64,000 nucleotides of DNA from Lachnospiraceae bacterium. GTDB taxonomy: Bacteria > Bacillota > Clostridia > Lachnospirales > Lachnospiraceae. The translations under genes and the position numbers were made by a program. A model generated the notes under the pieces. It had not been told where the DNA came from, did no database searches, and saw nothing but the letters and a program-made list of their open reading frames with translations. Below, one piece after another: positions 1 through 64,000 of this stretch (position 1 is the first letter of the stretch; every line of letters begins with the position of its first letter). The DNA is taken from NCBI GenBank assembly GCA_017624835.1, contig JAGAMG010000044.1, forward strand, positions 62,001-126,000, given 5' to 3'.

Positions 1-160
1 CATCTTCGGCAGCAGCTCCGCCATTGTCAGTTGCCTGAGAAGAGGCAGCAGGTGCATTGGAAGCGGGAGCATTGGAAGCAGCAGGTTCGCTGGAACCGCA
101 GGCAACCAGACCTAATACCATGGCTGATGCCATTAACAAAGATAATACTTTCTTTTTCAT
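1..160 (-). CDS. Lipoprotein N-terminus, probable solute-binding protein (truncated by window edge)
   Basis: Only the first 53 codons lie in the window; the gene runs off the left edge. The product starts MKKKVLSLLMASAMVLGL with a lipobox ending VAC, so Cys21 would be lipidated and the protein tethered outside the cytoplasmic membrane. A Ser/Ala/Asn/Pro-rich linker follows. The same signal peptide style and low-complexity linker occur in the ABC binding protein at 12151 and the TRAP binding protein at 24036, which makes a solute-binding protein the best guess. AGGAGGG (169-175, minus strand) is the ribosome binding site. The gene is divergent from the kinase/regulator pair at 339-3126, which may control it. 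The ligand cannot be inferred. Confidence 0.75.
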   Translation of the reverse strand, partial: MKKKVLSLLMASAMVLGLVACGSSEPAASNAPASNAPAASSQATDNGGAAAED

Positions 161-180
161 TAAATATACCCTCCTTTTTT

Positions 181-212
181 TCAATAGTTTTTCTATTGAT
201 ATTGCTAGTATA
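181..212 (-). promoter_or_regulatory. Leader hairpin/dyad and -10 element of the divergent lipoprotein gene
   Basis: On the minus strand a TATACT -10-like hexamer lies at 212-207. Just downstream is a perfect 7-bp dyad, TCAATAG-TTTTT-CTATTGA (181-199), between the putative transcription start and the ribosome binding site. The dyad could be a leader hairpin or an operator. No convincing -35 was seen, as is common for activator-dependent promoters next to YesN-type regulators. Confidence 0.35.
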
Positions 213-338
213 CTCACAAAAAAGTAATTCTCAAATATGAATTTCCGTCCTTTTGCATTAAAAAACCGATTTCTTCGTTGAAAAACTATGCATATTGTGT
301 ATATAATCGGATGGGAGAGGAAGGTCGGATTATACATT

Positions 339-2120
339 ATGATGAATGCGATAAAAATAGTTACAAAGAAAATTGTCAATTTAAAGTTGGAAAGTAAATT
401 ATTACTTTCCACCATAGGTATTAATATTCTATTTGTATTGATATTTTTGTTTGCTGCGTTTACCTTGGTTACATCCCGTTATGATAAGCTGCTGTATCAG
501 TCCATGCAATCTTCATCGGCATTGGTTTCCCATGAATTTTCCAATCGTTTAGAGGAAATGATAACCATGTCAAATATTGTCCGGACGGATACTACCATAC
601 AGTCCGTTTTGGATGAGATTTTGCATCCCGAGGTAAATTACGGTACGCATTATTATTCTGAGATTTATGCTACGTTGCAGCGGCACTATTTGGAATATAA
701 GCATGATTATATACAGTTTTTAGCTATTTCCTGTCCTAAATTCACGGCGTATACATATGGAAACAGGGAGGATAGGCTGACGGAGGAGAGACTGACCGAC
801 TTGGTGAAGAGTGCAGAAGAGGGAGATGGTTCTGCGTTATGGATTACGGATTATGCGGATAAGGAAGATCTGTATTTGGTTAGAGAGATTAAAAAAATAG
901 AAAATCTAAAGCTGGATAATTTAGGCTCTTTCATTGTAAAAATCAATTTTGATAAGCTCATAGCAGAAGTTTCTAAGGTCAGTAAGGAATATGAGGATTC
1001 TTATTGGATTATTTATGAAGAGGATGATATGATATATGTATCTTCAGGGCTTGGTAATGAAACGGCGGATAAGGTAAGTCAGACCATTGATGATTATGGT
1101 GTTGTATTTGTGAATGGTAAGGAGTACTTTGCCATCAGGGGAAAGATGGAAATAAATAATTGGGGATTTTTTCATCTGGTTTCTTATGAAGAGGTGGCGC
1201 AATCACAAAGAGCCACGCTATATTTATACTTGCTGTTGCTTTTAGCAGGTATGATATGCTCCTTTATTTTGATGCATATTATTGTACGAAAGGTGACAAG
1301 GCATATTGACCATCTGATTAATCGCATGAAGCAGTTTGGTGAAAACTCAGAGGAACTTCCGGAAACACCCTATGATTATTCCGGAAGGACGGATGAAATC
1401 GGTATGCTCCATCAGCAGTTTGGAAGTATGGCGGAGCAGATTATGACTTTGGTGGTGGAGAACTATCGGAAGGAAATTTTGATGAAGGATGCTCAGCTAA
1501 AAAGTTTGGAAGCACAGATGAATCCGCATTTTTTGTACAATACTTTAGATACCATTAATTGGCGTGCCAAGGCCATAGGGGAACAGGAAATTTCCCAAAT
1601 TGCAGGTTCGCTGGGGCATTTCCTTAGAATGACCTTGAATAAGAAGAGTGATAATTTTACCTTGAAAGAGGAGATGGATATTATCCAATATTATATGACC
1701 ATTCAGCAGCTGCGTTTTGACAATCGTCTAAATTTCTCCATGAGTGTGCCGGAGACCTACCGGGATGCCATAGTGCCCAAGCTTTCCATTCAACCACTTT
1801 TGGAGAATGCGGTACACTATGCTTTGGAGCAGGTTGCGGATGATTGTGAAATAGGGCTGACCTGTACCAAAACGGATTCGCTTTTACAGATTTATGTGAA
1901 AAATACGGGCTCGGAATTTCAAGAGGATTTGCTAAACAAATTGCGAAATCAGGAAGTGAAGGAAAAGGGGCTTGGAATTGCCCTACTGAATATTGAAGAA
2001 CGAATCCAATTATTGTTTGGGGAACAGTATGGTTTGCAGTTTTACAATGAACAGGAGCATGCGGTGGTAAAAATGGAAATTCCATACATCCCGGCGGATA
2101 AAGGAGAGCATTATGCTTAA
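339..2120 (+). CDS. YesM-type sensor histidine kinase
   Basis: Membrane histidine kinase of the LytS/YesM (His_kinase PF06580 plus HATPase) type, which senses an extracellular cue and phosphorylates the adjacent response regulator. A first membrane helix spans about 22-44, then an extracytoplasmic sensor of about 250 residues, a second helix at about 294-316, HAMP, and the kinase core with NPHFLYNTLD (His397 predicted phosphoacceptor). The N-box is QPLLENAVHYA. The G1 box reads VKNTGSEF where active relatives usually have DNGxG or DTGxG, so the adenine-contacting Asp is replaced by Asn. Met at 339 was preferred to an in-frame ATG at 288 because AGGAAGG (318-324) precedes it, although the spacing is long. 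The stop overlaps the regulator start by 8 bp. Confidence 0.85.
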   Translation: MMNAIKIVTKKIVNLKLESKLLLSTIGINILFVLIFLFAAFTLVTSRYDKLLYQSMQSSSALVSHEFSNRLEEMITMSNIVRTDTTIQSVLDEILHPEVNYGTHYYSEIYATLQRHYLEYKHDYIQFLAISCPKFTAYTYGNREDRLTEERLTDLVKSAEEGDGSALWITDYADKEDLYLVREIKKIENLKLDNLGSFIVKINFDKLIAEVSKVSKEYEDSYWIIYEEDDMIYVSSGLGNETADKVSQTIDDYGVVFVNGKEYFAIRGKMEINNWGFFHLVSYEEVAQSQRATLYLYLLLLLAGMICSFILMHIIVRKVTRHIDHLINRMKQFGENSEELPETPYDYSGRTDEIGMLHQQFGSMAEQIMTLVVENYRKEILMKDAQLKSLEAQMNPHFLYNTLDTINWRAKAIGEQEISQIAGSLGHFLRMTLNKKSDNFTLKEEMDIIQYYMTIQQLRFDNRLNFSMSVPETYRDAIVPKLSIQPLLENAVHYALEQVADDCEIGLTCTKTDSLLQIYVKNTGSEFQEDLLNKLRNQEVKEKGLGIALLNIEERIQLLFGEQYGLQFYNEQEHAVVKMEIPYIPADKGEHYA

Positions 2121-3126
2121 AATGATTATAGTGGATGATGAAAAAATCATTCGGGAAACCATATATTCTATTATAGATTGGTCCTCTTTGGGAATTGAAG
2201 TGGTGGCAGTATGTAAGGACGGTATAGAAGCCTTTGATTCCATTGTGGATGAATACCCGGATATTGTAATGACGGATATCAAAATGCCGGGATTGTCCGG
2301 GCTTGAGCTGATTCAAAAGGTGCAGGAGGCAGAGCTTACCATGGAATTTGTGATTTTGTCAGGCTATGGTGAATTTGAATTTGCCCAGACAGCCATGAAA
2401 TATGGAGTAAAGCATTATCTGCTAAAGCCCTCCGATGAAAAGGAAATCATTCAGGTAATGCAGGCATGTATTATTACCTGTCAGGAAAAGATTGCTGCGA
2501 GAGTGGACAACCTTATGATAGAACTTTTTGTTACGGAAGAGTGTGCGGAAAAGAATATTCAACGGAAATTTTTTACTCAATTGTCCAATCAGCAGGATGT
2601 CTCTCTGGCAAAGACGCAGATGATAAAAATGCTCATGGAAGCTGCCAAAAAGGAGATTTATTCTTTGAACAAGGTACAAATAGCAGAGGATATTATGGCA
2701 ATTAACAGTTGTGATAATATGGATATGCTGATCCCTTGCGCAGAGAAAATTATGACAAGGATTTTTTCTGTGGAGCCGCAACATAAGTATTTGGATTGCG
2801 TGGAAAAGGTTATGGAATATGTAGGAGCCCACCTAAGTGATAATAATTTATCTTTGAAATGGATTGCTGAAAACGTGTTGTTTATGAATGCGGATTATGT
2901 AAGTAAGCAGTTTGTGCGTCAGACAGGAAGTAAATTTTCAACTTATTTGACAGATTTGCGAATTCAAGCGGCAAAAACGCTTTTGTTGGAGGCGGGCTTG
3001 GAATCTCCTTATTTGGTGGCAGAAAAGGTTGGATTTGGAAATAATCCCCAATACTTTAGCCAGATATTCAAAAAATATACGAAAATGTCCCCCAGCGCCT
3101 ATATAAAAATGATGACAGAAGGATAG
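2113..3126 (+). CDS. YesN-type response regulator with AraC HTH
   Basis: Transcription factor paired with the preceding kinase. The receiver domain (1-120) has acidic residues Asp8/Asp9, the phosphoacceptor Asp55 in MTDIKMPG, and the conserved Lys in LLKPSDE. A short linker leads to an AraC-type double helix-turn-helix at about 230-330, ending in the typical FGNNPQYFSQIFKKYT and SPSAY signature. At 337 residues it is shorter than the 500-residue YesN proteins because the central linker is reduced. It overlaps the kinase gene by 8 bp, so the two should be translationally coupled. Likely targets are the divergent lipoprotein operon at the left edge and perhaps the transporter 67 bp downstream. 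Confidence 0.88.
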   Translation: MLKMIIVDDEKIIRETIYSIIDWSSLGIEVVAVCKDGIEAFDSIVDEYPDIVMTDIKMPGLSGLELIQKVQEAELTMEFVILSGYGEFEFAQTAMKYGVKHYLLKPSDEKEIIQVMQACIITCQEKIAARVDNLMIELFVTEECAEKNIQRKFFTQLSNQQDVSLAKTQMIKMLMEAAKKEIYSLNKVQIAEDIMAINSCDNMDMLIPCAEKIMTRIFSVEPQHKYLDCVEKVMEYVGAHLSDNNLSLKWIAENVLFMNADYVSKQFVRQTGSKFSTYLTDLRIQAAKTLLLEAGLESPYLVAEKVGFGNNPQYFSQIFKKYTKMSPSAYIKMMTEG

Positions 3127-3193
3127 ACTTTGGGTAAGATGTACGTGAGCATAAATTGTATGAAGTGAAATTAGAAAGGAACAATTTATATTT

Positions 3194-4549
3194 ATGGAAA
3201 GAGAACGATTAAACAGCCGACTTGGATTTATTTTACTTAGCGCCGGCTGCGCTATCGGAATAGGAAATGTGTGGAAGTTCCCATATATGGTAGGTATGTA
3301 CGGAGGCGGAGCTTTTGTAGTGGTGTATTTGTTTTTTCTGGTGGTATTGGGGGTGCCTGTTATGACCATGGAGTTTGCAATGGGACGTGCCGGTAGGAAA
3401 AGCCCTGTTAAGCTTTATGATGCCTTGGAGCCGAAAGGAAGCAAATGGCATATTCATGGATATTTTGCTATGGCAGGCAATTATATTTTGATGATGTTTT
3501 ATACAACAGTTGCAGGCTGGATGCTGCAATACTTTGTGAAGATGGCAAAGGGAGATTTTGTGGGTGTGGATTCCGCAGGTGTTACGGAGCAGTTTAGAGA
3601 AATGATGGCGCATCCCGGTACCTTAACCGCGTATATGCTGATAACCGTTGTGCTGGGTTTTGGAATCTGTGCCATAGGTCTGCAAAAAGGGGTAGAGAAG
3701 ATTACCAAATGGATGATGAGTGCCTTGCTGATTATTATGATTTTGTTGGCAATACACAGTATCTTTTTGGAAGGTGGAAACGAGGGCTTGAGCTTTTATT
3801 TATTGCCCGACCTGTCCAGAATGCAGGAGGCTGGCATTGGAAATGTTATTGTGGCAGCCATGAATCAGGCATTTTTTACTTTAAGTCTGGGTATGGGCGG
3901 CATGGCAGTGTTTGGCAGCTATATCGGTAAGGAGCGTTCCTTAATGGGTGAGTCAGTGAATGTGGCGTTGCTGGATACCTTTGTAGCATTAGCCTCCGGT
4001 TTGATTATCTTCCCGGCGTGCTTTGCCTATGATGTACCGGTTACCAGTGGACCTAACCTGATATTTATTACTTTGCCAAATGTATTCAATAATATTCCCG
4101 GTGGCAGAATCTGGGGCAGTTTGTTCTTTGTTTTTATGTCCTTTGCGGCATTATCTACAGTAATCGGTGTTTTTGAAAACATTATTGCATGCAGCTGCGA
4201 CCTATTTAATATTAGTCGTAAAAAGGCTAGTTTACTCAATGGTGTGCTGATGTTCTTTCTGTCCCTGCCCTGTGTGTTTGGCTGCAATATCTGGAAGGAA
4301 TTCCAGCCTTTAGGAGAAGGTACGGCAGTGCTGGATTTGGAGGATTTTATTGTAAGTAATCTGTTATTGCCTATAGGTTCTTTGTTATTTGTGTTGTTCT
4401 GTGTTACCAAATATGGTTGGGGCTGGGACAAGTTTGTAGAGGAAGCCAACACCGGAAAGGGTTTGAAGGTGGCAAAGTGGATGAGAGGTTATATGACTTT
4501 TGTCCTGCCCATATTGATTTTAATGGTGTTTGTGATGGGAATTATTTAA
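3194..4549 (+). CDS. Sodium-dependent transporter, NSS/SNF family
   Basis: Secondary transporter of the neurotransmitter:sodium symporter family (LeuT fold), importing an amino acid or related amine with Na+. The N-terminus carries the family signature around the unwound first helix (GIGNVWKFPYMVG, near residue 25), followed by GGGAFVVVYLFF and the GVPVMTMEFAMG segment. Eleven or so hydrophobic helices fill 451 residues, the usual bacterial length. The start ATG is preceded by AAGGA with somewhat long spacing. It lies 67 bp after the response regulator on the same strand and may be part of that transcription unit. It is closed by a hairpin shared with convergent niaR. The substrate cannot be told from sequence. 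Confidence 0.9.
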   Translation: MERERLNSRLGFILLSAGCAIGIGNVWKFPYMVGMYGGGAFVVVYLFFLVVLGVPVMTMEFAMGRAGRKSPVKLYDALEPKGSKWHIHGYFAMAGNYILMMFYTTVAGWMLQYFVKMAKGDFVGVDSAGVTEQFREMMAHPGTLTAYMLITVVLGFGICAIGLQKGVEKITKWMMSALLIIMILLAIHSIFLEGGNEGLSFYLLPDLSRMQEAGIGNVIVAAMNQAFFTLSLGMGGMAVFGSYIGKERSLMGESVNVALLDTFVALASGLIIFPACFAYDVPVTSGPNLIFITLPNVFNNIPGGRIWGSLFFVFMSFAALSTVIGVFENIIACSCDLFNISRKKASLLNGVLMFFLSLPCVFGCNIWKEFQPLGEGTAVLDLEDFIVSNLLLPIGSLLFVLFCVTKYGWGWDKFVEEANTGKGLKVAKWMRGYMTFVLPILILMVFVMGII

Positions 4550-4562
4550 GTATGGGTTTTAG

Positions 4563-4599
4563 AAAAGGGACTTTGCTAATTCAGCAAAATCCCTTTTTC
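4563..4599. terminator. Bidirectional terminator between NSS transporter and niaR
   Basis: The plus strand reads AAAAGGGAC-TTTGCT, a short loop, then AGCAAAA-TCCCTTTTT. It forms a long stem with one mismatch and a T-run on the plus strand, with an A-rich flank serving the minus strand. The niaR stop codon and last codons lie inside the structure. Confidence 0.8.
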
Positions 4600-5100
4600 C
4601 TTCAATTCTTTCAGTATCAATTCCAAAGCCTTTTCAGAAGGTGCTTTAATAGTATGGTAGTGGCAGTCCTCTGTCAAAGCCTTTAGGGGCTTTGAGGTAC
4701 TGCTTATCATTTTGTCGCAAAACTCTTCTGCATCAATTATATTGTTGATAACCAAATCCACCCGAATCTGTCCATATAGGTCGTGGTCAATAAATACGTC
4801 CAGCATACTTCCGCCATAATCAACTATGGAACGCATTTCCTCCAGGGTTTGCTCAGCGGTATGCTTTACCATAATAACGGCAGAGAAACCGGTTCGTTGT
4901 TCCTGAGTCTGAAAGAGTACATAGCCCTTATTGGTGGACAGAATATTGCGATTCTCTGCACGCAAAAGAGCCACATCCTGTACAATAATCTGGCGGCTGA
5001 CTCCAAAATGTTTAGCCAATTCCGTACCGCTGACAGGTGTGGTTCTGGTATTTAAATAGTCTATAATTGCAATTCGACGGGCTGATGCCTCTAAGGTCAT
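4576..5100 (-). CDS. niaR: NiaR-type transcriptional repressor (HTH_11 plus 3H domain)
   Basis: Small regulator with an N-terminal winged helix (about 5-60, with TELAKHFGVSRQIIVQDV as the recognition region) and a C-terminal 3H domain. The three histidine-bearing motifs that name the domain are visible as VKHT, IDHDLYG and HYHTIKAP. In Firmicutes this architecture is the niacin-responsive repressor of NAD-biosynthesis and niacin-transport genes (family knowledge). Length 174 is typical. The ATG overlaps the pilZ stop as ATGA and uses a GGAGGA site inside the pilZ 3' end, so the two genes form one translationally coupled operon. A 16-bp palindrome upstream of pilZ (5808-5823) is a candidate autoregulatory operator. 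No NAD gene lies in the window, so the target is unknown. Confidence 0.88.
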   Translation of the reverse strand: MTLEASARRIAIIDYLNTRTTPVSGTELAKHFGVSRQIIVQDVALLRAENRNILSTNKGYVLFQTQEQRTGFSAVIMVKHTAEQTLEEMRSIVDYGGSMLDVFIDHDLYGQIRVDLVINNIIDAEEFCDKMISSTSKPLKALTEDCHYHTIKAPSEKALELILKELKEKGILLN

Positions 5101-5765
5101 AAGTCTCCTCCGCTGGTTCTTTTCAGACGCAACCTTTCTTTTTTCATAATATAAGCCTCCAAAGCAGGAAGATAATTATTTAAACGGCAACCATATAAAA
5201 TACTTTTATTATCCAACTCCTGCGTACGGGCAATCAGACCATATAAGTGAAAAACAAATTTTTCATTGGTTTCTTCAATATAATCCTTTAGGACAACATG
5301 AACGATTTGATTTTGTTCCAATGGTAGTTTTTCATCGCAGACTATGGAGAAGCCGTTGACACTGACATCACGTATAACTCCCAAATGAGCTGCTTTGTTG
5401 GGTCCACATTGGAAGGAAGTAGAAATACCCACATAGCAACGGAAGTTTTGTCTACGATTATAGGTTTTGCTTTCTGCAATAGTTGCCAAATTATAACAGA
5501 GGCTACCATCCTTCTTTTTCACAAGGGTTACGGTAACATTTTTAAAAATCTCAGGCTTTTCATTTCCTGTGTTGATTAACACATCAATAATTATGTTTTT
5601 GGCACGAAAAGTGACAATCTTGTCATTGTGATAAATGATATCAGCCAGTACAAGATGTCGTCTGGGATAAACCTCTGAAATTTTGGATTCAAAAGTTAAT
5701 TTTTGCCCATCTATATTTACCATTAAGGTAATGGGGGTATTAGGCATCAATTCTTCGATTCGCAT
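5097..5765 (-). CDS. PilZ-domain protein, YcgR-like c-di-GMP effector
   Basis: About 222 residues with an N-terminal YcgR-like beta-barrel region (MRIEELMPNTPITL onward) and a C-terminal PilZ domain. Both c-di-GMP contact motifs are present: RRQNFR (the RxxxR box) and DVSVNG (the D/NxSxxG box). By family knowledge such proteins bind cyclic di-GMP and slow flagella or modulate surface behaviour. The ATG at 5765 is preferred over an in-frame upstream Met because AAGGAA lies 7 bp before it and the family N-terminus starts there. It is co-transcribed with niaR through a 4-bp stop/start overlap, an unusual pairing of c-di-GMP and NAD functions. Confidence 0.85.
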   Translation of the reverse strand: MRIEELMPNTPITLMVNIDGQKLTFESKISEVYPRRHLVLADIIYHNDKIVTFRAKNIIIDVLINTGNEKPEIFKNVTVTLVKKKDGSLCYNLATIAESKTYNRRQNFRCYVGISTSFQCGPNKAAHLGVIRDVSVNGFSIVCDEKLPLEQNQIVHVVLKDYIEETNEKFVFHLYGLIARTQELDNKSILYGCRLNNYLPALEAYIMKKERLRLKRTSGGDL

Positions 5766-5807
5766 AAAATATTCCTTGCTTCTGTTGTTTTGACACTTTC
5801 TTTTTAG

Positions 5808-5823
5808 TGTAATATATATTACA
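5808..5823. promoter_or_regulatory. Perfect 16-bp palindrome upstream of pilZ-niaR
   Basis: TGTAATATATATTACA is a perfect dyad 43 bp upstream of the pilZ start, inside an A/T-rich promoter region. Its position suits an operator. NiaR, encoded in the operon, is the obvious candidate ligand by inference only. Confidence 0.45.
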
Positions 5824-5935
5824 ATCTCTTCTAAAGATGATGATATCATATCTGACAGGAGAAATACAACCAAATTATTGTCAAATAGAACTAATTTTTA
5901 GAAAGTTTTTATCATTTTGAAAAAGGAGAATCACG

Positions 5936-6133
5936 ATGGAGAATTTTAAAGAAAAATATCTGGCAGGAGAAATACCATTTGAGGAGATTGACGAATACAG
6001 CTATCAGTGGGGAATGAGTGATGATGAGCGTACTCTTGCGCAGTATCTTGGCTTAAATGCAGAGGAAGAAGATGCCTGGGTCAGTGTGGGTGAGGATGCG
6101 TTGAAGGAGCTTTTGGATAAGCAAAAGAAATGA
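5936..6133 (+). CDS. Small acidic hypothetical protein (65 aa)
   Basis: A 65-residue acidic protein (MENFKEKYLAGEIPFEEIDEY...). It has no signal peptide or membrane segment and is predicted to be largely helical. AAAGGAG sits 8 bp upstream of the ATG, and codon use matches neighbours, so it is probably expressed. I do not recognise the family. It stands alone between the divergent pilZ operon and the convergent heparinase gene, and its TGA stop lies in the left arm of a perfect 12-bp inverted repeat. Confidence 0.7.
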   Translation: MENFKEKYLAGEIPFEEIDEYSYQWGMSDDERTLAQYLGLNAEEEDAWVSVGEDALKELLDKQKK

Positions 6134-6168
6134 TATGAGCTTATAGAAAATACTACAAGCTCATATCA
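6131..6168. terminator. Perfect 12-bp inverted repeat after the 65-aa gene
   Basis: TGATATGAGCTT (6131-6142) and AAGCTCATATCA (6157-6168) are perfect complements around a 14-nt loop. The stop codon of the 65-aa gene is the first three bases. There is no T-run, so it may be a weak or bidirectional terminator for this convergent gene pair. Confidence 0.5.
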
Positions 6169-6210
6169 AGATGCACCAATATCTATAAAGTGTATATAAG
6201 ATTAGGAAAA

Positions 6211-8022
6211 TTATTGAATTGTCATATGAAACTCAGGATTAGTCATGGTCAACCGGATGCGGTACAAATCATGATCCCATGCTTTTTTTAGTCTGGCATC
6301 GGTAATGGGAAGAACTTCTATAGCAAGAAGCTCTGCGCCGGTAAATTCTGCCTGTGCGATGGTGCCGATTTGGATAAGGTTTTCTGTTACTTCCGGTTTT
6401 TCATAGGTAATAAAGTTTAAAATCACCTGATCCGCATTGGTCTTGTCAAGTAGATGTACGCTGTGAGTCTGCTTGTCAAGGGTTACACTGCGGACATAGG
6501 AAACCTCTGTATCCGGCAGGGCATATGCAGTTGCCAATTCCATGGAGATGGTGGGCATAGCATCATTAAGGGAAACGCATACATTGGTGGCACAGTAATT
6601 ACTTCCGTCCTTTTCATCCCGACCATTAATCGTGGGTAAATTATGATAACCGGATTGCATGGTCCAGATTTCGTAGCGTCTGGGAGAGAAGGTTTTTTGC
6701 GTATAGCTCTCCACACCTATGTCTGCCAGCACCGGTTTGCCGTTTTTGTACAAGGTAAGGCTTCCGGTATCGTTGTGATTGTGACTGTCATCATTGTCTC
6801 CGGCTTTCACTGCCAAACTTAATTCACCATCATGAGCTATAAAAAGTCCTACGCTGGGATAGAAGATATCCTTGTGGAATATGGGAGAACGAGCATCATA
6901 ATTCATGATTTCTTCATAGGTAAAAATAGTTTCCAGTCGATAGTATAGGTTAATCTGATTCACTTCATCCGTATATAACTTTCCGTCTGTCTGAAAATCT
7001 CGTGCAGCAAATCTGGTAAGCTCCGGCTGTCCGGTGGCTTTTCCAAATAAAAATTCTCTCACACCTGCTCTGCCTGCTACAGCGGAGCAATCTGCAAAAT
7101 TAAAATAATATTTATCATCCACATGTACATTCAATATGTAAGCAGCAATATTCTTGATTTTTTCCCATTGGAATAAAGATTCAAAATAACCATCTGATAC
7201 TTGATTTAGGATGTCCATACAGCCAAACAGGCAAAGCCCCGCATGACGGTAGTATTGTGCACCTTCATCGCAGCAGCCGTCTTCGCCATAGTCTTTCAGA
7301 AAATAATCACAGCTACTGGCAGCCTTTTGAAAAACAGCCCTTCTGATTTCTGCATCAAATGCGGCGGTAAAGGCAGTAAGAAGCACATTCTGTGTACACC
7401 AGACAGTCCAATTACACATGGGCTCATCAGGTTTGCCCATCCACCAGAAGTGTTCCTTCAGATAGGGAGTAATAATACGAAAAGATAATTCATGCTGAAT
7501 ACGAGTAAAAATAAAAGGACTAACCTCATCAAGCTCTTCTTTTAATAAAGCACCCACCCATGCCAGCATAGCACCGGTTTCCGCAGCAAACAAATCAATT
7601 ACCGGTCTGGTGGCATCCGGCAATATAAACTGTGGCGTGTCCCTGAGATAGGAGTTATGAGGCGGCAGCTGCCAGGCACTTTCCTCGCAGATGGCAAAAA
7701 TCCCATTAATAATATCATCCAAGAATCTGCCTTTATGTTCCACACACTCTGCCAACACCAGCCCATTCAGCGCATGTCTCCTTGCAAAATAAACATCTTC
7801 AAAGGCAACCCGGTTTCCCGTTCTCTTAAATCTCATAAAGTCCGTGGCACGGATTACCGGATATTCATAACCCAGAAAACTCTCGCCCTCGCTCAAAATT
7901 TCCTGCTTAATATGCTCCGGCAGCTTCTCGTAAGCTTCGCGGTTTGTTGCATTAGGGAATGGACAAAAGTCCTGAAAATCTCCATTAAATGTTGCTGCAA
8001 TATCTTTAAATCTCATTTCCAT
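6211..8022 (-). CDS. Heparinase II/III-family polysaccharide lyase-like protein
   Basis: About 603 residues with an N-terminal alpha-helical toroid region rich in Trp and Tyr (about 100-350) and a C-terminal beta-sandwich containing the family-typical SHNHNDTGSLTLY motif (His414, His416, Asp418) and a GVESYTQKTFSPRRYEIW segment. Members cleave uronate-containing polysaccharides by beta-elimination, leaving a 4,5-unsaturated uronate (family knowledge). There is no signal peptide, so it would act on imported oligosaccharides in the cytoplasm. GAAGGAGG precedes the ATG by 10 bp. It lies downstream of the YesM/YesN pair and behind the 53-bp repeat array, and it fits functionally with the GH88 gene at 18441. 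Exact lyase family and substrate are unresolved. Confidence 0.82.
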   Translation of the reverse strand: MEMRFKDIAATFNGDFQDFCPFPNATNREAYEKLPEHIKQEILSEGESFLGYEYPVIRATDFMRFKRTGNRVAFEDVYFARRHALNGLVLAECVEHKGRFLDDIINGIFAICEESAWQLPPHNSYLRDTPQFILPDATRPVIDLFAAETGAMLAWVGALLKEELDEVSPFIFTRIQHELSFRIITPYLKEHFWWMGKPDEPMCNWTVWCTQNVLLTAFTAAFDAEIRRAVFQKAASSCDYFLKDYGEDGCCDEGAQYYRHAGLCLFGCMDILNQVSDGYFESLFQWEKIKNIAAYILNVHVDDKYYFNFADCSAVAGRAGVREFLFGKATGQPELTRFAARDFQTDGKLYTDEVNQINLYYRLETIFTYEEIMNYDARSPIFHKDIFYPSVGLFIAHDGELSLAVKAGDNDDSHNHNDTGSLTLYKNGKPVLADIGVESYTQKTFSPRRYEIWTMQSGYHNLPTINGRDEKDGSNYCATNVCVSLNDAMPTISMELATAYALPDTEVSYVRSVTLDKQTHSVHLLDKTNADQVILNFITYEKPEVTENLIQIGTIAQAEFTGAELLAIEVLPITDARLKKAWDHDLYRIRLTMTNPEFHMTIQ

Positions 8023-8052
8023 AGGAATAAAACCTCCTTCTTTGCTTGATAA

Positions 8053-8377
8053 ACCAATATGTTTACATTTTCAGGAATAAATTGGTATGTTGTTGAGCAA
8101 TAAATCCAACATATATTTCGTTTTGTTGGAATAGTTGGTATCATTAAGAGCCGGTATCCCAACTTTATCGTTTATTTCATAAATAAGTTGGTAGAATCTA
8201 GAGCAGATATCCCAATTAAAGTATATATTTCATGTAATAATTGGTAAAGATGGAAGTAAATTTACCAACTAATTTATTTGTTTTATGAAAAAGTTGGTAA
8301 GAGCACATGCAAATAACCCAATTAAACTAAGTATTTTGTGCAGAAAGTTGGTAAAATGTCAACTAAATGTTCCCAAC
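8053..8377. repeat. 53-bp-period array of degenerate dyad units
   Basis: The 373-bp gap between the regulator and lyase genes holds six full units plus the start of a seventh. Each has an outward arm YCCAAY, about 23 A/T-rich bases, then RTTGGTA. Left arms start at 8053, 8105, 8158, 8211, 8264, 8317 and 8372, giving steps of 52, 53, 53, 53, 53 and 55 bp. Right arms lie at 8081, 8134, 8187, 8240, 8293 and 8347. The innermost arm bases co-vary (T with A, C with G) in five units and give a T-G pair in the sixth. Spacers are not conserved except for a recurring GAGC. It could be an operator array or a degenerated tandem repeat. Confidence 0.8.
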
Positions 8378-8395
8378 CACAATCACTAACCCGCC

Positions 8396-10024
8396 TTACA
8401 CATACTTTCCATTCATATATTCCGTAGGTGAAACACCCTCCACCTTCTTAAACACCTTGCTAAAATAAAACGCACTCTCAAAGCCCAGCATTTCCGCTAC
8501 CTCGTAGACCTTCAGATTTTCCTCATCTAATAGTCTCTTTGCCTCGTTAATTTTAGAAATATTTATATATTCACTAAAGCCGGTTTCATTATATTTGCTA
8601 AACAGCTGGCTTAAGTAGCTGGGACTGATGCCGAATACAGCGGCTACCTCGTTCAAGGAAAGGTGCTCCCTGATATGCTCGTGAATGTATTTTTTTACAT
8701 TGGTTACAATATGGTTTTTATAATCCTTGCGCCGGTTGCGGAAAACCTCAGACAACTGTTCTGTAAAATAATGCAGCCAGGAAATGACCTGCTCTACGTT
8801 GGCTTGCTTATAAATGGAACGATAGCCGTCGGGGGAATCAGCAAAAAATTCTGACACAATCGCCTCTCCGTTTTGCAGAAGAGAAATGGAAAGGTACAGG
8901 ATATTGCAGGCAGCGTCCAAGGCCTGTACATAATGATTGGGATGCGCCTGGAACAGCTCACAAATGGCGAGGATGGTTTGTTCCAAAATATCCGGGTCAT
9001 ATTCCTCAAAAGCCTTGGTTAAATCTCCCTTAAAGAGACTGATATTAAAGGAGGTACGGGGTGACTCCTGCTGTATTACATGCTCAAAGAAGGGGAAGGG
9101 ACATTCCTCAGTAACAGTGAGATATGCCTGTCTGGAGTACTGATAGGAATCACAAATAGCCTGAGGAGTATCTACCAGGCTGCCGATACCGCACCGCAAG
9201 GACACATTGTAGTAATTTTGCAGAGTAGAGCTCATGCTTTGTAAAATATTTTGTATTTCAATGAAATACTGCTCCGTAATATTTCCGGTAGAAGGACTGC
9301 CTGCGTTTGCCGGTAGTTTATAGCAGAAAATCAGCGCAAAATGTCTCATATCCAGAGACAGAGCATAAACAGGCATATATTTTATTACCAGCTCCTTAAT
9401 CATTTGAAGAGAGGAGGTAAATAACAAAAGCTGTTTTTCTGTAGGTAGAGTGTCCGCTGTGGCACTGATGATTTCACCGTAACAGCAGACATATCCTGCA
9501 TAATCAAAGTTTAGGTTTAAATCTCTGCTTTGTAATAAAAACTGCTCCTCTGACTCAAACAAATTATGTAACAGGCTAATAAAAAATTTATCATTAAAAG
9601 GATGAACACTGACCGGGGATGGTTTGGTGCTGCCTTCCGTTTCTCGGATTTGTTTGATTACCTTTTCAACAGCTTCTCGAAGAGTGTCGGGAGTAAGCTC
9701 CAGCTTTACCAGATAATCGGATACCTGGTAGGTAAGTGCTTCCTTAGCCATGTGAAAATCCTCATAGCTGGTAAGGATGATAAATTGCGGGTGGTTTTTT
9801 CCAAAACGTTCCCGACAAATTTTGGTCAGCTCCAGACCGGTCATAACAGGCATTTTAATATCTGTAATAACAATATCCGGAGATTTTTCCTCTATTATTT
9901 TTAGGGCTGCCTGTCCATTCATGGCAGTGCCACATATTTCGACATCAAGCTCAGTCCAATTCAGCATGGAACGGATGCCTGCCTGAACCAATGGTTCATC
10001 GTCTACAATTAATAATTGGTACAT
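8396..10024 (-). CDS. YesN-type response regulator with AraC HTH
   Basis: Full-length (543 aa) YesN-like regulator. The receiver domain has phosphoacceptor Asp55 in VITDIKMP and a Lys in DYLVKLELTP. A long central region (about 130-430) resembles the domain found in large YesN proteins. The AraC HTH at about 440-543 has ISPSYLSQLFSKY and the FYFSKVFKKVEGVSPTEY signature. AGGAG lies 6 bp before the ATG at 10024. It is encoded 37 bp after its kinase in the same direction. Probable targets are the downstream lyase gene (through the dyad array at 8053-8377) and the divergent sugar importer operon at 12151. Confidence 0.9.
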   Translation of the reverse strand: MYQLLIVDDEPLVQAGIRSMLNWTELDVEICGTAMNGQAALKIIEEKSPDIVITDIKMPVMTGLELTKICRERFGKNHPQFIILTSYEDFHMAKEALTYQVSDYLVKLELTPDTLREAVEKVIKQIRETEGSTKPSPVSVHPFNDKFFISLLHNLFESEEQFLLQSRDLNLNFDYAGYVCCYGEIISATADTLPTEKQLLLFTSSLQMIKELVIKYMPVYALSLDMRHFALIFCYKLPANAGSPSTGNITEQYFIEIQNILQSMSSTLQNYYNVSLRCGIGSLVDTPQAICDSYQYSRQAYLTVTEECPFPFFEHVIQQESPRTSFNISLFKGDLTKAFEEYDPDILEQTILAICELFQAHPNHYVQALDAACNILYLSISLLQNGEAIVSEFFADSPDGYRSIYKQANVEQVISWLHYFTEQLSEVFRNRRKDYKNHIVTNVKKYIHEHIREHLSLNEVAAVFGISPSYLSQLFSKYNETGFSEYINISKINEAKRLLDEENLKVYEVAEMLGFESAFYFSKVFKKVEGVSPTEYMNGKYV

Positions 10025-10061
10025 ATATACTCCTGTCTGCTCGCGGACGAGCATGGTGTAA

Positions 10062-11882
10062 TTATTTTTCTTTTAGTTCCAGGCAACGATTAGGAATGTG
10101 GATGGACATGGTAGTAAATTCCCCTTCTACACTTGCGATAGTAATTCCATATTCCTCGCCAAATTCATATTGCAGTCTTTTGTGAACATTGCTCACGCCG
10201 ATTTCCCGGAAGAAATCAGCACTGCTATCAGAGTTGCTTTGTAAAATTTGTTGTGCTTTTTCCTGTGACATGCCTACGCCGTCATCAGTTACATCAATAC
10301 GGATGCCGGGTTCAGCCTTTTCTGAAAGCTGCTCATATCCTACATGAATGACGATGGTTCCGGTACTTCCCTTAGGCTCGATGCCGTGAAAAATAGCATT
10401 TTCCACTAGGGGTTGGAGGGTAAATTTAATAATTTCACTTTGGTAAAGGCATTCGTCCTCCACCTCTATTTTCATAGTAATAGTACCACCATAACGATAG
10501 CTTTGGATAGTAAAATAATTTTCCAGCAGGGAAAGTTCTTCTCGGATATCCACCAAAAGACTGGTTCCCTTGGAAATACTTTTCAGCAGTCGGGAAAGGG
10601 CGGTAGTCATTTCGGCAATTCCGTTGGCGCCTTGTATGGTTGCCATCCATTTAATGGAGTTTAAGGTATTATAAAGGAAATGGGGATTAATTTGGCTTTG
10701 TAGCATCTTATATTCTAAATCCTTCTTTTGCTTTTCATCCTCCAACCGTTTGTTCATTAATAAGTAGACATTTTCTGACAGGGCATTAATACCTCTGCCG
10801 ATTTCCCCCAGCTCGTGATCCCATTCAATGGAAGGGTCATGGCTGAAATCTCCCTCTGCAATACGAAACATTTTGTCTTGAAGCTTTCGTACCGGTACAT
10901 TAATCATCCGGTTCATAACAAATACCAAACCAATGCCGATGGTCATAATACCAATGAGAGTTGCAATTAATATTTTTACAAAATTCATCAGCTGTGAGTT
11001 CAGTTCCCGATGAGATATGCTTTGAGTAATGTAGCAGCCCGGCATATCAAGAGGAGTAGAAATCATGATTTTATGCGTATTACTACTGTCTTTTATTTGT
11101 GAAATAATGGTATCCGCGGCAAGAGCAGAATTGCTCATGTCGGCAAGTGATTCATACTTTTCTGCAATTTCTATCAGAGCATTTTCTTCATATATATATG
11201 TGTGTTCGCCCAATGTCAGATAAATAGAACTGTCTTCGGCGATATTGTAGCGTTTTAACGGGGTGGTAAATAAATCAGAAGAGACCTCCATAAATAAATA
11301 CCCGGCTTGTTTTGCATAATATTGGTAAGTAATGGGTCTTATAACAGGAAGAACCATTCTGCCTTTTCGGTGAAAAGGGTCAGCAATAAATCCCGTGCTA
11401 AAATCATATTGAGGGGCATTTAGCAGGTCTTCAAAAAAAGATAGTTTCGGTACTTCTTCAGCCAGATTTGCAGTGGAAGAATAAGTAGAGTTTACTATTT
11501 GTAAAAAATTCTCATGAGAAATGACAGCAATACGTGGTATAAATGCATTGGAAGGATTGCTGTTGTATTCTTCGTTGAGACGGTCATATGTTGCTACAGA
11601 CAGGACGGAGCTTGGAGTAGGGTTTCTTTCGATATAAGTAGCGATATTGGAATTGGTTTGACAAAACCGAGCTAACCGGTACACATCATTAATACTTTCG
11701 TTCATGGAATCCGACAACAGGCGCAAGCTGGTTTCGGTGGACTGCATCAGGCTATTCTGCAAATAGCTGTGAAAAATATAATAGCTTACGGAGCTGATTA
11801 AAATGCACATGCCTAAAATGCAGGATAGGGTTATAAAGAGTATTCTTTTTTGGATGCTTGCTAAGGGATGTTTCTTCTTCAT
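10062..11882 (-). CDS. YesM-type sensor histidine kinase
   Basis: About 606 residues. A first membrane helix at about 14-36 is followed by an extracytoplasmic Cache-like sensor of about 260 residues, a second helix at about 299-321, HAMP (RMINVPVRKLQDKM), and the kinase core with NPHFLYNTLN (His401), N-box QPLVENAIFHG and a complete G1 box DDGVGM. GGAGG lies 5 bp before the ATG at 11882. It precedes and is co-oriented with its response regulator gene, and is divergent from the ABC importer operon. By analogy with YesM/YesN it should sense an oligosaccharide or its bound form outside the cell and induce the importer and lyase. Confidence 0.9.
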   Translation of the reverse strand: MKKKHPLASIQKRILFITLSCILGMCILISSVSYYIFHSYLQNSLMQSTETSLRLLSDSMNESINDVYRLARFCQTNSNIATYIERNPTPSSVLSVATYDRLNEEYNSNPSNAFIPRIAVISHENFLQIVNSTYSSTANLAEEVPKLSFFEDLLNAPQYDFSTGFIADPFHRKGRMVLPVIRPITYQYYAKQAGYLFMEVSSDLFTTPLKRYNIAEDSSIYLTLGEHTYIYEENALIEIAEKYESLADMSNSALAADTIISQIKDSSNTHKIMISTPLDMPGCYITQSISHRELNSQLMNFVKILIATLIGIMTIGIGLVFVMNRMINVPVRKLQDKMFRIAEGDFSHDPSIEWDHELGEIGRGINALSENVYLLMNKRLEDEKQKKDLEYKMLQSQINPHFLYNTLNSIKWMATIQGANGIAEMTTALSRLLKSISKGTSLLVDIREELSLLENYFTIQSYRYGGTITMKIEVEDECLYQSEIIKFTLQPLVENAIFHGIEPKGSTGTIVIHVGYEQLSEKAEPGIRIDVTDDGVGMSQEKAQQILQSNSDSSADFFREIGVSNVHKRLQYEFGEEYGITIASVEGEFTTMSIHIPNRCLELKEK

Positions 11883-11999
11883 GGTACCTCCGATTGTCTG
11901 CTCAACTCTAGGTACAGTATAGCACAAGTGGACTGAAAAACCATGCAAAAGGATAACAATCTAAAAAAAGTACATATTACTTAAAAAAATTACATTTTT

Positions 12000-12041
12000 G
12001 GAAAGCGCTTACAAAGAAATGTGAAAAAATTGTGAATAAAA
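12000..12041. promoter_or_regulatory. cre-like palindrome and tandem 11-bp repeats upstream of the sugar importer
   Basis: GGAAAGCGCTTACA (12000-12013) matches the LacI/CcpA-type palindrome TGTAAGCGCTTACA at 12 of 14 positions. Immediately after it, TGTGAAAAAAT and TGTGAATAAAA lie as an 11-bp direct repeat (12020-12041), one helical turn apart, a spacing usual for AraC-type regulators. A TATACT -10-like hexamer follows at 12080-12085 with no good -35. This arrangement suggests catabolite control plus activation by the divergent YesN regulator. Confidence 0.5.
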
Positions 12042-12150
12042 TTTAAATTTTTTCCATGTTAAGAGGATAATTTTTTTTATATACTTTAACTACAGCAAGG
12101 GAATGACAGAATAAAAATACTTATGTAATTAAATTAACAGGAGGGTTAAT

Positions 12151-13527
12151 ATGAAAAAGAAAGTATTATCAGTATTATTAGCATCTGCTATGGTTTTAGG
12201 TCTTGCAGCATGTGGAAGCAAAGAGCCTGCAGCAGCTTCTTCTGAAGCACCTAAGGCATCTTCTGAGGCAGCTCCCGCAGCATCTTCCGAAGCAGCACCT
12301 GCAGCATCTTCTGAGGCGGCAGCTGCTGAGCCTGTTACCTTGAAATGGGCAATTTGGGATGAAGCAACCACACAGTATTGGGGAGACCTGAAGAAAGAAT
12401 ATGAAGCAACACATCCCGGCGTAACCATCGAGATGGTTGACCTTGGTTCTACAGATTACATGACCGTTCTTGCTACTGACTTGTCAGGAAGCGGTTCTGA
12501 ATTTGACGTTGTTACCATTAAGGATGTTCCCGGATACGCTACCTTAGTTCAGAAGGATACCTTACTTCCTCTGGATGATTACATTAAAGCTGACGGCGTT
12601 GACCTTGCACAGTATGCAGGTGTTACCGATCAGGTTACTGTAGACGGAAGCCTTTATGAATTACCTTTCAGAAATGACTTCTGGGTAGTATTCTACAACA
12701 AGGATATCTTTGATGCTAAGGGCGTTGCATATCCTACCAACGATATGACCTTTGCGCAGTATGATGAGTTGGCTAGACAGGTAACCGATACCACCTTTGG
12801 TGCACAGGTATATGGTACACATTATCATACTTGGAGAAGTGCTGTTCAGCTCTTCGGCGTACTTGATGGCAAGAACACCATTTTAGACGGTCAGTATGAT
12901 GACTTTAAGCCTTACTATGAAATGGTTCTGAATCAGGAAAAAGACGGCGTATGTAGAAAATACACCGACCTGAAGACCGAAGGTTTACACTATTCCGCAG
13001 CATTCTCCGGTGGAGATGTAGCTATGATGAACCAGGGTTCTTGGTTTATTGCAACTATGATGACAAATGTTAAGAGTGGCGAGTATGATGCAAGCCTTTG
13101 CGGTAATTGGGGTATCGTAAAATATCCTCATGCTGAAGGTGTAGAACCCGGTTCTACTCTTGGTACCATTACCGGTCTTTCTGTAACCAAGGCAAGTGAT
13201 ACTCCTGATGCAGCTTGGGAATTCGTTAAGTGGGTAAGTGGTGAAGAAGGTGCTAAGGTTCTGGCATCCAGCGGTAACTTCCCTGCAATTATGACAGCAG
13301 ATATCGCAGACAGCATCGCTGCTCTGGAAGGCTTCCCTACAGATGCAGAGAGTAAAGAAGCTTTAACAGTATCTAACTTATATCTGGAAGTACCTTATGC
13401 TCCTAATGTATCAGAAATCAATACTATTCTTGATTCCTATCACGGAAGCATCATGACCGGCGAGTTATCCATCGATGAGGGTATCGCAAAGATGAATGAA
13501 GAAGTTGCTAAGGTTCTGGCACAGTAA
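12151..13527 (+). CDS. ABC sugar transporter substrate-binding lipoprotein (family 1)
   Basis: Extracellular solute-binding protein of the carbohydrate ABC importers. The signal peptide ends LAAC with lipidated Cys21. Next comes an Ala/Ser/Glu linker made of three near-identical PAASSEAA repeats (about 25-55), then the binding domain starting PVTLKWAIWDEATTQYWGDL. The family-typical segments GSWFIATMM and WEFVKWVSGEEGAK are visible. AGGAGGG lies 5 bp before the ATG. It heads an operon with two permeases and is followed by a strong hairpin that would reduce readthrough, matching the need for more binding protein than permease. No ATPase gene is present, so a shared MsmX-type ATPase is implied. 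The ligand is likely an oligosaccharide containing uronate (inference from context). Confidence 0.92.
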   Translation: MKKKVLSVLLASAMVLGLAACGSKEPAAASSEAPKASSEAAPAASSEAAPAASSEAAAAEPVTLKWAIWDEATTQYWGDLKKEYEATHPGVTIEMVDLGSTDYMTVLATDLSGSGSEFDVVTIKDVPGYATLVQKDTLLPLDDYIKADGVDLAQYAGVTDQVTVDGSLYELPFRNDFWVVFYNKDIFDAKGVAYPTNDMTFAQYDELARQVTDTTFGAQVYGTHYHTWRSAVQLFGVLDGKNTILDGQYDDFKPYYEMVLNQEKDGVCRKYTDLKTEGLHYSAAFSGGDVAMMNQGSWFIATMMTNVKSGEYDASLCGNWGIVKYPHAEGVEPGSTLGTITGLSVTKASDTPDAAWEFVKWVSGEEGAKVLASSGNFPAIMTADIADSIAALEGFPTDAESKEALTVSNLYLEVPYAPNVSEINTILDSYHGSIMTGELSIDEGIAKMNEEVAKVLAQ

Positions 13528-13537
13528 GAAATGATGT

Positions 13538-13569
13538 AAAAGGGGTCGTAGCATTACGACCCCTTTTTT
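13538..13569 (+). terminator. Intra-operon terminator after the binding-protein gene
   Basis: AAAAGGGGTCGTA, loop GCAT, TACGACCCCTTTT followed by further T. The 13-bp perfect stem and U-tract form a classic intrinsic terminator 11 bp after the stop, with the permease genes following on the same strand. It is probably a partial terminator that sets subunit stoichiometry. Confidence 0.9.
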
Positions 13570-13599
13570 AAAAGCTAGAAAAGCGAAAGGAGAATATTT

Positions 13600-14664
13600 A
13601 TGCCGAAGATGGATGATGTTCAGAAAGCAGAAAAAATAAATTCTCTTCAGACTGAGTTAACAGCGCTTATTGCTGCGGTGAGAACAGAAACAGACCAGAA
13701 GCGTAAACGCAAAATGATAGAGAAAATCGGTGAATATAACCGAAAAATTGATAAAATCAAATCAGGAAAAGTCCTGAGCCGTGAAACAAAAAGAGATTTA
13801 GTGGCATATTCCTTTATTGCTCCCAACTTTATCGGTTTCTGTGTATTTACTTTGATTCCCATTATCTTTGCTTTTGCATTGGCATTTATGAATTGGGATG
13901 GTAGTAATCCTATTGAATGGGCAGGATTTAATAATTTTATAAAATTGGCAGATGACACTTTTTTCCTTGCCGCATTAAAGAATACGGTTATTTATTGTGT
14001 CGGTACCGTGCCTCTTACCATGGTGGCATCTCTGGCACTGGCAATTGTGTTAAATCAGAAAGTAATAGGAAGAGGTATTTTCAGAACCCTTTCCTTTTTC
14101 CCATATGTAGCATCCCTGGTTGCGATTACCGCAGTGTGGAAAATGTTATTCCATCCTTCCAAGGGACCTATCAATAATATTTTGTACAATGTATTTAACG
14201 TTCCACAGGAAAATCTTCCCCAATGGTTTACCGGCGGATTGGTAATGGTTTCCATGATTCTCTTCAGTGTATGGAAGTACATGGGCTATTACATGGTTAT
14301 TTACCTGGCAGGCTTGCAGGGCATTTCCGCAGAATTGTATGAGGCAGCCAGTCTGGACGGTGCAAATACCTGGCAGAAGTTCCGTTATGTTACCTGGCCA
14401 CAGCTAAGCTCTACCACCTTCTTTGTAGTGGTAATGCTGACAATCAACTGCTTTAAGGTATATGATATTGCAGTAATGCTGGCAGGCGGCGGAAGTGGTG
14501 AGTTGACCACATCAGCAACCGTTTTGGTTTACTATATTTACCAGCAGGCATTTATTAATTGGGATTTGGGATATTCCAGTGCAGTTGCAATGGTATTGTT
14601 CATGATGGTACTGATTGTAACAATTATTCAGTTCAGAGGACAGGCGAAGAGGGAGAGAGCATAA
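13600..14664 (+). CDS. ABC sugar transporter permease (MalF/UgpA type)
   Basis: Inner-membrane permease subunit of the importer. An unusual N-terminal extension of about 60 residues is highly charged and predicted coiled coil, before the first helix (FIAPNFIGFCVFTLIPIIF). The EAA loop that docks the ATPase reads EAASLDGANTWQKFRYVTWP near residue 247. Six helices are expected. AAAGGAG lies upstream of the ATG. Its TAA overlaps the next ATG by one base (TAATG), so the next gene is translationally coupled. Confidence 0.9.
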   Translation: MPKMDDVQKAEKINSLQTELTALIAAVRTETDQKRKRKMIEKIGEYNRKIDKIKSGKVLSRETKRDLVAYSFIAPNFIGFCVFTLIPIIFAFALAFMNWDGSNPIEWAGFNNFIKLADDTFFLAALKNTVIYCVGTVPLTMVASLALAIVLNQKVIGRGIFRTLSFFPYVASLVAITAVWKMLFHPSKGPINNILYNVFNVPQENLPQWFTGGLVMVSMILFSVWKYMGYYMVIYLAGLQGISAELYEAASLDGANTWQKFRYVTWPQLSSTTFFVVVMLTINCFKVYDIAVMLAGGGSGELTTSATVLVYYIYQQAFINWDLGYSSAVAMVLFMMVLIVTIIQFRGQAKRERA

Positions 14665-15455
14665 TGGCAATCTTGGCTTTGAAGGTATTAGATAAGGACA
14701 GTAATACAATTTGTGTAAGCAGTGGAGAGGATTTTGTAGATTTGGTTTGTACTCATACCTATGAAGAGGGTGACCGGATTGTATTGGAATCCTCGGAAAA
14801 AAACATCCATGTTAACCTACAGGTGGACGATGCTTTAGGTGTTGCATTTGTGTACATAACGGATAATGTATCCTATCAGATTCCTTTTGGTGAAAAAAGA
14901 ATTAATATGTCACCCAAGGTATTTAGTGGAAATAAGCATTATATCTATGCAGAGGTGGCAAGAGAGGATGAGGTTTTCGCTTATCGTAATCTGGCATTAA
15001 ATCCTGCAGACCAGCACTGTGATGTGCCTTGTTTCCCCCATGCTACTGCAAATGTGGAAACCCGTGGAGAAAGCGTGTTTGCTGCAAAGAATGCCATTGA
15101 TGGTGTGAGAGCAAATCTTTCCCATGGAGAGTGGCCTTACGAATCCTGGGGCATCAACCGTCAGGACGATGCAACCATGAAGGTGGATTTTGGGCGCATG
15201 ATAGAAACGGATAAGGTAGTGCTTTATACCCGTTCGGATTTCCCTCATGATAATTGGTGGCAGCAGATAACACTCCGGTTCTCCGACGGCACAGAGCAGG
15301 AGTTTAAACTGACAAAGAGTTGTAGAGGACATGTCCTTACCTTCCCCAAGAAGCAGATTTGCTGGATTGAGCTTTGTAATCTGATAAAAGCAGATGATCC
15401 TTCACCTTTCCCGGCACTTTCTCAGATTGAGGTATACGGAAAGGTAGTAAAATAA
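14664..15455 (+). CDS. Discoidin-like (F5/8 type C-like) carbohydrate-binding protein, cytoplasmic
   Basis: About 263 residues with no signal peptide or membrane helix. The C-terminal half (about 115-263) resembles a galactose-binding/F5/8-type-C fold, with AAKNAIDGVRAN, WGINRQDDATMKVDFGRM, VVLYTRSDFPHDNWWQQI and a closing SQIEVYGKVVK strand. The N-terminal half is a beta-rich region I cannot assign. The start at 14664 is fixed by coupling to the upstream permease; a longer in-frame extension runs back into that gene and is not used. It is inserted between the two permease genes, which is unusual. It may bind the imported sugar or cap the transporter on the cytoplasmic side; no catalytic motif is evident. 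Confidence 0.7.
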   Translation: MAILALKVLDKDSNTICVSSGEDFVDLVCTHTYEEGDRIVLESSEKNIHVNLQVDDALGVAFVYITDNVSYQIPFGEKRINMSPKVFSGNKHYIYAEVAREDEVFAYRNLALNPADQHCDVPCFPHATANVETRGESVFAAKNAIDGVRANLSHGEWPYESWGINRQDDATMKVDFGRMIETDKVVLYTRSDFPHDNWWQQITLRFSDGTEQEFKLTKSCRGHVLTFPKKQICWIELCNLIKADDPSPFPALSQIEVYGKVVK

Positions 15456-15475
15456 AAAGAAAGGCGAGTGAAAAT

Positions 15476-16315
15476 ATGAAATCAGCACATAAAAAAGCCG
15501 TTTTAGGTAAAGTACTTGTATATGTTATCTTGATTATACTGGCACTTGTTATGATTGTTCCTTTCCTCTGGATGTTATCTGCATCTATCAAGAGCGACAG
15601 AGAGGTTTTCCTGATGAATCCTTTTGTATTTATTCCGGAGAAACCAAAGTGGAGCAATTACTCAGAGATTTGGACACAGATTCCTTTTGGAAGATTTGTA
15701 ATAAACACAACATACTTAACTATAGTAGTAACCCTGTTACAGTTGCTTACCAGTAGCTTTGCAGCATATTCCTTTGCAAAATTACATTTCAGACACAAAA
15801 ACACCTTGTTCCTTGCCTACATTGCAACTATTGCAATGCCCTGGCAGGTATACATGGTTCCTCAGTTCATTATGATGCGTAACATGGGCTTGAATGATAA
15901 ACTGTTGGCAATGATTTGCCTGCAGGCATTCTCCGCATTCGGTGTGTTCATGATGAAACAGTTCTATGAAGGGATTCCCGATGACTTGTGTGAGGCGGCG
16001 CGAATAGACGGTATGAATGAGTATCGTATTTATGCCAAAATCATGTTGCCATTGTCGAAGCCTTCGTTATCCACATTGACCATCTTTACCTTTGTGGCAA
16101 CCTGGAACGACTACCTTGGACCATTGATTTATTTAAAATCCCCAGAGAAGAAAACTATTCAGCTTGGTTTGAAAATGTTCATCAGCCAGTACTCCTCTGA
16201 TTATGGTTTGATTATGGCAGGCTCCGTGATATCACTCATTCCGGTAATCATCGTGTTCCTGGTATTCCAGAGATACTTCGTGGAAGGTGTGGCTTCTACG
16301 GGACTGAAAGGATAA
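15476..16315 (+). CDS. ABC sugar transporter permease (MalG/UgpE type)
   Basis: Second permease, 279 residues with six predicted helices. The first is VLVYVILIILALVMIVPFLW, followed by the family-typical region ending MLSASIKSDREVF. The EAA loop reads CEAARIDGMNEYRIYAKIML near residue 172. It completes the importer with the genes at 12151 and 13600; the ATPase must come from elsewhere. The gene ends 32 bp before a long foldback structure that closes the operon. Confidence 0.92.
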   Translation: MKSAHKKAVLGKVLVYVILIILALVMIVPFLWMLSASIKSDREVFLMNPFVFIPEKPKWSNYSEIWTQIPFGRFVINTTYLTIVVTLLQLLTSSFAAYSFAKLHFRHKNTLFLAYIATIAMPWQVYMVPQFIMMRNMGLNDKLLAMICLQAFSAFGVFMMKQFYEGIPDDLCEAARIDGMNEYRIYAKIMLPLSKPSLSTLTIFTFVATWNDYLGPLIYLKSPEKKTIQLGLKMFISQYSSDYGLIMAGSVISLIPVIIVFLVFQRYFVEGVASTGLKG

Positions 16316-16346
16316 TAGATATTTATAAGAGTTTTAGAATAGCAAC

Positions 16347-16538
16347 GGGCGGGGGTGCCCTATATTCTTAACGCGGCGCGCTTTTGCTCCGCGAAAGACG
16401 TAGCGGACACTAAGCTCGAAGACAAAATAAATTCACATGGTGAAATAAATTTCCCCTTGTGAATTTATTTTGTCTTGACCTCGCTAAGTGCCAACGTCTT
16501 TCAAGGGCCGCTTATAAGAACATAGGACACCCCCGCCC
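16347..16538. repeat. 192-bp linear foldback (long imperfect inverted repeat)
   Basis: The two halves pair in register. Outer arms are GGGCGGGGGTG (16347-16357) and CACCCCCGCCC (16528-16538), then CCTAT-TTCTTA with TAAGAA-ATAGG, GCGGC (16373-16377) with GCCGC (16507-16511), and AAAGACGT (16394-16401) with ACGTCTTT (16494-16501). The core is a perfect 19-bp stem, AAGACAAAATAAATTCACA (16419-16437) with its complement at 16458-16476. Weak pairing extends outward to about 16338/16547. No coding potential is seen. It may be a MITE-like element or a structured transcript end after the importer operon. There is no T-run and no obvious target duplication. Confidence 0.8.
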
Positions 16539-16698
16539 TGGTTATTGAGAAAACGGATATAAATATTTTGAGTGAAAAACATGGATATAGCTGTAGGGAG
16601 CTCTAGTCAGTAGAGTGTTCTGTTTGGTAGCCCATTACTACCCCATTATTATCCTTTTCATTATGTTCCTTGGGCGTAGAGAGGGAGAAATGGCATTC

Positions 16699-16872
16699 TA
16701 TGCCCACGGAGAATGGAGAGAGTGGGCATGGTGAGGAAGAAAAGGTGTTTTATGCCCATTTTGTGTTATTTATTGCCTTAAAATTGCCTGAAAACCTTAA
16801 AATTCAACAAATAATCTTTGAATTTGTGTTTTTTATGGGCATAAATAAGTAAAAAAAGCTCTGTATGCCCAC
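16699..16872. repeat. Alternating direct/inverted ATGCCCAY motifs in the gap before the HD gene
   Basis: Five copies occur: TATGCCCAC (16699), inverted GTGGGCAT (16722), TATGCCCAT (16751), inverted ATGGGCATA (16835), TATGCCCAC (16864). The inverted-to-direct pair recurs with identical 29-bp offset 113 bp later. Neighbouring copies can pair in several mutually exclusive ways, including a perfect 9-bp match between 16751 and 16835. The surrounding gap (16548-17023) otherwise holds only a short unsupported reading frame. The role is unknown; alternative hairpins or a regulator array are possible. Confidence 0.5.
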
Positions 16873-17023
16873 AATGCTTTTTTCCCTTAAACACATTGCA
16901 AAAGCACTCACAGAAGCCGGAGTCGAAATTTTCTTCATTCTGTCTATAAAGTATGTTATGATGACCATAGAAAGAGCGTATGTTGCAACGAATGAAGATT
17001 AAAAGGAGAAGATTGTTAAGGCT

Positions 17024-17650
17024 ATGGATATTCAAAAGAGTAAGATACTTACAACCAAAGCAGCAGAGAAAGAATTGCGAGAAGGTGCTTTATTGACACC
17101 CGGACAATGGGAGCAGCATTGCATATCTGTTGGAAATAATGCCAGATTGATTGTAGAAAAGGTTCCGGGGATGGATTGTGACAAAGCCTATGTAATGGGC
17201 TTGCTTCATGATATCGGGAGACGCGCCGGAATTAAAGGGATTCTGCATATATTTGACGGCTATGATTATATGATGAGTCTGGAGCAGCCTGAAATTGCCC
17301 GTATTTGCTTGACCCATTCCTTTCCGATAAAGGATGTGAATACCTTCATTGGTAAATATGACTGCACTGAAGAACAAAAGAATTTCCTAAAAGATTATCT
17401 TGAGGCGGTTGAATATGATGATTATGATATTTTAATTCAGCTGTGCGATGCCATCTCTCTGCCAAACGGTGCATGTATTATGGAAAAAAGATTGGTTGAC
17501 GTAGCTCTGCGCCATGGCTTGCCGGAATTTACTTTGGATAAATGGAAGGCATTTATGAATACCAAAAAACATTTTGATAAGCTTTGTGGCTGTAATATCT
17601 ATACCCTGTTGCCAAATGTAATGGAAAATTCTTCTATAAATCTGGTTTAA
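17024..17650 (+). CDS. HD-domain phosphohydrolase
   Basis: About 208 residues with an HD-type metal-binding core. His28-region WEQHCISVG, the diagnostic LLHDIGRRAG, a third His in LTHSFPIKD and a later Asp in LCDAISLPNG give the H...HD...H...D pattern. Such proteins hydrolyse phosphomonoesters or phosphodiesters of nucleotides. The substrate cannot be predicted. The start follows AAAGGAGAAG with long spacing and a nearer AAGG. It is followed after 14 bp by the NUDIX gene, so the two are probably co-transcribed and may form a small housecleaning pair. Confidence 0.8.
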   Translation: MDIQKSKILTTKAAEKELREGALLTPGQWEQHCISVGNNARLIVEKVPGMDCDKAYVMGLLHDIGRRAGIKGILHIFDGYDYMMSLEQPEIARICLTHSFPIKDVNTFIGKYDCTEEQKNFLKDYLEAVEYDDYDILIQLCDAISLPNGACIMEKRLVDVALRHGLPEFTLDKWKAFMNTKKHFDKLCGCNIYTLLPNVMENSSINLV

Positions 17651-17664
17651 GGAAGGTTAAAAGA

Positions 17665-18156
17665 ATGAACACCCTATTTATCTTAGATGAAAAAAACTAC
17701 ACCGATGACATGCCCGTATTCGAGAAATATGCTGTCAGAGCAATCATTTGCAAAAACGGCAAATATGCCATGCAATGCGGCAAGACAGGAGAGTACAAAA
17801 TCCCCGGCGGAACAGTAGAAGCCGGAGAAACTTTTGGGGAAGCATTAACAAGAGAAGTACTAGAGGAAACCGGCTTAATCGTAATCCAAGAATCCATAAA
17901 AGAGATTGGCGAAGTAACCGAAATCCGGGAAGATGCCTACCAAAAAGGACAAAAATACATAAACCACTCTCTAATCTACAGCTGTGATGTGCAAGAAGAA
18001 ATCCACTCAACAAACATGACTTTAAACGAACAAGCCAAAGGCTACCAGCTCAGCTGGGCAACCCTAGAAGAAATTATAAGCACAAACAACAAGCTACAAA
18101 AAAACTTCCGGGACACCAAATTTCTCGAATACTACAAGCTCAATTTTAAATATTAA
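17665..18156 (+). CDS. NUDIX hydrolase
   Basis: About 163 residues with a complete NUDIX box. The motif runs from GGTVEAGETFGEA through LTREVLEETGL and satisfies Gx5Ex7REUxEExGU. The fold hydrolyses nucleoside diphosphates linked to another moiety; the specific substrate is unknown. GGAAGG precedes the ATG. In its second half the codon use shifts to A- and C-rich choices (many CTA, ATA, CAA, AAC), unlike the T/G-rich neighbours, which may mark recent acquisition. It lies directly upstream of the foldback element at 18181-18397. Confidence 0.88.
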   Translation: MNTLFILDEKNYTDDMPVFEKYAVRAIICKNGKYAMQCGKTGEYKIPGGTVEAGETFGEALTREVLEETGLIVIQESIKEIGEVTEIREDAYQKGQKYINHSLIYSCDVQEEIHSTNMTLNEQAKGYQLSWATLEEIISTNNKLQKNFRDTKFLEYYKLNFKY

Positions 18157-18180
18157 ATTTTACAATATTGCAGCATAGAA

Positions 18181-18397
18181 GAGTAGGGGGTAGGGTTATT
18201 TTGCATATGGGAGAAGATTAGATAATCTTAGTATCCCGTACAAAATCCAGCAATACACGGACAGGACGTCCGTGTAAGGCGTGTTTGTGCCATGGATGGC
18301 ACATATACGCCGTTTGCGTTACCAAGAAAAACTCACGCCGGGATACTTAGATTATCTTATCTTCGTACATCCGCCCAAAATCCCTACCCGTCTACTC
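18181..18397. other. Cloverleaf-like foldback element, candidate structured RNA
   Basis: A 217-bp element fills the gap before the GH88 gene. The outer stem pairs 18181-18238 with 18339-18397, starting GAGTAG with CTACTC. Its inner part, AGATAATCTTAGTATCCCG (18220-18238), matches 18339-18357 at 18 of 19 positions. Inside are three local hairpins: ACACGGAC-AGGAC-GTCCGTGT (18255-18275), GGCGT...TGTGCCAT-GG-ATGGCACA...ACGCC (18278-18311), and GCGT...ACGC (18316-18338), which abuts the main stem. The arrangement is a multi-branch junction. No T-run or known riboswitch signature was recognised. Confidence 0.65.
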
Positions 18398-18440
18398 CCT
18401 GCGGAACATTCTAAAAAACATATTAAAATGGAGGTACCAC

Positions 18441-19616
18441 ATGGCAATTACATTCAACGAGGCACAATACCCTCAAATCACCAACGAAGAAATCAACAAA
18501 GCATTAGCATTTTGTAATGAGCAGATTATACATATTCTGCCAGAGTTTACAGACAAATTCCAAAAGGCTTACAGTGAAGACGGCTTCTATCAGCCCATCG
18601 AGAATAATTACTGGACCTGTGGATTCTGGACAGGTGAAATCTGGCTGGCATATGAATTTTCTAAGGATGAGAGATTGAAAAAAGCCGGAGAAGTGCAGAT
18701 TCATAGCTTTATGGATAGAATTGTAAATAAAATTGAGGTAGACCATCATGACATGGGCTTCCTCTATTCCCCCTCCTGTGTGGCAGGCTATAAACTGATT
18801 GGCAGCGAAGAGGGAAAGGAAGCTGCAATTAAGGCAGCAGACCAGCTGATTACCCGCTATCATCCTGTTGGCGAGTTTATTCAGGCATGGGGACCTATGA
18901 ATGCGCCTGAAAATTATCGTTTAATTATTGATTGTCTGGTGAATCTTCCTCTGCTTTATTGGGCATCCGAGGAGTCCGGAGATAATAAATATCGTGACAT
19001 TGCAGAAAAGCATATCCATACTGCAGTGGCAAATGTTATTCGTGAGGATTATTCTACCTGGCATACCTTCTTCTTTGATATGGAGACAGGCGCCCCTCAT
19101 CATGGTGCAACCTGTCAGGGTTATCGTGACGGCTCTGCCTGGGCGAGAGGTCAGGCATGGGGGGTGTACGGATTGGCCACCGCTTACCGCTATACCAAGA
19201 GACCGGAATACATTGATTTATTCAAGCAGGTAACGGAGTACTTCTTAAACCACTTACCTAAGGATTTAGTTCCCTTCTGGGATTTGGAATTTTCGGACGG
19301 GGATGACCAGCCCAGAGATTCCTCCTCCGCATCCATTGCAGCCTGCGGTATGCTGGAAATGATTAAATATCTGGAGCCCGAGGATGCAGAGCATTATGGT
19401 AAAATTGCAAGACAGCTGATGAAATCTGTTTACGACAATTATGCTGTAAAGGATATGGAGACTTCAAATGGTCTGGTACTTCACAGCACCTATTCTAATC
19501 ATTCTCCTTACAACACCTGTAACCATTACGGTGTTGACGAGTGTAATTCATGGGGCGATTACTTCTACATGGAAGCATTGACCAGACTTTCCAAAGATTG
19601 GGAGCAGTACTGGTAA
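18441..19616 (+). CDS. ugl: GH88 unsaturated glucuronyl hydrolase
   Basis: Glycoside hydrolase of family 88, removing the 4,5-unsaturated uronic acid left at oligosaccharide ends by polysaccharide lyases, through hydration of its double bond. The alpha/alpha-barrel hallmarks are present: DHHDMGFLYSPS (Asp104), DCLVNLPLLYW (Asp164), and GYRDGSAWARGQAWGVYG. Asp104 and Asp164 are 60 apart, close to the 61-residue separation of catalytic Asp88/Asp149 in the Bacillus enzyme. There is no signal peptide, so it works in the cytoplasm. TGGAGGT precedes the ATG. It is followed by the DUF2264 gene and complements the heparinase-like lyase at 6211. Confidence 0.93.
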   Translation: MAITFNEAQYPQITNEEINKALAFCNEQIIHILPEFTDKFQKAYSEDGFYQPIENNYWTCGFWTGEIWLAYEFSKDERLKKAGEVQIHSFMDRIVNKIEVDHHDMGFLYSPSCVAGYKLIGSEEGKEAAIKAADQLITRYHPVGEFIQAWGPMNAPENYRLIIDCLVNLPLLYWASEESGDNKYRDIAEKHIHTAVANVIREDYSTWHTFFFDMETGAPHHGATCQGYRDGSAWARGQAWGVYGLATAYRYTKRPEYIDLFKQVTEYFLNHLPKDLVPFWDLEFSDGDDQPRDSSSASIAACGMLEMIKYLEPEDAEHYGKIARQLMKSVYDNYAVKDMETSNGLVLHSTYSNHSPYNTCNHYGVDECNSWGDYFYMEALTRLSKDWEQYW

Positions 19617-19658
19617 GGAGTTACCCGGCAGGGGAAGAAATGAAAAGAGGATAACAGC

Positions 19659-21509
19659 ATGAAAAAAGGAATTGAATTTACAGCCTTACAAAACAACAAA
19701 TTACATACCAAGCAGGACTTTCGGGATTTGATGCTTGCTATTTTAAATCCTTTGAAGCTCTATTATAGTGAAAATAAAGCCGGACTCCAATTAGGGGTTA
19801 CCATGGCTCACTATGATATTGGTGCTACCTGGATGGAGGCCTTTTCCAGACCCCTTTGGGCTTTAGTGCCCTATTGGGCAGGTGGGGGCACGGAGCAGAT
19901 TGACAGTGAAGCGAAGCAGATGTCCGATGAGGGACAACAGAATAACGGAAACCGTGAACTGACCTTCGCAGAAATCTATCGCAAGGGTCTCACTGCAGGA
20001 ACCGATGAAAGCAATCCTGAATATTGGGGAGAGTGCGGCTCTTTTGATCAGAGATTTGTAGAGATGGCTGCCATTTCCTATGGGATTATGTTTGCTCCGG
20101 AAGTAATCTGGGAACCTTTAAGTGAGCAGGAAAAAAAGAACCTGTGCAATTATCTGAACAAAATTAATGAGCATCCTCTGCCCGTATGTAATTGGATTCT
20201 TTTTGCGGTATTGGTAAATATCGCCATGAAAAAGGTGGGTTACCCTTACAGTCAAAAGATGCTGGATGAATACATGGATGGTCTGGAGACCTTCTATCTG
20301 GGTGAGGGCTGGTATCAGGATGGTGACTCCGGTCAGAAGGATTACTATATTTCCTTTGCCATTCATTTTTACAGCCTGATGTATGCCAAGGTAATGGAGC
20401 AGGATGACCCTAAGAGAGCTGCATTGTACAAGGAACGTGCGCTGGAATTTGCAAAGCAGTTTATCTATTGGTTTGATGAGGATGGAGATGCCATTCCCTT
20501 TGGTCGTTCCCTTACCTATCGTTTTTCCCAGGTTAGCTTTTTTGCTGCCTGTCTGATGGCGGATATTGAACCCTTCCCCGTACCGGTGATGAAGGGCTTG
20601 ATTGCCAGACATTTGCGTAGCTGGTTAAAGAAGGATATCTTTGACCGGGATGGCATTTTGACCATTGGCTATGGTTATCCAAACCTGACTATGGCTGAGC
20701 GCTACAATGCTCCGGGTTCCCCCTATTGGGGCATGAAAACCTTTGCTTTCCTTATGTTGCCCGATGAGCATCCTTTTTGGTCAGTGGAGGAAGCTCCCTT
20801 GCCAAAGCTGAAGGCGGATTGCCCCATGCCCTATGCAGATATGTATGTGAGACATTACGGTAATCATACTACGGCTTTTGCGCCCGGAGTGTATAGCCCC
20901 AATGGCCATGGACAGATTGTGGCAAAATACAGCAAGTTTGCTTATGATACTAAATTCAGTATCAGTGTGGCAAAATCCTGCTATGAGTTGCATGAAAATG
21001 CACCGGATAATATGCTGGCATTCTTTATCAACGGCTATGTCTATGTAAGAAGAATCTGTATAGAGTCCAAGATTACAGAGAACGGAGTTTATTCTAAGTG
21101 GAGTCCCTATCCGGGGATTGTTGTAGAGACTACGGTAACACCTGATGCAGAAGGACATACCCGTGTGCATCGAATTACCAGTGACAGGGAATGCGTGGCA
21201 TATGATTGTGGATTTGCTGTGGACAGAGGAGACTTTACTCCGGTTGGATTTGAAAGCTCGGTAGGGGATAATTGGGCGCAGGCAAGTAATGAGCATTGCT
21301 GCTGTAGAGTTCAAGGTGGCTGGAAGCAGCCGGAAGCAGTAGAGCAGTGCGGATTAAAACAGGATGAGCTTCCTAAGGGATATATGATTATTGCAGATCC
21401 CAACACCAATCTTCTCTATACTAAAACGGCAATCCCTTCTGTAAAATATCAGATAAAGAAGGGCGAGCAGGAGCTGGTAACCAGAGTGGATGCAGAGTAT
21501 GTGGGATGA
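19659..21509 (+). CDS. DUF2264 domain protein
   Basis: A 616-residue protein recognisable as DUF2264 (PF10022). The N-terminus has LWALVPYWAGGG and YWGECGSFDQRFVEMAAISYG. Aromatic-rich alpha-helical repeats resemble the alpha/alpha toroid of lyases and GH88 (about 30-390), followed by a C-terminal beta-sandwich. GWYQDGDSGQKDYYISFAIH is a conserved family-like segment. There is no signal peptide. It lies 42 bp after the GH88 gene in the same orientation, with AGAGGA upstream. By fold and context it probably acts on the same uronate glycan, possibly as a lyase or hydrolase, but I know of no certain activity for the family. Confidence 0.82.
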   Translation: MKKGIEFTALQNNKLHTKQDFRDLMLAILNPLKLYYSENKAGLQLGVTMAHYDIGATWMEAFSRPLWALVPYWAGGGTEQIDSEAKQMSDEGQQNNGNRELTFAEIYRKGLTAGTDESNPEYWGECGSFDQRFVEMAAISYGIMFAPEVIWEPLSEQEKKNLCNYLNKINEHPLPVCNWILFAVLVNIAMKKVGYPYSQKMLDEYMDGLETFYLGEGWYQDGDSGQKDYYISFAIHFYSLMYAKVMEQDDPKRAALYKERALEFAKQFIYWFDEDGDAIPFGRSLTYRFSQVSFFAACLMADIEPFPVPVMKGLIARHLRSWLKKDIFDRDGILTIGYGYPNLTMAERYNAPGSPYWGMKTFAFLMLPDEHPFWSVEEAPLPKLKADCPMPYADMYVRHYGNHTTAFAPGVYSPNGHGQIVAKYSKFAYDTKFSISVAKSCYELHENAPDNMLAFFINGYVYVRRICIESKITENGVYSKWSPYPGIVVETTVTPDAEGHTRVHRITSDRECVAYDCGFAVDRGDFTPVGFESSVGDNWAQASNEHCCCRVQGGWKQPEAVEQCGLKQDELPKGYMIIADPNTNLLYTKTAIPSVKYQIKKGEQELVTRVDAEYVG

Positions 21510-21647
21510 AAAAATTATCTTTCTTAGAAAAAAATTAACTTTTTTCAAAAAACCATTGAATTTTCTGTCTGTTTTGTTAGTATAAAAACAGAATCATGTC
21601 ACAAAAGATGTATATTTATATGGTGTAAATAAAAAGGAAAGCAGGGA

Positions 21648-23816
21648 ATGGTAATCATGAGAAAGATTGTAAAAGAGAAAACGCTCAAAGAAAATAAGAA
21701 GGTCAAGATTTCCAAGGCTGCCAAGAGCAAACCGGAGTTAAAGCTTGGAAAGTTGAAAGCAAAGAGAAGTATTCGTACTACTCTGTTTCTGGGTTTCCTG
21801 TTCCCTGTATTGATGCTGGTGGTATTAGGTGTGGTTTCTTATAAAACGGCATCTAAGACAATCATGGAAAAGTATGAAGAATCCTCCATGAATACCATGG
21901 AGGCCATGAGTCTGTATGGACAGACTTTGACAGACGGAATTGCAACCAAGGCATTGGAGCAGATTACCAATGTGGATATGAAGAAGTATTATGAGCTGTA
22001 TGATGATAATACGGATCCGGAATGGATAACCCACTTTAGTAATGCAAAAACAAGTCTGCGACAGATGATGGGGCTTGGATACATAGGACATTATTATACC
22101 GTTCCGGCCAGTGGTTCCCAGATGAATTCCCGGGAAAGTGATTATGGTGCAGAGTTGTATTCTCAATTTATGGCATCAGATATTGGTGCATATTTTACAG
22201 CAAATCCTGCTCAAAAGAATAACTGGTTTGGTTATCATACTGCAATTGATACATTGGCAGAAAAAAGCAGCGAGGAATATGCTTTTACCTATGTTCAGAA
22301 ATTTATCAGTGCCGAAACATTCCTGGTAATAGATTGGAGTATGAAATCGGCAGAACAGATTCTGGAGAAGATTAATTTTGGTGAAAATAGTATCGGTGCA
22401 TTGATTTCCGGAGATGGAAGAGAGGTTGCCCGTATCTGCAAGACCAATGCAGAAGGTGCCGAGGTGTTGGAAAAGGTGGAAGGTGCTGTATTTGTGGGCA
22501 CGGATTTTTATCAGGCGTCCGTGGAAGCAGGAGAAGCTACCAGTAATTATGTGAATTGGAACGGAGAAAGCTATCTTTATATTTATTCTCCCATTGGTAC
22601 TTCGGGAATCAGCCTTTGCAGTTTGATTCCTCAGAGTAATATTATTGCAGAGGTAAGTGCCATTAGAAATCTGACTGTGCTCATCGTAATTGTAGCGGCA
22701 TTGGCAGCAGCGTTGGTAGGTACCTATATTGCAAGCGGCATTACCAAAACCGTAAATGTAATCAGTAAAGCCTTGGAAAAGGTTGCAGAGGGTGACCTTA
22801 CTCAGAAATTTGAGATAAAACGCAAGGATGAATTTGGTACCTTAGGAAAGGTGTTGAATGATACCATAGAAAATATCAGGCTGTTGATGACAGACATGAT
22901 ACGCTTTGGCGGTAATGTAAATCAAATGGCAGATGGAGTTTCGGAGAAAACGGAAACACTGAATGAATCTATTAAAAATATATCCGTCGGTGTCAGTGAG
23001 GTTGCCAATGGTTTGCAGGTGCAGGCGGAAGAAACAGATAGAAGTAACAGTAAGATGCGTCAGTTTGCAGAGCGCTTGAATGATATGCATGAGGAAACGG
23101 TGCAGATGTCCGGTGCCATTAAGGGAGCAAACGAAGCCATTAATCAGGGACAGGTAATTATTCAGGAATTAAATGACAAGGCACAGACTACTGCAAGTAT
23201 TACCAATATATTAGTAGAAAATGTAAGTGGCGTACAGAAGCATTCCGTGGAAATCGAGGGAATCATCGACACCATTAACAGCATTGCAGAGCAGACCAAT
23301 CTATTGTCATTAAATGCTTCCATAGAAGCAGCAAGAGCAGGAGAACATGGACGAGGATTTGCAGTGGTTGCGGAGGAAATCCGCAAGCTGGCAGACCAAT
23401 CCGCACAGGCAGCAGGAGAGGTTCAGCAACGCTTAAGTAAGATGTCCGTTATGACGGATAAAACTACCCAATCAGCAGAGGAAACCAGAAATATTGTGGC
23501 AGCGCAGGGTGAGGCTTTGAATGAAACAATTGCAGTTTTTGGCACCATTGAAGAGAAGGTAGAAAAGCTGGTAGGTGGCTTACAGGTAGTAGTAGATGGA
23601 ATGGCACAGATTAATGCGGATAAGGATGATATCCAGACCTCGGTTATGAATATTTCCATGGAAGCAGAGACAGCAGCAGCTTCTACCCAGGAGGTTACTT
23701 CTTCCTTGGATGAGCAGGTTGGTGTAATGGCTAAACTGGCAGAAAATATGGAATATCTGAAAAAAGAAACTGCCGTATTGGAGGAATCTATTAATCGGTT
23801 TAAAATTCAGGCATAA
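21648..23816 (+). CDS. Methyl-accepting chemotaxis protein
   Basis: A 722-residue chemoreceptor. A basic Lys-rich N-terminus (1-40) leads to membrane helix 1 (about 43-63), an extracytoplasmic Cache-like sensor (about 65-340), helix 2 (about 341-363), HAMP, and a long cytoplasmic signalling rod. The hairpin tip is [20 protein letters not shown], the CheA/CheW contact region. AAAGGA precedes the ATG by 8 bp. It sits between the GH88/DUF2264 genes and a TRAP transporter operon, so it may guide the cell toward the same sugar acids (inference). It ends in a hairpin terminator. Confidence 0.93.
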
Positions 23817-23826
23817 TTTTGGAAAG

Positions 23827-23871
23827 GACTGTGTTATATTCAGAGAATTCTGGAAAACACAGTCTTTTTTT
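23827..23871 (+). terminator. Terminator of the chemoreceptor gene
   Basis: GACTGTGTT (23827-23835) and AACACAGTC (23856-23864) are exact complements followed by seven T. The 20-nt loop is somewhat long, but the T-run supports intrinsic termination. Confidence 0.75.
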
Positions 23872-23890
23872 AAAAGAAGTATAAAGAAAG

Positions 23891-23987
23891 TGTTAAAAAA
23901 TACTTGAAATGTGTTAAAATAATGTTAAAATTTTACGGTATATGCTAAAAATGTACGGTTTCTTTTGTAAATTTCCTCTTATATAAT
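23891..23987 (+). promoter_or_regulatory. Activator-type promoter of the TRAP operon with phased repeats
   Basis: TGTTAAAA occurs three times (23891, 23912, 23923), spaced 21 and 11 bp, and TACGGT twice (23934, 23954), 20 bp apart, so the motifs lie on one helical face. A perfect TATAAT follows at 23982-23987 with no recognisable -35; the second TACGGT sits just upstream of that region. This is what an activator-dependent promoter would look like. The AraC-type regulator at 29118 is the natural candidate. Confidence 0.5.
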
Positions 23988-24035
23988 TAGTTTAACAGCT
24001 ATGAAAGCTATATTTATTTAAGGAGGGTTTCATTT

Positions 24036-25109
24036 ATGAAAAAGAAAGTTTTATCCGTACTTATGTGTGCGGCAATGGTGGCATCCATGGCAGGTTGTGG
24101 ATTAAAGACTCCCGAGGCTCCGGCAGCAAATAATGCACCTGCAGCAAGCAGTGCTGCAAAGGCAGATGCACCTGCACCTGCAGCATCCGGTGATGCAATT
24201 ACTTTGGTATATGCAGAGGTTAATCCTTTGGATACCATTGTTGGACAGACAGGAACTGCATTTAAAGAAAAAGTGGAAGAACTGTCCGGAGGTCAGATTA
24301 TTATTGATATTCAGCATAGCGGTGTATTAGGTGATGAAGCTGCTGTTCTTGATACCATGCTGGGTGGTGGCGGAACCATTGATATGTCCCGTATTTCCGC
24401 ATTCGCACTTACCAGCTACGGCGGACAGAAGTCTAAGCTGTTATCCTTACCTTATACCTTTGTAAGTCGTGAGCATTTTTGGAATTTCGCAAATTCTGAT
24501 TTGGCTGCTGAGTTTTTGGCGGAGCCTTCAGAAAATGGTAGTGGTGTAAGAGGTCTTTTCTATGGTGAGGAAGGTTTCCGTCATTTCTTCTGTAGCAAAG
24601 AGATTACTGATATTACCGGATTAAAGGGTATGAAGATTCGTGTGTCCAATGACCCTGTTATGAATGGTTTGGTAGAAGGTCTTGGAGCAACCCCTACTGT
24701 AGTTGCATTTAATGAGCTTTATTCCGCATTGCAGACCGGTGTAGTTGATGCTGCTGAGCAGCCCATCGCTAACTACAAGTCCAATGCATTCCCTGAGGTT
24801 GCTTCTACCATGATTCTTGACGGACACACTCTTGGTGCAATTCAGGTTATCATGACTGATGAAGCATGGAATTCCCTGACAGCAGAGCAGCAGGGTTGGA
24901 TTGTGGAAGCAGGTAAGTATGCATCCGATTTTAATCGTCAGCTTTCTGAAGGTGCGGAGAACGAGGTTTTGGAACAGTTGAAGGCAGAAGGTGTTAATAT
25001 TGTAGAGGTAGCTGATGTTACTCCTTGGCAGGAGGCAACCAAAGACCTGATTGCAGAGCAGACTAAGGGTCTTGAAGATTTGTATCAGCAGATTTTAGAT
25101 TTACAGTAA
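24036..25109 (+). CDS. dctP: TRAP transporter substrate-binding lipoprotein (DctP family)
   Basis: Extracellular binding subunit of a TRAP transporter. The lipobox is MAGC with Cys21, then an Ala/Pro linker to about residue 50. The DctP core starts ITLVYAEVNPLD and contains GLKGMKIRVSNDPVMNG and ALQTGVVDAAEQPIANY, the region around the Arg that pairs with the ligand carboxylate. AGGAGGG lies 8 bp upstream of the ATG. DctP proteins of this type commonly bind sugar acids or C4-dicarboxylates. With GH88 and a KdgF-like cupin nearby, a uronate or a related sugar acid is plausible. The gene is followed by a strong hairpin before the permease genes. Confidence 0.9.
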   Translation: MKKKVLSVLMCAAMVASMAGCGLKTPEAPAANNAPAASSAAKADAPAPAASGDAITLVYAEVNPLDTIVGQTGTAFKEKVEELSGGQIIIDIQHSGVLGDEAAVLDTMLGGGGTIDMSRISAFALTSYGGQKSKLLSLPYTFVSREHFWNFANSDLAAEFLAEPSENGSGVRGLFYGEEGFRHFFCSKEITDITGLKGMKIRVSNDPVMNGLVEGLGATPTVVAFNELYSALQTGVVDAAEQPIANYKSNAFPEVASTMILDGHTLGAIQVIMTDEAWNSLTAEQQGWIVEAGKYASDFNRQLSEGAENEVLEQLKAEGVNIVEVADVTPWQEATKDLIAEQTKGLEDLYQQILDLQ

Positions 25110-25142
25110 GATATATATGTCGTAAATCAGCAGTGTGTTTTC

Positions 25143-25176
25143 AAGGCACAGGGAGAACAGACTCTCTGTGCCTTTT
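25143..25176 (+). terminator. Intra-operon terminator after dctP
   Basis: AAGGCACAGGGAG, a 6-nt loop, CTCTCTGTGCCTTTT: a 13-bp stem with one mismatch and a short T-run between the binding protein and its permeases. Its position parallels the hairpin at 13538 in the ABC operon. Confidence 0.8.
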
Positions 25177-25205
25177 GGGTTAATATGATGATTGGAGGAA
25201 AGAAT

Positions 25206-25730
25206 ATGCCCGCAATTTTTGAAAAAATTGATAAAATCAAACCGGCATATGATATGGCATACAAGGTGGTATTGTTTATTTGCAAGCTGCTTTTGGTAAT
25301 AGACATTGCCATTACCTGTTATACCGTAGTTGGCAGATATATTCCTTTTATTCCCGGAGCTGCATGGAGTGAAGAGGTAATATTAACCTGCATGTCCTAT
25401 ATGGCGGTATTATCTGCGGCATTGGCGATTCGCCGTAAAGCGCACATTCGTATGACCGCTTTTGATACCTATTTACCGCCCGTTCTTATTAAGATTCTTG
25501 ATGTATTGGCAGATATTGGAGTTTTAGTACTTGCTTTTGTTATGATTGTGATTGGATGGCAGTATGCATCTACCATCGGAGCCCGTGGAAGCTATGTAAG
25601 TATGCCCTGGCTGTCAAGATTTTGGATGTACTTTCCCATTCCGGTAGCAGGAGTGGCAATGGTGATTTTTGAAATTGAGTCACTTTATAATAATATCAAA
25701 GCATTTTGGGTAAAGGAGGATAAGAAATAA
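25206..25730 (+). CDS. dctQ: TRAP transporter small permease (DctQ)
   Basis: About 174 residues with four predicted membrane helices, the DctQ topology. Recognisable segments are AWSEEVILTCMSYMAVLSAALAI in pieces, RRKAHIRMTAFD, and MPWLSRFWMYFPIPVAG. It pairs with DctM in the membrane. The ATG at 25206 is chosen over an in-frame upstream Met because GGAGGA (25195-25200) precedes it correctly. Its TAA overlaps the dctM ATG by one base. Confidence 0.9.
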   Translation: MPAIFEKIDKIKPAYDMAYKVVLFICKLLLVIDIAITCYTVVGRYIPFIPGAAWSEEVILTCMSYMAVLSAALAIRRKAHIRMTAFDTYLPPVLIKILDVLADIGVLVLAFVMIVIGWQYASTIGARGSYVSMPWLSRFWMYFPIPVAGVAMVIFEIESLYNNIKAFWVKEDKK

Positions 25731-27031
25731 TGAGCATGGAAACTCTCGCAATCGTAGTATTGCTTGGCAGCTTTATTTTATTAATTTTATTAAGATTTCC
25801 AATTGCTTATGCAGTTGCGTTATCCTCTCTTTTCTGTTTGATGGTTCAGGGTTTACCGCTTACCACCGTTTGTCAACAGATGGTAAAAGGTATCAGCTCC
25901 TTCAGTTTGATGGCGGTTCCGTTCTTTATTACCATGGGTTGTCTCATGGGAACCGGTGGTATTTCGGAAAAGCTGATTGATTTGGCAAATGCCTGTGTAG
26001 GCTGGATGCGTGGTGGCATGGCAATGGTAAACATTGTGGCATCCTATTTCTTTGGTGGAATTTCCGGTTCTGCATCTGCAGATACAGCTTCTTTGGGAAC
26101 TATTTTAATTCCTATGATGGTAGATCAGGGCTATGATGATGATTTTTCTACTGCAGTAACTATTACTTCCTCTTGTGAGGGATTGCTGGTGCCTCCCAGT
26201 CATAATATGGTTATTTATGCTACAGCAGCAGGTGGGTTATCCGTAGGTAGTTTATTCCTGGCAGGATATCTTCCGGGAGCACTTTTGGCAGCTTCTCTTA
26301 TGGTGGGTTCCTATATTATTTCTGTAAAAAGAAATTATCCCAAGGGTGAAAAATTTAGTATTAGAAATCTTTTTAAGCAATTATTAGTTTCCGTATGGGC
26401 ACTTGCGGCAGTTGTAATTGTAGTAATCGGTGTAGTTGCCGGAGTATTCACAGCAACCGAATCTGCAGCAATTGCAGTTGTTTACAGTCTTCTTGTCAGT
26501 GTGTATATTTATAAAGGCCTTGATTGGAAGGGTGTATGGAAGGTTTTGGAACAGTGTATTGATACCTTGTCAATTGTATTAATCTTGATTGCAACATCCA
26601 GTATTTTTGGTTATTGTTTAACCACCTTACATGTACCTGATAAGGCAGCTAATGCGATTATTGGGATGACAAATAATCCTTATGTGCTGGCACTTTTGTT
26701 AAATCTGATTTTATTGGTATTAGGTTGTATCATGGATATGGCACCCATTATTTTGATTGCCACACCTATTTTATTGCCAATTGCCACATCCATCGGTATT
26801 GACCCGATTCAGTTTGGTATTATGATGGTGCTCAACTGTGGTATTGGTCTGTTGACACCGCCTGTAGGAGCGGTTCTCTTTATAGGCTCTGCAGTTGGTA
26901 AGGTTAAGATGGAACGTGTTGTAAAAGCAACCCTTCCCTTCTATCTTTGTATGATTATTGTTCTGTTACTGATTACCTTTGTACCTGCGGTTAGTTTGGG
27001 ACTTCCTTGGTTATCCGGATATGGCGGTTAA
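25730..27031 (+). CDS. dctM: TRAP transporter large permease (DctM)
   Basis: A 433-residue membrane protein with about 12 helices; it carries out Na+-driven transport of the ligand delivered by DctP. Family segments include MGTGGISEKLIDLANACVGW in pieces, GGISGSASADTASLGTI, PPSHNMVIYA, and the C-terminal GIGLLTPPVGAVLFIG. The start is coupled to dctQ by a one-base overlap. Length and topology are typical. Confidence 0.93.
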   Translation: MSMETLAIVVLLGSFILLILLRFPIAYAVALSSLFCLMVQGLPLTTVCQQMVKGISSFSLMAVPFFITMGCLMGTGGISEKLIDLANACVGWMRGGMAMVNIVASYFFGGISGSASADTASLGTILIPMMVDQGYDDDFSTAVTITSSCEGLLVPPSHNMVIYATAAGGLSVGSLFLAGYLPGALLAASLMVGSYIISVKRNYPKGEKFSIRNLFKQLLVSVWALAAVVIVVIGVVAGVFTATESAAIAVVYSLLVSVYIYKGLDWKGVWKVLEQCIDTLSIVLILIATSSIFGYCLTTLHVPDKAANAIIGMTNNPYVLALLLNLILLVLGCIMDMAPIILIATPILLPIATSIGIDPIQFGIMMVLNCGIGLLTPPVGAVLFIGSAVGKVKMERVVKATLPFYLCMIIVLLLITFVPAVSLGLPWLSGYGG

Positions 27032-27068
27032 GGTAACATGTAGATGTTTTGAGTAGAAAGGTGTATCT

Positions 27069-27545
27069 ATGGAATTTCGTTTCGAAGACAAAATCACCGC
27101 ATTTGATGTATGGAAGCTGTCCATGTACCATGTATATCATTCCATGGCAGGGGTATGTAATATAGTATTTGCAGTAGCTATCATTTTGGTTACCATAAGG
27201 CTTTGGAATCCCAGAGAGGCAGTGTTAATGAGCATTTTTCTTTTCTGCTGTGTTTTATTTCCTGTGATTCAGCCATTGGTTATTTATATCAGGGCGGCCG
27301 GACAGGTGGCAGCATTGCCAAAGGATATGGTATATGAGATAAATGCATCAGGAATACATATTATAGCCGGCAATCAAAAATCCCATCTTACCTGGAATCG
27401 GATCCGTGGTGTTATGAAGGAGCATGGGATGGTTATTTTGGCAACAGATGCAGGACGAGGATATATGTTGACGGATAAAACCTTAGGTACATATAAAGAT
27501 TCCTTTTTGGAATTTTTGGAATCAAAATTGGAACATAAAAAATAA
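27069..27545 (+). CDS. YcxB-like membrane protein
   Basis: About 158 residues with two membrane helices near 27-45 and 55-75 and a C-terminal cytoplasmic beta-rich domain (MVYEINASGIHIIAGNQ..., SHLTWNRIRGV) resembling the YcxB-like domain. The function of this family is unknown. It sits between the TRAP permease and the sensor kinase genes on the same strand and may be co-regulated. It is followed by a hairpin at 27554-27578. Confidence 0.65.
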   Translation: MEFRFEDKITAFDVWKLSMYHVYHSMAGVCNIVFAVAIILVTIRLWNPREAVLMSIFLFCCVLFPVIQPLVIYIRAAGQVAALPKDMVYEINASGIHIIAGNQKSHLTWNRIRGVMKEHGMVILATDAGRGYMLTDKTLGTYKDSFLEFLESKLEHKK

Positions 27546-27553
27546 AGTAATGG

Positions 27554-27580
27554 GCTGTGTACTCTTTGGGTACACAGCTT
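27554..27580 (+). terminator. Hairpin after the YcxB-like gene
   Basis: GCTGTGTAC (27554-27562) and GTACACAGC (27570-27578) are exact complements around a 7-nt loop. Only TT follows before a G, so termination may be partial; the kinase gene starts 45 bp later. Confidence 0.6.
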
Positions 27581-27622
27581 TGCGCGTTTTATTTTAGGAA
27601 AAGAAGCAAAAGGAGAAGACCT

Positions 27623-29140
27623 TTGAAGCGGCAGTTGAGACAATTATGGCGAACCATGACCATAAAAGAAAAAATACAGGTATTTACGGGAGCTGTGTTT
27701 GTAACCTGTTTACTATCCGTTATTTTTAATATATGGGTGGTAAAGTTTTCTTTGGTGGATTTCAATCATATTTTGGAACAAAATACAAAATGTGTTAATT
27801 TGGTGCAGGCGTTGGAGGTAGAAAAAAGCTATTTTCAGGATTATGTGCAGCGTCAGGAAATTACCTATGATATTTTGGAAGAGGCTATGTCGAAAACAGA
27901 GAAGACTGTCTATGAACTTCCCTTTGAATATAGTGAAATTGGTGAGTTGCGTTACGCGCAAACCTGGTCCATTCGTAACAGTTATGAGGTTTATACAGAA
28001 AAAAGAGAAGAGTTTTTATCTATTGGTAAAAGGAATCCTAATTATATCAATGATTTATATTCCATTTATGAAATGCAAGACTATATGATAGCCTATGCCA
28101 AGAATCTGATGGCTAATACAATGGAAATCAGCAGTGAGAAATATCAGGAAAAAATCCCCAGTCTGTTAAGTATGCCATGGCTTGTTGTCGTATTAGGCTG
28201 TGTATTAATTGGTGTAGTTATGAATCTGGCAAAAATGATGAATAAATCCATTATAGTGCCGGTAATGAAGCTGGTTAAGGCGTCAAAACAGATTGCAGAT
28301 AACAATTTCTATGTGGAGGATGTAGAGGTTGAGAATAAGGATGAGCTGGGAGAACTGGTGCGTGCCTTTAATAAAATGAAATATGCTACAGGGGAATATA
28401 TCAGCGCATTGGAGGAAAAGAGAAAAACGCTGGATTTATTACATGCAGAGGAATTGGAAAAGCTTGAAATAGAAGGGCAGCTGGAGTCCATCAGGTTTGA
28501 TTTGTTAAAGAGCCAGGTGAATCCTCATTTTTTGTTTAATACCCTGAACGTTATCAGAGGAATGGCGAATTTGGAGGATGCCCCAACGACTGAAAAAATG
28601 ATTAAGGCGTTAAGCTCTCTGTTTCGGTATAATTTGAAAACGGACGATATTGTAGTACCGCTTTTTCGGGAATTGAAGGTGGTGGAGGATTACATGTATT
28701 TACAGCAAATGCGTTTTGGAGAGAGAATTTCCTATGATATTGTCTGTAAAGCAGATAAGGAACGAAGTCTGGTTCCGGCATTTACTTTTCAACCATTGGT
28801 AGAAAATGCGATTATTCATGGTTTGTCTCCTAAGGAAGAAGGGGGAAAGGTAAGAGTGCGCATTTTAATGCAGGGGGATAAACTAAATATATATATTGGA
28901 GATACCGGAGTTGGAATGACAGAGAATGAGTTGTTGGAATTGAAAGAAAAATTACAACAAAATCAATCCCAGGGGACGAGCCATAGGGGAATTGGTTTGG
29001 GTAATATTTATAATAGAGTAAATTCCATGTATGAAGGTGGTTATGTGGATATTTACAGTAAGTCTAAAATTGGAACGGTAATCAAAGTAGTAATTCCGCA
29101 GAAAAATGAGGAAAGATATGTATCGAATAATAGTCGCTGA
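27623..29140 (+). CDS. YesM-type sensor histidine kinase (TRAP-linked), TTG start
   Basis: About 505 residues. The first membrane helix lies near 18-38, a short extracytoplasmic region of about 145 residues predicted to be mostly helical, the second helix near 186-206, HAMP, then NPHFLFNTLN (His302), N-box QPLVENAIIHG and G1 box DTGVGM. The start is TTG at 27623 with AGGAG 7 bp upstream; the longer ATG-started frame at 27557 begins inside the preceding hairpin and lacks a ribosome site, and the internal ATG at 27656 also lacks one. A helical sensor with no ligand-binding fold suggests indirect sensing, possibly through the DctP-like protein encoded at 29937. Confidence 0.88.
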   Translation: MKRQLRQLWRTMTIKEKIQVFTGAVFVTCLLSVIFNIWVVKFSLVDFNHILEQNTKCVNLVQALEVEKSYFQDYVQRQEITYDILEEAMSKTEKTVYELPFEYSEIGELRYAQTWSIRNSYEVYTEKREEFLSIGKRNPNYINDLYSIYEMQDYMIAYAKNLMANTMEISSEKYQEKIPSLLSMPWLVVVLGCVLIGVVMNLAKMMNKSIIVPVMKLVKASKQIADNNFYVEDVEVENKDELGELVRAFNKMKYATGEYISALEEKRKTLDLLHAEELEKLEIEGQLESIRFDLLKSQVNPHFLFNTLNVIRGMANLEDAPTTEKMIKALSSLFRYNLKTDDIVVPLFRELKVVEDYMYLQQMRFGERISYDIVCKADKERSLVPAFTFQPLVENAIIHGLSPKEEGGKVRVRILMQGDKLNIYIGDTGVGMTENELLELKEKLQQNQSQGTSHRGIGLGNIYNRVNSMYEGGYVDIYSKSKIGTVIKVVIPQKNEERYVSNNSR

Positions 29141-29927
29141 TGATGAACCTATCGAAAGAATGGTAGTAGAGAAAATTATAAAGAAATATTTCCCCGGGCA
29201 ATTGGAAATTGTCTTAGGAGTTAATGGAAGAGAAGTTATGGAGCTGTTTGAAGAAGAGCAGACCCATATTGCCTTGTTGGATATTGAAATGCCCGGTATC
29301 AATGGATTAGAGGCTGCTAATAGGATTCGTGAGAAAAGTAAGGATTGCAGCATTATATTTTTAACAGCCTTTGATGAATTTAGCTATGCTAAAAAGGCGA
29401 TTGCGGTGAAAGCACTGGATTATCTTTTAAAGCCGGTGGCAGAGGAAGAATTGGTAGCAGTATTGGAGGAGGCAATTCGGATTCAGGAAGCAATGCAACA
29501 GGAGAAAACTAAAGATACGCCTGCAGTAAATAATGAAATTTTGCAGCCGGACGTTCACATTCAAGAGAATGGAAATGAAAATTTACGAATGAATGCAGTG
29601 ACAGAAAGTATTCGTTTGTACATAGAGAATCATTACATGGAAGATATCGCTTTGCAGGATGTGGCGGCAGCCATGAATTATTCGGATGCTTATTTTTGTA
29701 AATTGTTTAAGCAGTGCTTTGACAAAAGCTTTGTTTCTTATCTTACATGGTTTCGTGTGGAAAAGGCAAAGGAGCTTTTGGCAGATGTTTTGGTAAATGT
29801 AAAAGAGATTAGTATTAATGTCGGCTATCGGGATTCTAATTATTTTACCAAGGTATTTAAGCGTTTGGTTGGAGTGACGCCAAGTGAGTATCGCTTACAG
29901 GTGTTGCAAAAGGATGAAAATATATGA
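29118..29927 (+). CDS. Response regulator with AraC HTH (TRAP-linked)
   Basis: About 269 residues: receiver domain with Asp55 in ALLDIEMPG and Lys in YLLKPVAEE, a short linker, and an AraC HTH at about 165-265 with YSDAYFCKLFKQCF and YRDSNYFTKVFKRL then TPSEYR. The start at 29118 (MYRIIVADDE) matches the family N-terminus and has AGGA just upstream. An in-frame ATG 12 bp earlier is the alternative. It overlaps the kinase gene by 23 bp. It probably activates the TRAP operon through the phased repeats at 23891-23959. Confidence 0.9.
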   Translation: MYRIIVADDEPIERMVVEKIIKKYFPGQLEIVLGVNGREVMELFEEEQTHIALLDIEMPGINGLEAANRIREKSKDCSIIFLTAFDEFSYAKKAIAVKALDYLLKPVAEEELVAVLEEAIRIQEAMQQEKTKDTPAVNNEILQPDVHIQENGNENLRMNAVTESIRLYIENHYMEDIALQDVAAAMNYSDAYFCKLFKQCFDKSFVSYLTWFRVEKAKELLADVLVNVKEISINVGYRDSNYFTKVFKRLVGVTPSEYRLQVLQKDENI

Positions 29928-29936
29928 GGATAATTC

Positions 29937-30956
29937 ATGAATAAAAAGGGAAAATTTTTGTTGTCGCTTATGGTGCTTGTAGCAGTGGCAGTAGTTTTAA
30001 TGATAAAATTAATTTGGGTACCTGTGGAAATAGAACCGGAGTATGTGTTCTTTTATGCAGAAAACCAGACGGAGGATTATCCCACAACCTTAGGAGCTAA
30101 GCGATTTGCAGAGTTGGTAGAGGAAAAGACCGAGGGCAGAATCCGTATTATAGTGCAGGCAGAGGGAGAAATGGGAGCAGAAAAAGAGGTAATACAGCAG
30201 CTTCAATTTGGTGGAATTGATTTTGCCAGAGTATCCCTGTCCCAATTGTCAGAATTTGCTCCCAAGGTAAATGTTTTGCAAATGCCATATCTATATGAAA
30301 GTTCGGAGCATATGTGGAAGGTACTGGATGGAGAAATTGGAGACAGCCTTTTAGCAGATGTAAATGGTATTGAATTGGTTGGACTTTCGTGGTATGATGC
30401 AGGGGCTCGAAATTTTTATAGCAGGGAAAAGCCTATTACCTGTTTAGAAGATATGCAGGGGATGCGAATACGTGTACAGGAGTCCGAGGTAATGGCGGAT
30501 ATGATAGAAAGCTTAGGGGCGACTGCATTGCCCATTACCTATTTGGAGGTATATTCCAGCTTGGAGCGAGGTGTCTGTGATGGTGCGGAGAATAACTGGC
30601 CCTCTTATGAAGCAATGCGTCATTATGAAGTGGCAAAATATTATTCCGTGGATGAGCACAATCGTGTGCCGGAAATGCAGATTTGTTCGATGCATACCTG
30701 GGAAAAATTGTCTCCAAAAGACCAAAGGATTATCAAGGAGTGTGCGGTGGAATCTGCTTTCTATCAGAGAGAGTTATGGGCGCAGCGAGAGGATGCGTCC
30801 AGGCAAAAGGCATTGGAAAACGGTGTAATAGAAGTAGTGCTGCCACCGGAGGAAAAACAGCGTTTCCGTCAGGAAATGTCTGAAATATACGAAAAATATT
30901 GCAGCGACTATATGGACATTATTGAACAAATCATTGCTGCAGGAGAAATGAGGTAA
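29937..30956 (+). CDS. Membrane-anchored DctP-family binding protein, probable co-sensor
   Basis: A second DctP-fold protein of 339 residues. Instead of a lipobox it has an uncleaved-looking N-terminal helix (FLLSLMVLVAVAVVLMIKLI, about 8-27). The core shows family segments GAKRFAELVEEKTEGRI, EDMQGMRIRVQESEVM and SLERGVCDGAENNWPSY; the carboxylate-pairing Arg region is kept. It has no permease partner of its own and lies 9 bp after the regulator gene. In Bacillus, DctB is a binding protein working with the DctS/DctR kinase pair, so a co-sensor role for the adjacent kinase is a reasonable inference. It could also be a spare transport subunit. Confidence 0.82.
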   Translation: MNKKGKFLLSLMVLVAVAVVLMIKLIWVPVEIEPEYVFFYAENQTEDYPTTLGAKRFAELVEEKTEGRIRIIVQAEGEMGAEKEVIQQLQFGGIDFARVSLSQLSEFAPKVNVLQMPYLYESSEHMWKVLDGEIGDSLLADVNGIELVGLSWYDAGARNFYSREKPITCLEDMQGMRIRVQESEVMADMIESLGATALPITYLEVYSSLERGVCDGAENNWPSYEAMRHYEVAKYYSVDEHNRVPEMQICSMHTWEKLSPKDQRIIKECAVESAFYQRELWAQREDASRQKALENGVIEVVLPPEEKQRFRQEMSEIYEKYCSDYMDIIEQIIAAGEMR

Positions 30957-30962
30957 TTTACA

Positions 30963-32138
30963 ATGGAACTATGGAAAAATAAAACAACCAGAAAACAAAT
31001 GACAAGCAGTTATATCGTCTTTTTAATCAATGGTATGCTGGCATTGTCCATTGGCTCTCTTTTGCCTTTCATTCGTGATGCGAGAGGGTTGGAGTACGCC
31101 TTTTGTGGTATGCTGGTAAGTCTTCATTCAGTAGGAAATTTCCTGTCCAGCTTTTTTGCGGGAACCTTGGCTGTTACATTGGGACGTAAAAAAAGCATTT
31201 TACTATTTAATGCCTTTTTTGCAATTGCTTATCTGCTGATTGTTTTGGGTGGAAATAATGTATGTCTGGTGCTGGCATTTTTGATGACGGGTCTGGCAAG
31301 AGGTGCTACCAGTAATTTCTGTAATGCCACCATTAACAGTTTGGCTCCCGGAAAGGTAGCTGTGGTAAATGGTTTGCATGCCATGTTTTCCGTAGGTGCA
31401 TTCCTGTTTCCGATTTTGCTCACATTGCTTACCGCAGCCAATGTAGATAATTGGATTTATATGGGCGTATTTATGTTGGTTATGGGTATCTTAAGCTGGC
31501 TTTTGTATGCCACCATGCCTGTGGATGAAAGCATTGTAAAAAAGAAGGAGGGGGATCAGGGAACCTATGCGTTCTTTAAGGAGCCCATGTTTATTCTCTG
31601 TACTGCAAGTCTTTTCTTTTATCTTTGTGTGGAGCAGGGTGTTATCGGATGGATGGTTACTTATTTCAAGGATACAGGGCTGATTTCAGAAAGCTTATCT
31701 CAGATTACGGCAAGTGTACTGTGGATTATGATTTTGGCAGGTCGTCTGACCACAGCGGCACTTTCCGGTAAGGTAAAGAAGGGAACCCTGCTTAGAATCA
31801 TGGGTGTGGGATTGGTATTGTTCTTCATTGTGCTGATGACTACCAAGACTACCTTCTGGATTGTAGTTGGTATTATGGGCTTTGGTTATAGTATGGCAGG
31901 TATTTATCCCACCGTGGTATCCTTTGCCGGGCATATCAACCAGAAATACCCCATGTGTTGGAGCTTTATGCTGACCATGGCAAGTATGGGCTCCATTCTG
32001 ATGCCCTCCATTATTGGAAAAATTGCTGAGGTAGCAGGCATCTTTTACGGAATGAGTTCCATTGTAGCAGTGGTTATCATCGATATGGTACTTATCCTAT
32101 GTTTAACGGGATATATGCGTAAAAATGGATTGGAATAG
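30963..32138 (+). CDS. MFS transporter, sugar permease-like
   Basis: A 391-residue major facilitator protein with 12 predicted helices. The loop 2-3 motif reads FFAGTLAVTLGRKKSI, and two six-helix halves flank a short charged loop (VDESIVKKKEGDQG, about 180-195). The start is 6 bp after the preceding stop, with GAGGT overlapping that stop. It ends the TRAP/sensor gene string. It may import or export the same compound or a breakdown product; the substrate is not deducible. Confidence 0.85.
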   Translation: MELWKNKTTRKQMTSSYIVFLINGMLALSIGSLLPFIRDARGLEYAFCGMLVSLHSVGNFLSSFFAGTLAVTLGRKKSILLFNAFFAIAYLLIVLGGNNVCLVLAFLMTGLARGATSNFCNATINSLAPGKVAVVNGLHAMFSVGAFLFPILLTLLTAANVDNWIYMGVFMLVMGILSWLLYATMPVDESIVKKKEGDQGTYAFFKEPMFILCTASLFFYLCVEQGVIGWMVTYFKDTGLISESLSQITASVLWIMILAGRLTTAALSGKVKKGTLLRIMGVGLVLFFIVLMTTKTTFWIVVGIMGFGYSMAGIYPTVVSFAGHINQKYPMCWSFMLTMASMGSILMPSIIGKIAEVAGIFYGMSSIVAVVIIDMVLILCLTGYMRKNGLE

Positions 32139-32168
32139 AGAAATTTGCAGAACTTGAAGAAAAATGGA

Positions 32169-32205
32169 TGACAAATTGTCAATTTCGATACATAATAAGT
32201 ATTAG
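32169..32205 (+). promoter_or_regulatory. Palindrome and promoter upstream of the cupin gene
   Basis: TGACAAATTGTCA (32169-32181) is a perfect 13-bp palindrome. It overlaps a -35-like TTGTCA (32176-32181), followed 18 bp later by TATTAG (32200-32205). A repressor dimer bound here would cover the -35; GntR-type repressors of sugar-acid genes use sites of this style (inference). Confidence 0.4.
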
Positions 32206-32246
32206 TAGAAATAGTAATCGGAATCGTGGAAAGGATGGGAAGACTT

Positions 32247-32588
32247 ATGAAGGATTGGAAAGATAAAGTATGGAATTATAATGCAGATATTGAAGGAGAA
32301 AACTGTGCCCCCGGTGTATGCCGTAAGGTGCTGTCCTTTACGGATGAGTTGATGTGTGTGGAAAACCATTTTGAAAAAGGGGCGGTAGGTGCCCTTCATC
32401 ATCATCCCCATACCCAGATTACCTATGTGGTATCCGGGCAGTTCGAGTTTGAAATTGATGGGGTAAAGAAAATTGTAAATCCCGGTGATACCATGTTAAA
32501 GAAGGATTCTGTGGAGCATGGCTGTGTATGCCTGGAGGCAGGTATCCTTTTAGACATCTTTTCCCCTATGCGTGAGGATTTTGTGTAA
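32247..32588 (+). CDS. Cupin-domain protein, KdgF-like candidate
   Basis: About 113 residues forming one cupin. The metal motif is HHHPHTQITYVVSG, with a second conserved part NPGDTMLKKDSVEHG. The pattern of His, His, Gln and a later His matches KdgF-type cupins, which open the ring of 4,5-unsaturated uronates released by GH88-type enzymes or lyases. That is a good functional match to this region, but many small cupins share the motif. The ATG at 32247 is preferred over an in-frame GTG at 32226. It follows a palindromic promoter and precedes mecA by 28 bp. Confidence 0.65.
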   Translation: MKDWKDKVWNYNADIEGENCAPGVCRKVLSFTDELMCVENHFEKGAVGALHHHPHTQITYVVSGQFEFEIDGVKKIVNPGDTMLKKDSVEHGCVCLEAGILLDIFSPMREDFV

Positions 32589-32615
32589 AGCATTTAGGAA
32601 AGAAGCGGTAGTTTT

Positions 32616-33317
32616 ATGAAGATAGAGAGAGTGGATGACAAAACCGTAAAGTGCTTTTTGTCATTGGAAGAATTAGAAGAATATCAGATTGATTATAAGG
32701 ATTTCATTATGCGCAGCGAGAAGGCAAAAGAGGTTGTGCAGGAGATTATCCAGCAGGCAGAGGAAGAGGTAGGTTATAAGCCCCCTAAATTTGCCTTTGA
32801 CTTGCAAATTATGATGGTGCCTGATCAGGGAATGGTGTTGACGTTTTCGGAAAAGGAATTGCCTGAATTGGAAAACCCGGAAACCCTGACCAAATGTCTT
32901 ACAGAAATGAAAAAGATTCTGGAGGAGGCAAAGGAACGGGTAGGAGAAGCAAAGAATAAATTTGCAGAGAATGCGGATAAGCTGGCAAAGAAAAAGGACG
33001 GAAAGGAAGCTTCACAAAAGATAATATTGCCTGAAAATACGCTTGTGGAGTTTGCAAGCATCGGTAAGGCAATGGAGTATGCTTCCGCGGTTCCTAAGAA
33101 TTTGCGGGTGGCAAGTATGCTGTATACCATGAACGACAGCTATTATATTTACATAAGCAGAAATAAAGCTTCTTTGGATCGATACACCAGAGCTTGTATA
33201 CAGTCCTTAGAGTTTGGAAGACTTTTTGCAGCCTCCGATGAGCAGCTTCACTTTATGCAGGAGCATGGAGAATGTCTGATTGAGCAGGGAGCATTAAAGA
33301 AGCTGTCCCTTAATTAA
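32616..33317 (+). CDS. mecA: Adaptor protein MecA
   Basis: A 233-residue ClpC adaptor, which delivers proteins to ClpCP for degradation. The N-terminal substrate-binding domain starts MKIERVDDKTVKCFLS with a DFIMRSEKAKEVVQEI helix. A charged linker (about 90-140) follows, and the C-terminal ClpC-binding domain has FASIGKAMEYASAVP, YYIYISRNK and FGRLFAAS. Length is typical. Its TAA stop lies in the palindrome shared with the convergent pseudouridine synthase gene. Confidence 0.92.
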   Translation: MKIERVDDKTVKCFLSLEELEEYQIDYKDFIMRSEKAKEVVQEIIQQAEEEVGYKPPKFAFDLQIMMVPDQGMVLTFSEKELPELENPETLTKCLTEMKKILEEAKERVGEAKNKFAENADKLAKKKDGKEASQKIILPENTLVEFASIGKAMEYASAVPKNLRVASMLYTMNDSYYIYISRNKASLDRYTRACIQSLEFGRLFAASDEQLHFMQEHGECLIEQGALKKLSLN

Positions 33318-33321
33318 GGGA
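33306..33321. terminator. Palindrome containing both stop codons of mecA and the convergent RluA-type gene
   Basis: TCCCTTAATTAAGGGA is a perfect 16-bp palindrome. Read in either direction it encodes the last codons (Leu-Asn) and the TAA of each gene, so the genes overlap by 8 bp and both proteins end SLN. There is no loop or T-run, so terminator activity is uncertain. Confidence 0.55.
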
Positions 33322-34212
33322 TATCAGCCTTACCATGTCCTGCGGCAGGGGTGCGGTAAATTCCATGGGGCTACCGGTAATGGGGTGTGTAAAGGTAAGA
33401 CGATAGGAGTGTAATGCCTGTCTGCTTATAAATTCTGTATCCGGATTGTAGAGGTAATCACCAACCAGGGGATATCCCATATATTTCATATGTACACGGA
33501 TTTGATGGGTACGGCCTGTTTCCAACAAAAGAGAGACAAGGCTGTGCCCATTTTCGGATTTTAAAACCCGGTAGTGGGTAATAGCATCCTCTCCTTTTGA
33601 GAAGTTTACCTCTCGTTCTAAAACAGAACCCTCTTTCCGGGCAATGGGAGCCCGGATAATACCTTGGACAGGATTGGGGATTCCCCGTACAATTGCCAGA
33701 TATTCTCGGGTAATTGCTTTGGTTTGTTTATCGGCAACCATGGTAGAAAGGATGCCTGCACTGACCATGTGCTTGGCAATCAGGGTTAAGCCTGAGGTAT
33801 CCCTGTCCAATCTGTTGATACAGCGAAAAATAAAGGGTTTTTCCTGCTGGGTAAAATAATATGCCAAAGCATTGCCTAAGGAATTTTCGTAATTATTCAT
33901 GGAAGGGTGAATGGGCATGTCAGCAGGTTTATTGATTACCATCAGGTCCTCATCCTCATAGATAATGTCAAGAGGCAGCTTTACCGGAGGAATTTTTTCA
34001 GAGGAAGCAGTTTCTGTAATATGGATAGTCAGGATGTCTCCCGATTGCAGAAGATGATTCATATAAACCCATTTTTGATTGACAAGCACGCTTTCCGGCA
34101 TTTTTTTTAATTCAATCAGGTTTTGGGAGGAATAGCCCTTGCTTTTTAAGTAGCGGCTGACAGGACAACCATGATATTCTGATTCAATAGTATAAGTTAA
34201 TGTACGATTCAT
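33310..34212 (-). CDS. RluA/RluD-family pseudouridine synthase
   Basis: About 300 residues. An N-terminal S4-like RNA-binding region (about 15-75) is followed by the RluA catalytic domain with INRLDRDTSGLTLIAKH, whose Asp in RLDRDTSG is the catalytic residue, and later LLETGRTHQIRVHMKYMG in the usual place. It converts specific uridines in rRNA or tRNA to pseudouridine; the exact target is not predictable. The start at 34212 has GGAGGA 8 bp upstream; a longer in-frame ATG at 34248 does not fit. It is convergent with mecA. Confidence 0.9.
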   Translation of the reverse strand: MNRTLTYTIESEYHGCPVSRYLKSKGYSSQNLIELKKMPESVLVNQKWVYMNHLLQSGDILTIHITETASSEKIPPVKLPLDIIYEDEDLMVINKPADMPIHPSMNNYENSLGNALAYYFTQQEKPFIFRCINRLDRDTSGLTLIAKHMVSAGILSTMVADKQTKAITREYLAIVRGIPNPVQGIIRAPIARKEGSVLEREVNFSKGEDAITHYRVLKSENGHSLVSLLLETGRTHQIRVHMKYMGYPLVGDYLYNPDTEFISRQALHSYRLTFTHPITGSPMEFTAPLPQDMVRLISLN

Positions 34213-34314
34213 GGAAATGTCCTCCGGATTCTTGGGTTTTGATAGCATATAATGATTATAAAAAAACTAAGAACGGAAAGCAAGAAAATGAAAGAGTAAA
34301 AAGGAATTTTGTGT

Positions 34315-35286
34315 ATGAAAAATTGGAAAAATCAGTTGATAAAAAGCATAAAAATTGCAGTGGCAGCAGTACTTTCCATAGCCCTTGCAGGGGAATTGGG
34401 ACTTGCATATTCCGCATCCGCAGGGATTATTACGGTGCTCAGTATTCAGAACACCAAAAGAGAGACCTTCAAAAGTGCCCGTAATCGTGGGCTGGCATTT
34501 GTGGCAGCCTTAGTAATTGCCGGCCTGTGCTTTGGGATACTGGATTTTACATTGTGGGCATTTGTAGTGTATTTGTTTTTATTTGCGTTACTCTGCCTTT
34601 GGAGGGGCTGGGTAGAAGCCCTTGCAATGGATTCCGTGTTGATTACCCATTTTCTGGCGGAAGGAAGTATGAGTCCGAGGTGGGTACTGAATGAAATCCT
34701 ATTATTTTTGATAGGTACCGGTATGGGTATTATGATTAATTTGCATTTGCATCGTAAGGAAGAGGAATTTGACCGCTTGGCATTGGCAGTGGACGAACAG
34801 ATAAAGGGAATCCTGAAACGTATGTCACAGTGGCTGTTGGTGGAGGATAAGACGGAATATAATTCTAATTGTTTTCTTGCACTGCAAAAATCACTGGAAG
34901 AGGCAAAACTCTGCGCCGCAGCCAATTATAATAATGCATTGCTGGGGCAGGATACCGGGGAACTGGATTATATCCGTATGCGGGAACAGCAGTGTGTGGT
35001 GTTGCAGGAAATTTATCAAAATATAAAAGCCATTGTTTATTTGCCCAAGCAGGCAGAGCAGGTAGCAGGGCTACTGGCGCGAATTGAACAGGGTTTTCAT
35101 AAGGATAATACGGTAATAACACTTTTAGAAGATTTAGAGCAGCTTTTATCAGATATGAAGCAACAGAAGCTGCCGGAGAGCAGGGAAGAATTTGAAGCCA
35201 GGGCTATTTTGTTCTATATCCTGATGCAGATAAAGAAATTGCTGGGATTAAAGCGTGAATTTATAGAACAAAGGAGCAAATTATAG
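34315..35286 (+). CDS. Aromatic acid exporter family membrane protein
   Basis: About 324 residues. The N-terminal half has four to five membrane helices (starting IKSIKIAVAAVLSIALAGEL), with GIITVLSIQNTKRETFKSA and MDSVLITHFLAEGSMSPRW, a pattern of the ArAE/YgaH-like (DUF939) exporters. The C-terminal half (about 150-324) is a helical cytoplasmic domain. AAGGA lies 9 bp before the ATG at 34315. By family it exports aromatic or other weak acids. It stands alone, divergent from the pseudouridine synthase gene. Confidence 0.8.
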   Translation: MKNWKNQLIKSIKIAVAAVLSIALAGELGLAYSASAGIITVLSIQNTKRETFKSARNRGLAFVAALVIAGLCFGILDFTLWAFVVYLFLFALLCLWRGWVEALAMDSVLITHFLAEGSMSPRWVLNEILLFLIGTGMGIMINLHLHRKEEEFDRLALAVDEQIKGILKRMSQWLLVEDKTEYNSNCFLALQKSLEEAKLCAAANYNNALLGQDTGELDYIRMREQQCVVLQEIYQNIKAIVYLPKQAEQVAGLLARIEQGFHKDNTVITLLEDLEQLLSDMKQQKLPESREEFEARAILFYILMQIKKLLGLKREFIEQRSKL

Positions 35287-35361
35287 AAAAAATATTGCAC
35301 GCCCCAATTAAGATGTTGTATTATGAATAGTAATTGACAAGATAGGGAGTAAGTATTAAAA

Positions 35362-36132
35362 ATGGCAAAACAAAAAGAATGTCCTTTTTGTAGTGGAAAA
35401 TATGATGACATGCTGGCGGCATGTCCTTATTGCGGCACAATTAATTATAAGGGGGCAGAAGCAGAATACCTGAATAAGCTGGAAAATGTCCGTACGGACA
35501 TGGAAAATTTGGGAAGTCTGCCAGAGCAGGCAGTAAAAAAGGAAGTTAAGAAGCTGAAAAAGCTTTTTATCATTATTGGAATTATTTTGGTGGTTTTGGC
35601 AGCGGTATTTGCCGGATTGTATTTTCTGGCATATTATGAACCGCCCAGAGATTTACAGGCGGACTATCAATGGAGACAGGCGAATTACCCCATCATGGAT
35701 GAACTTTATGAGCAGGGAGCCTATGATGAGTTGAGAGAAATGTATCGTACCGCATGGGAGGAAGACCGTCCCTTATATGAATGGGAGCATGATGATTTTT
35801 GTAGTATTTTGGATGATGCCTATTTTATGAAGGAGATTTTGGAACAAGTTGAGGCAGGGGAAGAGCTTTCCGATTATTATTATAAGGAATTGGTATATTA
35901 TGGCTGGAAATTTCAGGGACCATACATAAAAGAACATATGGATGCGGATGAAATAGAGCGGATTAAGCCCTTTGTAGAGGAATATCTGGAGGATTTCCAC
36001 AGCAGATGGGAATTTACGGACAAGGAGAGGGCTGAGTTTACAGAATATATGGATGAAAATTACGGTTATCCGGATTTTGACCTCTGTGAGGATTATATCA
36101 AGAAGTGGAAGAAGGAGAACAGGAAGAAATGA
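35362..36132 (+). CDS. Zinc-ribbon single-pass membrane protein A
   Basis: A 256-residue protein. The N-terminal zinc ribbon has CPFCSGKYDDMLAACPYC (two CxxC pairs), then a helical segment, a membrane helix at about 69-91 (FIIIGIILVVLAAVFAGLYF), and an acidic, Tyr- and Trp-rich extracytoplasmic domain. There is no signal peptide, so topology is N-terminus in. I do not recognise a named family beyond the ribbon. Its TGA overlaps the next ATG (ATGA). It is the first of three related membrane-protein genes ending just before proS. Confidence 0.75.
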   Translation: MAKQKECPFCSGKYDDMLAACPYCGTINYKGAEAEYLNKLENVRTDMENLGSLPEQAVKKEVKKLKKLFIIIGIILVVLAAVFAGLYFLAYYEPPRDLQADYQWRQANYPIMDELYEQGAYDELREMYRTAWEEDRPLYEWEHDDFCSILDDAYFMKEILEQVEAGEELSDYYYKELVYYGWKFQGPYIKEHMDADEIERIKPFVEEYLEDFHSRWEFTDKERAEFTEYMDENYGYPDFDLCEDYIKKWKKENRKK

Positions 36133-36890
36133 AATGTGAAAGCTGTGGAGGAAATCTGACCCTTGAGGAAACCAAATGTCCTTATTGTGGTAGCCTCAAT
36201 AAGCATGCTCAAAAGCATGTACAGGATATGTATCGTTATCAGGGAGAGTTTCAGAACACTCAGAGTAAGATAAATAAGGTTACCAGTAATTATACCGGGT
36301 TTACTGTGAGAGCCGGCATTATAGCAATTTTGTTGGTGATTATGATAGTATTTATTGTGCTGGGAGCCCAAAGCTATGAAATTAATTCTGCAATCAATCG
36401 TGCAAAGGCAAAAGGGAACTTTAAAAAGTATTCCGCCATTATGGATGAGTATATAGCAGAGGAGGACTATTTGGGATTTAGTGCTTTTTGGGATAGCAAT
36501 GATATTGATTATTATGATAGTCCTTATGAAAAGTATTATCCCATCATGCGTGCCTGCCAGCAGTACGCATATCTCTATGACAGTATTCTGTCCGCCTATT
36601 CGGGAATGCAAAAGGAATACCGGTATGAGGGAGAGGAAGAGCGTTATATTGATAACATTGCCTATCACCTGGATTACTTTTATGATGCTCTGGATCCACA
36701 GGACTATGCCTATTATGAAGGGGCGGATTCAGAAGAAAATATGGAAGCGGTAGCAAAAATAGAAGAAAATGTAAAGGCATTACTGCATACCTATTGTGGG
36801 CTTACCGAGGAGGATTTGGAAGGCTGGGATAACCTGTCCGGAGCCAAAAGAATAGTATTGATAGAGGAGAGAATGCTGAATGGAAAATGA
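36129..36890 (+). CDS. Zinc-ribbon single-pass membrane protein B
   Basis: About 253 residues with the same plan as its upstream neighbour: zinc ribbon MKCESCGG...CPYCGSLN (two CxxC pairs), coiled segment, membrane helix at about 63-85, and an acidic Tyr-rich extracytoplasmic domain (KYYPIMRACQQYAYLYDSI). The start is coupled to the previous gene by ATGA; an earlier in-frame Met lies within that gene. It overlaps the next gene by 11 bp. The function is unknown; tight coupling suggests a complex. Confidence 0.75.
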   Translation: MKCESCGGNLTLEETKCPYCGSLNKHAQKHVQDMYRYQGEFQNTQSKINKVTSNYTGFTVRAGIIAILLVIMIVFIVLGAQSYEINSAINRAKAKGNFKKYSAIMDEYIAEEDYLGFSAFWDSNDIDYYDSPYEKYYPIMRACQQYAYLYDSILSAYSGMQKEYRYEGEEERYIDNIAYHLDYFYDALDPQDYAYYEGADSEENMEAVAKIEENVKALLHTYCGLTEEDLEGWDNLSGAKRIVLIEERMLNGK

Positions 36891-37308
36891 AACTAGAATC
36901 GCTCGGCAAAATGCGATTAATTTTATTTTGAATTTTGTAATTGTAATCCTTTGCATTGTTACGGTAATCTGTGGCTGTGCGGCAATGTATGAGCTGGTTT
37001 ATGATTACTCCTGGACCTATGACGAGGATAACTTTTATTATCGTATAGAAGATAATGACTTTTATGCTACGGTAGGCATGTATCATCAAAATGTTGCAGA
37101 GGGCGTCAATGCAAACGGTTCCATGAAGGAATATTATGGTGTGGCAAAATACTTTGAAGCAGCATCCCTTTATAGGGCATTTCTGGAAACAGGAGATACT
37201 GCCCGGGCAGAGAAGCAAAAGGCAAAAATGGAAGAAGCCTTGCCGGAAATGGGAGGCTGGCACTTCCTGGAGGATGAAATTAAAGAACAACTTGGGTTAG
37301 ACCAATAA
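36880..37308 (+). CDS. Single-pass membrane protein C of the zinc-ribbon cluster
   Basis: A 142-residue protein with one N-terminal helix (about 13-37, FILNFVIVILCIVTVICGC) and an acidic extracytoplasmic domain (YDYSWTYDEDNFYYRIEDND). A helical repeat-like C-terminus follows (YFEAASLYRAFLETGDTARA), which resembles a TPR-style hairpin. It lacks the zinc ribbon of its two neighbours. It overlaps the preceding gene by 11 bp and precedes proS by 27 bp. No family was recognised. Confidence 0.65.
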   Translation: MENETRIARQNAINFILNFVIVILCIVTVICGCAAMYELVYDYSWTYDEDNFYYRIEDNDFYATVGMYHQNVAEGVNANGSMKEYYGVAKYFEAASLYRAFLETGDTARAEKQKAKMEEALPEMGGWHFLEDEIKEQLGLDQ

Positions 37309-37335
37309 CATTTATTTAAAAGGAGAAATGAAAAA

Positions 37336-38769
37336 ATGGCAGACAAGAAAATGGTAGAAGCAATTACCTCAATGGACGTGGATTTCGCCCAGTGGTATAC
37401 TGACGTAGTTAAAAAAGCAGAGCTTATTGATTACACCAGCGTAAAGGGGTGTATGGTAATCAAGCCTGCGGGCTATGCAATTTGGGAGCTGATTCAGAAG
37501 CAGCTGGATGCAAGATTTAAGGAAACCGGTGTGGAGAATGTATATCTTCCCATGTTTATTCCTGAATCTCTGTTGCAGAAGGAGAAGGATCATGTAGAGG
37601 GCTTTGCACCTGAGGTTGCATGGGTAACTCATGGTGGCTTGAATGAACTGCAGGAGAGACTTTGTGTACGTCCTACCTCTGAGACTCTGTTCTGTGATTT
37701 TTACAAAAATGATGTACATTCCTATAGAGATTTGCCCAAGGTATATAATCAGTGGTGTTCCGTAGTTCGCTGGGAGAAGGAAACAAGACCCTTCCTTCGT
37801 TCCAGAGAGTTTTTGTGGCAGGAGGGACATACCGTTCATGCTACCGCAGAGGAAGCAGAGGCAAGAACCATTCAGATGCTGAATGTATATGCTACTTTCT
37901 TGGAAGAGGTTTTGGCAATTCCTGTAATTAAGGGTCAGAAAACCGAGAAGGAGAAATTTGCAGGTGCAGTGGCAACCTATACCATTGAAGCCTTGATGCA
38001 TGACGGTAAGGCTTTACAGTCCGGTACCAGCCATAACTTCGGTGACGGCTTTGCCAAGGCATTTGGTATTCAGTTTGCAGATAAGGATAATACCTTGAAA
38101 TATGCGCATCAGACCTCCTGGGGTATGACCACCCGTCTGATTGGCGCAATCATCATGACCCATGGTGATAATGAAGGTCTGGTACTGCCTCCCAGAGTGG
38201 CACCGGTACAGGTATGCATTATTCCCATTCAGCAGAAAAAGGAAGGGGTTTTGGACAAGGCATATGAGTTGCGTGATAAGCTTTCTTCCAATTTCCGTGT
38301 AAAGGTGGATGATACCGATAAGTCTCCCGGCTGGAAGTTCTCTGAGGCTGAGATGAGAGGCTATTCCATCCGTGTGGAAATCGGTCCTAAGGATATTGAA
38401 GCAGGTAAGTGTGTAATCTGTCGTCGTGACACCAGAGAAAAGATTGAGGTGGCACTTGACGAATTGGAGAGCAAGGTAGGAGAAGTGCTTGATACCATGC
38501 AGAAGGATATGCTGGAGAGAGCAAGAGCTCATAGAGAGGAGCATACCTACAGTGCGGTAACCATGGAAGAGTTTGAGCAGATTTTCAATGAAAAATCCGG
38601 CTTTGTAAAGGCAATGTGGTGTGAAGACCGGGCATGTGAGGATTTGATTAAAGAAAAATTAAGCGTAACCAGCCGTTGCATGCCTTTTGAGCAGGAGCAG
38701 CTTGCAGACACCTGTGTATGCTGTGGTAAGCCTGCAAAGAAGATGGTATATTGGGGAAGAGCGTACTAG
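37336..38769 (+). CDS. proS: Prolyl-tRNA synthetase, archaeal/eukaryotic-type (type 3)
   Basis: A 477-residue class II aminoacyl-tRNA synthetase charging tRNA-Pro. It has no editing insertion, unlike the roughly 570-residue bacterial form, and carries the C-terminal extension of the short type with Cys residues ([17 protein letters not shown]). Motif 2 is [21 protein letters not shown] in the expected position, and [15 protein letters not shown] and [20 protein letters not shown] are clear. AAGGAG lies upstream of the ATG. No T-box leader fits in the 27-bp gap. Confidence 0.95.
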
Positions 38770-38770
38770 G

Positions 38771-40303
38771 ATGAGAGTGGAAGGAATTTTTGCAAAGCTG
38801 TTTTGTGTTTTGGCAACTCTTCTCTTTGCAGTACTTACTTATTTCAGTTTGGTAGAAACCTGGGTCAATGATCGGGAGCAGATTAGTGAATATGTGTATC
38901 CCCAACCGGATTCCATGCTGTGGAATCTGTTGGGGCTTGGCATTGTCCTGTTAGTGGGCATCCTCATATATGGCTTGGAAAAAAAGCAACTGATAAAAGG
39001 AAATCTGGATATTGTGGCAATGGTCTTAAGTCTGGCTGCCCTGGCCTTTAGCATTTATTGGATAAATGGCACTGCGGCGGCACCTTTGGCAGATCAGTAT
39101 TATATTGTCCGATTTGCAGAGGAATTTGAAATGGGAAATACCTCCGCATTGGCGCAAGGAAAGTATGTAGGCATTTATCAACAGCAGCTGGGGCTGATAA
39201 CCTTTATTCGTGTGCTGTACAAGCTCTTTGGTATGGGAAATTATCAGGCATATCAATATTTTAATGCTGTTATGATTCCCATATTAATATTCTCCGGCTA
39301 TCAAATCGTAAAGCAATTGTCTGAGGACAGCCACATGGCAGAGCTTTGTTATTTGATACTGACAGCATTTTGTCTGCCTATGTATTGCTATGTTCCCTTT
39401 GTGTATGGTGAGATTGCTTCCACAGCCTTAGTGATTTTTGCAGGCTGGATGCTTTTGTGGATAGAGAAGAAATTTTCTGTTGTAAAAGTGATTCTTTTCA
39501 GTTTGGCATTGGGAGTTGCGGTGCAGCTTCGAAGGAATGTTTTGATTCTGGTAATTGCCTTTGGGATCGTGCTTTTGGTGCAGCTTTTGGGACAGAAAAA
39601 GCGTCAGGCTTTGATAACCTTGGGAGGAATGCTTGCGGGCGTATTATTGTTTCAGGGAATAATTAATGGAATTTATGCTAAATTTATTCCGGAGGATAGT
39701 CATTCCGCTCCTGCCAGCGTTTTTATTGCCATGGGGGTAAATTCTGACAATGGAATGGCGGGCTGGCACAATTTTTATGATCAGTTTGCCTTTCGGGATA
39801 ATGGCTATGATATTGAAAAGACCAATCAGGCAGCAAAGGAATATCTGCTTGATTTTGTAGAGCATTGTAAGGAAAATCCCGGTTATGCTTCCGAATTTTA
39901 CTATAATAAGATGTGTTCACAATGGAATGCGCCCTTGTACCAATGTTTTATTATGACAAATCACAGGGAGAAGGAGCAGGCAAATTTTGTGACGGATATA
40001 TACATAGGGAAATGGCGTGCATTGGTGGATTGGCAAATGAATCTGCACCAGCTTGTGGTATATAGCGGAATTTTAGGATTGTTGTTATTGGTAAGAAAAA
40101 AATGGACACATATTAGTAACTATGTGCTGTTAATCGGCGTTTTCGGTGGTTTTCTATTTAGTATGATGTGGGAGGCAAAGACCCGTTATGTCTTTCCCTA
40201 TTATTTAATGATGTTACCCTATGCAGCAGTAGGCATTTATGAATTAGTTAAGTTTTTGTGGAGTATAAAACTGCGAAAAACCGCTGCTGTGTCAGAGGAT
40301 TAA
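38771..40303 (+). CDS. GT-C-type membrane glycosyltransferase-like protein (copy 1)
   Basis: About 511 residues with roughly 10-12 membrane helices in the style of dolichyl-phosphate-mannose or ArnT-like glycosyltransferases. The first external loop holds ADQYYIVRFAEEF, where an acidic catalytic residue would be expected. A large extracytoplasmic loop (AMGVNSDNGMAGWHNFYDQF) and a terminal FGGFLFSMMWEAKTRYVFP segment are shared with the next gene. The start is 1 bp after the proS stop. It probably transfers a sugar from a lipid carrier to a surface polymer or protein; donor and acceptor are unknown. Confidence 0.72.
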   Translation: MRVEGIFAKLFCVLATLLFAVLTYFSLVETWVNDREQISEYVYPQPDSMLWNLLGLGIVLLVGILIYGLEKKQLIKGNLDIVAMVLSLAALAFSIYWINGTAAAPLADQYYIVRFAEEFEMGNTSALAQGKYVGIYQQQLGLITFIRVLYKLFGMGNYQAYQYFNAVMIPILIFSGYQIVKQLSEDSHMAELCYLILTAFCLPMYCYVPFVYGEIASTALVIFAGWMLLWIEKKFSVVKVILFSLALGVAVQLRRNVLILVIAFGIVLLVQLLGQKKRQALITLGGMLAGVLLFQGIINGIYAKFIPEDSHSAPASVFIAMGVNSDNGMAGWHNFYDQFAFRDNGYDIEKTNQAAKEYLLDFVEHCKENPGYASEFYYNKMCSQWNAPLYQCFIMTNHREKEQANFVTDIYIGKWRALVDWQMNLHQLVVYSGILGLLLLVRKKWTHISNYVLLIGVFGGFLFSMMWEAKTRYVFPYYLMMLPYAAVGIYELVKFLWSIKLRKTAAVSED

Positions 40304-40307
40304 AGGT

Positions 40308-41849
40308 ATGAAAAGAATAATAACAGAAGAAAGATTGGCAAAAATCTTTTGTGCATTTTCCAGTCTTTTATTTGCAGTACTCTTCTGTCTTAGTCTGGTA
40401 GAGACCTGGATAAATGATTATGATTTGATAGAGGAATATGTTTCTCCCGTAGGGGATTCCATAGTATGGAATCTTGTCCTGTTATGTCTTTTTGCTTTAG
40501 GTGCGCTGTTGGTGTATCGATGGCAGAATGCCGGAAAGCCCAAATGGAATATGGACTTGATTGCAGGGATTGTAAGCATTTTGGCAGGTATATTTTGTAT
40601 CTATTGGGTCGGAGCGGTGGATGCGGCGCCTCAGGCAGACCAGTTTTACATATGCAGTCAGGCAGAGGCCTTTGAGAATGGCAATTATGAGGGCTTACAT
40701 TTAGGACAGTATGCGGGATTGTTTCGACATCAGTTGGGACAGATTACCTTTTTGAGATTGCTGTTTAAGGTTTTTGGAAATGGTAATTATCAGGCATTTC
40801 AGTATTTGAATGCGTTGATGGTTCCGGTGTTAATTTATTCCGGTTATGAGATTGTAAAAAGATTATCCGATAAGAAGCGGATTGTGGCAGGTCTTTATCT
40901 GTTTTTGATGGGTACCTGTGTGCCCCTGTATGGTTATGTGCCCTTTGTTTACGGAGAAATGATTTCTACCGCATTAACCATGTTTGCTGCATGGATGTTC
41001 TTATGGGCATTGGAAAGGTTTTCCTGGGTAAAGGTACTTTTATTGAGTATTGCCTTGGGAGCGGCAGTGCAGTTTCGAAAAAACACTTTGATTTTCATCA
41101 TTGCATTTGTGATAGTGGCAGGGATACGGTTGTGCAGAGACTGGAATTGGAGAATTCCTGTAATTCTGGGAAGTATTCTGTTGAGTATTCTGTTGTTCCA
41201 GACTTATATCAATGTAACCTATGAGAAGCTGATTCCGGAGGATAGTCAGGCAGTACCTTCCGTGGTTTATATTGCTATGGGAGTAAATGACGATAATGGA
41301 AGAGCCGGCTGGCACAATTACTATGACCAATTGGCAATGGTGGAAAATGATTATGATGTGGACAAAACAAAGCAGGCAGTAAAGGAATATCTGAAAGAAT
41401 TTTGGGAAACAAATAAGGATAATCCCGCATATCTGGCAGATTTCTATTACCGGAAGCTGGCATCCCAATGGAATGCCCCCATGTATCAATGCCTTGCCAT
41501 GAATAATAATTTTGCGGAAGAACCCAAGGGCTTGGCAAAGCAGGTGTATTTTGGTAATTTGAGGGGATTTTTGGAGGCAGAAATGAATCTTCATCAATTG
41601 GTGGTTTATGGTGCTGTGCTAAGTTTATTGCTTATAATCAGAAAAAAGTGGCATCAAATTGAAAATTATCTCCTGCTGATAGGTGTGTTTGGAGGCTTTC
41701 TGTTTAGTATGATGTGGGAGGCAAAAACAAGGTATGTATTTCCTTACTATTTGGCAATGCTTCCTTACGCTGCAGTAGGAATCTATGAATTACTGAAATG
41801 GCTAAATAAAAAATATGAAGAAATATTTGGAAAGGATACTACATTATGA
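40308..41849 (+). CDS. GT-C-type membrane glycosyltransferase-like protein (copy 2)
   Basis: A 513-residue paralogue of the preceding gene, aligned along its whole length: ADQFYICSQAEAFE, AMGVNDDNGRAGWHNYYDQL, QWNAPMYQC and FGGFLFSMMWEAKTRYVFP all recur. The tandem pair is therefore a duplication that has since diverged, perhaps in acceptor choice. It starts 4 bp after copy 1 and ends with ATGA overlapping the esterase start, so all three genes are likely one operon. No polyprenyl-phosphate sugar synthase is nearby. Confidence 0.72.
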   Translation: MKRIITEERLAKIFCAFSSLLFAVLFCLSLVETWINDYDLIEEYVSPVGDSIVWNLVLLCLFALGALLVYRWQNAGKPKWNMDLIAGIVSILAGIFCIYWVGAVDAAPQADQFYICSQAEAFENGNYEGLHLGQYAGLFRHQLGQITFLRLLFKVFGNGNYQAFQYLNALMVPVLIYSGYEIVKRLSDKKRIVAGLYLFLMGTCVPLYGYVPFVYGEMISTALTMFAAWMFLWALERFSWVKVLLLSIALGAAVQFRKNTLIFIIAFVIVAGIRLCRDWNWRIPVILGSILLSILLFQTYINVTYEKLIPEDSQAVPSVVYIAMGVNDDNGRAGWHNYYDQLAMVENDYDVDKTKQAVKEYLKEFWETNKDNPAYLADFYYRKLASQWNAPMYQCLAMNNNFAEEPKGLAKQVYFGNLRGFLEAEMNLHQLVVYGAVLSLLLIIRKKWHQIENYLLLIGVFGGFLFSMMWEAKTRYVFPYYLAMLPYAAVGIYELLKWLNKKYEEIFGKDTTL

Positions 41850-42670
41850 TACACAATACATATCCATTAAAGGTAGAGGGTTCCCTTGAGGGAGCAAAAC
41901 TGGTTACTTATATACAGGAGTATTCAGAACAACTGGCAATTGAAAATCGCCCGCTGGTATTGATATGTCCCGGCGGTGGTTATGCAAGAACCTCTGACCG
42001 AGAGGCGGAGAGTATGGCGTTACAGTTTATGGCTATGGGCTATCATGCAGCAGTAGTGCGTTATTCCTGTGCACCTGCCAAATATCCTACCGCTCTTTTG
42101 GAGCTTGCTTCTGCTATGGCACTGATTCGGAAGAATGCTGATGAGTGGCATGTGGATGCAGAAAGAATCGTAGTACAGGGATGCTCTGCCGGCGGACATC
42201 TGGCTGCATCTTTAGGAATGTTTTGGGATGAGGATTTTGTGGCGGAAGGAATCGGTCTTTCCAAAGAGGAGCATGAGGTGCTTCGCCCCAATGGCATGAT
42301 TCTCTGCTATCCGGTTATTACCTCCGGAGAATTTGCTCACAGAGGTTCCTTTGAAAATCTTCTGGGTGACAAGGAAGAGGAATTGGGAGAGAAGATGTCT
42401 TTGGAAAAGCAGGTTTCTGAAAAGACTCCTAAGGCATTTATTTGGCATACTTTTGAGGATGGTTCCGTTCCGGTAGAAAATTCTTTGTTTTTGGTAAGTG
42501 CTCTTAGAAAGGCAGGAATTTCTACAGAATTTCATATGTATCCCAAGGGAGGACATGGACTATCTTTGGCAAACTATTTAACTGCCTCTGCGGATGGTGG
42601 TGCGATGCAGGAGGAATGTACTTCATGGATAAATCTTGCACATACCTGGATGGAGCATGCGTTCAATTAG
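41846..42670 (+). CDS. Alpha/beta-hydrolase, acetyl-esterase-like
   Basis: A 274-residue hydrolase. The oxyanion-hole region is CPGGGYARTSDREAE, the nucleophile elbow is QGCSAGGHLAAS (Ser114), and the catalytic His lies in PKGGHGLSLA. Asp in TFEDGSVPVENS is the likely acid. It resembles the BD-FAE/acetyl-xylan-esterase-like group, which deacylates sugars. There is no signal peptide. It is translationally coupled to the glycosyltransferase-like pair by a 4-bp overlap, so it may trim acyl groups from the same glycan, or simply share the promoter. Confidence 0.82.
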   Translation: MIHNTYPLKVEGSLEGAKLVTYIQEYSEQLAIENRPLVLICPGGGYARTSDREAESMALQFMAMGYHAAVVRYSCAPAKYPTALLELASAMALIRKNADEWHVDAERIVVQGCSAGGHLAASLGMFWDEDFVAEGIGLSKEEHEVLRPNGMILCYPVITSGEFAHRGSFENLLGDKEEELGEKMSLEKQVSEKTPKAFIWHTFEDGSVPVENSLFLVSALRKAGISTEFHMYPKGGHGLSLANYLTASADGGAMQEECTSWINLAHTWMEHAFN

Positions 42671-42690
42671 TTTTATTTGAGGATAAATAA

Positions 42691-43659
42691 ATGAATTATA
42701 TTGTCTTGGATTTGGAGTGGAATCAAAGCAATACAGGTCTGGAGAAGGAAGTGACCAAGCTTCCCTTTGAAATTATTGAAATAGGTGCCATTCAATTAAA
42801 TGATGCAGGAGTTATGCTTGGTGAATTCAGCGAGCTGATAAAGCCGCAGATATATCAGGAGATGCACCATATTACCAGCAAGCTCATTCATATGCAGATG
42901 CAGGAGCTGGAAAGAGGAGAGGATTTTATATCCGTAACAGAACGTTTTTTGGAATGGTGTGGACAGGAGTCTTATATCTTCTGCACTTGGGGCTGTCTTG
43001 ATTTAACAGAGCTTCAGAGAAATATGAAGTTTTACAATATGACACCTATGTCACAAGGCCCTATTGCCTATTTAGATGTGCAAAAGCTGTTTACTCTGGT
43101 GTTTGAGGAGGATAAAAAGCAGCGCAGAGCTTTGGAGTATGCCATTGATTATTTGAAAATAGAAAAGGATATCCCCTTTCACAGAGCCTTTAGTGATGCC
43201 TATTATACGGCAAAGATTTTGGCAGGACTGATTAGAGAGCATTCGGAAATTTTGAAAAATGTTTCCTATGATGTGTTTTGTCCTCCTGCTGACCGTAAGG
43301 CAGAGATTAAGGTGCAGTTTGATACCTATACCAAGTATATTTCGAGGAAGTTTGGGGATAAGACGGAAGCCTTTGCTGATAGGGAGGTAAGCTCCACAAA
43401 ATGTTATGTTTGTCATAGAAATCTTCGGAAGCGTATTAGGTGGTTTACTCCCAACGGCAGGCATTATTATGCGGTGGCGTATTGTGAAAAGCATGGATAC
43501 TTAAAGGGCAAAATCCGAGTGCGGAAATCCGATGACGGGAAAATATATGTGGTAAAAACCACAAAGTTTATTTCTGAGGAAGAAGTAAAGGAAATTGAAG
43601 AAAGATGTGAGCGTGCAAGGGAGCTTCGCAGAAAACGCAAGACAAAACAGGGATTATGA
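42691..43659 (+). CDS. DEDDh-family 3'-5' exonuclease
   Basis: A 322-residue exonuclease. Motif I is LDLEW (Asp7, Glu9), and motif III is HRAFSDAYYTAKIL with the His and Asp four residues apart, giving the DEDDh arrangement. A central Asp in WGCLDLTELQRN supplies the second acid. The C-terminal part (about 230-322) has CYVCHRNLRKR and YCEKHGYLKGKI, a probable zinc-binding knuckle, followed by a basic tail suited to nucleic-acid binding. It resembles ERI1/KapD-like RNases. Its TGA stop lies in a perfect 31-bp palindrome shared with the convergent gene. Confidence 0.85.
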   Translation: MNYIVLDLEWNQSNTGLEKEVTKLPFEIIEIGAIQLNDAGVMLGEFSELIKPQIYQEMHHITSKLIHMQMQELERGEDFISVTERFLEWCGQESYIFCTWGCLDLTELQRNMKFYNMTPMSQGPIAYLDVQKLFTLVFEEDKKQRRALEYAIDYLKIEKDIPFHRAFSDAYYTAKILAGLIREHSEILKNVSYDVFCPPADRKAEIKVQFDTYTKYISRKFGDKTEAFADREVSSTKCYVCHRNLRKRIRWFTPNGRHYYAVAYCEKHGYLKGKIRVRKSDDGKIYVVKTTKFISEEEVKEIEERCERARELRRKRKTKQGL

Positions 43660-43678
43660 TTAAAAATCATAATCCCTG
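43648..43678. terminator. Perfect 14-bp stem-loop containing both convergent stop codons
   Basis: CAGGGATTATGATT (43648-43661), loop AAA, AATCATAATCCCTG (43665-43678). The exonuclease TGA and, on the other strand, the dacF-like TAA both lie in this structure. The genes abut without overlap. It probably stops both transcripts. Confidence 0.7.
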
Positions 43679-45261
43679 AATCTATTTGGTCGTTTTCTTC
43701 TGCGACGACGTTTATATTTTGCTTCTTTAATCTGGTATTTACGATGCTGTCTGTAGCTGCTTCCAATGGAAACGCGAATGTTTCGATGAAATACCGGCAG
43801 GTGTCGTGAGGAAGGATGCCTTTTTCGTTCTCTGCGCCAGGAACCCCGTGTGTTTCGCTGTGAGAACTGATAATTTTTCAAAAGGAACATCACAATAATA
43901 ACAATTAAAATCAATGCGCCGATTCCGCCCATAATAGCAAAAACCTTTACCACATTTACAAAAACAAAAGAGGGTTCCTCTTCCTCCTCTTTTACCTCCG
44001 GTTTTTCCTGCTCGGCAATTTCAGGAACGGTATCAAAGGAAAAGGCATCCGTTTGGGGAACGGCAAAATCCACGGAGACGGAACCTAGTGTGACATCATG
44101 GTAGCTGTAGGTAATCATTGCCACTTGATTTTCCTGTTCTACGTCATAGGATATAGTAGAAAGGGTATCTGCAAAGGTTATGGTCTTAGGCAGGATAATA
44201 CAGGCATCCTCATTTAAGGAAAGGATGGGTCTGGAGCTGCCGAAGATATCGTTGTCACTGTAAAAAGAACCGGTATTGTCAATGCTGTATTTAGTTTCCG
44301 ATTCCGATACATTCACCTTGTCAAAGTTGTTAAAGCCATAGTCAAACAGAGCAATGGTATCCTCATACTGATAAGGGCTTTCATCATTTAGTACTACACA
44401 GATGAGCCTCATGCCGTCCTTTTCCGCACAGGATATCAGGGTACTTCTGGCATCATTGGTATAACCGGTTTTACAGCCCACCAAATATTCATAGGCATAT
44501 TTCCCGGTGGGAATTAATTCCATTTTGTTTACTTCCGTAATTTCATCCGGTTGATATTCGGAAGGGTATATACGAAGCATGGGAGTCTGGGTGATTTTAC
44601 ATAATGCTTCGTTGGCAAAAAAAGCTTTACCAATCATAGCCATATCATAGGCTGTGGTATAGTGGTTTTCATTGGGAAGACCATTGGGGTTTACAAAATT
44701 GGAATTTAAGCACCCCAGCTCCTTAGCACGTTCATTCATAATCACTGCAAAGTCTTCCCAGGGTCCGCCACAGATATGCTCAGCCACTGCCAATGAAACC
44801 TCATTGGCGGAACGAATCAGGATGGCGTTAAGACATTCCTCCATGGTCAGCTTTTCCCCTACATCGATAGCGATGTGATTACTTCCTCTGTCAATATCAA
44901 AAACAGCATCTGTAGAGAAGGTAACCAGCTCGTCCCAAGAGCAGGTTTCCGAAGCAATCAATGTGGTTAAGGTTTTGGTAATACTTGCCGGATATTCCTT
45001 TTGGTGAATATTCTTGGCATATAGAATGGTACCGGTGTCTGCTTCTATCAAAATAGCTGCCTCTGCGCAGACGGTAGGACCGGTAGGCCAGTTGTCAATT
45101 TCGTTGGATTGAATGGGCATGGCAATATGTGCAGCAATATTCTGTTCTTTAATATTGGTGGCAAAAGCAGTAAGCCCCTGAGAAAAGAACAAGGATACGG
45201 AGAGTAGTCCGGTTGCAATTTTACCACACCATTTATGAATGATAATTTTTTTTGTATGCAT
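43660..45261 (-). CDS. dacF: D-alanyl-D-alanine carboxypeptidase (S11, DacF-like)
   Basis: About 533 residues. The signal peptide is basic then hydrophobic, ending near TAFA (about 1-34). The penicillin-binding core has SITK (Ser93, Lys96), SANEVS for the SxN motif, and GCKTGYTND for KTG. It removes the terminal D-Ala from peptidoglycan stem peptides outside the membrane. After the C-terminal beta domain come an acidic Glu-rich spacer, a membrane helix (FAIMGGIGALILIVIIVMFL) and an Arg-rich cytoplasmic tail of about 60 residues, longer than the usual amphipathic anchor. The ATG at 45261 is used; an in-frame GTG 15 bp upstream is possible. Confidence 0.9.
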   Translation of the reverse strand: MHTKKIIIHKWCGKIATGLLSVSLFFSQGLTAFATNIKEQNIAAHIAMPIQSNEIDNWPTGPTVCAEAAILIEADTGTILYAKNIHQKEYPASITKTLTTLIASETCSWDELVTFSTDAVFDIDRGSNHIAIDVGEKLTMEECLNAILIRSANEVSLAVAEHICGGPWEDFAVIMNERAKELGCLNSNFVNPNGLPNENHYTTAYDMAMIGKAFFANEALCKITQTPMLRIYPSEYQPDEITEVNKMELIPTGKYAYEYLVGCKTGYTNDARSTLISCAEKDGMRLICVVLNDESPYQYEDTIALFDYGFNNFDKVNVSESETKYSIDNTGSFYSDNDIFGSSRPILSLNEDACIILPKTITFADTLSTISYDVEQENQVAMITYSYHDVTLGSVSVDFAVPQTDAFSFDTVPEIAEQEKPEVKEEEEEPSFVFVNVVKVFAIMGGIGALILIVIIVMFLLKNYQFSQRNTRGSWRRERKRHPSSRHLPVFHRNIRVSIGSSYRQHRKYQIKEAKYKRRRRRKRPNRFRDYDF

Positions 45262-45361
45262 AAAACGGGTATTCACCTTTCTGTAAAATATACCAATATA
45301 TATCATACACTATTTTGCCCAAAAACCATAGTAAAAAAATATATGAAAATATCGTATATAA

Positions 45362-45390
45362 TTGACAATAATGCTCGGATAAAGTAAATT
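45362..45390 (+). promoter_or_regulatory. Promoter of trmB
   Basis: TTGACA (45362-45367), a 17-bp spacer, then TAAATT (45385-45390). The perfect -35 and correct spacing support a housekeeping sigma-A promoter 57 bp before the start codon. Confidence 0.55.
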
Positions 45391-45446
45391 GAATCTATGT
45401 GTGCTATTGTTTTAAGCATCACTCTTATGAAATTTGGAGGAAAAAT

Positions 45447-46091
45447 ATGAGATTACGAAATATAACAGGTTCCAGAGAAGTAATTGCAGACAGTGCCTAC
45501 GTGGTAAAGGAAGCGAGCCTGGAGGAATGTCCCGGAACCTGGAGAGAAATATTTGGAAATAGTAATCCCATTCATATTGAAATCGGAATGGGAAAAGGAA
45601 AATTTCTTCATGCAATGGCAAAGGAGCATCCGGAAATTAATTATGTGGGTATTGAAAAATATTCCAGCGTACTGCTTCGTGCCATTCAAAAAATGGAAGA
45701 AGAGGAGCTCCCCAATCTGAAATTTATCCGCATGGATGCGGAGGATATTACCAAGGTGTTCGGAAAGGGTGAAGTAGATAGAATTTATCTGAATTTCTCA
45801 GACCCCTGGCCAAAGGACAGACATGCAAAACGCCGTCTTCCTTCCAGACAGTTTTTGGCACGCTATGACATTATCTTAAAAAGGGACGGTCAGCTGGAGT
45901 TTAAAACGGACAACAGGGAGCTCTTTGATTTTGCGGTAGAGGAGCTGGAGCCGGCGGGTTGGAAAGCCCGTGCCATATCCTATGATTTGCATAAGGATGA
46001 AGCATTAATGGTAGGTAATATTATGACAGAATACGAGGAAAAATTCTCCTCCATGGGCAATCCCATCTGTAAGTATATTATTTACCGTTAG
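45447..46091 (+). CDS. trmB: tRNA (guanine-N7-)-methyltransferase
   Basis: About 214 residues. TrmB methylates N7 of G46 in the tRNA variable loop using S-adenosylmethionine. Visible motifs are IEIGMGKGKFLHAMA (SAM binding), VGIEKYSSVL, the family signature LNFSDPWPKDRHAKRRL, and FKTDNRELFDFA. TTTGGAGG lies 6 bp before the ATG at 45447; a longer in-frame start at 45399 would add residues not typical of the family. It stands 49 bp before the CotH locus. Confidence 0.95.
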   Translation: MRLRNITGSREVIADSAYVVKEASLEECPGTWREIFGNSNPIHIEIGMGKGKFLHAMAKEHPEINYVGIEKYSSVLLRAIQKMEEEELPNLKFIRMDAEDITKVFGKGEVDRIYLNFSDPWPKDRHAKRRLPSRQFLARYDIILKRDGQLEFKTDNRELFDFAVEELEPAGWKARAISYDLHKDEALMVGNIMTEYEEKFSSMGNPICKYIIYR

Positions 46092-46140
46092 AAAAATATG
46101 TGGTAAACTGTTTCCGGATGTTAATGTTAGAGGTAAAGAA

Positions 46141-48471
46141 ATGAATCAGCCCAATCAGAAGAAACGGCTGTTGCTGATATCAATTCCCCTGTTATGCATT
46201 CTTGCAGCAGGGGCATTTTTTCAAAGACAGCTACAAATGACTCCCACAGTTGCCGAGCAGGCAGCAGCAGAGGAAATAGAGATATCTCTGGATAGTGGTT
46301 TTTACACACAGAATCAGAGTGTTAAGGTAACTGTGCCGGCAGGGGCAACAGTATATTATACCGACAATTTTGAAGAACCTACTGCAGAAACAGGAAAAGT
46401 ATATAAGGAGCCCATAGCACTTTTGCCAACTGAGACGGAAATGATTTATGGGTATCGTTTTAAGGCATATTATGCAGACGGAAGGGAATCCGAGACAATC
46501 AATCGCACCTATATCTGTGGTACGGAGGTGGATGCTCGGTATACCAATAATGTGCTCTGTGTTTTTGGTGACCCGGACGGATTATTTGGTTACGAAAATG
46601 GTATTTTTGTGCCGGGCAAAATCTTTGATGAGTTTATGGCGGCGAATCCTCAGGCAGTGCTTTATGAGAATGTGGATGCTAATTTTATGCAGCGGGGGGA
46701 CGATACAGAGAGAGAGGTTTATATTGAATATTTTACCCCCCGGGGAAGTAGCCTTATGTCCCAGGAATGTGGGATCCGGGTTTATGGAAATCTGTCCAGA
46801 GTAAAGCATAGAAAATCCTTTCGGTTATATGCCCGAAAGGAATATGATGTACAAAATGAGTTTGATTATCCTGTAATACCTGATTTTGTGTCCGAAGCTG
46901 ACGGCACCGTGGCAAAGGAGCATAAACGCCTGGTGGTACGCAATGCTGGGAATGACAGTGGTGTCACATATTTGCGAAATGAATTGGCACTGCGGCTGGC
47001 AGACGAAGCCGGATTTCAGGATGTAATGTATGCAGAGCCTGTTTGTGTCTATATCAATGGAATTTATTATGGAGTCTATTGGTTGGAAAATGGTTATGAT
47101 GCTCAATATTTCATAAACAAGTATGGAGAGCATGAGGGTGAATTTGTAGTGCTGGAGGGCTCGGATAATCTGAAAAGTGCGGATGAGGATCCGACGGTAC
47201 AGAAATATGTAGAGGAATACAATGCACTATATCAAAAGTTTGGCGCTATGGATTTGACCATTGAAGAAAATTATCAGGCGTTGGCAAAGGTCTTGGATAT
47301 TGAAAATTATTTACAGTATTATGCCATTGAATATTATTTGGGAAATGGGGATTGGCCCCAAAATAATGTAAGGGCGTATCGTTATGTGTCTCCCCATGGG
47401 AATTATCAGGAAGGAACGGTTTTTGACGGACGATATCGTCATATGCTGTATGACTTGGATTATGCCTTTGGCTTGCGTATGGATCCTGAGGAAGAATATC
47501 TGACGGAAATTGTAACCAGTGGCTATCCATTGTTTAAGGCATTAGTGGAGCGGCAGGATTGCAGGGATTATTTTGCAAGCTATGTATGTGATTTGTTTAA
47601 CGGAGCTATGTCCACGGAGCATGTAAAGGAGACCTTGGCAGAAATGCATGCATCCAGAGAGGCGGAACTGCGTTATATGTTTGAGGAAGGAAGTCTGTTG
47701 GAGGATCCTTTATGGTGGGAGCCCACAGCCCAAAGCTACACTGAGTTTGAAGAAAACTATCAGGTGATTGTAGATTATGCCGAGCTGCATCCGGGTACCG
47801 CCTATTCGGATATGACAATGTATTGGGGTTATGATTTTGGGAAATGGTTCTGTCTGAATGTGACTAAGAACGGATTCTCTGATTTGAAGGTAAATACCGT
47901 ATTTGTGGATAAGGATACCTTTATCGGCTGGTACATTGGTGATATTCCGCTGGAATTAACTCCGGTAATGGCAAAGAATGAGGTCTTTGATTATTGGCTG
48001 GTAAACGGAGAAGTCAGAGAAGGGGAAAATTTAACTCTTACCTATGAGGATATTGTAGAAGGACAGATGTATGTGGAAATGGTGGTTCATACAGTGGAGG
48101 AACCGGTTTTGCAGATAAATGCCCTTAAGTCCAAGGGAGCAAGTGATTATATTGAGTTAATCAACTGCTCCGACCAAAATATTAGCACCAGAGGTTACTA
48201 CCTCAGTGACACGGAAGATATTCACAGATACATGCTGCCAACCACTATCATAGGACCTGGTGAAACCAGAAGATTTTATGGTAAGGATTGCATGGATGTG
48301 GAGGCATTGGGACAGAGCGGAATGAATTTTAACATAAAGACGGGAGAAACCATTACCCTGACCTATGGAACGGAAGTATTGGAGTCTGTAGTATTACCGG
48401 ATTTGTCTCAAAACGGAGTTTACAAGTGGAATGACAAGAAACAGAAATTTATTGAAGAGTTTGGACAATAA
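46141..48471 (+). CDS. CotH-type kinase protein with lamin-tail domain (copy 1)
   Basis: A 776-residue exported or membrane-anchored protein. The N-terminal helix is about 9-28. Next comes a chitobiase/FN3-like beta domain (ISLDSGFY...VYYTDNFEEPT), then the CotH kinase-like core (about 200-480). The core contains LVVRNAGNDSG, VYINGIYYGVYWLEN, NGDWPQNNVRAYRY and GRYRHMLYDLDYAFGL, whose Asp pair is the expected metal site. The C-terminal part (about 660-776) has DYIELINCSDQNISTRGYYL, a lamin-tail-like beta domain. By family, CotH proteins are atypical protein kinases. It overlaps the next gene by 41 bp. Confidence 0.85.
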   Translation: MNQPNQKKRLLLISIPLLCILAAGAFFQRQLQMTPTVAEQAAAEEIEISLDSGFYTQNQSVKVTVPAGATVYYTDNFEEPTAETGKVYKEPIALLPTETEMIYGYRFKAYYADGRESETINRTYICGTEVDARYTNNVLCVFGDPDGLFGYENGIFVPGKIFDEFMAANPQAVLYENVDANFMQRGDDTEREVYIEYFTPRGSSLMSQECGIRVYGNLSRVKHRKSFRLYARKEYDVQNEFDYPVIPDFVSEADGTVAKEHKRLVVRNAGNDSGVTYLRNELALRLADEAGFQDVMYAEPVCVYINGIYYGVYWLENGYDAQYFINKYGEHEGEFVVLEGSDNLKSADEDPTVQKYVEEYNALYQKFGAMDLTIEENYQALAKVLDIENYLQYYAIEYYLGNGDWPQNNVRAYRYVSPHGNYQEGTVFDGRYRHMLYDLDYAFGLRMDPEEEYLTEIVTSGYPLFKALVERQDCRDYFASYVCDLFNGAMSTEHVKETLAEMHASREAELRYMFEEGSLLEDPLWWEPTAQSYTEFEENYQVIVDYAELHPGTAYSDMTMYWGYDFGKWFCLNVTKNGFSDLKVNTVFVDKDTFIGWYIGDIPLELTPVMAKNEVFDYWLVNGEVREGENLTLTYEDIVEGQMYVEMVVHTVEEPVLQINALKSKGASDYIELINCSDQNISTRGYYLSDTEDIHRYMLPTTIIGPGETRRFYGKDCMDVEALGQSGMNFNIKTGETITLTYGTEVLESVVLPDLSQNGVYKWNDKKQKFIEEFGQ

Positions 48472-50806
48472 TGCTATAATTTTTCTGCTAATAGGGATAC
48501 CTTTGCTTGGAATTTTGATTGCGGCAGCTTGGGGGTTAAGCCGAAAAGCACCACAGCAGGAGCAGGAGATTGAGAAAATAGAGATATCCTTAGACAGCGG
48601 ATTTTATCAGGAAGACAGGATTCTCAGCGTAAAAGCGCCCATTGGGACTACAGTATATTATTCGGATAACGGAAGTGAACCTGATAGGGATACCGGCAAG
48701 CTTTATGAAGAACCTATAATGGTGGAGGCAGGGGAGGAAATTGCTGTCAAAACCTTTCGGTTTAAAGCCTATGATGAAGAGGGGCATGAGTCAGCAACCA
48801 TAAACAGAACCTTTTTTACCGGTTCCAATGTGGATATCAGATATCACAATAATGTACTTCATATAGCCGGGGATGAAGAAGAACTGTTTGGTTATGAAGA
48901 GGGTATTTTTGTACCCGGGCGTACCTATGATGAATATAAGGAAGCCAATCCGGATGTTTATAATGTGAACGGAGTGGAAGCTAATTTTACCAATCGTGGA
49001 CAGGAGTATGAGCGGGAAGTTTACATGGAATATTTTACCGCGGACGGAGATAGTATTCTTTCTCAGGAATGCGGAGTCAGAATCTACGGTGCCATGACCC
49101 GTATGAAAAATCAGAAATCCTTTCGGTTGTATGCCCGCAGTGAATACGATGTGCAAAATGAGTTTCAATATCCTGTACTGACCCAATTGGTATCTGCTAC
49201 TGATGGTACGGTAGCACAGGAGCATAAACGTCTGATTCTTCGTAACAGCGGAAATGACAATGGTTTTGGATTTATTCGAAGTGAATTGACAGGCAGACTT
49301 GCAGGAGAAGCAGGATTTCCTGATGTAATGCAGGCGGAACCGGTCTGTGTTTATATAAACGGCAGATATTATGGTATCTATTGGCTGGAAAATGGTTTTG
49401 ATGACCAATATTTTATCAACCGTTACGGTGAGCATACCGGGGAATTTGTGGTATTGGAGGGCGGCGATGATAAAAAGCTGTCGGAGGAGGATTCCCATAT
49501 ACAGTCCTATGTGGAGGAATACAATGAACTGTATGACAGGTTTGCGGAGTTGGATTTGACGGATGAGCAGAATTATAAAGCTCTCGAAAAAGTATTGGAT
49601 ATTGAAAATTATTTACAATATTTTGCCATTGAGAATTATGTGGGCAATGTGGACTGGCCCGGAAATAATGTAAGAGTGTATCGTTATGTGTCCCCGGATG
49701 GTGAATATCAGGAGGGGACTGTATTTGACGGACGTTACCGCCATATGCTTTTTGATGTGGATTATGCCTTTGGGCTAATGTTGTATAATGACAGCATTGG
49801 AACCGGTTCAGAGGATTTTACCTTAAGTCGGATTCTTTCCGGGGAAGCTCCCCTTTTCGCCGCATTAATGGAGAGGGAGGATTGTCAGGCATACTTTACG
49901 GGATATACCTTGGACTTAATCAATCATGCCATGTCCTATGAGCATGTGGAAGAAACCTTGGCAGAAATGCATTTATCCCGATATGATGAGCTGTATTATA
50001 TGCTGGAGGAAACCGATTTAATGAAGGATTCCCTATGGGATTGGGAAACCGATGCCAGTATCTATTATGACAATGTGGAATTAAATTATCAGCGTATTTT
50101 GGAATATGCTGAGCTTCATCCGGGAACTGCCATGACGGATATGACCCTTTCCTTTGGTTACGATTTTGCTAACTGGTATATGTTATATGTAACCAAAAGC
50201 GGAATGTCGGATTTGAATATTAACTCCATCTTTTTGGAAGAGGAAAGCTTTGAGGGAATTTACTTTGGAGATGTGCCGGTGGTGTTAACACCGGTAATGG
50301 CAAAGAATGAGGTTTTTGACCATTGGCTGGTAAACGGAGAAATACGAAAGGAAGACGAGTTGACTTTAACTGCTTCTGATATTGTAGAAGGAAGTATTTC
50401 GGTGGAAATGGTTGTACATGATTCGGAGGAGCCTATTTTAGAGCTGAACCGCATTTGTTCCAAGGGACAAAATGATTATATAGAGCTGATTAATCGTTCT
50501 GATAAGCCCATTGAAACAAGGGGCTACTACCTCAGCGACAGCGAGGATGCTTATAGATATCCATTGCCTGCAGCGGTGATTGAGCCGGGAGATACCATAA
50601 AATATTATGGCAGGGATAACATGGATGAAGAAGTGCTTGGCAGAAATGGCATGAATTTTAATCTTAAGGAAGGAGAAACAGTTACGTTCACATATCGGGA
50701 AAAGCAATTGGAAAAGGTAACCATTCCGGATTTACTTTCAAACGGAATTTACCAGAGATATGGAGATACAGGGAAATTTATTGAAATACTGACAGAAGGA
50801 GAATAA
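48431..50806 (+). CDS. CotH-type kinase protein with lamin-tail domain (copy 2)
   Basis: A 791-residue tandem paralogue of copy 1 with the same domain order: basic residues then a membrane helix (about 16-36), FN3-like domain (ISLDSGFY, VYYSDNGSEP), CotH core (LILRNSGNDNG, YINGRYYGIYWLENGF, NVDWPGNNVRVYRY, GRYRHMLFDVDYAFGL), and lamin-tail domain (DYIELINRSDKPIETRGYYL). The ATG at 48431 lies inside copy 1, which gives a 41-bp overlap and supports coupled translation. Catalytic-type residues are kept in both copies, so neither is an obvious pseudokinase. The VTC gene follows after 1 bp. Confidence 0.85.
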   Translation: MTRNRNLLKSLDNNAIIFLLIGIPLLGILIAAAWGLSRKAPQQEQEIEKIEISLDSGFYQEDRILSVKAPIGTTVYYSDNGSEPDRDTGKLYEEPIMVEAGEEIAVKTFRFKAYDEEGHESATINRTFFTGSNVDIRYHNNVLHIAGDEEELFGYEEGIFVPGRTYDEYKEANPDVYNVNGVEANFTNRGQEYEREVYMEYFTADGDSILSQECGVRIYGAMTRMKNQKSFRLYARSEYDVQNEFQYPVLTQLVSATDGTVAQEHKRLILRNSGNDNGFGFIRSELTGRLAGEAGFPDVMQAEPVCVYINGRYYGIYWLENGFDDQYFINRYGEHTGEFVVLEGGDDKKLSEEDSHIQSYVEEYNELYDRFAELDLTDEQNYKALEKVLDIENYLQYFAIENYVGNVDWPGNNVRVYRYVSPDGEYQEGTVFDGRYRHMLFDVDYAFGLMLYNDSIGTGSEDFTLSRILSGEAPLFAALMEREDCQAYFTGYTLDLINHAMSYEHVEETLAEMHLSRYDELYYMLEETDLMKDSLWDWETDASIYYDNVELNYQRILEYAELHPGTAMTDMTLSFGYDFANWYMLYVTKSGMSDLNINSIFLEEESFEGIYFGDVPVVLTPVMAKNEVFDHWLVNGEIRKEDELTLTASDIVEGSISVEMVVHDSEEPILELNRICSKGQNDYIELINRSDKPIETRGYYLSDSEDAYRYPLPAAVIEPGDTIKYYGRDNMDEEVLGRNGMNFNLKEGETVTFTYREKQLEKVTIPDLLSNGIYQRYGDTGKFIEILTEGE

Positions 50807-50807
50807 A

Positions 50808-51491
50808 ATGAGGCATGAATTGAAGTATGTAATATCTCCTGCCCAATATTTCCTGTTAAAGACCCGACTGACTCCCTTTTTAAAAGTGGACAGGTACGCC
50901 GGGGCTGATGGTAATTATTTTATTCGAAGTATCTATTTTGATTCGGATGAATATCGGGCATTGGAGGAAAAGGTCTGTGGTACGGACAGCCGGAGAAAAT
51001 ATCGATTGCGATTTTACAACGGGAATGCAGAGGAATGTAATCTGGAATGTAAAATCAAAAAGGGTACCCGGATTGATAAGACTCAGACGGAGCTTACGTC
51101 ACAGCAGGTACAACAGGTGCTGACAGGCAAAATAGAATTGGGGCAGGAGCTTCCTGATGGCCCGTTAGGAGAATTGGCGGTGCTGCAAAAACGGGAGCAT
51201 TTTCACCCGGTTGTGGTGGTGGATTACCTGCGAGAAGCCTATGTATATCCGGCTTCCAATGTGAGAATTACCTTTGATAAGGAAATTGCCGGAAGCAGGG
51301 TGGAAGGCTGTCTGGAAAAAAAGCGAACCCTTGCCAATATCCTGCCGACGGGATATATGGTGCTGGAAGTAAAATATGACGAATACTTACCGGAGCATAT
51401 CAGCAACCTGATTGCCAGCATAAGACCTGTGCAGACGGCTGCTTCAAAATATGTAATGTGTATCAATGAAAAAATGGAGGGAAAATACTAA
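50808..51491 (+). CDS. VTC-domain polyphosphate polymerase-like protein (copy 1)
   Basis: A 227-residue cytoplasmic protein formed by a VTC domain, the tunnel fold that in yeast Vtc4 makes polyphosphate from ATP. Tunnel-lining basic and acidic residues are in place: HELKY (Lys6), RSIYFD (Arg40), YRLRFYNG (Arg66, Arg68), LECKIKKG (Glu80, Lys82), VRITFDKE (Arg153) and LEVKYDEYLP (Glu187, Lys189). No SPX domain is present. It starts 1 bp after CotH copy 2, and its TAA overlaps the DUF4956 ATG by one base. Polyphosphate synthesis is plausible but unproven for bacterial members. Confidence 0.88.
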   Translation: MRHELKYVISPAQYFLLKTRLTPFLKVDRYAGADGNYFIRSIYFDSDEYRALEEKVCGTDSRRKYRLRFYNGNAEECNLECKIKKGTRIDKTQTELTSQQVQQVLTGKIELGQELPDGPLGELAVLQKREHFHPVVVVDYLREAYVYPASNVRITFDKEIAGSRVEGCLEKKRTLANILPTGYMVLEVKYDEYLPEHISNLIASIRPVQTAASKYVMCINEKMEGKY

Positions 51492-52156
51492 TGAATACAA
51501 TTAAAAACATTTTGGAAGAAAATATTTCACAGATGGGGTTGGTGGAGAACTTATCCCTGCCTTATATCGGATTGGTGCTGGGAACTGCCCTGTTGTGCGG
51601 TTTGATTTTGTACATTGTATACAAATTCTTTTACAGAGGAGCTGTATACTCTGAAAACTATGGCTTGTTGATTGTAATGTCCACCATGACTGTTGCATTT
51701 ATTATCATGACAATTTCATCCAATATCGTACTTTCCTTAGGTATGGTTGGTGCCTTGTCCATCGTTCGTTTCCGTACAGCAGTGAAGGATCCCCTTGATG
51801 TTGGTTTCTTATTTGTAGCAATCGGCGCAGGTTTAACTGCAGGCGCAGGTCTCTTCTTTATTGCAATTATCGGAACGGTAGCAATCAGTTTGGTATTTAT
51901 GGTAATGTTTTTGGTTGGAAAGAGCGCAATGAGCTATCTGTTGATTGTACGCTGTAATGTAGCTGCAGAGGCTGATGTGGCAGATGTAATGTCCACTCTT
52001 AAGAGTAAGCTGAAATCCAAATCCAGTGATGGTATTAGTACTGAATTTACCTATACCGTAAGAATTAAAAAAGAAGATGTAGTAGCAGAAATGCTGGAAA
52101 TCGAGGGTGTGGAAAATGCATTATTGGTTTCCTATACCGGAGATGCACAGTACTAA
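51491..52156 (+). CDS. DUF4956 membrane protein (copy 1)
   Basis: A 221-residue protein with four predicted membrane helices (about 26-48, 58-80, 103-125, 126-145) and a C-terminal cytoplasmic alpha/beta domain of about 75 residues (VRCNVAAEADVADVMSTL...). The family-defining segment LSLGMVGALSIVRFRTAVKD (81-100) lies between helices 2 and 3. The function is unknown to me. Translation is coupled to the VTC gene by a one-base overlap. This copy is the most divergent of the three here. The gene ends before a terminator at 52204. Confidence 0.85.
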   Translation: MNTIKNILEENISQMGLVENLSLPYIGLVLGTALLCGLILYIVYKFFYRGAVYSENYGLLIVMSTMTVAFIIMTISSNIVLSLGMVGALSIVRFRTAVKDPLDVGFLFVAIGAGLTAGAGLFFIAIIGTVAISLVFMVMFLVGKSAMSYLLIVRCNVAAEADVADVMSTLKSKLKSKSSDGISTEFTYTVRIKKEDVVAEMLEIEGVENALLVSYTGDAQY

Positions 52157-52202
52157 GTCCTGATATGCTTTCATAGAAATATAGTTAAAATAGATAATTA
52201 AG

Positions 52203-52244
52203 AAAGCCTCAACGCGAGATATCAAGCTTGCGTTGAGGCTTTTT
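52203..52244. terminator. Terminator between DUF4956 copy 1 and the DUF1846 gene
   Basis: AAGCCTCAACGC (52204-52215) and GCGTTGAGGCTT (52230-52241) are exact complements around a 14-nt loop, with a T-run on the plus strand. It ends the first CotH-VTC-DUF4956 set and could also act on the convergent gene. Confidence 0.85.
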
Positions 52245-52251
52245 AAGCTTT

Positions 52252-53736
52252 TTATTGGTGATACAGTTTCTGGGACTGATAGGTGGGCTCGCAGGTAAGA
52301 TTAATTCCCAGCTTGCGCATTACGTTCATATCTACCTGGGATAAAATTACGCTGGAATGTACCTCGGAACCACGAAGGTTTTGGAGCTGTTTCATGGCAC
52401 GCTTTGCGGTTTCATCCGTAGCAGCACAAATGGAAAGGGCGATCAATACCTCATCCGTATGAAGTCTGGGATTGCGGTTACCCAAATGCTTTACCTTCAA
52501 ATCCTGAATGGGACCAATGGTTGTAGGAGAGATTAGTTGTACACTATCCTCAATTCCTGCCATTGCCTTTAGAGCATTTAACAGCATGGCGGAGGAAGCA
52601 CCCAGAAGAGGGCTTGTCTTACCGGTAATAATGCGACCATCCGGCAATTCAATGGCAGCGGCAGGTTCTCCGGTGGTTTCAGCCTTTACCTTTGCTGCAC
52701 TTATGACAGGTCTGTCATCTATGGAGGTGTCCGCCTGTTTCATTAACAATTCAATTTTTAAAAGCTGTTCATCATCCGCATTTCCCTGACGTTTCTGGCA
52801 GAGGGCATTGTAGTAGCGGCGGATGATTTCCTGCTTGGCAGCAGCTCTGGTTGCTTCATCGTCAATAATACCGAAGCCTACCATATTTACCCCCATATCC
52901 GTAGGGGATTTGTAGATACATTCTCCCATGATTTTTTCAAAGGTTGCACATAAAACAGGGAAAATTTCCACATCACGATTGTAATTGATGGAGGTTTCTC
53001 CGTAGGCCTCTAAATGAAAGGGGTCAATCATATTTACATCATTTAAATCAGCAGTTGCTGCCTCATAAGCAAGATTTACGGGATGCTTTAAGGGCAGATT
53101 CCATACCGGGAAGGTCTCGTATTTGGCATAGCCTGCTTTAATGCCTCGCTTATACTCATGATAGAGCTGGGAGAGACAGGTTGCCATTTTGCCACTGCCG
53201 GGACCCGGTGCTGTAATTACCACCAAAGACCGGGTGGTTTCAATATAATCATTTTTGCCAAAGCCATCATCACTGACTATCATGGGAATATTGGAAGGGT
53301 ATCCGGATATGGTGTAATGCCGGTAAACCTTAAGTCCCAAGGATTCCAATTTCTTTTGATAAGCAATGGCACTGGGCTGGCTGGCAAATCTGGTGAGACA
53401 GATACTTCCCACATATAAGCCGTAGCCTCTGAAGGCGTCAATGAGACGAAGCACGTCAACATCATAGGTAATGCCCAAATCGGAGCGTACTTTGTTTTTT
53501 TCAATATCTTCTGCATTAATGACGATAACGATTTCAGCCTGTTCCTTTAATTGAACCAGCATATTGATTTTACTGTCAGGTTTGAAGCCCGGCAATACTC
53601 TGGAAGCATGATAGTCATCAAATAGCTTGCCACCAAATTCCAAATACAGCTTGCCACCGAAGGTTGAGATTCTTTCCTTGATTTTTTCAGACTGCATTCT
53701 TAAATATTTGTCATTATCAAAGCCTGTCTTTGTCAT
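52252..53736 (-). CDS. DUF1846 domain protein
   Basis: A 494-residue protein recognisable as DUF1846 (PF08903). It starts KTGFDNDKYLRMQSEKI and has FGGKLFDDYHASRVLPGF, an ITAPGPGSGKMATCLSQLYH phosphate-loop-like motif near residue 175, and NYNRDVEIFPVLCATFEKI. It is cytoplasmic, with no signal peptide. The family is common in Clostridia and of uncertain function. It is transcribed opposite to its neighbours, splitting the two CotH-VTC-DUF4956 sets. The upstream region toward ftsH is A/T-rich and shared by the divergent promoters. Confidence 0.88.
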   Translation of the reverse strand: MTKTGFDNDKYLRMQSEKIKERISTFGGKLYLEFGGKLFDDYHASRVLPGFKPDSKINMLVQLKEQAEIVIVINAEDIEKNKVRSDLGITYDVDVLRLIDAFRGYGLYVGSICLTRFASQPSAIAYQKKLESLGLKVYRHYTISGYPSNIPMIVSDDGFGKNDYIETTRSLVVITAPGPGSGKMATCLSQLYHEYKRGIKAGYAKYETFPVWNLPLKHPVNLAYEAATADLNDVNMIDPFHLEAYGETSINYNRDVEIFPVLCATFEKIMGECIYKSPTDMGVNMVGFGIIDDEATRAAAKQEIIRRYYNALCQKRQGNADDEQLLKIELLMKQADTSIDDRPVISAAKVKAETTGEPAAAIELPDGRIITGKTSPLLGASSAMLLNALKAMAGIEDSVQLISPTTIGPIQDLKVKHLGNRNPRLHTDEVLIALSICAATDETAKRAMKQLQNLRGSEVHSSVILSQVDMNVMRKLGINLTCEPTYQSQKLYHQ

Positions 53737-53868
53737 TTTGTCGCCCCTTTCCTAAAACTTCAACAATTGATAACATACACCTTAGTATCATACAAAAAAA
53801 AGGATGCGAAATCAATGGAAAATTTAGAAATCTTTTAGACTTAACACCATTTTTTCACGTTTGCGCTA

Positions 53869-53897
53869 TTGATTTATCACATTATTATCTCTATAAT
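53869..53897 (+). promoter_or_regulatory. Promoter of ftsH
   Basis: TTGATT (53869-53874), a 17-bp spacer, then a perfect TATAAT (53892-53897), 38 bp before the ftsH start. This fits a sigma-A promoter. Confidence 0.6.
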
Positions 53898-53934
53898 AAA
53901 ATAGACTTGGTCAAAAAGTATTGAAGGAGCTACT

Positions 53935-56154
53935 ATGGATAATCAAATGAATCAATATAATAATGGAGACCGTAATAATGGCGGTCATAACAACGGGAAC
54001 CGTGGTAACGGAGGAAATGGACAGCCTCCCAAGAAACCGGGGATTATTATGCTGGTTATGGCAGGACTAAGTACGGTTCTGTTGATATTTATGCTGTGGA
54101 ATATGGTGTTTGGCAGTGCGGACAATGCCAGTGAAGTAAGCTATAGCCAGTTTGTGGAATATATAGAGGCGGGTGTGGTTGATAAAGTAGAAATCCAGAA
54201 TACCGGCAGGGTATTATTTACTTTGAAGCCCCAGAAAGCTACAGAAACGGATGAGAGAACTCAGACACTTCAGCAGCTGTATCCTTTTCTGGCAAGCTAT
54301 CAGCCTACCTATTATGCTATTATGATAGAAAGTTCCGACACCCTGACAGCACGTTTGCTGGAAGTGGGTATAGATGCCAAAGGTAAGCTGGAAGATAACA
54401 GCATGATGGACTTTATTCTGTATTCCATCCTGCCCATTATACTGATGGTAGTGTTAATGAGTCTGCTGTTTCGTAAAATTGGTGGCAGCGGTGGTCCCAT
54501 GGGTGTGGGAAAGAGTAATGCCAAGGTATATGTACAGAAGGAAACAGGAGTTACCTTTAAGGATGTAGCAGGTGAGGATGAGGCAAAGGAATCCCTTCAG
54601 GAGGTAGTTGATTTCCTGCACAATCCCGGTAAATATTCCAAGATTGGTGCAAAGCTGCCCAAGGGGGCGCTTTTAGTAGGACCTCCCGGAACCGGTAAAA
54701 CCTTACTTGCAAAAGCAGTGGCAGGTGAGGCACATGTGCCCTTTTTCTCCTTGACAGGCTCCGACTTTGTGGAGATGTTCGTAGGTGTGGGTGCAAGCCG
54801 TGTAAGAGATTTGTTTAAGGAAGCAACCAAGAATGCCCCCTGTATTATTTTTATAGACGAGATTGATGCCATCGGACGTAGCCGTGATTCCAAATACGGC
54901 GGTGGCAATGAGGAAAGAGAGCAGACCTTAAATCAGCTGCTTTCCGAAATGGATGGTTTTGACAGCTCCAAGGGTATTCTGATTTTGGCAGCTACCAACC
55001 GTCCCGAGATTCTGGATAAGGCATTGCTTCGTCCGGGACGTTTTGACAGACGTATTATTGTAGATAAGCCCGACTTAAAAGGACGTGTGGAAATCCTCAA
55101 GGTACACTCCAAGGATGTGAAGATGGATGAAACTGTGGATTTGGATGCCGTTGCATTGGCAACCAGCGGTGCTGTGGGCTCCGACCTTGCCAATATGATT
55201 AACGAGGCTGCCATCAATGCAGTTAAGGAAGGACGTCAGTTTGTAAATCAGCACGATTTGTTCAATGCAGTGGAGCAGGTGCTGGTAGGCAAGGAAAAAA
55301 AAGACCGTATCATGAGTAAGGAGGAAAGAAGAATTGTTTCCTATCATGAGGTTGGTCATGCGTTAATCAGTGCTTTGCAGAAAAACTCTGAGCCTGTGCA
55401 GAAGATTACCATTGTACCCCGTACCATGGGTGCATTAGGTTATGTTATGCATGTGCCGGAGGAGGAGAAATATCTGAATACGGAAGCTGAGCTTCGTGAT
55501 ATGCTGGTAAGTCTGGTGGGCGGACGTGCTGCGGAGGAGATTGTATTTGAAACTGTTACCACAGGTGCCGCTAATGATATTGAGAAGGCAACTAATATTG
55601 CCCGTTCCATGGTGACCCGTTACGGTATGAGCAAGCGCTTTGGACTGGCAGGCTTTGCTACTGTGGAAAGTCAGTATCTGGAGGGTAGAACTGCTCTGAA
55701 CTGTAGTGATAAGACCGCCGCTGAAATTGATGATGAGGTAGTGGTAATCTTAAAAGACAGCTATGAGAAAGCATTATCCCTGCTGAAAGAAAACCGCGAG
55801 ATTATGGATAAGCTGGCAGATTTCCTGATTGAGAAGGAAACCATTATCGGTAAAGAGTTTATGGAAATCTTCCGTAAAGAAAAAGGCATTGAAGAGCCTG
55901 TGAAGGAAGAAAAAACTGTGGATGAAGCAGCTAAGGAAGAAAGTGCAAAGGAAGAAACTGAAAAGGATGCAGTTACAGAATCGGCAGTAAATGGAACGGA
56001 AGCAGAGGCAGCAGGTGCAACCATTGACATTGTAATTGATGATGAAACGAGAACCTCGGATACTGCAATGCCGGAAGAAAAGGCACCGGAAGAAACAAAG
56101 CAGGAAGAGGACAATCGTCAAAGAGGACTTTTCTCCAATGGGACGATTGATTAA
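53935..56154 (+). CDS. ftsH: ATP-dependent zinc metalloprotease FtsH
   Basis: A 739-residue membrane AAA+ protease that degrades misfolded and regulatory membrane and cytoplasmic proteins. An Asn/Gly-rich N-terminal tail (1-35) precedes helix 1 (about 37-58), an external domain, helix 2 (about 158-178), the AAA domain with Walker A GPPGTGKT (249-256) and [11 protein letters not shown], and the zinc site HEVGH (471-475). The C-terminal 95 residues are a Glu/Lys/Ala-rich disordered tail, longer than usual. GAAGGAG lies upstream of the ATG. It is followed after 26 bp by DUF4956 copy 2 with no terminator, so ftsH and the second CotH set may share a transcript. Confidence 0.96.
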
Positions 56155-56180
56155 CAAATGGCTGGTGATGAGGAGGACAA

Positions 56181-56849
56181 ATGAGTTTGTTGACAGAGCT
56201 TAAGAATGCTATATTTGGAGGGGTGGATCCTTCTAATTTAAATACCACAACAATAGCAGTTGCCATTATTGCTGCAGCAGTTTTGGGATTTTATATTTAT
56301 CTGGTATACCGTCTGGTTTCCAGAAAAGCCTTTTATTCCAAGAACTTTAATATTTCTCTTGTAGCTTTGGCTATGATTGTTGCGGCAATTATTTTAACCA
56401 TTCAGTCCAGCGTAGTAATTTCATTAGGAATGGTGGGAGCATTATCCATTGTACGTTTCAGAACTGCCATAAAGGATCCCATGGATTTGGTATTTTTATT
56501 TTGGTCCATTTCAGTGGGAATTATATGTGGCTCCTGTTTTTTCAAGATTGCCATTGTGCTTTCCGTATTGTTAACAATTGTAATCATAGGCTTGGAATTA
56601 TTACCAAGTGTGCAGGCACCCATGCTGTTGCTGGTGGATGCCGGAAGCTGTAGTGTGGAAAAAGAAGTAAAGGAAATTGTAAAGAAGTATTCCCGTTTCC
56701 ATCAGGTAAAATCAAGAAATCTTACCACAGATGGAATGGATATGGTGATTGAGCTTCGTATAAAGGGTGATGGCGAGGCTTTGATTCAGGAAATCAATAC
56801 AATGGAGGGAATACGTTCTGTTTCCTTATTGGCTCACGATGGAGAATAA
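56181..56849 (+). CDS. DUF4956 membrane protein (copy 2)
   Basis: A 222-residue protein with helices at about 23-45, 58-80, 103-122 and 124-142, and a C-terminal soluble domain ending VSLLAHDGE. The signature VISLGMVGALSIVRFRTAIK is at 79-98. It is much closer to copy 3 than to copy 1 (both have KKAFYS or RKAFYS, FNISLVAL, and KSRNLT in the tail). AGGAGGA precedes the ATG. It lies 26 bp after ftsH and 8 bp before CotH copy 3. Confidence 0.86.
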   Translation: MSLLTELKNAIFGGVDPSNLNTTTIAVAIIAAAVLGFYIYLVYRLVSRKAFYSKNFNISLVALAMIVAAIILTIQSSVVISLGMVGALSIVRFRTAIKDPMDLVFLFWSISVGIICGSCFFKIAIVLSVLLTIVIIGLELLPSVQAPMLLLVDAGSCSVEKEVKEIVKKYSRFHQVKSRNLTTDGMDMVIELRIKGDGEALIQEINTMEGIRSVSLLAHDGE

Positions 56850-56857
56850 GCATAGGC

Positions 56858-58534
56858 ATGAGGCGGAAATTTGCATTTGTATTATGGTTGGTCAGTGCGC
56901 TGATAATTGGCAGCTTTTTTGTCGGTGAGGCAGTGTCAGCCAGACTTCCAATAGAATATACCGCAAAGATTATGGGGATTCCCATTGTTGAAAATTCGGA
57001 TTTTCTGCGAGAAAAGCAGAAAGGGATATTAAAGGAAAGACCTGAAATATATTTTGATGATATATTGCTTCCTTATTCCGAGAGTAATCATACATTGTAT
57101 GTTTCTCAAAGCGTTGAACAGGAAAAATGGCTTGGAAAACTATCCGTGAAAGAAAATAATACATTTATCTGTGCACCTTGGGATGATTATTGGCAGCAAA
57201 AAGAAGCTGCCATTAGAGAAGGACATAGCTTTACAATGTGGCTGGTAACGGAAGAAGAATATTATGAGTTGTCTCTGGTAGTTTCAGGGATGCCCATAAT
57301 CAGTATAGACACGGAATTTTCCCAGGAGCAGAATTACGATGATGCGGACAGTGATACGGAATATTTCGGACCGGAGGTATTATCTTATGGAAAGCTTAGG
57401 CTGTTCAATCCGGGAGTTGGAACGGTTGCTTATGAAGCAATAGAATGTAATGTGGAGTATCATGAAAAAGGCTCCTCCACCTCTAATTTCGATAAGCTTC
57501 CCTATGCCATTGATTTGAAAGATGCAAAGTGGGAAAATTTGAATTTGCCTCTACTGGGAATGCGTCAGGATGACAGTTGGAAATTAAATGCCATGGTTAT
57601 GGATGAAAGTCGCATCAGAGAAAAGACGGCAGCTCAGATTTGGGAAAATTTTGACCGGGCAAGCGCTGTAAAGGAAGCCGGTGCCAAAATGGAATATGTA
57701 GAGCTGATTTTGGATAATGATTATCAGGGGTTATATTGTCTGGTAGAGCCTGTGGATGCCAAAAAGCTTGACTTAGATTATAATGATGTATTATATAAGA
57801 TTGTAACATGGGCAATTCCCGAGGATTCCTATATGCAGGCAGCGATGGACGATGGTTCCCATTTTATGCAGTCCATTCGGCTTCGTTATCCTAAACCGGC
57901 AGAGGATTACTATCAGGCATGGTATCCCATGAGAGATTATTTGAATCTTTTCTATCGGGAAGAAGGCGGCAGAACGGATGCTGTTAGCAGATTGAATTGG
58001 GAAAATGCTTTGGACATCCTGTTTTTCAACATGGTGGTCAGTGGAAGTGATAATTATTTCAAAAATATGTATCTGGTAGCAGATGTGGATGCACAGGGAA
58101 ATTATCAGATGCTTCACATTCCCTGGGATTTGGATTTGACCTTTGGAATTGTGTATGCCGATGATGGCGTGAACAATGTGAAATTTGACAAGGATTATAC
58201 CTATAATTATGCCATGGAATGGTTCCCGGTATTGCTGGAGCATCACAGGGACAGTATTACGGAAACCATGCCGGATAAATGGAGACAGTATAGAGAGGAC
58301 TTTTTAAAGACAGAAGCTATTCAGCAGATTTTTAGGGAAAATTACACCTATTTAATGAGTACCGGAGCTGTAGAACGGGAAAATGCCCGTTGGGAGTATT
58401 ATCAGGTAAATACCAATTTGGAAGAACTGTTGGATTTTCAAGCCAAGAGAATGGAATGGCTGGATAACTATTTTACAGAAAAGTATGAGGAAAAATGGAC
58501 ATTAGAAACAATACCAAATACCGCAATGAGATAA
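56858..58534 (+). CDS. CotH-type kinase protein (copy 3)
   Basis: A 558-residue exported protein. An N-terminal hydrophobic segment (FAFVLWLVSALIIGSFFVG, about 4-23) may be a signal peptide or anchor. A beta-rich region follows, then the CotH core (about 200-480) with YVELILDNDYQGLYCLVEPV, GSDNYFKNMYLVAD and IPWDLDLTFGIVY, whose Asp pair is the predicted metal site. It lacks the lamin-tail domain of copies 1 and 2 and is distant from them in sequence, so it is not a simple duplicate. It overlaps the VTC gene by 40 bp. Confidence 0.87.
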   Translation: MRRKFAFVLWLVSALIIGSFFVGEAVSARLPIEYTAKIMGIPIVENSDFLREKQKGILKERPEIYFDDILLPYSESNHTLYVSQSVEQEKWLGKLSVKENNTFICAPWDDYWQQKEAAIREGHSFTMWLVTEEEYYELSLVVSGMPIISIDTEFSQEQNYDDADSDTEYFGPEVLSYGKLRLFNPGVGTVAYEAIECNVEYHEKGSSTSNFDKLPYAIDLKDAKWENLNLPLLGMRQDDSWKLNAMVMDESRIREKTAAQIWENFDRASAVKEAGAKMEYVELILDNDYQGLYCLVEPVDAKKLDLDYNDVLYKIVTWAIPEDSYMQAAMDDGSHFMQSIRLRYPKPAEDYYQAWYPMRDYLNLFYREEGGRTDAVSRLNWENALDILFFNMVVSGSDNYFKNMYLVADVDAQGNYQMLHIPWDLDLTFGIVYADDGVNNVKFDKDYTYNYAMEWFPVLLEHHRDSITETMPDKWRQYREDFLKTEAIQQIFRENYTYLMSTGAVERENARWEYYQVNTNLEELLDFQAKRMEWLDNYFTEKYEEKWTLETIPNTAMR

Positions 58535-59193
58535 AATATATCTGTAGCGAGCAACAGCTACAGCTGATAGAACACCGTATTTCTAAATTGTGTAAAAAAG
58601 ATACACATGCAGGTGCAGACGGCACATATACTGTACGAAGTCTCTATTTTGATGATTATCATAATAGCTGTATGAAGGAAAATGAAAGCGGAGTTAATGC
58701 CAGAGAAAAATTCCGTATTCGAATCTATAATGGCAATACGGAACGCATTACATTGGAGTGTAAACAGAAGCTGAACGGAAAGAATCACAAGGAGTCCTGT
58801 GCATTGACAAAGGAACAATGTCAGGAGATTTTACAGGGAGTCTGTAAAATGCCGGAAAATCCGTCACCGCTTTTTCGGAAATTTTATTTGCAGTATCATA
58901 CCCGGGTTTTGCGTCCCAAAGTAATCGTACAGTATGACAGAACCCCCTTTGTATATAAGGCCGGTAATGTGAGAATTACCTGTGACAGAAATATTTCCGG
59001 AACTGAAAACGTAAAGCTCTTTTTAGAAAAGGAGATTCCTGTCAGACCGGTAATGGAAAAGGATTCCCACGTTCTTGAAGTAAAATATGATGAGTTTTTA
59101 CCGGATTTTGTGAAGAGCACAGTACAGATAAAAAATCTGAACCAGACTGCTTTTTCCAAATATTACATGTGTCGTAAATTTAAATTAAGTTAA
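58495..59193 (+). CDS. VTC-domain polyphosphate polymerase-like protein (copy 2)
   Basis: A 232-residue VTC domain. The tunnel residues match copy 1: NEIKY (Lys14), RSLYFDD (Arg48), FRIRIYNG (Arg74, Arg76), LECKQKLNG (Glu88, Lys90), VRITCDRN (Arg160), LEVKYDEFLP (Glu195, Lys197) and SKYYMC (Lys222). GAGGAAAA lies just before the ATG, which sits inside CotH copy 3 (40-bp overlap). No SPX domain or membrane helix is present. It precedes DUF4956 copy 3 by 28 bp. Confidence 0.88.
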   Translation: MDIRNNTKYRNEIKYICSEQQLQLIEHRISKLCKKDTHAGADGTYTVRSLYFDDYHNSCMKENESGVNAREKFRIRIYNGNTERITLECKQKLNGKNHKESCALTKEQCQEILQGVCKMPENPSPLFRKFYLQYHTRVLRPKVIVQYDRTPFVYKAGNVRITCDRNISGTENVKLFLEKEIPVRPVMEKDSHVLEVKYDEFLPDFVKSTVQIKNLNQTAFSKYYMCRKFKLS

Positions 59194-59221
59194 AGAAAAT
59201 TAAATTTAGAGGAGAGAGAAA

Positions 59222-59899
59222 ATGAGTTTTTCAGATGTACTTAAGAAATCTTTTTTGCAAGGTGTCAATGCGAATGAATTGACTATGGGCTCTATTGCCG
59301 GTGTTATTTGTGTGGCAGGCTTGATTGGTCTTTATATTTTTGCGGTATACTATCTGACCGGAAAGAAGGCGTTTTATTCCAGAAGCTTTAATATTTCTTT
59401 GGTTGCCTTGACCATGATTACTGCAGGCATTATTTTGACTATTCAGACAAGTGTGGTAATCTCCCTTGGTATGGTTGGTGCATTATCCATTGTGCGTTTC
59501 CGTACAGCAGTAAAGGATCCCATGGATTTGATTTATTTACTGTGGTCTATTTCGGTAGGTATTATTTGCGGTGCGGGCTTAATAAAGGTGGCAGTGGTAG
59601 TATCCCTGTTGGTAACAGTTGCAATTATGGTATTGGAATTGCTTCCTGTATTGCATACACCCATGATTTTGATTGTGAATGCCCAGTCCGACAATATTGA
59701 TGACAAATTGAAGGATATTATCAGTGGTTATTCTAAGAATTACAAGGTAAAATCCCGTAACCTTACCCAAAGTGGTCTGGATTTGATAATTGAGTTAAAG
59801 GTAAAGGATGACGGAGCAGACCTTGTTAGAAGGATTAAGGAAATAGAAGGAGTTTATGCAGTATCTCTGGTATTGCATGATGGTGAGGCTGCGTACTAA
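59222..59899 (+). CDS. DUF4956 membrane protein (copy 3)
   Basis: A 225-residue protein with four predicted helices (about 23-45, 58-80, 103-122, 122-142) and a soluble C-terminal domain (VNAQSDNIDDKLKDIISGY...). The signature VISLGMVGALSIVRFRTAVK is at 79-98. GAGGAGAGAG precedes the ATG. With copy 2 it flanks the CotH-VTC pair, so two related but distinct DUF4956 subunits could assemble together. It is followed 12 bp later by uvrC. Confidence 0.86.
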   Translation: MSFSDVLKKSFLQGVNANELTMGSIAGVICVAGLIGLYIFAVYYLTGKKAFYSRSFNISLVALTMITAGIILTIQTSVVISLGMVGALSIVRFRTAVKDPMDLIYLLWSISVGIICGAGLIKVAVVVSLLVTVAIMVLELLPVLHTPMILIVNAQSDNIDDKLKDIISGYSKNYKVKSRNLTQSGLDLIIELKVKDDGADLVRRIKEIEGVYAVSLVLHDGEAAY

Positions 59900-59911
59900 G
59901 AGGAGTATAGA

Positions 59912-61786
59912 GTGTTCAACTTCGAAGAGGAATTAAAAAAACTTCCCAAGGAACCGGGAGTTTATATTATGCGTGATAAGAACGATGCGATTTTGTATGT
60001 GGGGAAGGCCATAAATTTGCGAAATCGTGTTCGTTCTTATTTTCGTGAAAACATCGGAAGAGGTCCTGCAATAGACCAAATGGTTACCTTAATTGCAAGA
60101 TTTGAATATATTGTAACGGATTCGGAATTGGAAGCATTGGTGTTGGAGAATAATCTCATTAAGGAGCATTCACCCAAATACAATACCTTGCTTAAGGATG
60201 ACAAAACCTATCCCTATATTAAAGTAACACTAGGGGAGGATTATCCGAGGATTCTGTTTTCAAGAACCATGAAAAAGGATAAATCCAAATATTTTGGACC
60301 TTATAGCTCGGCAACTGCGGTAAAGGATACCATAGAGCTATTAAACAAGCTGTATCAGCTGCGTACCTGTAACAGGAATTTGCCCAGAGATATGGGAGTG
60401 GAGCGTCCTTGTTTAAATTATCACATTAAGCAATGCCTTGCGCCCTGTCAGGGATATATCAGTAAGGAAGAATACAGGAAACAGGTAAATGGAGCCATGG
60501 AATTTTTAAATGGCAATTATAATATGATTTTAAAGGATTTGGAAGAAAAGATGCTTGCAGCATCTGAGGCAATGGAATTTGAGGAGGCTGCTAAATATCG
60601 AGACCTTTACAATAGTGTCAAGCTGGTGTCCCAGAAACAGAAGATTACGGATAGCGTAGGGGAGGATAAGGATATTATTGCTCTGTATCAGGATGAAGCT
60701 GAGGCGGTGGTGCAGGTATTCTTTGTCCGTGACGGTAAACTTATCGGCAGAGAGCATTACTATATGACACATGTGCCGGAAAATAATAAGCCTGCTATTT
60801 TAGAGGATTTTATTAAACAGTTTTATGCAGGAACTCCTTTTATTCCAAGAGAACTGATGCTACAGTATGAGATTCAGGATGCGCCCTTGATAGAAAAATG
60901 GTTAAGTGAAAGAAAGGGTGCCAGAGTGTATTTGCGGGTGCCAAAGATTGGCTCCAAGGAAAAATTGGTAGAGCTGGCAGCCCAGAATGCCAAGCTGGTA
61001 TTGAATCAGGATAGGGAGAAGCTGAAAAGAGAAGAGGGCAGAACCATTGGTGCAGTAAAGGAAATTGCCGGACTTTTGGAGCTTGAAAATATCAGCCGCA
61101 TGGAGGCATTTGATATTTCCAATATTAACGGTTTTGAAAATGTAGGCTCCATGGTGGTTTTTGAAAAGGGAAAACCGAAACGCAGTGATTACCGCAAATT
61201 TAAGATAAAGAGTGTGTCAGGACCGGATGACTATGCCTGCATGCGAGAGGTGCTTACCAGACGTTTTACCCATGGCATGGAGGAGAGTCGGGAACTGGCA
61301 GAAAAGGATTTGGGACAGGAATACGGAAGCTTTACCAAATTCCCGGATTTGCTGTTAATGGATGGTGGTCGTGGTCAGGTCAATATTGCCTTATCCGTAT
61401 TGGAGGAGCTTCGTATCAATATTCCGGTCTGCGGTATGGTAAAGGATGACAATCACCGCACCAGAGGGTTATATTTTAATAATGTGGAATTGCCCATAGA
61501 TACTCGCTCCGAGGGCTTTAAGCTGATTACCCGTATTCAGGACGAGGCGCATCGCTTTGCCATTGAATATCATCGTTCTTTGCGAAGTAAGACTCAGGTT
61601 AAGTCCGTATTGGACGATATTCCGGGAGTGGGGCCTGCCAGACGAAAGGCATTAATGCGGCATTTTAAGTCTCTGGAGGAAATTAAAAATGCTTCTGTGG
61701 AGGAATTTATGGAAATCCCGGAAATGAATGAGAGAACCGCACAGGAGATATGCAAATTTTTCCGTGAAAAAGAAGCAGGGAAATGA
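59912..61786 (+). CDS. uvrC: Excinuclease ABC subunit C, GTG start
   Basis: A 624-residue nucleotide-excision-repair endonuclease that cuts on both sides of a lesion held by UvrB. The GIY-YIG domain starts [20 protein letters not shown] Cys cluster follows ([18 protein letters not shown]), then the UVR motif ([21 protein letters not shown]), the RNase-H-like domain with ISNINGF and DGGRGQVN, and tandem HhH motifs ([18 protein letters not shown]). The start is GTG with AGGAG 6 bp upstream. It is probably read through from the DUF4956 gene just upstream. Confidence 0.95.
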
Positions 61787-61818
61787 TATTGTATGGAAAG
61801 TTGCTATGTGGTAAAATA

Positions 61819-61866
61819 CGCGTATAGAAAACCAAGCGCCGCGCAGCGGCATTTGGTTTTCTACGC
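61819..61866. terminator. Long GC-capped hairpin after uvrC
   Basis: CGCG, TAGAAAACCAA, GCCGC-GCA-GCGGC, TTGGTTTTCTA and CGCG form a stem of about 20 bp with small mismatches, 33 bp after the uvrC stop. There is no T-run after it, so it may be a structural barrier or part of the adjoining repeat cluster rather than a classic terminator. Confidence 0.6.
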
Positions 61867-61898
61867 GATAACGAGCAAACAGTCTGCGAAGCAGACAA

Positions 61899-62012
61899 TG
61901 AGCACGCAGTGCGGGTTTGCGAGTGCAAAGCACACGTCCATGAGCACGCAGTGCGGGTTTGCGAGTGCAAAGCACACGTCCACAAGCACGCAGTGCGGGT
62001 TTGCGAGTATGA
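61899..62012. repeat. 42-bp tandem repeats (about 2.7 copies) upstream of hprK
   Basis: Two identical 42-bp copies (61899-61940 and 61941-61982) and a third that follows the pattern for about 28 bp from 61985. Each copy contains two small dyads, GCAC-GCA-GTGC and TTTGC-GAGT-GCAAA. The block is more GC-rich than its surroundings. Together with the hairpin at 61819 and a CAGTCTGC-GAAGCAGAC dyad (about 61880-61896) it fills the 272-bp uvrC-hprK gap. The period equals 14 codons and is open in frame with hprK, but no ribosome site supports translation. It resembles REP-like palindromic repeats. Confidence 0.8.
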
Positions 62013-62058
62013 AGTATGCGATAAATTTATACAGCGTTCACGCAGAAAAGAGGGAAAT

Positions 62059-63003
62059 ATGGCAAGTGTAAGTTTAAACAAAATTGTTGAAAAAATGAAG
62101 TTGGAAAATTTAACTCCTGAGATTGATGTAACCAATATCCGTATTAATCAGCCCGATGTAAATCGTCCGGCACTTCAGCTGGCAGGCTATTTTGAGCATT
62201 TTGATGCAACTCGTCTGCAGATTATTGGTTTTGTGGAATATACTTATATGGAGGGGCTTACTGATGAACAGAGAAAGGAGTCTTACGAAAATCTTCTTTC
62301 CTATGAGATTCCCTGTATTGTATTCAGCCGTGACTTGCGCCCCGACCCTATTTTTCTGGAGACTGCCATCAGACATAATATTCCTCTTTTGGCTACTAAG
62401 AAATCCACCTCTGCGTTTATGGCAGAGATTATCCGTTGGCTGAATGTAAAGCTGGCTCCCTGTATTTCCGTACACGGTGTTTTGGTTGACGTATATGGTG
62501 AAGGTGTGTTAATTACCGGTGAAAGCGGTATTGGTAAGTCCGAGGCTGCGCTGGAGCTGATTAAGAGAGGACATCGTCTGGTTACCGATGATGTAGTGGA
62601 GCTTCGTAAGGTCAGTGATGATACCCTGATTGGTTCTGCTCCCGACATTACCAAGCATTTTATTGAACTGCGTGGTATTGGTATTGTGGATGTAAAGGCG
62701 CTTTATGGTGCTTCCTCCGTAAAGGATACGCAGGCAATTGACCTGGTAATCCGTCTGGAGGATTGGGATAAGGATAAAGAATATGACAGACTTGGTCTGG
62801 AAGAAAATTATACGGAATACCTTGGCAATAAGGTTGTTTGCCACAATATTCCCATTCGTCCGGGACGTAACCTTGCGGTAATCTGTGAGTCCGCAGCAGT
62901 AAATCACCGTCAGAAGAAGATGGGCTACAATGCGGCACAGGAGTTGTATAAGCGTGTACAGAATTCTTTGGCAAAAAGACGGGAAGAAGAGGATGAGGAC
63001 TAA
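62059..63003 (+). CDS. hprK: HPr kinase/phosphorylase
   Basis: About 314 residues. HprK phosphorylates and dephosphorylates Ser46 of HPr, driving carbon catabolite control in Gram-positives. The C-terminal kinase domain has the P-loop GESGIGKSEAALELIKRGH (from residue 154) and the HprK signature region LRGIGIVDVKALYG. The N-terminal domain starts MASVSLNKIVEKM. The ATG at 62059 with AGAGGGA upstream gives the usual length; a longer frame through the 42-bp repeats (from 61909) adds a Cys/His-rich repeat peptide and is rejected. Its TAA overlaps the next ATG by one base. Confidence 0.95.
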   Translation: MASVSLNKIVEKMKLENLTPEIDVTNIRINQPDVNRPALQLAGYFEHFDATRLQIIGFVEYTYMEGLTDEQRKESYENLLSYEIPCIVFSRDLRPDPIFLETAIRHNIPLLATKKSTSAFMAEIIRWLNVKLAPCISVHGVLVDVYGEGVLITGESGIGKSEAALELIKRGHRLVTDDVVELRKVSDDTLIGSAPDITKHFIELRGIGIVDVKALYGASSVKDTQAIDLVIRLEDWDKDKEYDRLGLEENYTEYLGNKVVCHNIPIRPGRNLAVICESAAVNHRQKKMGYNAAQELYKRVQNSLAKRREEEDED

Positions 63004-63941
63004 TGAGTAAGTATGCATTTGGTGTAGATATTGGCGGTACTACCGTAAAATTGGGACTCTTTGACAAGGACGGCTGTGTGCTGGATAAATGGGAGATTCC
63101 CACTGTAAAGGACAATGAAGGTGCAGCAATCCTGCCGGATGTGGCAGAAAGCATTTTCAGCAAGATGAAGGAAAAAAATATAACGCCCGAGGATATTGTA
63201 GGCGTAGGTGTAGGTGCCCCCGGAGCCATTGATAATGATGGTTTATTGGTAGGCGGAGCTGTAAACCTTGGCTGGGGTGTATTTAATATTTCCAAGGTAC
63301 TGAATGGGTATTTAAACATGCCTGTAAAAGCAGCCAATGATGCCAATGTAGCTGCCTTTGGTGAAATGTGGCAGGGAGGAGGTAAGGGCTATTCCAATAT
63401 GGTAGCCGTTACCCTGGGAACCGGCGTTGGGGGCGGTATTATTGTGGAAGGCAATATTTTGACCGGTGCCACCGGTGCCGGCGGAGAAATCGGTCATATT
63501 CATATTGAGGATGAGGAAACTGAATGCTGTGGCTGTAAAAAGAAGGGCTGTCTGGAGCAGTACGCTTCTGCTACAGGGATTGTGCGTCTTGCTAACAGAA
63601 GGTTAGCAAAGGATGATGCGCCCAGTATGCTCCGTGGCGGTGAAATCACAGCTAAGGTTGTTTGGGATGCAGTAAAAGCAGGAGATAGTGTTGCTATTGA
63701 AATTGCTGAGCAATTTGGTGATTATCTGGGCAAAGGTTTGGCAGCAGTGGCGGCAGTGGTAAATCCGGAAATTTTTGTAATTGGCGGTGGAGTATCCAAG
63801 GCAGGAGATATTTTGCTGGAATATATAGAGCCTGCTTTTCAAAAATATGTCTTTACGCCCTGTGGGAAGGCAAAGTTTGCCTTGGCTACATTGGGTAATG
63901 ATGCCGGAATTTATGGTGCCGCAGGCTTGGTGCTTCGTTAA
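63003..63941 (+). CDS. glcK: ROK-family glucokinase
   Basis: A 312-residue sugar kinase. The N-terminal phosphate motif is VDIGGTTVKLGLFD, the ROK zinc-site region is ECCGCKKKGCLEQYASA, and GTGVGGGIIVEG and GEIGHIHIE form the glucose site. It phosphorylates glucose to glucose-6-phosphate in the cytoplasm. The start is coupled to hprK by a one-base overlap, linking sugar phosphorylation and catabolite control in one transcript. After the stop, 59 bp remain to the window edge, with only a weak 6-bp dyad (63953-63970) and no gene. Confidence 0.92.
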   Translation: MSKYAFGVDIGGTTVKLGLFDKDGCVLDKWEIPTVKDNEGAAILPDVAESIFSKMKEKNITPEDIVGVGVGAPGAIDNDGLLVGGAVNLGWGVFNISKVLNGYLNMPVKAANDANVAAFGEMWQGGGKGYSNMVAVTLGTGVGGGIIVEGNILTGATGAGGEIGHIHIEDEETECCGCKKKGCLEQYASATGIVRLANRRLAKDDAPSMLRGGEITAKVVWDAVKAGDSVAIEIAEQFGDYLGKGLAAVAAVVNPEIFVIGGGVSKAGDILLEYIEPAFQKYVFTPCGKAKFALATLGNDAGIYGAAGLVLR

Positions 63942-64000
63942 TAGGAAAGAACAGCTTTTAAGAGAAAGCTAAGAACTGAGTAAGATAAGTGATATGAGAG

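Follow-up and report, generated by a model that had tools for sequence, protein, structure and literature searches.

What do CotH-type kinases, VTC-type polyphosphate polymerase domains and DUF4956 membrane proteins do together, when their genes lie in two neighbouring sets in a Lachnospiraceae genome? The locus was analysed in a window of 64,000 nucleotides, the whole stretch of DNA under study. The original prediction counted three CotH, two VTC and three DUF4956 genes in two sets, and both the open reading frames and the Pfam matches agree, with all eight proteins above the Pfam cut-offs. Set A (46141..52156) has the order CotH1-CotH2-VTC1-DUF4956-1 and set B (56181..59899) the order DUF4956-2-CotH3-VTC2-DUF4956-3, all on the plus strand. 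The features of the locus are:

46141..48471, plus strand: CotH1, 776 aa (ORF, Pfam and hydropathy), with an N-terminal hydrophobic segment (10-28), CHB_HEX_C_1, a CotH kinase domain (212-550) and a lamin-tail match below cut-off
48431..50806, plus strand: CotH2, 791 aa, same architecture as CotH1 and 60% identical to it
50808..51491, plus strand: VTC1, 227 aa, a VTC polyphosphate polymerase domain alone, no hydrophobic segment
51491..52156, plus strand: DUF4956-1, 221 aa, MgtC-like membrane domain and C-terminal NapD/ACT-like region
52201..52244, plus strand: terminator-like stem of 18 pairs with a T tail, 3' of set A (a candidate from a consensus scan, not proof)
52252..53736, minus strand: DUF1846 protein (Pfam), between the sets and not counted as a module member
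53935..56154, plus strand: FtsH/M41 protease, between the sets, 26 bp upstream of set B
56181..56849, plus strand: DUF4956-2, 222 aa, nearest relative DUF4956-3
56858..58534, plus strand: CotH3, 558 aa, a short form with no lamin-tail match and an N-terminal hydrophobic segment (5-23)
58495..59193, plus strand: VTC2, 232 aa, VTC domain
59222..59899, plus strand: DUF4956-3, 225 aa, with a weak direct MgtC match in Pfam (17.5 bits, cut-off 31.4)

The predicted overlaps of 41, 40 and 1 bp and gaps of 1-28 bp follow from the ORF coordinates. In set A, CotH1 and CotH2 overlap by 41 bp, CotH2 and VTC1 are separated by 1 bp, and VTC1 and DUF4956-1 overlap by 1 bp. In set B, a gap of 8 bp between DUF4956-2 and CotH3 is followed by a 40-bp overlap of CotH3 and VTC2 and a 28-bp gap to DUF4956-3. 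The layout originally given for the locus omits the DUF1846 (minus) and FtsH (plus) genes between the two sets. The FtsH/M41 gene may be on the same transcript as set B. FtsH was absent from the other loci searched, among which DUF1846 was found at L100 only, and a conserved link to FtsH, UvrC or TrmB was rejected on the same loci. The scanned neighbours of the sets are housekeeping genes, and no spore coat gene was found among them, as had been noted before. A role in anti-phage defence was considered and dropped, as the eight proteins gave no PADLOC match.

The two sets had been taken for a duplicated locus. VTC1 and VTC2 are only 38% identical, CotH1 and CotH3 about 19% (rough full-length alignment), and sets A and B fall in separate parts of the combined VTC and DUF4956 tree, which refutes a recent duplication of a single locus. 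Local duplicates are CotH1/CotH2 and DUF4956-2/DUF4956-3, the latter being the closest DUF4956 pair. Judged from these sequences, the window holds two distinct module lineages side by side, with CotH doubled in set A and DUF4956 in set B.

The linkage of the three families was assessed in an even sample of 101 genomes of the phylum and in the best 80 of 587 confirmed DUF4956 matches; the latter sample leans to close relatives, and 33 of its 80 loci have six genes on both sides. The search for these loci used two DUF4956 motif patterns, and motif invariance in the DUF4956 alignment (81 of 98 proteins, L030 and L090 among those left out) is partly by construction. VTC and DUF4956 were found in the same 11 of the 101 genomes and in none of the other 90 (Fisher p 6e-15, genomes taken as independent), and CotH in 9 of the 11 VTC genomes versus 1 of the 90 others. 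In the 101 genomes, 16 of 17 VTC matches adjoin a DUF4956 match on the same contig, and the 17th pair lies at two contig ends. VTC is close by in 79 of the best 80 loci, the 80th being cut by a contig end, and is the immediate same-strand neighbour of DUF4956 in 78 of them, with a median gap of 23 bp. The similarity matrices of the six VTC/DUF4956 pairs of the window's own genome correlate with r 0.92, a value reached in 4 of 720 permutations. No ORF matched both profiles as a VTC-DUF4956 fusion. Thus, the linkage of the three families is far above chance, and the adjacency predicted for other genomes holds. Among control genomes, those of Corynebacterium glutamicum and Methanosarcina acetivorans match all three families (presence in the genome) and that of Bacteroides ihuae matches VTC and DUF4956; an actinomycete locus keeps the order VTC-DUF4956-CotH. 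On a Hymenobacter (Bacteroidota) plasmid, a VTC pair was considered and rejected, since the gene preceding DUF4956 encodes a 359-aa protein that Pfam does not match to any family and in which no VTC was recognised.

Hydropathy bears out the predicted topology of a soluble VTC protein, a membrane-embedded DUF4956 and a CotH with an N-terminal hydrophobic segment. Hydrophobic segments are lacking in 94 of 95 VTC proteins and number three to five in all 98 DUF4956 proteins; an N-terminal segment is present in 69 of 78 CotH proteins and in 8 of 11 Cthe_2159 proteins, which occupy the usual place of CotH in some loci. Within two genes, CotH was found in 59, Cthe_2159 in 9 and neither in 12 of the best 80 of 587 loci, 3 of these 12 being near a contig end. 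The CotH kinase is probably placed outside the cell. Its domain matches the solved CotH structure 5jd9 (E 6e-46). The metal-site Asp pair, D398 and D424 of CotH3, is conserved at 90% or above and present in all of the 26 aligned rows, mostly the shorter ones among 84 CotH matches, as had been claimed. By its spacing it would correspond to D228 and D251 of B. subtilis CotH, whose variants D228Q and D251A are reported as inactive (PMC7821199). CotH also occurs in genomes that have no VTC match, namely G072 and the Bacillus subtilis control.

VTC1 and VTC2 score 137.4 and 134.9 bits with Pfam PF09359 (cut-off 23). In a comparison of the VTC profile with solved structures, Vtc4 was the top match (E 2.5e-17) and all ten listed matches to E 1 were VTC subunits. 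The residues equivalent to Vtc4 K200, R264, R266, K281, K294, R361, R373, E426, S457 and K458, which we take to be the key tunnel residues, are invariant in all 92 rows of an alignment of 92 of the 95 complete VTC proteins (L030, L069 and L095 left out), in the register of the alignment to 8i6v_E. Accordingly, the tunnel of VTC1 is intact (K6, R66, R68, K82, K91, R142, R153, E187, S213 and K214), in agreement with the original prediction. In other tunnel enzymes three glutamates bind a hydrolytic second metal (PMC4641920). At the positions that by our register would match these, two of the three are basic (R2 and K189) and Glu4 is retained in 92 of 92 rows; yeast Vtc4 has Thr198 at the position of this acidic-patch residue. 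The VTC proteins of the window match the VTC domain only, with no SPX match in Pfam. Four of the 101 genomes have DUF202; two of these four also have VTC, there on contigs other than those of DUF202. The window's genome also encodes PPK1, and VTC is therefore no simple PPK1 substitute, so a stand-in for a missing PPK1 was discarded. PPK1 is commoner in VTC genomes (6 of 11) than in those that have no VTC (11 of 90).

MgtC/SapB proteins are known mainly as regulators. DUF4956 aligned with MgtC/SapB with an hhalign probability of 95.9-97.2% over about 190 columns, spanning the membrane part and the C-terminal region, versus less than 1% in seven control alignments. NCBIfam MgtC/SapB matches of the three DUF4956 proteins of the window have E values of 5e-6, 8e-4 and 5e-3, all far below cut-off; the best scores were 26.3 in NCBIfam (cut-off 214) and, for one copy, the Pfam match listed above, neither reaching its threshold. 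Four MgtC rows (L121, L133, L135 and L143) look like wrong ORFs, and the later comparison used 27 of 30 rows, L133 included. On this profile comparison DUF4956 is a distant MgtC/SapB relative; the originally proposed role as a channel or scaffold stays putative. Homology to DUF202, the yeast VTC membrane domain, was rejected, as no profile similarity was seen with the four DUF202 rows, one of which is probably another frame. In the available text of two expression papers that name DUF4956 (PMC10434189, PMC6848847) there is no information on its function.

Taken together, the linkage shows a core of a soluble VTC-type enzyme and the MgtC-like membrane protein DUF4956, which co-occur and co-diverge. 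In most but not all loci a partner joins this core as a third part; it carries a signal or membrane segment and is usually CotH, elsewhere the carbohydrate-binding protein Cthe_2159. We tentatively prefer to read either set as a surface module that stands on its own, its VTC producing polyphosphate at DUF4956 to be used by a partner outside the cell. VTC, which DUF4956 would bind or gate, would convert ATP at the inner face into polyphosphate or a similar phosphoanhydride; this product, or a state signalled by it, would be used outside by the partner, which would modify surface proteins or exopolysaccharide and so alter cell-cell sticking. This reading is favoured because of the VTC/DUF4956 linkage, the Vtc4 residues, the hydropathy and the surface effects of Pel-linked copies. 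Against it stand the retained Glu4, the enrichment of PPK1, the lack of a DUF202 partner, the 12 partnerless loci among the best 80 of 587, and the occurrence of CotH apart from VTC. Results from Streptococcus intermedius point both ways (PMC12345266). In favour, strains deleted for the DUF4956 or CotH homologue lost more than half of their aggregation in one medium and had an altered Pel level. Against, this level was raised by loss of DUF4956 and lowered by loss of CotH. One linear pathway does not explain these opposite effects. For the deleted VTC homologue SIR_1593 no loss of aggregation is reported in the available text, and Pel was still made in the absence of any one trio gene (PMC12345266). 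In a bolder form, VTC and DUF4956 would be a bacterial counterpart of the VTC complex, passing polyphosphate outward as phosphate donor for CotH or into a calcium-polyphosphate matrix held by Cthe_2159; we consider this improbable as it stands.

The opposite Pel effects would be in keeping with a reading in which DUF4956 is instead an MgtC-type membrane regulator that senses phosphate, Mg or ATP via its ACT-like domain. VTC would then serve it locally, as a sink or sensor of phosphate or ATP, and CotH would report or act outside, so that exopolysaccharide output is tuned and nothing is transported. The profile similarity and the subthreshold NCBIfam matches point the same way, as do a two-component system within four genes in 10 of the best 80 and 5 of the 12 even-sample loci, a purple-acid-type phosphatase within three genes in 2 and 1 of these, respectively, and the promotion of phosphate uptake by Salmonella MgtC (PMC6658541). 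Yet the likeness to MgtC is distant and under the family cut-offs, most loci lack a two-component system, and the response regulators at L107 and L080 stayed below the cut-off of all 25 models shown, PhoB models included. We consider this regulatory role somewhat less probable than the surface module. It is unlikely that VTC is another tunnel enzyme, a triphosphatase, cyclase or transferase on another substrate, in a module unrelated to polyphosphate. Such an enzyme would fit Glu4, which is shared with hydrolytic relatives (PMC4641920), the presence of PPK1 in over half of the VTC genomes and the deletion of the VTC homologue with no reported effect in the available text of PMC12345266, but not the ten listed structural matches, all of them to VTC subunits, the agreement at K458, E426 and the basic tunnel residues, or the Arg and Lys at two of the three site-2 glutamates.

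The trio had been called undescribed, but two papers already describe it as accessory to Pel loci (PMC7112168, PMC12345266), with Pel-linked copies in streptococci, clostridia and bifidobacteria (PMC7112168), and a similar row appears in PMC2879425. Of the original interpretation, adjacency, catalytic residues and topology thus stand, and "undescribed" and "duplicated locus" do not. Could the trio be a dedicated Pel accessory, with any copy away from a Pel locus serving Pel in trans? The published copies, the 16 of the best 80 of 587 loci that have pel genes no more than six genes away and the pel locus of the window's own genome would agree with this. However, the 16 Pel-linked rows are confined to one 31-row part of the tree, none of the 12 even-sample loci is near pel, and PelG matches are absent from 10 of the 11 VTC genomes and from the C. 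glutamicum control, as judged with one-seed PelF and PelG profiles, by which distant copies may be missed. In 42 of the best 80 of 587 loci, many with short flanks, all three families are present and no pel gene was seen up to six genes away; the same is true of 18 of the 33 loci that are flanked by six genes on each side. The genome's PelG and PelF lie on contig C30, with two DUF4832 genes and no match to CotH, VTC or DUF4956; the window is on C39, where the trio genes are contiguous with each other, but not with pelDEADAFG. A dedicated Pel accessory is thus very improbable.

The closest known systems are the cotH-PPP-DUF4956(-DUF4832) accessory genes of Gram-positive pel clusters (Whitfield 2020, PMC7112168; Raju 2025, PMC12345266), where the same three families are contiguous and the MgtC/ACT, polyphosphate polymerase and secreted CotH features were already recognised. 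Unlike these, the trio of the window occurs twice and away from any pel locus. The yeast VTC complex (Vtc1/3/4) likewise pairs a tunnel domain carrying the Vtc4 residues with a membrane protein, but the window has no SPX match and no DUF202 partner, and its MgtC-like membrane partner is encoded by a gene of its own. DUF4956 in turn aligns with MgtC/SapB in both membrane domain and C-terminal region, yet differs by its subthreshold family scores and its link to VTC in 79 of the best 80 of 587 loci. The CotH proteins appear to share kinase domain and Asp pair with the spore-coat kinase (5jd9), but have an N-terminal hydrophobic segment, extra Fn3-like domains and no coat gene among the scanned neighbours. 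The row VTC-'tubulin'-resolvase-VTC-'tubulin'-CotH of C. perfringens NELoc-2 (PMC2879425) also has two VTC, two small membrane proteins and a CotH; by size and place, we infer that the 'tubulin' proteins are probably DUF4956. A Zetaproteobacteria stalk cluster with a CotH protein (PMC8250860) was set aside as a loose analogy.

The trio is no longer tied to Pel, in contrast to PMC12345266, which in its available text reports no copies outside Pel loci. It forms a defined portable unit for asking what bacterial VTC makes alongside PPK1 and what feeds kinases acting outside the cell, with the exchange of CotH for Cthe_2159 as a natural comparison. If the outward passage of polyphosphate is true, polyphosphate would feed an extracytoplasmic CotH kinase that is otherwise without ATP.

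The original prediction had named eight genes, and all of them were confirmed by open reading frames and domain matches. Gene and domain calls place them in two sets:

46141-52156, plus strand: set A, CotH1-CotH2-VTC1-DUF4956-1
56181-59899, plus strand: set B, DUF4956-2-CotH3-VTC2-DUF4956-3

Two genes separate the sets, one for DUF1846 (minus strand) and one for an FtsH protease (plus strand), and a terminator-like stem of 18 pairs lies 3' of set A. ftsH ends 26 bp before set B and uvrC follows 12 bp after it; by this spacing, set B may therefore share a transcript with these housekeeping genes. Nothing unusual was seen among the further scanned neighbours (TrmB-like methyltransferase, D-Ala-D-Ala carboxypeptidase, exonuclease, esterase-like protein, UvrC, HPr kinase and ROK kinase). 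The FtsH gene (53935-56154) immediately precedes the gene for the MgtC-like DUF4956-2. FtsH, acting with the peptide MgtR, degrades MgtC in Salmonella, and by analogy the pairing is suggestive; it was absent from all other loci searched.

The sets had been proposed to be a duplicated locus, but low identities and positions in separate parts of a tree indicate that they are not copies of one another. VTC1 and VTC2 are 38% identical; a rough alignment over the full length gives about 19% for CotH1 and CotH3. Local duplicates are found within the sets, namely CotH1 and CotH2 (60%) and DUF4956-2 and DUF4956-3. Concatenated VTC and DUF4956 sequences of 95 loci were placed in a tree by a quick method that left 25 of its 92 inner branches open. 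Set A clusters there with clostridial loci, L021 and L014 among them, in a 31-row part that contains every one of the 16 rows linked to the exopolysaccharide Pel. Set B clusters with L016 and L017, two further loci of its own genome (support 100); the 42-row part around them has CotH and Cthe_2159 as partners and lacks Pel-linked rows. Because the label for Cthe_2159, a carbohydrate-binding protein family, requires at least seven changes on the tree, four of them forced by starred branches, exchange between the two partners looks recurrent.

The window's genome (84.8% complete) contains nine matches to CotH, six to VTC, seven to DUF4956 and one to PPK1. DUF4956 adjoins every VTC gene (6/6), and CotH directly adjoins three of the pairs: set A, set B and, divergently, L014. 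Cthe_2159 adjoins the pair in L015 and L017, the latter with two genes between CotH and the pair, and L016 has neither partner adjoining. Across the six pairs, VTC and DUF4956 diverge in step (r 0.92; 4/720 permutations), which would fit physical pairing; a shared transfer history could also be the cause. In L014 (12521-15695), two tandem genes lie between two CotH genes; the first encodes a PMT_2-type glycosyltransferase (Pfam), and the start of the second is similar. For three CotH genes of this genome (L018, L019 and L020; L018 stops at a contig end), the fetched stretches contain neither VTC nor DUF4956. In L017 (6689-8842), a gene for a methyl-accepting/PilZ fusion protein directly adjoins DUF4956; PilZ domains are frequent c-di-GMP binders, as in exopolysaccharide control.

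Among 101 genomes sampled evenly across the phylum, the window's included, VTC was found in 11 and DUF4956 in the identical 11. CotH occurred in 9 of these 11 versus 1 of the 90 others, and PPK1 in 6/11 versus 11/90; Fisher tests on this sample treat its genomes as independent, which does not hold. DUF202 was found in four genomes, two of them with VTC, and PelG in three (one below cut-off); of these three, the window's is the sole genome with VTC. DUF4956 adjoins 16 of 17 VTC matches, the remaining pair (G062) being split over two contig ends. The 12 loci of this sample (L101-L112, including L110 and L111, two halves of one split pair) have CotH in seven, Cthe_2159 in three, a two-component system in five and pel in none. 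The 14 control genomes include two that match all three families (C. glutamicum and M. acetivorans), one with VTC and DUF4956 (B. ihuae) and one with CotH alone (B. subtilis). Outside the phylum, Nonomuraea (Actinomycetota) has the order VTC-DUF4956-CotH; a Hymenobacter (Bacteroidota) plasmid carries DUF4956, with no VTC recognised in the preceding gene.

Neighbourhoods were compared in the best 80 of 587 DUF4956 matches, a biased sample found by two motif patterns and annotated with profiles built here. In these best 80, VTC is present in 79 and is the immediate same-strand neighbour in 78 (median gap 23 bp); in the exception, L090, the sequence stops shortly past DUF4956. The partner within two genes is CotH in 59, Cthe_2159 in 9 and neither in 12, three of the latter flagged close to a contig end. 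The orders are VTC-DUF-CotH (25), CotH-VTC-DUF (17), VTC-DUF (12), CotH-DUF-VTC (8), VTC-DUF-Cthe (8) and others (10). Still among the best 80, pel lies within six genes in 16, all with CotH, and the whole trio was seen in 42 with no pel gene found within six genes. Six genes on each side were available for 33 loci; pel was found in 9 of them and not in the other 24, of which 18 carry the trio. A two-component system lies within four genes in 10, and a purple-acid-type phosphatase within three genes in 2, of the best 80.

On Pseudobutyrivibrio and Planococcus plasmids the trio lies close to glycosyltransferase genes. Pseudobutyrivibrio pNP95 has CotH-VTC-DUF4956 within a glycosyltransferase/acyltransferase/pyruvyltransferase cluster. 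The Planococcus plasmid (L153, 5202-12597) has VTC-DUF4956-CotH, a 689 aa protein, a HEAT protein and a glycosyltransferase with chitin-synthase likeness. This row is a second exopolysaccharide-type context, separate from Pel, and resembles the NELoc-2 row that PMC2879425 gives for C. perfringens, a probable instance of the trio that is not presented there as a module. The VTC-DUF4956 pair of L014 has a 63% identical counterpart on a contig labelled Muribaculum sp. (L027), which may be mis-binned.

The 92-row VTC profile matches Vtc4 (E 2.5e-17). Its invariant columns include R2, E4, K6, K64, R66, R68, E80, K82, K91, R142, R153, E187, K189, S213 and K214; of these, K6, R66, R68, K82, K91, R142, R153, E187, S213 and K214 align with K200, R264, R266, K281, K294, R361, R373, E426, S457 and K458 of full-length yeast Vtc4 (8i6v_E). 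According to PMC4641920, hydrolytic relatives hold a second, water-activating metal by three glutamates (ygiF E4, E6 and E162), a site that Vtc4 does not have. In the inferred register, all VTC rows have Arg and Lys at two of these positions and Glu at the third. Because two of the three glutamates are replaced, the sequences speak for a polymerase or transferase rather than a hydrolase, without settling the matter. The CotH profile matches the solved spore-coat kinase (6e-46), and CotH1, CotH2 and CotH3 retain the Asp pair; CotH3 has Gly two residues ahead of the first Asp, where most rows have Asn. Because hydropathy, rather than signal-peptide prediction, places an N-terminal hydrophobic segment in 69 of 78 complete CotH proteins and one within the first 70 residues in 0 of 95 VTC proteins, the membrane probably separates the kinase from the polymerase.

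DUF4956 has three to five hydrophobic segments in 98/98 proteins, and its C-terminal region shows weak NapD likeness. The motif GMVGALSIVRxR occurs in all 81 aligned rows, partly by construction since it was used to find the loci; the L015 protein deviates from it. Profile comparison with MgtC gave 95.9-97.2% over about 190 columns, and each control comparison (PelG, histidine kinase, response regulator, PelF, VTC, CotH and DUF202) less than 1%. The NCBIfam MgtC/SapB model weakly matches all three window copies and Pfam MgtC one of them; an MgtC scan of 61 genomes matched one DUF4956 gene (G024, E 8e-4), below cut-off. By these profiles, DUF4956 is a distant MgtC relative and not a family member by cut-off. 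The test is independent of the annotation in PMC12345266, which already names the S. intermedius homologue MgtC plus ACT.

For the mechanism, our tentative first choice is that the module makes polyphosphate at the membrane and an outside partner uses it; the main rival, an MgtC-like regulatory unit, is somewhat less likely. The S. intermedius mutants described in PMC12345266 bear on this choice. In artificial sputum medium, aggregation fell by more than half on deletion of SIR_1592 (DUF4956 homologue) or SIR_1594 (CotH homologue), and these two deletions shifted the Pel level in opposite directions; no aggregation loss is reported for SIR_1593 (VTC homologue), and Pel was still produced in all three mutants. 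Because of these phenotypes, a surface role of the module is supported, and a simple chain with VTC polyphosphate as an indispensable link is spoken against.

The locus had been called a candidate undescribed system, but the trio is already published (PMC7112168 and PMC12345266). The latter reports that the synteny was not found outside Pel loci, and its authors may have intended a narrower genome set. A pel-type locus of the window's genome (L149, contig C30, 18000-37000) encodes PelG, a PelF-like glycosyltransferase, an epimerase-domain protein, two DUF4832 proteins and further glycosyltransferases; CotH, VTC and DUF4956 had no match on that contig. In the searched open-licence library, no paper was found testing the mechanism or treating the trio as a Pel-independent unit. 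This analysis adds the independence from Pel, the shared distribution of VTC with DUF4956, Cthe_2159 as an alternative partner, the neighbouring position of two module lineages, and the tests on residues and profiles. The trio forms a module that is real, conserved and portable; its cell-surface links are published, and the window contains a double instance of it away from pel.
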